From Oscillospiraceae bacterium (lineage in GTDB: Bacteria; Bacillota; Clostridia; Oscillospirales; Oscillospiraceae): a stretch of 13,757 bases of DNA. The translations under genes were made by a program, and so were the position numbers. This document shows positions 1 through 13,757 of this stretch, piece by piece. How positions within the stretch are numbered: position 1 is the stretch's first letter; the number at the start of each line of letters is the position of its first letter. The stretch is taken from NCBI GenBank assembly GCA_029065305.1, contig JAIEIQ010000081.1, positions 1 to 13,757 on the forward strand, written 5' to 3'. The notes under the pieces were generated by a model. The model was not told the origin of the DNA and made no database searches. It saw only the letters and a list, made by a program, of their open reading frames with translations.

Positions 1-592
1 CGTCCACGATGTGGGGCTCCTTGGCCACGTTTTCGATGACCGTCAGCCCCTCCGCCAGGGTCGCGGCCAGCATAATGTTGATGGTGGCCCCCACGGAGAC
101 CTTGTCCAAAAAGATGCTGGAGCCCTGGAGCCGTCCCCCGGCGGCCTCCGCAATGACGAAGCCGCTCTGGGTGTCCACACCGGCCCCCAGGGCCCGGAAG
201 CCCTTGAGGTGCTGGTCAATAGGCCGGGTGCCGCCGAAGTCACAGCCCCCGGGCAGGGCCACATCCGCCGAGCCGAAGCGGCCCAGCAGGGCCCCCAGCA
301 TGTAGTAGCTGGCCCGGCAGCGGCGGGCGGACTCGTAGGGAACCCGCCGGTTCTGGAGGCGGGAGCAGTCGATCTCCACGGCGTGGGGGGTCAAAAAGCG
401 CACCTTTGCGCCCAGGTCCTGCAAAATCCCCAGAAGCAGCTTGACATCGCTGATCTGGGGAATGTTCTCAATGCGGCAGCTTCCGCTGACCATCAGGGCA
501 GCGGGGATGATGGCGACGGCGGCGTTTTTCGCGCCGCTGATGTGGAGCTCTCCAAACAGGGGGTTTCCGCCCTCGACAATATATTTGGTCAA
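1..592 (-). CDS. murA: UDP-N-acetylglucosamine 1-carboxyvinyltransferase, N-terminal part (cut by window edge)
   Basis: Transfers enolpyruvate from PEP to UDP-GlcNAc, the first committed step of peptidoglycan synthesis in the cytoplasm. The 197 visible codons begin at a TTG (592-590); the leader carries AGAGGTG seven bases upstream, and translation from TTG starts MTKYIVEGGNPLFGELHISG. This places the conserved GAKNAA motif at K22/N23, as in known MurA proteins. The PEP-reactive Cys lies in LPGGCDFGGTRPID (Cys117). This loop has one residue more than the usual GGCxIGxRPID form, so activity is likely but the loop is atypical. About half of the usual ~420 residues is present; the rest lies beyond position 1. 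The gene reads away from ridA and has its own promoter near 707-734. Firmicutes often carry two MurA paralogues, and I cannot tell which this is. Confidence 0.93.
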   Translation of the reverse strand, partial: MTKYIVEGGNPLFGELHISGAKNAAVAIIPAALMVSGSCRIENIPQISDVKLLLGILQDLGAKVRFLTPHAVEIDCSRLQNRRVPYESARRCRASYYMLGALLGRFGSADVALPGGCDFGGTRPIDQHLKGFRALGAGVDTQSGFVIAEAAGGRLQGSSIFLDKVSVGATINIMLAATLAEGLTVIENVAKEPHIVD

Positions 593-620
593 AGATTTGC
601 ACCTCTTCACTTTATATAGG

Positions 621-648
621 GACCTGTCAGGTACAGTGTACCCAGGTC
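621..648 (-). promoter_or_regulatory. Inverted repeat in the murA leader
   Basis: GACCTG and CAGGTC form outer arms (621-626, 643-648). GGTACA and TGTACC form inner arms (630-635, 637-642). Only TCA bulges on one side. It lies between the predicted murA promoter and its ribosome binding site, so it could be an RNA hairpin in the leader or a DNA-binding site. The function is unknown. Confidence 0.5.
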
Positions 649-706
649 TTCACACTTCATACCGCCCAAAAGCGATAATCGGTAGGCATAATCACAGATG
701 TTACTC

Positions 707-734
707 AGTATAACAGATTTTGTCATAAAATCAA
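707..734 (-). promoter_or_regulatory. Predicted sigma-A promoter for murA
   Basis: Read on the minus strand: TTGATT (734-729), a 16-bp spacer, then TATACT (712-707) preceded by TGT, an extended -10. Transcription would start near 700 and give a leader of about 108 nt containing the 621-648 inverted repeat. Confidence 0.6.
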
Positions 735-872
735 TGGGGGATGAAAAAAAGAATTCATAAAATTTTAATAATCCGCCCCCCGGATTTTGACGGGAACGGG
801 AAATTTTCAACGGAGCGTTCCCAGCCTCCGGCGCTGCTGGCCCCAGTGCGGCCCTTAAAATGGAAATCGGGA
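735..872. other. Intergenic stretch between the divergent murA and ridA promoters
   Basis: The gap between murA and ridA is 342 bp. Apart from the two promoters and the murA leader repeat I see only two weak dyads: GGGAACG/CGTTCCC (792-798, 816-822) and a small AATCCG/CGGATT stem near 770-786. Short open frames here have no convincing ribosome binding site or protein-like composition. I see no riboswitch or RNA gene. Confidence 0.4.
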
Positions 873-901
873 TTGAAAAACGCAAAAATTTGTATTACAC
901 T
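873..901 (+). promoter_or_regulatory. Predicted sigma-A promoter for ridA and the PLP enzyme
   Basis: TTGAAA (873-878), a 17-bp spacer and TACACT (896-901). The predicted start near 908 leaves a short leader containing the AAAGGAG ribosome binding site (921-927) of ridA. Confidence 0.6.
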
Positions 902-934
902 GAAAAAAGAAAGCCGGGAGAAAGGAGAACGCGA

Positions 935-1318
935 ATGAAAACAATCTGTCCGGAGGGCTGGACCACCGCGGGGCACTACGCGCCGGGCGTTGTCAGCCAT
1001 GGCCTGCTGTACATATCCGGCCAGCTCCCCATCGACCACGAAGCCGGGGCGCTGGTGTCCGGCGGCGCGGCGGCGCAGGCGGAGGCGGCGCTCCGCAATG
1101 TGGAGCAGGTGCTGCTGGCCGCCGGGGCAGCGCGAAACGCGGTGGTCCAGTGCCGCGTCTATGTGTCGGACATCGCGCACTGGGGCGAGGTGGACGCCGT
1201 GTACGCCGCCTTCTTTGGGGCGCACCGGCCGGCCAGGGCCGTTGTGCCCGCCGGAGAGCTGCACTACGGCGCGCTGGTTGAAATTGAAGCGGTTGCGGAA
1301 ATGGAGGACGGGAAATGA
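935..1318 (+). CDS. ridA: RidA family reactive-intermediate (enamine/imine) deaminase
   Basis: A 127-residue protein of the usual RidA/YjgF/UK114 length. Family members hydrolyse reactive 2-aminoacrylate and related enamines released by PLP enzymes, protecting other PLP enzymes from damage; they act as cytoplasmic trimers. Visible family features are YISGQLPID (26-34), the QAEAALRNVEQVLLAAGA helix (48-65), RVYVSDI (74-80), PARAVV with the substrate-carboxylate-binding Arg101, and the closing VEIEAVA with Glu118. I chose ATG 935 because AAAGGAG lies seven bases upstream; an in-frame ATG at 860 lies upstream of the predicted promoter. The stop overlaps the next start (ATGA), so the two genes are translationally coupled, which suggests RidA handles a by-product of that PLP enzyme. 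The family call is firm; the exact substrate is inferred. Confidence 0.92.
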   Translation: MKTICPEGWTTAGHYAPGVVSHGLLYISGQLPIDHEAGALVSGGAAAQAEAALRNVEQVLLAAGAARNAVVQCRVYVSDIAHWGEVDAVYAAFFGAHRPARAVVPAGELHYGALVEIEAVAEMEDGK

Positions 1319-2409
1319 ACTTTGTATGCGGGAAATGCGGAAAAACGGCCCCTGTGAGCACCCGGGAGCCCAAGTGTCCCTGCGGCGGGCTGTGGAAGCT
1401 GGACTTCACCCCGCCCAAGTTCTCCCTGAGCGGGATTGACCGGGAGGAGTGGAGCATCTTCCGCTACCGGAAATTTATGGCGCTGGAGGACGGCGCCTGG
1501 CGGGATGTCTCCCTGGGGGAGGGCATGACGCCTATTGTCCGCCTGGACGAGGACGTGCTGCTGAAAATGGATTATTATATGCCCACCCTCTCCTTCAAGG
1601 ACCGGGGCGCGGCTGTGCTGATGGCCCACTGTAAGAGCATCGGTGTGGACTATGTGGTCCAGGACAGCAGCGGCAACGCGGGCAACAGCGTAGCCGCCTA
1701 CGCGGCCAAGGCCGGGATCCGCTGTGAAATCTTTGTGCCCGAGGGGACCTCCCCCAAAAAGATCGACATGATCCGCGCCCACGGGGCCAAGTGCACCGTG
1801 GTGCCCGGGAGCCGGGACCACTGCGCCGACGTGTGCCGGGAGAAGGTGGAGAAAGAGGGGATCTACTACGCCAACCACGTCTACAACCCCTTCTTCTACG
1901 AGGGCACCAAGACCTATTTCTATGAGGCCCTGGAGCAGCTGGGCCGCCTGCCGGAGCATATCCTGATCCCCGTGGGCAACGGCACCCTGTTTCTGGGGGC
2001 GGTTCTGGCGCTGGAGCACCTGCTGGAGAGCGGTGTCATCCCCCGGATGCCCCAGATCATCGCCGCCCAGAGCCAGCACTGCGATCCGCTGCTGCAAGCC
2101 GCCGCCCAGGGGGCAGATGCTCCCGCCGCCGTGGAGCCCCGCCCCACCCTGGCGGAGGGGATCGCCATCGGAAAGCCCATGCGGGGCGAGGAGCTTCTGG
2201 CCTGCGCCCGCAGACATGGCATCCGGTTCGTTCACGCCCCGGAGGAGGAAATTCTCCCCGCCCGGGCCGCGCTGGCGAAAAAGGGAATTTACTGCGAGCA
2301 CACCACAGCTGCCAACTACGCCGCCTATCTCCAGTACTGCAAGGAGTACGGACCGGCCCGGGACTGCCTGATCACCATGTGCGGGGCCGGTCTCAAGTCG
2401 GACCACTAA
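1315..2409 (+). CDS. PLP-dependent fold-type II enzyme, threonine-synthase-like, with N-terminal zinc ribbon
   Basis: A 364-residue protein. It opens with a probable zinc ribbon (C5-x2-C8, C21-x-C23), seen in several threonine-synthase and cysteate-synthase type proteins. The PLP fold follows: LGEGMTP (67-73), the Schiff-base lysine in LSFKDRG (K95), the cofactor/substrate loop DSSGNAGNS (117-125), the phosphate-cradle PVGNGT (219-224), and C-terminal CGAGLKSD. Threonine synthase makes threonine from O-phosphohomoserine, but relatives make cysteate or deaminate hydroxy- or diamino acids, so sequence alone does not fix the substrate. The 4-bp overlap with ridA points to an enzyme that releases an enamine intermediate. 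A 15-bp terminator hairpin follows 15 bp after the stop, so this is a two-gene operon. I withhold a gene symbol because I see no neighbouring threonine pathway genes. Confidence 0.88.
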   Translation: MNFVCGKCGKTAPVSTREPKCPCGGLWKLDFTPPKFSLSGIDREEWSIFRYRKFMALEDGAWRDVSLGEGMTPIVRLDEDVLLKMDYYMPTLSFKDRGAAVLMAHCKSIGVDYVVQDSSGNAGNSVAAYAAKAGIRCEIFVPEGTSPKKIDMIRAHGAKCTVVPGSRDHCADVCREKVEKEGIYYANHVYNPFFYEGTKTYFYEALEQLGRLPEHILIPVGNGTLFLGAVLALEHLLESGVIPRMPQIIAAQSQHCDPLLQAAAQGADAPAAVEPRPTLAEGIAIGKPMRGEELLACARRHGIRFVHAPEEEILPARAALAKKGIYCEHTTAANYAAYLQYCKEYGPARDCLITMCGAGLKSDH

Positions 2410-2424
2410 GGTGCTAAAAGCGGC

Positions 2425-2458
2425 GAAAACGGACCGGCCAAAAGGCCGGTCCGTTTTC
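2425..2458. terminator. Strong bidirectional intrinsic terminator
   Basis: A perfect 15-bp stem (2425-2439 and 2444-2458) closes on an AAAA loop. Its outer end is GAAAAC/GTTTTC, giving a T-run on either strand. It ends both the ridA/PLP-enzyme unit and the convergent walRK unit. The last base of the yycI-like stop codon (2458) lies in the stem. Confidence 0.88.
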
Positions 2459-3261
2459 TACTGCCGCGTCACCGCCCCGGAGGCGCAGTCCACAAAGTAG
2501 CGGTAGGTGTCGGTGTCAATCTGCCAGAGGGGCCGCAGGCGCAGAGCGGCGGAGCTGCTCTGGAGCTCGTAGACGCACCGCACTGTCCGCACCTCGCTGC
2601 ACACCACACCGGCGGCGGCGCGGAAATCCAAAAACCGCAGCAGGGCGGTGGCGCAGGAGAGCTGTTCCCCGGGCTCCGTAACAGCGTCCTCGCTGCTCAC
2701 ATGGGAGCCGGAGACGGCGGTGAGAAGCCCGTCCTCAAACCGCAGGGTGAGGCCACAGCCGTAAACCGGCACCCCCAGCAGGTGCTGGACAGCCGTAACA
2801 GCAACCTCCCCCTCATCCTCCTGGAGCACCAGCTCCGCGTAGCCAAACCGGCCGCAGAAGCTCTGGGCAAACTCCGCCGGGCCGTCCACCGGACAGCGCA
2901 GGTCCGTCCCGTCAAAGCTGCCGCCGGAGCGGAACTGGATTGTCCCCGTTCCGGCGGAGTAGCTGTAGATCCCGCCGCCCTGGCTGACGGCCTCGGCCTC
3001 CCCCATCAGAAGGGCGGAGGCCATCTGCGCCTCCGTCTCCACCCGGCGGCTCAGCGTCAGAGGAGGCATAGCCTCCTCCAGCAGCTCCGCCGAGGAGTCC
3101 AGCGCCAGCCCGCCGCTCTCGTAAAGCGCCCGCAGGCTCTCCTCCACGCCGCTGTCCGCCTGCCGGGTCTGGAGATATTGATACCCCAGCAGCACCAGCA
3201 GCCAGGCGTTGAGCAGAAGCAGAATTAAAATGGCAATGTTCTTCAAACGAAACGTTTCCAT
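2458..3261 (-). CDS. yycI: YycI-like regulatory protein of the WalRK system
   Basis: About 267 residues, extracytoplasmic and anchored by one N-terminal membrane segment (roughly residues 5-25, KNIAILILLLLNAWLLVLLG). YycI and YycH are known partners that bind WalK at the membrane and tune its activity, with opposite sign in different species. Primary sequence is poorly conserved in this family, so the call rests on topology, size and being the last gene after walR-walK-yycH. I prefer ATG 3261 because METFRLKNIAIL matches the usual short cytoplasmic start before the anchor. GTG 3273 would add MFGI, with no better ribosome binding site. Unlike other genes of this operon it lacks a clear Shine-Dalgarno and is set off from yycH by 85 bp of palindromic sequence, so its expression may be reduced or specially controlled. 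Confidence 0.78.
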   Translation of the reverse strand: METFRLKNIAILILLLLNAWLLVLLGYQYLQTRQADSGVEESLRALYESGGLALDSSAELLEEAMPPLTLSRRVETEAQMASALLMGEAEAVSQGGGIYSYSAGTGTIQFRSGGSFDGTDLRCPVDGPAEFAQSFCGRFGYAELVLQEDEGEVAVTAVQHLLGVPVYGCGLTLRFEDGLLTAVSGSHVSSEDAVTEPGEQLSCATALLRFLDFRAAAGVVCSEVRTVRCVYELQSSSAALRLRPLWQIDTDTYRYFVDCASGAVTRQ

Positions 3262-3274
3262 GATTCCAAACACA

Positions 3275-3340
3275 GCGAAACGGAGTTTCGCGCAAAAAGT
3301 TTTTCTTTCGATTCTTTCCTTTGTTCACAAAGAAAAGAAT
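3275..3340. repeat. Cluster of palindromes between yycH and yycI
   Basis: Three adjacent dyads lie in 66 bp. 3311-3340 is a 30-bp near-perfect inverted repeat with 14-bp arms and one mismatch (G-U in RNA). CAAAAAGTTTTTC follows at about 3292-3304. A 7-bp GCGAAAC/GTTTCGC stem with a GGA loop covers 3275-3291. It interrupts an otherwise tightly packed operon and is much richer in A+T than its neighbours. It may be a small interspersed palindromic element or an mRNA processing site; no second copy is in this window. Confidence 0.55.
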
Positions 3341-3346
3341 GTACGC

Positions 3347-4642
3347 CTACCCCGCCAGCCATTGAGGCGTCAGCGTCCCCGTGCCGTCGTCGATATATCC
3401 CACGGAGAGGTCGGCGTGGGGGTAGACAGAGGCCAGGGCTGCGGCCTGAATCGGGGGAATAAAGAGAGCCTTCGTCTCCAGGGGCGTATAGAGCCGGCAG
3501 CGGTAGGCGAAGGCGGTGATGGTCCGGCCCGTAATGGTCACGGACAGCGCCTCCTCCTCCGCCAGGGCCCCGCCGCTGTCGGCAAAGCGAACGGGGATCC
3601 CCCCCGACTGGCAGCGGAAGGATATCCGCCAGCCGGCGGCGGTGGGCTCCAGGGACTGAAGAAAAAGCGGAGAGGCCCCGGTGCTCCCGGTCAAAATCTT
3701 CGCCAATCCGGCTGCGGCCTGAAGGGCCTCCCCAGCATCCGCAGACTCTCCAGCCGCCGCCACCCGGTAAAGAGGCGAGGCCACCGTCTGATCCCCGGTG
3801 TAGCTCACCGCCCCGCCGGGGGCAAAGCGCAGGGTCCGGGGCGTCTCCCCCACCACCTCCGCCCCGCCGGGGTCGGTGTAGCTGGACATTATGTGGGTAT
3901 TGAAGTCCAGTGCCTCCAGGAGGTTGTTGAGGGTGCAGCCCGGGGGCACCTCCCCGGATACCTCCGGCGGCGCCGGGAAATCCGCCACCAGCACTGTGTA
4001 GGGGGACAGCGTGGCGTAGTAGGACTCAAAGGCGAAGCCGGCGCTGTTGGGCGGAAACTCCTCCGCCAGGACCGCTACCGCCTGGGACGGCAGGGCCGTC
4101 TCATAGCGGAAGATCTCCCCCTCGCCGTCCGCCAGGTAGAGCATGGCCCCGCCGGGGGCCTCCGCAGTCAGCGCCAGATACCGAGCTGTCTGATCCGGCG
4201 TCCCGTCCTCCGCCCCCAAGCAGGCCGCAAGGGCCGGCAGGGGCAGACAAACCGTTAAATCCAAATAAACACTTGGCGCGTCCAGCGCGTCCCACAGGGT
4301 CTGCTCCGCCACCCGGACGCCCTCCGCCGAGGCGGAGCCCATGGCGTCCCGCAGCAGGGGCGCAATCCGCGCAAAGAGCTCATCCTCCGCCGGAATATAC
4401 AGCCGCCCGCAGCGGCCGTACTCCGCCTCACTGGTAATCACCGCGTGGAAGGAGGGGATCAGCTCCCCCAGATCGGCCCCCTGGTCCGCCCCTCCGGCGG
4501 GGGGACCGGCGGCAAAGATTGCCTGAACCCGGTCGCTCCAGCTGCCGGAGAAAAGGGGCGTCAGGGACAGCAGATACAGCGCCGAGATGGTCAGCGCCGC
4601 CAGGGCCAGATTCTGCAAAAGAGCGGCAGGCTTCTTACGCAT
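3347..4642 (-). CDS. yycH: YycH-like regulatory protein of the WalRK system
   Basis: 431 residues with a short basic start (MRKK), one membrane segment at about 9-30 (LALAALTISALYLLSLTPLF) and a large extracytoplasmic region, the topology and length of YycH. Known YycH proteins interact with the sensor kinase WalK outside the membrane together with YycI. The ATG lies inside the end of walK (8-bp overlap, 4635-4642), implying translational coupling. Family sequence conservation is weak, so identification depends mostly on position directly after walK and on topology. The interior is rich in Ala, Gly and Pro, with beta-strand-like stretches such as YILDG-type segments absent and no catalytic motif visible. 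Confidence 0.82.
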   Translation of the reverse strand: MRKKPAALLQNLALAALTISALYLLSLTPLFSGSWSDRVQAIFAAGPPAGGADQGADLGELIPSFHAVITSEAEYGRCGRLYIPAEDELFARIAPLLRDAMGSASAEGVRVAEQTLWDALDAPSVYLDLTVCLPLPALAACLGAEDGTPDQTARYLALTAEAPGGAMLYLADGEGEIFRYETALPSQAVAVLAEEFPPNSAGFAFESYYATLSPYTVLVADFPAPPEVSGEVPPGCTLNNLLEALDFNTHIMSSYTDPGGAEVVGETPRTLRFAPGGAVSYTGDQTVASPLYRVAAAGESADAGEALQAAAGLAKILTGSTGASPLFLQSLEPTAAGWRISFRCQSGGIPVRFADSGGALAEEEALSVTITGRTITAFAYRCRLYTPLETKALFIPPIQAAALASVYPHADLSVGYIDDGTGTLTPQWLAG

Positions 4643-6443
4643 CGTCCAGCTCCTCCCGGTTCACCGCCTGCCGGATGGGCAGGACCACCCGCACGGTGGT
4701 CCCCGGCCCCTCGTGGCGGACAAGGCCGATGGTCCCGCCGTGGCGCTGGACAATCTCCCGGGCGATGGACAGCCCCAGCCCCGTGCCCCCGCTCTCCCGG
4801 GAGCGGGCCTTGTCCACCCGGTAAAACCGGTCGAAGATCCGCTCCCGATCCTTGGAGGGGATGCCGATGCCGGTGTCGGCTACCTCCATCCACACGTTTT
4901 CGCCTTTCATTCCGGCATCCACGGTGATAGTCCCGCCGTCGGGGGTGTACTTGATGGCGTTGCCGATAACGTTCATCATCACCTGCTCCAGCCGGTTCCG
5001 GTCCCCCACGATCATGGGCAGGTGGCGTCCGTAGGCGCGGACCAGGGTGTGGCTGTGGTTCTGGGCGTCCAAATCCACAGCCCGGCACACGGCATCGATG
5101 GCCTCCCGGAAGGGGAAGCGGGTCATCTTGATCTCCGCCCGGCCCGAGTCCAGCCGACTGAGGGTCAGCAGATCCTGGACAATCCGGGTCATCCGGTCCG
5201 TTTCGCTGATGATGATGTCCAGAAAGCCGTTCTCCGTCTCCCGGGGGATGTCCTCCATGGTGCGGATCGTCTCGGCGTAGCTGCGGACGTTGGTGAGGGG
5301 CGTTCTCAGCTCGTGGGAGACATTGGCCACGAACTCCTTGCGCATCTCCTCGTTTTTCCGCTGGGCGGTCACGTCGTGGAGCACGGCCATCACCCCGCCG
5401 TCCTCCCCGTCGGAGAAGGGGGCGAGATAGAGCTCCAGAATCCGCTCCGCCGCCGTCAGCTCCCCGGAGAGGAAGTCGGGCCGCTGGAGGGCAAGGACCC
5501 GCTCCAGGGGAAACTGCTCCCCAAAGAGGGCGTCGTAGTCGTAGAAGGCAATCTCCCGGTCCAGCATCTGGCTGGCGGCGGGATTGCTGTGGAGGATGGA
5601 GCCATCCCGGGCGAAGGCCACCACGCCGTCGGTCATGTGGAGAAAGAGGGTGTCCAGCTTGTTGCGCTCGTTCTCCACCGCCTCCAGGGTATCCTGGAGC
5701 ACCTCCGCCATGTCGTTGAAGGTGGTGGTGAGCACGCCGATCTCGTCGGTGGAGTCCACGTCGATGGCGCCGCTGAAATCCCCCGCAGCCACCCGCTCCG
5801 CCCCCTCGGTCAGCCGCTCGATGGGGATCACCATGGTCTTGCTGAGCAGAAAGCTCAGCAGCACGGAGATCAGCAGTCCCACCAGCAGCGCCTGGACAAT
5901 GATCAGAAACAGCTGGCTGTTGAGGCTGCTGATGGTGTCCCGGTTGTCGTAGATGTAGAGAATGTAGGCCCCCTCGCCGCCGGTGATGGGGATGGCCACA
6001 TCCATATAGGGGGCGTTGATGTCGCTGGCGGAGCCCACCTCGCTGCCGCCCCGGGCGATGGAGGCCCGGGCGGTGAGGAGGTTGGCGGTGGCCTGTAGGC
6101 TTGCCGCCCCCTCGGCGTCGGAGCCGGCCAGGTATTCGCCGGTGCGTCCGTCGAGAATATAGTAGGTCCGGGTGGTGGAGTTGAGGCCCAGATCGCCGGA
6201 GCGGGCCTCCACCATCTCCTGGATCTGGGAGACATTCTCCTCAGCGGCCCAGCTGCGCAGACTGCTCACAAAGGAGGCGTTGGAGGGGTTGGAGCCGCCG
6301 AATACACTCTCCATCTGCTGATAGAACTCGTCAATATAGAAACTGGTGATGCTGGTCATCAGGAAGGCCCCCACAATCGTCATCAGGGAGGTGATGAGCA
6401 GCAGCAGAATCAGCACCAGCTTCATATGGAGACTGCGGAACAC
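4635..6443 (-). CDS. walK: Sensor histidine kinase WalK (YycG, VicK)
   Basis: A 602-residue membrane kinase that autophosphorylates and passes phosphate to WalR to control cell-wall metabolism. Domains in order: membrane segment 1 (9-31), extracytoplasmic PAS-like domain (about 35-175), membrane segment 2 (178-200), HAMP (201-255, PIERLTEGAERVAAGDF), cytoplasmic PAS (about 260-360), HisKA with phospho-His377 in NVSHELRTPLT, and ATPase with N box (Asn495 in NVIGNAIKYTPDG), G1 (DTGIGIP, 523-529), F box (FDRFYR) and G2 (GTGLGL). The start is GTG 6443 with GGAGG six bases upstream. The cytoplasmic PAS keeps His269, Asp272 and His356, matching three of the four zinc ligands known in Staphylococcus aureus WalK; the fourth, a Glu, aligns with Ala360. 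Confidence 0.95.
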   Translation of the reverse strand: MFRSLHMKLVLILLLLITSLMTIVGAFLMTSITSFYIDEFYQQMESVFGGSNPSNASFVSSLRSWAAEENVSQIQEMVEARSGDLGLNSTTRTYYILDGRTGEYLAGSDAEGAASLQATANLLTARASIARGGSEVGSASDINAPYMDVAIPITGGEGAYILYIYDNRDTISSLNSQLFLIIVQALLVGLLISVLLSFLLSKTMVIPIERLTEGAERVAAGDFSGAIDVDSTDEIGVLTTTFNDMAEVLQDTLEAVENERNKLDTLFLHMTDGVVAFARDGSILHSNPAASQMLDREIAFYDYDALFGEQFPLERVLALQRPDFLSGELTAAERILELYLAPFSDGEDGGVMAVLHDVTAQRKNEEMRKEFVANVSHELRTPLTNVRSYAETIRTMEDIPRETENGFLDIIISETDRMTRIVQDLLTLSRLDSGRAEIKMTRFPFREAIDAVCRAVDLDAQNHSHTLVRAYGRHLPMIVGDRNRLEQVMMNVIGNAIKYTPDGGTITVDAGMKGENVWMEVADTGIGIPSKDRERIFDRFYRVDKARSRESGGTGLGLSIAREIVQRHGGTIGLVRHEGPGTTVRVVLPIRQAVNREELDDA

Positions 6444-6485
6444 GGGGCACCTCCTCTCGCTTCACTGGCTGCGGCGGCTTCGCCG

Positions 6486-7193
6486 CTATTCCGCGGTAAA
6501 ATAGTACCCAACCCCCCGGCGGGTGAGAATCAGCGCCGGGCTGGCGGGGTCGTCCTCGATCTTCTCCCGCAGGCGGCGGACCGTCACGTCCACCGTGCGC
6601 ACGTCGTCCCCCACATAGCCGTAGTTCCACACCTGCTCCATCAGGTCGATGCGGGAGTAGACCTTCCCCGGGTGGCTGGCCAGGAAGGTGAGCAGCTCGT
6701 ACTCCCGCTGGGTCAGATCCACCGCCTTCCCGTGCTTGCGGACCTGATAGCTCTCGGTGTCGATGGTCAGCCCGCCCCCCGCCGGAATCGCCGCCGCCGG
6801 GGCGGCAGGTCCGGACTGCATGGCCGTGCGGCGGATGTTGGCCTTCACCCGAGCCATCAGCTCCCGCATGGAGAAGGGCTTGGTGATGTAGTCGTCGGCC
6901 CCGATCTCCAGCCCAAGAACCTTGTCCGCCTCCTCCTCCCGGGCCGTCAGGATGATCACCGGCACGTTGTGCCCCTTCTCCCGGAGGGCCTGGCACACGT
7001 CGAAGCCGATCATCTTCGGCAGCATCACGTCCAGCAGAATCAGGTCCGGATCCTTCTCCAAGGCCGTCCGCAGCCCCGCCTCCCCGTCATAGGCCGTCAG
7101 TGTCCTGTACCCCTCCCGCTCCAGGTTGAAGCGGAGGATATCCACAATGCTCTTCTCGTCCTCAACAATCAGTACCGTTTTTTTCTCGTCCAT
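6486..7193 (-). CDS. walR: Response regulator WalR (YycF, VicR), OmpR/PhoB family
   Basis: 235 residues. The receiver domain (1-120) has the acidic pocket E11/D12, phospho-acceptor Asp55 in LLDVMLP, Thr83 and Lys105 (TKPF). A Pro/Ala/Gly-rich linker (about 125-140) joins it to a winged-helix DNA-binding domain (about 140-235) with LTQREYELLTFLASHPGKVY and RTVDVTVRRLREKIEDDP. WalR controls autolysins and other wall genes and is essential in many Firmicutes. The start is ATG 7193 with GGGAAGGAG upstream. The gene follows the Nudix gene by 16 bp. A small GCGGC/GCCGC hairpin (6474-6486) sits at its stop, 42 bp before walK. Confidence 0.96.
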   Translation of the reverse strand: MDEKKTVLIVEDEKSIVDILRFNLEREGYRTLTAYDGEAGLRTALEKDPDLILLDVMLPKMIGFDVCQALREKGHNVPVIILTAREEEADKVLGLEIGADDYITKPFSMRELMARVKANIRRTAMQSGPAAPAAAIPAGGGLTIDTESYQVRKHGKAVDLTQREYELLTFLASHPGKVYSRIDLMEQVWNYGYVGDDVRTVDVTVRRLREKIEDDPASPALILTRRGVGYYFTAE

Positions 7194-7209
7194 CGTTCTC
7201 CCTTCCCGT

Positions 7210-7749
7210 TCAAATCCCCAGCAGCAGCTTGGCTTTCAGCACGGCGGCGATGGTCTTGGCGTCCCGGATCTCCCCGGACAGCACCAGCTCCACCAGCCGC
7301 GCGAAGTCCATCCGCTCCACGTTCAAAAATTCGCCCTCGTCCAGCGCCGCCTCCCCGAAGGTCAGCTCCCGGGCCAGGTACATCCGGATGATCTCCCCGC
7401 AGTAGCCCGGGGAGGGGTACAGCTCCCCCAGGGACTGGAACGTCCCCGGCACCGCGCCGGTCTCCTCCCGCAGCTCCCGCAAAGCCGCCTGCTCCGGGTC
7501 CTCCCCGATCTCCAGCTTGCCCGCCGGGAGCTCCGTTAAAACCTTCTCGTAGGGGTAGCGGAACTGCCTGACCAGCAGCACCCGGTTCTCATCGTCCAGG
7601 GCCAGCACGCACACCCCGCCGGGGTGGTCCACCACCTCCCGGAAGGACCGGCCTCCGCCGGGCAGCTCCACCGTATCTCGTCGGATGTGCAGAATGCGGC
7701 CGCTGAAAATCTCCTCGCTGGAGATGGTCTTTTCCGTCAGCTCCATCAT
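7210..7749 (-). CDS. Nudix hydrolase, ADP-ribose pyrophosphatase type
   Basis: 179 residues, typical of bacterial ADP-ribose pyrophosphatases, which cleave ADP-ribose to AMP and ribose 5-phosphate with a divalent metal. The Nudix box is complete: GX5EX7REUXEEXGU fits the segment from G (GKLEIGE) through AALRELREETGA. The upstream FREVVDHPGGVCVLAL and the downstream LYPSPGYCGEIIRMYLA stretch are usual for this subfamily, which marks substrate choice by a Pro after the box. ATG 7749 is preceded by AAAGGAGG at seven bases; a second ATG lies one codon on. It lies 21 bp after the glycerophosphodiesterase gene and 16 bp before walR, so it is co-transcribed with the wall regulators. The link between the functions is unclear. 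ADP-sugar substrates other than ADP-ribose are possible. Confidence 0.9.
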   Translation of the reverse strand: MMELTEKTISSEEIFSGRILHIRRDTVELPGGGRSFREVVDHPGGVCVLALDDENRVLLVRQFRYPYEKVLTELPAGKLEIGEDPEQAALRELREETGAVPGTFQSLGELYPSPGYCGEIIRMYLARELTFGEAALDEGEFLNVERMDFARLVELVLSGEIRDAKTIAAVLKAKLLLGI

Positions 7750-7770
7750 CTCTGTTCCTCCTTTCCGTCG

Positions 7771-8829
7771 TTACGCGCCGGGGTTCAGCTCCGCGCCGGT
7801 GAGGGAGTCGCTGTACACGGCGGAGACGCCGGAGGCGAGAAGCTCCCGCGCCGGCGCCGGGTCGTTGACCGTGTGGACATAGACTCTGACGCCGTACTCC
7901 TGCGCGATGGGGGCGAAGGCCGGCTTCCACCAGCTGTCCCACATGGTGATGCCCTCCACGCCGTTCTTGGCGCAGTATGCCGCCAGGGTCCGGAAGGCGT
8001 CCTCCGTGCCGCCGAAGCCCTCGTTGTACAGGGTGTAGATATAGTGGGAGTAGCCGTAGGCGTTGTGCAGGGCGTCCCGCATATCCTGGCTGTAGAACTG
8101 GACAATGATCCGGTCGAAGACATAGCTGAGCCCCAGCTCCCTCGCGTCGGCCATCATCGCCCCGAACTGGACCACCGCCACATCGGTGTCGGTGTATTTG
8201 CTGTCGGTAATCACCGCCACATCCGGGTACTCGTCCAGCAGAAGCAGCAGGTCCTGGAAGGACAGGGGGGTGTATTTCTCCAGAATGGGCTTGGCGAGGA
8301 AGTCCTCCAGGGTGGGGATGGCGGACTCGTTGACCCCCTCCTGCCAGCCGCCCCGCCAGTCGTGGCGGAGCACCACCCTGCCGTCCGCCGTCAGCCGCAG
8401 GTCCACCTCAAAGACCCGGACGCCCTTGGCGTAGTTCTCCAAAAAGCCCTCCAAACAGTTGAGGGTGGTCACGCCGTCGATCTCCCCCATGCCGTGGGCG
8501 ATGGTCTGGGCGGCGGCTAAGATGTCCGTGGCGCTGGGGGAGCCCGCCGGGGGGACCTTCTCCGGAACAGCCGCCGGAGCCGGATCCTCCACCTGGACCG
8601 CCTCCCCGGCCTCGTCAGCCTCGCCGGGCGTCTGGGCGCTCCCCTCCGCCAGGCGGCGGGCCAGACGGCGGTCCAGCAGCTCCCGCAGGGAGGACGCCCC
8701 CGCCAGGCCGGCCAGCTCCTCCCCTCCGGCGGCGGCTGACGCCCCGGGCAGGGGGATCAGCCCGGAGAGGGTGAGCAGCGCCGCCAGCAGAACAGCGAAA
8801 AGTTTTCTTTGTTTGTGAAGCTTTTCCAT
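7771..8829 (-). CDS. Secreted glycerophosphodiester phosphodiesterase family protein
   Basis: 352 residues. It begins with a signal peptide or uncleaved anchor (KLHKQRK basic start, hydrophobic 10-27, PGASAAA about 28-34). An Ala/Glu/Pro-rich linker (about 35-100) follows, then a GDPD TIM-barrel domain (about 105-345). Catalytic-type residues are His112 (IAHGMG), Glu141 and Asp143 in FEVDLRLTADG, and His156 in LRHDW. GDPDs hydrolyse glycerophosphodiesters, and some bacterial ones act on teichoic acids. Here the Arg that normally follows the first His (AHRG) is Gly, as in a divergent secreted subgroup, so the substrate is uncertain. ATG 8829 has TGGAGG ten bases upstream and a promoter at 8864-8892. 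As first gene of the unit containing walRK, it fits a wall-associated role; that part is inference. Confidence 0.85.
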   Translation of the reverse strand: MEKLHKQRKLFAVLLAALLTLSGLIPLPGASAAAGGEELAGLAGASSLRELLDRRLARRLAEGSAQTPGEADEAGEAVQVEDPAPAAVPEKVPPAGSPSATDILAAAQTIAHGMGEIDGVTTLNCLEGFLENYAKGVRVFEVDLRLTADGRVVLRHDWRGGWQEGVNESAIPTLEDFLAKPILEKYTPLSFQDLLLLLDEYPDVAVITDSKYTDTDVAVVQFGAMMADARELGLSYVFDRIIVQFYSQDMRDALHNAYGYSHYIYTLYNEGFGGTEDAFRTLAAYCAKNGVEGITMWDSWWKPAFAPIAQEYGVRVYVHTVNDPAPARELLASGVSAVYSDSLTGAELNPGA

Positions 8830-8863
8830 TTGTGCAGTGCCTCCAGTGGAAAGAATATAGGTT

Positions 8864-8892
8864 AGTATACCATATTGGCGGGAAGAATTCCA
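8864..8892 (-). promoter_or_regulatory. Predicted promoter for the GDPD-Nudix-walRK-yycHI unit
   Basis: On the minus strand TATACT (8869-8864) is preceded by TGG, an extended -10. With a 17-bp spacer the -35 position is TGGAAT (8892-8887), a weak match. Transcription would start near 8857, about 28 nt before the ATG. No other gap in the six-gene unit is long enough for an obvious second promoter, except possibly within coding sequence. Confidence 0.55.
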
Positions 8893-8909
8893 GACAGAAA
8901 TTTCTTGGC

Positions 8910-8938
8910 TTGAAGAGTGGGAAAAGATGTGATATACT
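8910..8938 (+). promoter_or_regulatory. Predicted promoter for the 97-aa gene, smpB and ppiB
   Basis: TTGAAG (8910-8915), a 17-bp spacer, then TATACT (8933-8938) preceded by TGA, an extended -10. It diverges from the walRK-unit promoter; the two -10 boxes are 63 bp apart and nearly identical. Confidence 0.65.
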
Positions 8939-8964
8939 AAACCGGATACAGAGGAGGAGACAGG

Positions 8965-9258
8965 ATGAGAGAACTGATTCGAATCGGCAATGTCGTCTAT
9001 GATGTGTCCGGATTCAACAGCCGGGAGATGGAGATGCTCCGGCGGGCGCCGGAGGCCTTTCCGACCCGGCGGGTCCAGCCCCAGCTGGTCAGCGGGACCT
9101 ATACCAAGACGATCCGGGAAGCGGCGGACGGCGTGGAGAATGCCTCCAACGAGTTTTTCCAGGAGATGGGGGTTCTGTACCCCTCCTTCCGGGTTATCTC
9201 CACCAGCGCCGCCGCCCTGCCGGACGGCGTGCGCCTGTACATCGTGTACAGCGTATAG
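8965..9258 (+). CDS. Small uncharacterised protein, first gene of the smpB operon
   Basis: 97 residues, starting MRELIRIGNVVYDVSG. ATG 8965 has a good GAGGAG five to six bases upstream, and the promoter at 8910-8938 sits right in front. I do not recognise a family. It has no membrane segment, signal peptide or cysteine. Composition suggests an alpha/beta protein: beta start, central helix rich in Glu/Ala (IREAADGVENASNEFFQEMG) and a beta end (GVRLYIVYSV). Base composition and codon use match neighbouring genes. It precedes smpB by 22 bp, so it is co-transcribed with the ribosome-rescue factor; whether it acts in that process is unknown. Confidence 0.78.
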   Translation: MRELIRIGNVVYDVSGFNSREMEMLRRAPEAFPTRRVQPQLVSGTYTKTIREAADGVENASNEFFQEMGVLYPSFRVISTSAAALPDGVRLYIVYSV

Positions 9259-9280
9259 CGCACAGAAAGGAGGCGGGGGT

Positions 9281-9748
9281 ATGGCAGAGAAGAAGGGCGT
9301 GAAGATCGCGGCCCAGAACAGAAAGGCCCACCACGACTACTTCGTGGAGGACCGGTACGAGGCGGGCATTGAGCTCTTTGGTACAGAGGTCAAGTCCATC
9401 CGGGCGGGCACTCTGAATCTGAAGGACGCCTACTGCATCGCCAAAAACGGGGAGCTCTACCTCCACGGGATGCACATCAGCCCCTATGAGCACGGGAACA
9501 TCTTCAACCGGGATCCAGTGCGGCCCCGGCGTCTGCTGATGCACAAGCGGGAGATCAACAAGCTCCAGGCCTGGGTCCAGCAGGACGGCTACGCCCTTAT
9601 TCCCCTGAGCGTCTACTTCAAGAACGCCAGGGTGAAGATCGAGGTGGGCCTTTGCAAGGGCAAGAAGAACTATGACAAGCGGGACGCCGCCGCCAAGCGG
9701 GATGCCAAGCGGGATATCGACCGGGCTATGAAGGCCTACAACCAGTAA
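9281..9748 (+). CDS. smpB: SsrA-binding protein SmpB
   Basis: 155 residues, the usual SmpB length. SmpB binds the tRNA-like part of tmRNA and delivers it to stalled ribosomes for trans-translation. Recognisable blocks are NRKAHHDY (14-21), YEAGIELFGTEVKSIRAG, NLKDAY, YLHGMHISPYEHGN, PRRLLMHKREI and VKIEVGLCKGKKNYDKR, then a basic C-terminal tail that occupies the mRNA path in the ribosome. ATG 9281 has AAAGGAGG seven bases upstream; the frame runs open further upstream but overlaps the 97-aa gene there and lacks SmpB similarity. Its RNA partner ssrA lies about 600 bp downstream on the same strand. Confidence 0.97.
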   Translation: MAEKKGVKIAAQNRKAHHDYFVEDRYEAGIELFGTEVKSIRAGTLNLKDAYCIAKNGELYLHGMHISPYEHGNIFNRDPVRPRRLLMHKREINKLQAWVQQDGYALIPLSVYFKNARVKIEVGLCKGKKNYDKRDAAAKRDAKRDIDRAMKAYNQ

Positions 9749-9772
9749 GGGAATGAGAAAGGGAGGGAGCGT

Positions 9773-10297
9773 ATGAGCAATCCTATTGTCCACATAGAGC
9801 TGGAGAGCGGACAGGTGATGAGCGGGGAGCTGTACCCGGAGAAGGCCCCCAACACCGTCAGCAATTTTATCGCCCTGGCCAACAGCGGGTTTTACGACGG
9901 GCTGATTTTCCACCGGGTGATCCCCGGGTTTATGATCCAGGGCGGGGACCCGGAGGGCTCCGGCATGGGCGGCCCCGGCTACGCCATCCGGGGGGAGTTC
10001 TCCGGCAACGGGTTTGAAAAGAACGATTTGAAGCATACTCTGGGTGTGCTGTCCATGGCCCGGTCCATGCCGCCGGACAGCGCCGGAAGCCAGTTCTTTA
10101 TTATGGTGGGGGACGCGCCCCATCTGGACGGGCAGTACGCCGCCTTCGGGAAGATCACGGAGAACGCGGAGGCTGCGGTGGAGATCTCCCGGGTTCCCCG
10201 GAGTATGATGAACGACAAGCCCAAGAAGCCTCAGGTTATGAGGAGCATCCGGGTGGATACCCTGGGGGAAGAGTACCCGGAGCCGGAGAAGAAATAA
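9773..10297 (+). CDS. ppiB: Peptidyl-prolyl cis-trans isomerase, cyclophilin type
   Basis: 174 residues, a single cyclophilin domain with no signal peptide, so a cytoplasmic folding helper that speeds prolyl isomerisation. Active-site features are FHRVIPGFMIQGGD with Arg48, Phe53 and Gln56, SAGSQFFIM (103-111), and HLDGQYAAFGKI (117-128). The Trp of the human cyclophilin A site is His here, common in bacterial enzymes and usually linked to low cyclosporin binding. ATG 9773 is preceded by AAAGGGAGGGAG. It lies 24 bp after smpB and is probably co-transcribed with it. The C terminus is extended and charged (GEEYPEPEKK). Confidence 0.95.
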   Translation: MSNPIVHIELESGQVMSGELYPEKAPNTVSNFIALANSGFYDGLIFHRVIPGFMIQGGDPEGSGMGGPGYAIRGEFSGNGFEKNDLKHTLGVLSMARSMPPDSAGSQFFIMVGDAPHLDGQYAAFGKITENAEAAVEISRVPRSMMNDKPKKPQVMRSIRVDTLGEEYPEPEKK

Positions 10298-10320
10298 CGG
10301 CGCTGTTACAGAAAATTAAC

Positions 10321-10349
10321 TTGCTTTCCCACACGGGCTGTGCTATGCT
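10321..10349 (+). promoter_or_regulatory. Predicted promoter for ssrA
   Basis: TTGCTT (10321-10326), a 17-bp spacer, then TATGCT (10344-10349) preceded by TGC, an extended -10. Transcription would start near 10356, leaving a leader of about 7-8 nt to be removed from the mature tmRNA 5' end. Confidence 0.65.
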
Positions 10350-10363
10350 CAGTCCGTATATTA

Positions 10364-10731
10364 GGGGGTGTACCGGTTTCGACGGGGATGAGGAAGCGGG
10401 ATCAGCGGGCGGCGGCGCCTGGCCGCCTTAAAAACGGGCAACTTTTATAAATTAAAGAACAACGATAATCTTGTTCTTGCTGCCTGATTAACGGCAGCCG
10501 TCCGACCTAGGAGGACCGCGGCTTAGGAAGGGCGTCGTTTCGCGGTGAACGTGCGCATAGAAAGAGTTGACTGTGCCATGTATGATGACTCTCACCTGAC
10601 CGGCAGGCGTGGCGGCTTGCCTGCCGGAAGGGGAACGGAGGGGTAACGCCCCTCAAAATAACCGCCTGCGCCCGGAGAAAATCCCGTGGAATTGTTTTCG
10701 GACAGGGGTTCGACTCCCCTCACCTCCACCA
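10364..10731 (+). ncRNA. ssrA: Transfer-messenger RNA (tmRNA)
   Basis: About 368 nt. The 5' end GGGGGTGTACCGGTTTCGAC and the 3' end (T arm GGGGTTCGACTCCCC, then CACCTCC-A-CCA) are hallmark tmRNA ends. The acceptor stem pairs GGGGGTG (10364-10370) with CACCTCC (10721-10727) and has a G-U third pair, the alanine identity signal of AlaRS. CCA is encoded (10729-10731). The tag reading frame ends AAC AAC GAT AAT CTT GTT CTT GCT GCC TGA (10458-10487), giving a peptide ending NNDNLVLAA, the typical protease signal. I place the resume codon at AAG 10455 or slightly upstream. tmRNA with SmpB frees stalled ribosomes and tags the nascent protein. Confidence 0.97.
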
Positions 10732-10739
10732 AAACCGCA

Positions 10740-10775
10740 AACCACGCAATCTCAACGGTTGCGTGGTTTCTCTTG
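10740..10775 (+). terminator. Intrinsic terminator of ssrA
   Basis: A perfect 10-bp stem, AACCACGCAA (10740-10749) with TTGCGTGGTT (10759-10768), has a 9-nt loop and is followed by TCTCTTGTGTTT. It starts nine bases after the tmRNA CCA end. Confidence 0.8.
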
Positions 10776-10865
10776 TGTTTCCAATGGTTTAGCGGGAGCC
10801 TGATTGTAAACGAGGTTTTAATTCAACAATGAAAATCTTTATTGAATATTGAGAATTTAAACAAA

Positions 10866-10889
10866 ATTTACACACGGATTTGCACACGG
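10866..10889. repeat. Tandem 12-bp repeat at the left edge of the small-gene set
   Basis: ATTTACACACGG (10866-10877) is followed directly by ATTTGCACACGG (10878-10889), 11 of 12 identical. It lies in an AT-rich gap between ssrA and the small-gene set and resembles, in inverted orientation, the repeats at 13612-13631. Nothing else of note appears between 10776 and 10925. Confidence 0.6.
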
Positions 10890-10925
10890 GAGCGAGCCAC
10901 TTTCAAGTTATCAAGGAAATAAAGT

Positions 10926-10954
10926 GGGGTTGTGTCCAGCTTGGACACAACCCC
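10926..10954. terminator. Intrinsic terminator at the end of the small-gene set
   Basis: A perfect 13-bp stem, GGGGTTGTGTCCA (10926-10938) with TGGACACAACCCC (10942-10954), has a 3-nt loop. It starts five bases beyond the stop of the last minus-strand gene. The plus side has ATTTTTC and the minus side ACTTTATTTCC, so it probably works in both directions. Confidence 0.82.
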
Positions 10955-10959
10955 ATTTT

Positions 10960-11487
10960 TCACTTTTTGACAATGCAGTGGTAATACCGCTCCAGCTTAT
11001 CAGGCTGGGCGTCCTTGTCGTCCAGAAACGCCTTGGACATATACACATAGAAGTCCATACTGTTTGCACCAGCCTTCTCCGCCGCCTTGCAGTAGTCGGA
11101 GTACATCATGTTCATGGCGACATAGAACTTGAGGGGATCGCAGTCAATATTGCGCTGCTTCCTGGCCTCCTCCGTCTTCTCCATAGTCCAGTGGGGGCCG
11201 GTCGTGCCGTCCTCATTCTTCATGCGGCTGGTCCACTCCATGGCAGTCTCCCGGGTGAATTCGTGGCCGCTGCCGCTGTAAGGATACGGGCCGCTCTGTG
11301 CATGACGTTCCTGTCCGCTGTGCTCCTCTTCCTGCTCCGCGCTTCCCTTACAGAGCATCCGCAGCGTCTTGTACGCCTCCCGGTACCGGCCCAGACGCGC
11401 CGCAGACTCAGGCGTCAATTTCTGACTGCCAATCCGCTCCATTTCCTCCCATAGAATTTCCTTGTTCTTTTCAATCTGGCTTCTCAC
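10960..11487 (-). CDS. 175-aa protein of unknown function, phage/gut-Clostridia type
   Basis: 175 residues, soluble, no signal or membrane segment. It has a helical N-terminal part (about 1-50, LTPESAARLGRYREAYKTL) and a charged linker. The C-terminal domain (about 75-175) has FTRETAMEWTSRMKNEDG, GPHWTMEKTE, FYVAMNMMYSDY and FLDDKDAQPDKLERYY. I recall this pattern from hypothetical proteins of gut Firmicutes and their phages, possibly a DUF7841-type family, but I cannot confirm the name. The start is GTG 11487, overlapping the previous stop by 4 bp (GTGA), with GGAGG nine bases upstream; no earlier ATG is available. It is the last gene before the terminator at 10926-10954. The conserved aromatic and His residues suggest a binding surface, but the function is unknown. 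Confidence 0.85.
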   Translation of the reverse strand: MRSQIEKNKEILWEEMERIGSQKLTPESAARLGRYREAYKTLRMLCKGSAEQEEEHSGQERHAQSGPYPYSGSGHEFTRETAMEWTSRMKNEDGTTGPHWTMEKTEEARKQRNIDCDPLKFYVAMNMMYSDYCKAAEKAGANSMDFYVYMSKAFLDDKDAQPDKLERYYHCIVKK

Positions 11488-11681
11488 TCACTTACGCCTC
11501 CAATTTCCGATTTGATAGCGTCCAGCCGGGAAATAATCTCCCGCTGCCGCCGGTCGTAGATGGTCTGGGTCTTCTCCTGGCGGACGTTGGAATAGACATT
11601 CCAAAGCCCCATGCAGAAGTTAGCGAGGATTACCAGAATCCCCAGCGGCTCCGGCAGATTGTTCTGCGGATTTCTTTGCAT
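11484..11681 (-). CDS. 65-aa membrane protein with C-terminal coiled coil
   Basis: 65 residues: a short polar start (MQRNPQNNLPEP), one hydrophobic segment (about 12-32, LGILVILANFCMGLWNVYSNV) and a charged helical tail (about 33-60, QREIISRLDAIKSEIGG). This layout recalls small phage membrane proteins such as holin-associated ones, without clear family similarity. ATG 11681 lies inside the preceding 59-aa gene, giving a 62-bp out-of-frame overlap. AAGGTGG lies about six bases upstream as a possible ribosome binding site. The stop overlaps the next GTG. There is no other start before the membrane segment, so the overlap is probably genuine. Confidence 0.72.
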   Translation of the reverse strand: MQRNPQNNLPEPLGILVILANFCMGLWNVYSNVRQEKTQTIYDRRQREIISRLDAIKSEIGGVSE

Positions 11682-11799
11682 GCTCCACCACCTTCTTCGC
11701 CTGCGACAGCGCGGCGTCTCCCAGCTTGTTTCCCAGCTCCCGGCCCTGGGCGGTAAAAGCTACCGCGCCCAGGGCGAAGCCCAGCAGCACGCCGCCCAT
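11620..11799 (-). CDS. 59-aa small membrane-associated peptide
   Basis: 59 residues starting MGGVLLGFALGAVAFTAQGR, one Gly/Ala-rich hydrophobic segment (2-17), then an amphipathic, lysine-containing helix (LGNKLGDAALSQAKKVVEHA). Its ATG shares one base with the stop of the preceding 137-aa gene (TGATG), and GGAG lies eight bases upstream, so it should be translated by coupling. Its last 62 bp overlap the 65-aa gene in another frame. It is below common ORF-length cut-offs and easy to miss. The hydrophobic-plus-amphipathic layout recalls small YtxH-like or phage membrane peptides; I cannot assign a function. Confidence 0.65.
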   Translation of the reverse strand: MGGVLLGFALGAVAFTAQGRELGNKLGDAALSQAKKVVEHAKKSAEQSAGAAGDSGNPR

Positions 11800-12212
11800 C
11801 AGATGCGCTCCACGACAACAGCCACGTTGGAGACGGTGGCCGCAGCGCCGGACAGCACCAGGGTCAGGGCGGAATCATCGCCGCAGCAGAATTCCCGCAC
11901 CAGGGCCGCAATGGACAGCGTGACGGGGTTCCCGGCGGTGGAGACAGCGGCGGAGGCGGTCGCGCCGGGGACGGCCACGCCGTTGCGGAACAGGCTGACG
12001 GTGACGGTACCGGCGGCAGTGGGCGCGGCAGTGATGGACGCTTTGACGTCGTAATATCCGGCGTCGTTGCAGCCGTTGATGGTGATGCTGTTTCCGTTGA
12101 GGTTCAAATCACAGCCGTAGCGCCGGATGATGGACCCCAGGGCCAGCGTGCCGCCCACAGGAACGGCCTGGGCGGTGGTGTTGGCAGTAAAAATCGCAGA
12201 TTTGCAGCTCAT
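11799..12212 (-). CDS. TNF/BclA C-terminus-like beta-sandwich protein
   Basis: 137 residues, Ala/Thr/Val-rich, with alternating beta-strand pattern: TANTTAQAVPVGGTLALGSI, GYYDVKASITAAPTAAG, TVTVSLFRNGVAVPGATA and ALTLVLSGAAATVSNVAVVV. This matches the style of trimeric C1q/TNF-like heads at the ends of BclA-type collagen-like proteins, but no collagen repeat and no signal peptide are present. Cysteines at 3, 34, 48 and 109-110 could form disulfides. Similar stand-alone proteins are familiar from gut Firmicutes and phages. ATG 12212 has AAAGGAG eight bases upstream. An intrinsic terminator lies between it and the preceding gene, so its level may differ from theirs. A role as surface or virion decoration protein is a guess. 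Confidence 0.82.
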   Translation of the reverse strand: MSCKSAIFTANTTAQAVPVGGTLALGSIIRRYGCDLNLNGNSITINGCNDAGYYDVKASITAAPTAAGTVTVSLFRNGVAVPGATASAAVSTAGNPVTLSIAALVREFCCGDDSALTLVLSGAAATVSNVAVVVERI

Positions 12213-12243
12213 AGAAATTTCTCCTTTCAGGCTTGTGTATGAT

Positions 12244-12269
12244 AAAAGGGCGGGGCACCGGCCCCGCCC
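12244..12269 (-). terminator. Intrinsic terminator inside the small-gene set
   Basis: On the minus strand GGGCGGGGC (12269-12261) pairs with GCCCCGCCC (12256-12248) around a CGGT loop and is followed by TTTTATC. A perfect 9-bp GC stem with a T-run is a strong terminator. It separates the 188-aa gene from the 137-aa gene, either ending the first unit or acting as a partial stop. A further small GGCC/GGCC dyad lies near 12276-12288. I see no clear promoter between here and 12212. Confidence 0.8.
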
Positions 12270-12294
12270 GTATCCCGGCCAGCAGGGCCTAAAC

Positions 12295-12861
12295 TCAGAT
12301 GCTGCGGTTCCCGCCGCAGGTGCCGCAGGGATTGCACGGATTCATATTGAACCCGCTGGGAATGGTCTGCCCGGAGCAGGTGGTGGCCACGCCGTACAGA
12401 TTGGGCTTGGTCAGCATGTTGCACTCAATGCCGTCCAGCCTGCGGTTGAAGGCGCAGCAGCAGTCGTTGAGCTGCTGAGACAGGCCGGAGACCAGCTCCT
12501 TGGTGTAGAAGTTGTTCTTGAGGCTCATGTTCTCCATCTTCAGGTCGAAGATCTTCTCGGACTGCTGAGCCTCATAGATGCGGCTGGCCTGCCCCATGAC
12601 AGCGTCCCGGCTGTCCCGGATGGCAAGGCGGGTCGTCTCGCCCTGCTGCTCCGTCAGATACTGGGTGCGGGCGCTGTCGATGATCTCCCGCTTCTCCACC
12701 TCGCAGTTGGACACACGGTTACAGCCGCCCTCGGGGACGCAGCCCCCGCGGCTGCCCCAGCCGAAGCCATTGCCAAAGCCGCCGCCCAGAATGGCCCAGA
12801 TCACCAGGATCACGAACAGCACGCCGATCCAGCTCATTCCGCTCTTGGAATCCTCAGACAT
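12295..12861 (-). CDS. 188-aa membrane-anchored Cys-rich protein of unknown function
   Basis: 188 residues: a short polar start, one membrane segment (about 10-28, SWIGVLFVILVIWAILGGG), a Gly/aromatic stretch (GFGNGFGWGSRGG), a long predicted helix (about 54-130, with EVEKREIIDSARTQYL and SEKIFDLKMENMSLKNN), and a Cys-rich end. Eleven cysteines: 41, 47, 53, 134-136, 147, 162, 176, 179 and 182, including a CCC triplet and C-x2-C-x2-C near the C terminus (NPCNPCGTCGG). Metal binding or disulfide cross-linking is possible. ATG 12861 has AAAAAAGGAG upstream. I recall similar hypothetical proteins from gut Clostridia but know no function. The membrane anchor is unusual for a phage structural protein. 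The terminator at 12244-12269 follows. Confidence 0.82.
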   Translation of the reverse strand: MSEDSKSGMSWIGVLFVILVIWAILGGGFGNGFGWGSRGGCVPEGGCNRVSNCEVEKREIIDSARTQYLTEQQGETTRLAIRDSRDAVMGQASRIYEAQQSEKIFDLKMENMSLKNNFYTKELVSGLSQQLNDCCCAFNRRLDGIECNMLTKPNLYGVATTCSGQTIPSGFNMNPCNPCGTCGGNRSI

Positions 12862-12898
12862 TTTGTTTCACTCCTTTTTTAATATATATTCCAACGGC

Positions 12899-13240
12899 CT
12901 ATTTCAGCCGGGGGAATCTGGTTGTGCCCTTCCGGGCGCTCTTAGGGGCCTGGAAGGGCGGTTGTCCGCCGCCCAGTATCCTTTCAGCGTCGGCCTTCAG
13001 GGCCTCGGGAGTGGTGCCCAGAAGGCCGCAGACGGCCCTTCCCTGCATCGTGCTCCCATACCTGCGGTAGATCTCATTGACAGCCTGAGGCGTAATGCCC
13101 AGCTCCCGGGCTGTGGCGCTGACGCCGTCAAGACTGTCCGCCGTCCCGCTGATCGCCTCCTGTGCTTTCCGCACTGCCCCGTTTAGATTTGCGCTGGGAA
13201 ACATCCGCCCCACCGCCGCAAGCACATTGTCCAGGTTCAC
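12899..13240 (-). CDS. 113-aa protein of unknown function
   Basis: 113 residues, soluble. A helical N-terminal part (NVLAAVGRMFPSANLNGAV) is followed by a segment resembling a small helix-turn-helix (ARELGITPQAVNEIYRRYG, about 46-64) and by LLGTTPEALKADAERILGG; the tail is basic (SARKGTTRFPRLK). The helix-turn-helix reading is tentative; it could equally be a packing helix pair. The start is GTG 13240 with AAGGAG ten bases upstream. The first 113 bp overlap the end of the preceding 136-aa gene in another frame. There is no obvious family match. Confidence 0.75.
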   Translation of the reverse strand: MNLDNVLAAVGRMFPSANLNGAVRKAQEAISGTADSLDGVSATARELGITPQAVNEIYRRYGSTMQGRAVCGLLGTTPEALKADAERILGGGQPPFQAPKSARKGTTRFPRLK

Positions 13241-13538
13241 GGTTTTTCAACTCCTTCAGTTCATTTGAAAGTCCGGCGATGATGCCGGACATCTCCAGCA
13301 TGGATTTCTGCATCTCCGCCATCAATTCCTCTTGGGACTTGGGCGGGACGATGACGCCCAGCTCCACCAGCTTGTTGTAGTACTCCTCCGCCGTCTGCTC
13401 CAGCTCGCTGTAGGCGGACAGGGTCTTCCCCACCAGCTGCCGGTTCCCCGCGTAGTCGGTCTGATAGATGTCCGTCCCGTCCACCATGCACGGGAACATG
13501 TTGGACGCGGAGAATCCGGAAAATGCGAATTGATCCAT
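13128..13538 (-). CDS. 136-aa coiled-coil protein, first gene of the small-gene set
   Basis: 136 residues. The N-terminal part is aromatic and polar (MDQFAFSGFSASNMFPCMVD, then IYQTDYAGNRQLVGKTLSAY). A helical/coiled-coil middle follows (about 46-100, LEQTAEEYYNKLVELGVIVP and ELMAEMQKSMLEMSG), then a Gly/Ser/charged tail (about 100-136). The tail is encoded in the stretch shared with the 113-aa gene and looks low in constraint. ATG 13538 has AAAGGAG eight bases upstream. Similar proteins occur, to my recollection, among hypothetical proteins of gut Clostridia next to the other members of this set. There is no signal peptide or membrane segment. Function unknown. Confidence 0.78.
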   Translation of the reverse strand: MDQFAFSGFSASNMFPCMVDGTDIYQTDYAGNRQLVGKTLSAYSELEQTAEEYYNKLVELGVIVPPKSQEELMAEMQKSMLEMSGIIAGLSNELKELKNREPGQCACGGGADVSQRKSKRGSAESTGGDQRDGGQS

Positions 13539-13590
13539 AGCCGCTGCTCCTTTCGGGTTTGGCTTTATTTTACATCAACCTCAATTTCCT

Positions 13591-13631
13591 TGTGCGGCGT
13601 TTGTGTGAAGATATGTGCAATTTATGTGCAA
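13591..13631. repeat. Phased TGTG(C) repeats upstream of the small-gene set
   Basis: TGTGC or TGTGT begins at 13591, 13602, 13614 and 13625, steps of 11, 12 and 11 bp, close to one helical turn. The last two are a longer direct repeat, TATGTGCAA (13612-13620 and 13623-13631). They sit in the AT-rich leader region 53-93 bp before the first gene, where the promoter should be. I found no convincing -35/-10 pair (TAAAAT near 13570 lacks a -35). It may be an operator or recombinase site. Confidence 0.5.
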
Positions 13632-13664
13632 AATAAAAGAGGGGCGGCATTCTGCCGCCCCTCT
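13631..13664 (-). terminator. Intrinsic terminator (inner of a tandem pair)
   Basis: On the minus strand GAGGGGCGGCA pairs with TGCCGCCCCTC around GAA (stem 13639-13663, 11 bp, 12 with the next A-T pair), followed by TTTTATTTT. It insulates the small-gene set from transcription entering from the right edge. Confidence 0.8.
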
Positions 13665-13674
13665 CAGCCTGTCG

Positions 13675-13710
13675 AAAAAAGGCCTGTCTGTCTTCATAAC
13701 CAGACAGGCC
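13675..13710 (-). terminator. Intrinsic terminator (outer of a tandem pair)
   Basis: On the minus strand GGCCTGTCTG (13710-13701) pairs with CAGACAGGCC (13690-13681) over a 10-nt loop, followed by TTTTTT (13680-13675). It implies a minus-strand gene ending just beyond the right edge. The last 47 bases of the window hold no recognisable feature. Confidence 0.75.
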
Positions 13711-13757
13711 GCAAAGTTAATGAGGGATAAAATGTAGGAAGTGGCAGAGGAGGAGGG

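Follow-up and report, generated by a model that had tools for sequence, protein, structure and literature searches.

The 3′ end of ssrA, the tmRNA gene, is a well-known site of prophage integration. The window analysed in the present study, a whole contig of 13,757 bases (C358) from an Oscillospiraceae assembly that is 70% complete and totals 1.88 Mb over 377 contigs, likewise has a junction at the ssrA 3′ end, which is a variable site in the genus, and its integrase end falls outside the contig. The seven small genes that lie next to this junction (g1–g7) can also be compared with other described systems. The g4 product resembles the head of BclA, but it lacks the collagen-like stem, the 137-aa head alone being the product of a separate small gene within a phage module, and its Pfam match is sub-threshold. 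The g7 product is a member of the DUF7841 proteins of gut phages, whose relatives occur in the crAss-like records cr10_1 and cr52_1, among others; unlike in the window, none of g1–g6 was detected in the two crAss-like records examined (L011 and L116). The set is similar to phage morons in comprising extra genes near an attachment site, flanked by terminator-like hairpins and separated from the neighbouring operon, but it differs from them in the conserved order of its seven genes and in its presence in phages without a recognised integrase. We found no published description of the module among open-licence papers, and we would class it among the accessory late modules of temperate phages and phages related to them. 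We consider it highly probable that g1–g7 represent the ssrA-proximal end of a tailed-phage prophage, where they make up a module that closes the late region at its 3′ end.

The seven genes and their products

Seven co-directional ORFs, most of them with clear ribosome-binding sites, occupy 2,579 bases of the minus strand (13538–10960) and encode proteins of 136, 113, 188, 137, 59, 65 and 175 aa, in agreement with an earlier note on this DNA made from the sequence alone. The g1 product (13128–13538) appears helical and coiled-coil-like by eye, and the start of g2 (12899–13240) lies within g1, in the +1 frame and preceded by an AAGGAG ribosome-binding site, so that the two genes share 113 nt. 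An internal g2 start of this kind, behind an AAGGAG-type site (AGGGAG in L034), was present in all 15 aligned loci; g1 and g2 are free of overlap in the remote locus L035. The possible DNA-binding role that the earlier note gave to the 113-aa g2 product did not hold up, as its helix–turn–helix matches were weak (E 0.03–0.2) and all fell under the cut-off.

The 188-aa g3 product (12295–12861) is strongly hydrophobic at residues 9–25, a predicted N-terminal anchor, contains 11 cysteine residues including a CCC cluster, and matches phrog_16490 (unknown function) with an E value of 1.6e-6. Its length differs among remote relatives, the hydrophobic stretch being kept; the CCC cluster is retained in several of them and is missing from L036 and L007. 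For g4 (11799–12212), the predicted structure (pLDDT 92.8) has a jelly-roll across the full domain (aligned range 2–137), and its best matches are BclA-type heads followed by C1q and TNF family members, the Pfam BclA_C score being 23.3 bits, below the cut-off of 38. No Gly-X-Y repeat is visible in g4, and the sequence is head throughout. The 59-aa g5 product (11620–11799) has a hydrophobic N-terminus, and its gene overlaps both g4 (ATGA) and g6 (11484–11681); g6 encodes 65 aa with one hydrophobic stretch and was detected in ten loci with cassette genes, but not in L029. Finally, g7 (10960–11487) encodes a DUF7841 protein (PF25223, 109.4 bits against a cut-off of 25.2), for which the AF2 model is all-helical (mean pLDDT 86.3) and gave no convincing match in the PDB. 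Relatives of g7 were found in 26 of 50,697 phage records; with g7 of Phascolarctobacterium faecium as query there were 49, including crAss-like phages, with weak matches to phage isolates on Bacteroides fragilis and Parabacteroides distasonis, so DUF7841 is widespread in gut phages. These data bear out the earlier descriptions of g3 as an 11-Cys membrane-anchored protein (the anchor being predicted), of g4 as a TNF/BclA-like head and of g7 as a phage-type protein. None of the seven matched a structural or a lysis family in PHROGs, Pfam or NCBIfam, searches in which proteins as short as g5 and g6 are easily missed.

The ssrA junction and the contig end

A match to Rfam RF00023 (134.1 bits) places ssrA at 10364–10731 on the plus strand, adjoining the set as the earlier note had it (ARAGORN reported no tmRNA in the window). 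A 26-mer from the ssrA 3′ end is present in ten of 25 genomes of the genus, including the window's own, and in all nine others homology with the window spans ssrA and its upstream genes and ends at 10731–10734, with different DNA behind each (two of these nine contigs end less than 100 bases behind ssrA). This common stop indicates that members of the genus carry different insertions at the ssrA end and that the window DNA downstream of ssrA is one such insert. The closest cassette relative is the near-identical L029, an Oscillospiraceae MAG contig, which is 90% identical with the window over 244 bases (10709–10952) and 95% identical at 13539–13664. It shares 23 nt of the ssrA end and carries non-ssrA sequence beyond 10709, as would an attP or a neighbouring element. 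Taken together, the nine sister genomes and the L029 core agree with the earlier proposal of ssrA as integration target and suggest an attachment site at the ssrA 3′ end with a core at about 10709–10731, followed by an AT-rich spacer of presumed phage DNA (10732–10924; low GC, 90% identity with L029). The L029 arm beyond the 23-nt core was not found in the 25 genus genomes searched, and the window's own, incomplete assembly contains one copy only of the ssrA end (26-mer, up to two mismatches), which is why the second junction was not seen.

Terminator-like hairpins on the minus strand follow g7 (10925–10955, also terminator-like on the plus strand), separate g3 from g4 (12248–12269) and precede g1 (13637–13665). 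The last has a counterpart in L029 (1734–1760) directly after a sigma-70 region-4-like gene, and a terminator-like hairpin was found 5′ of g1 in 13 of 17 loci compared with a rate of 0.13 in random windows (12 per locus), a lenient control in that random windows are mostly coding. The outer gaps have a GC content of 0.36–0.40 against 0.60, so the set is indeed bounded by terminators and AT-rich gaps, as previously described. No sigma-70-like promoter was found before g1 on its strand.

At the other end, the contig runs into the start of a dispersed repeat (13660–13757, plus strand), which lies outside the module and has nine matches in its own genome; at least seven of these are located no more than about 80 bases from a contig end. 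This repeat accounts for the break of the contig 219 bases beyond the g1 start and makes the absence of integrase, terminase and capsid genes uninformative; the earlier note was correct that the window holds none of these and no tail gene, but their absence loses its value as a pointer. No integrase or capsid gene was seen in the window's own assembly, and the tape measure protein of a relative had no match there. Upstream of its g1, L029 carries the sigma-70 region-4-like gene (a Pfam score of 20.1 bits, under the cut-off), a small membrane-like gene, an endolysin-type M15 peptidase and further small genes.

Relatives of the module in phages and prophages

HMM searches across the fetched loci detected g3 in 32 loci, some being one record from two collections (e.g. 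L013, L018 and L033), which form 22 clusters at 95% identity. All seven genes are present in six clusters and g1–g5 in 12, with no departure from the common order among the genes detected; the earlier note had asked how far gene order repeats in other genomes, and it proves to be conserved. Against five relatives, dN/dS was 0.03–0.46 for g1–g4 and g7 (one g7 comparison was saturated), 0.17–0.23 for g6 (four comparisons) and 0.42–0.97 for g5, values that are biased by the g1/g2 and g5/g6 overlaps. The recurrence of the whole order, together with these ratios, indicates that the set is more than a chance assembly. Protein database relatives numbered 283 for g3, 967 for g4 and 582 for g7, with 120 of each among the matches listed, and the module recurs in phages of gut Clostridia, Bacilli and Negativicutes. 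Within the host lineage, g4 is found in four of 25 genus genomes and g3 in three of 150 family genomes, in each case including the window's own and with many assemblies incomplete.

The prophages and records that hold these relatives carry terminase, capsid, tail, lysis or integrase genes. In L003, a tape measure gene, tail-fibre genes and a sigma-like gene are followed by all seven genes and a converging serine integrase, and in L044, in a record that includes a terminase, the series is tape measure, tail protein, endolysin, holin, module, a tRNA-like 3′ end and a tyrosine integrase. The prophage of P. faecium DSM 14760 (L036/L046) has a tyrosine integrase, terminase, head–tail adaptor, major head protein, tail protein and endolysin, with a sigma-like gene, g1, g2, g3, a different gene in the fourth position (slot 4) and g7, then tRNA-Arg after 149 bases. 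A tail collar protein is encoded upstream of the module in L052, from the window's genus. Endolysin genes precede the module in six loci; in L007 the endolysin gene comes after it. A tRNA or tmRNA end, a tRNA-like motif or an integrase adjoins the module, with at most one small gene between, in 12 of 23 cases (the window plus 22 clusters), namely the window, L002, L003, L004, L005, L008 (motif alone), L029, L033, L034, L036, L038 and L044; in five clusters (L014, L030, L031, L032 and L045) the sequence ends too soon.

Six lineages (L007, L009, L010, L035, L037 and L039–L041) have neither an attachment site nor an integrase adjoining the module, L009 and L010 not having been scanned for integrases. 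A tyrosine integrase is encoded elsewhere in the L041 record, and no PF00589 match was obtained in the 83-kb L035 contig or the 67-kb L007 record. The L035 module abuts converging replication genes, among which a DnaB-like helicase was confirmed. The circular complete genomes of bajarodcaudo virus 5 and Dulem virus 36 contain the module or its g3/slot-4 part, only the slot-4 alternative being detected in the latter, and no integrase is among the listed features of either. In L037, what appears by eye to be a serine recombinase lies a few kilobases on, in unscanned sequence.

Slot 4 itself varies: it is occupied by g4 in 12 clusters and by another small protein family in L007, L009, L010, L035 and L036, the same family also being present in L117 and L120–L122. 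Neither was found in L041 or L044, which suggests that the module can do without the head. Behind g5, L034 and L038 have a protein whose similarity to rubrerythrin is sub-threshold.

The earlier note had suggested a phage-derived system domesticated by the cell. Its phage origin is supported by the relatives in phage records and prophages and by the start of the insert at the ssrA end, but the same contexts and the sparse distribution of g3 and g4 in family and genus speak against a cellular system. The relatives lie where the note had expected those of a purely phage set, in prophages, but the structural roles it had coupled with that location were not found, there being no structural family match. 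That the set is a prophage end seems to us very probable, and its place at the end of the late region only slightly less so.

Possible functions of the module

On the preferred reading, a module at the prophage end would sit between the tail and lysis genes and the attachment site, with terminators on both sides. The g3 N-terminus would lie in the cell membrane and expose a disulphide- or metal-bound cysteine-rich part, the products of the overlapping g1 and g2 frames would be its partners, and g4 may form a trimeric C1q/BclA-type binding head that the complex shows on the infected cell or the particle. In this possible surface complex, g5 and g6 may be small membrane helpers and g7 a cytoplasmic helical partner; when in the cycle it acts is likewise a matter of conjecture. 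Several observations stand against the preferred reading: the own assembly lacks an integrase, a capsid gene and a second attachment-site copy; six lineages have no such site or integrase next to the module; the endolysin order is reversed in L007; no promoter precedes g1; no structural or lysis annotation attaches to any of the seven; and slot 4 is empty of both families in two loci.

The same complex could instead belong to the virion, with g4 or its alternative as a decoration or adhesion knob that g1–g3 help to assemble, which we regard as possible but doubtful. C1q-like domains of phages have been interpreted as receptor-binding (PMC7468147), the module is co-directional with the tail genes in the loci examined, and the module or its g3/slot-4 part is also present where no integrase was recognised, in L007, L035, bajarodcaudo virus 5 and Dulem virus 36; however, a hydrophobic anchor such as that of g3 is unusual in a tailed-phage virion protein, a terminator divides the module from the tail and lysis genes, no structural family was matched and Dulem virus 36 shows the slot-4 alternative alone. 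We give an equally tentative weight to a moron-like operon for lysogenic conversion, through which a silent prophage would alter the surface of its host, for instance for adhesion or for the exclusion of other phages. A membrane protein with a binding head, at a prophage edge between two terminators, suits such a role, but no own promoter was recognised, the order is kept over a larger divergence than expected of morons, and the phages without a recognised integrase speak for a role in the lytic cycle, beyond lysogeny alone.

A late envelope or lysis-control function, in which the small membrane proteins would help lysis along or set its timing, appears unlikely: the module does follow endolysin genes in six loci, and DUF7841 adjoins a ‘LysB-like’ gene in the crAss-like phage cr52_1, but L044 and L036 have separate holin or spanin-like genes and no lysis family was matched. 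Least probable by far is domestication, which the intact genes under purifying selection and the lack of any other phage gene in the window might favour, but which is opposed by the phage context of the relatives, by a contig end that explains the missing genes and by a g4 that is not fixed in the host lineage (four of 25 genomes, many incomplete).

The finding thus shifts from a ‘domesticated system’ to a prophage edge, and a poorly described set of small genes becomes a recurring end-of-late-region module of gut phages. More speculatively, and with odds that we put clearly on the low side, it may be a modular surface-display device common to unrelated gut phages, with g3 as a membrane-anchored, cysteine-rich base, the products of the overlapping g1 and g2 as partners and an exchangeable slot-4 head, which would be a bare C1q/BclA-type trimer in the window and another domain in other phages; if so, this head would bind mucus, host glycans or other bacteria, on infected cells or on particles. 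Should slot 4 indeed hold a swappable binding head, the module would offer a handle on how gut phages and their lysogens interact with surfaces.

Arrangement of the small genes g1, g2, g5 and g6

Within the seven-gene cassette, the start of g2 lies inside g1 (window 13128-13240), in the +1 frame, and across 15 aligned loci the two genes overlap by 62-122 nt, with the ribosome-binding site of g2 also contained within g1. In the closest cassette relative, an Oscillospiraceae MAG contig (L029), a 59-amino-acid ORF (L029:3584-3763) begins like g5 and ends like g6, and on this sequence basis a deletion appears to have fused the two genes.

Occupants of slot 4 and of the g6/g7 position

In several gut phages, a second small protein family is encoded between g3 and g7 instead of the BclA-type head, as in the Phascolarctobacterium faecium DSM 14760 prophage (L036:10589-10987), an 83-kb contig (L035:10705-11013) and L122 (7977-8396). 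In the circular genome of Dulem virus 36 (L117), where a holin and an autolysin are placed between the tail and the portal genes, the slot-4 family gene (6968-7351) follows the receptor-binding protein gene, apart from the holin and autolysin. The g6/g7 position in loci L034 and L038 is taken by small proteins (L034:11196-11507 and L038:3852-4175) with rubrerythrin similarity of 22.1 and 20.2 bits respectively, both below the cut-off of 22.8. The DUF7841-type gene of crAss-like phage cr52_1 (L116:6073-6672) is annotated, as in other phages, 'RNA polymerase sigma factor/ubiquitin-like protein', a label that looks doubtful.

The tmRNA gene and the dispersed repeat

The tmRNA at window 10364-10731 is matched by Rfam at 134 bits, although ARAGORN made no tmRNA call there. 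The dispersed repeat at the contig end (window 13660-13757) has nine matches in its own genome, seven in genome G159 and one each in G156, G164 and G168. A strong hairpin immediately adjoins the repeat in 11 of the 12 flanks inspected (the exception being L103), as if intrinsic terminators were the targets of a putative insertion element.
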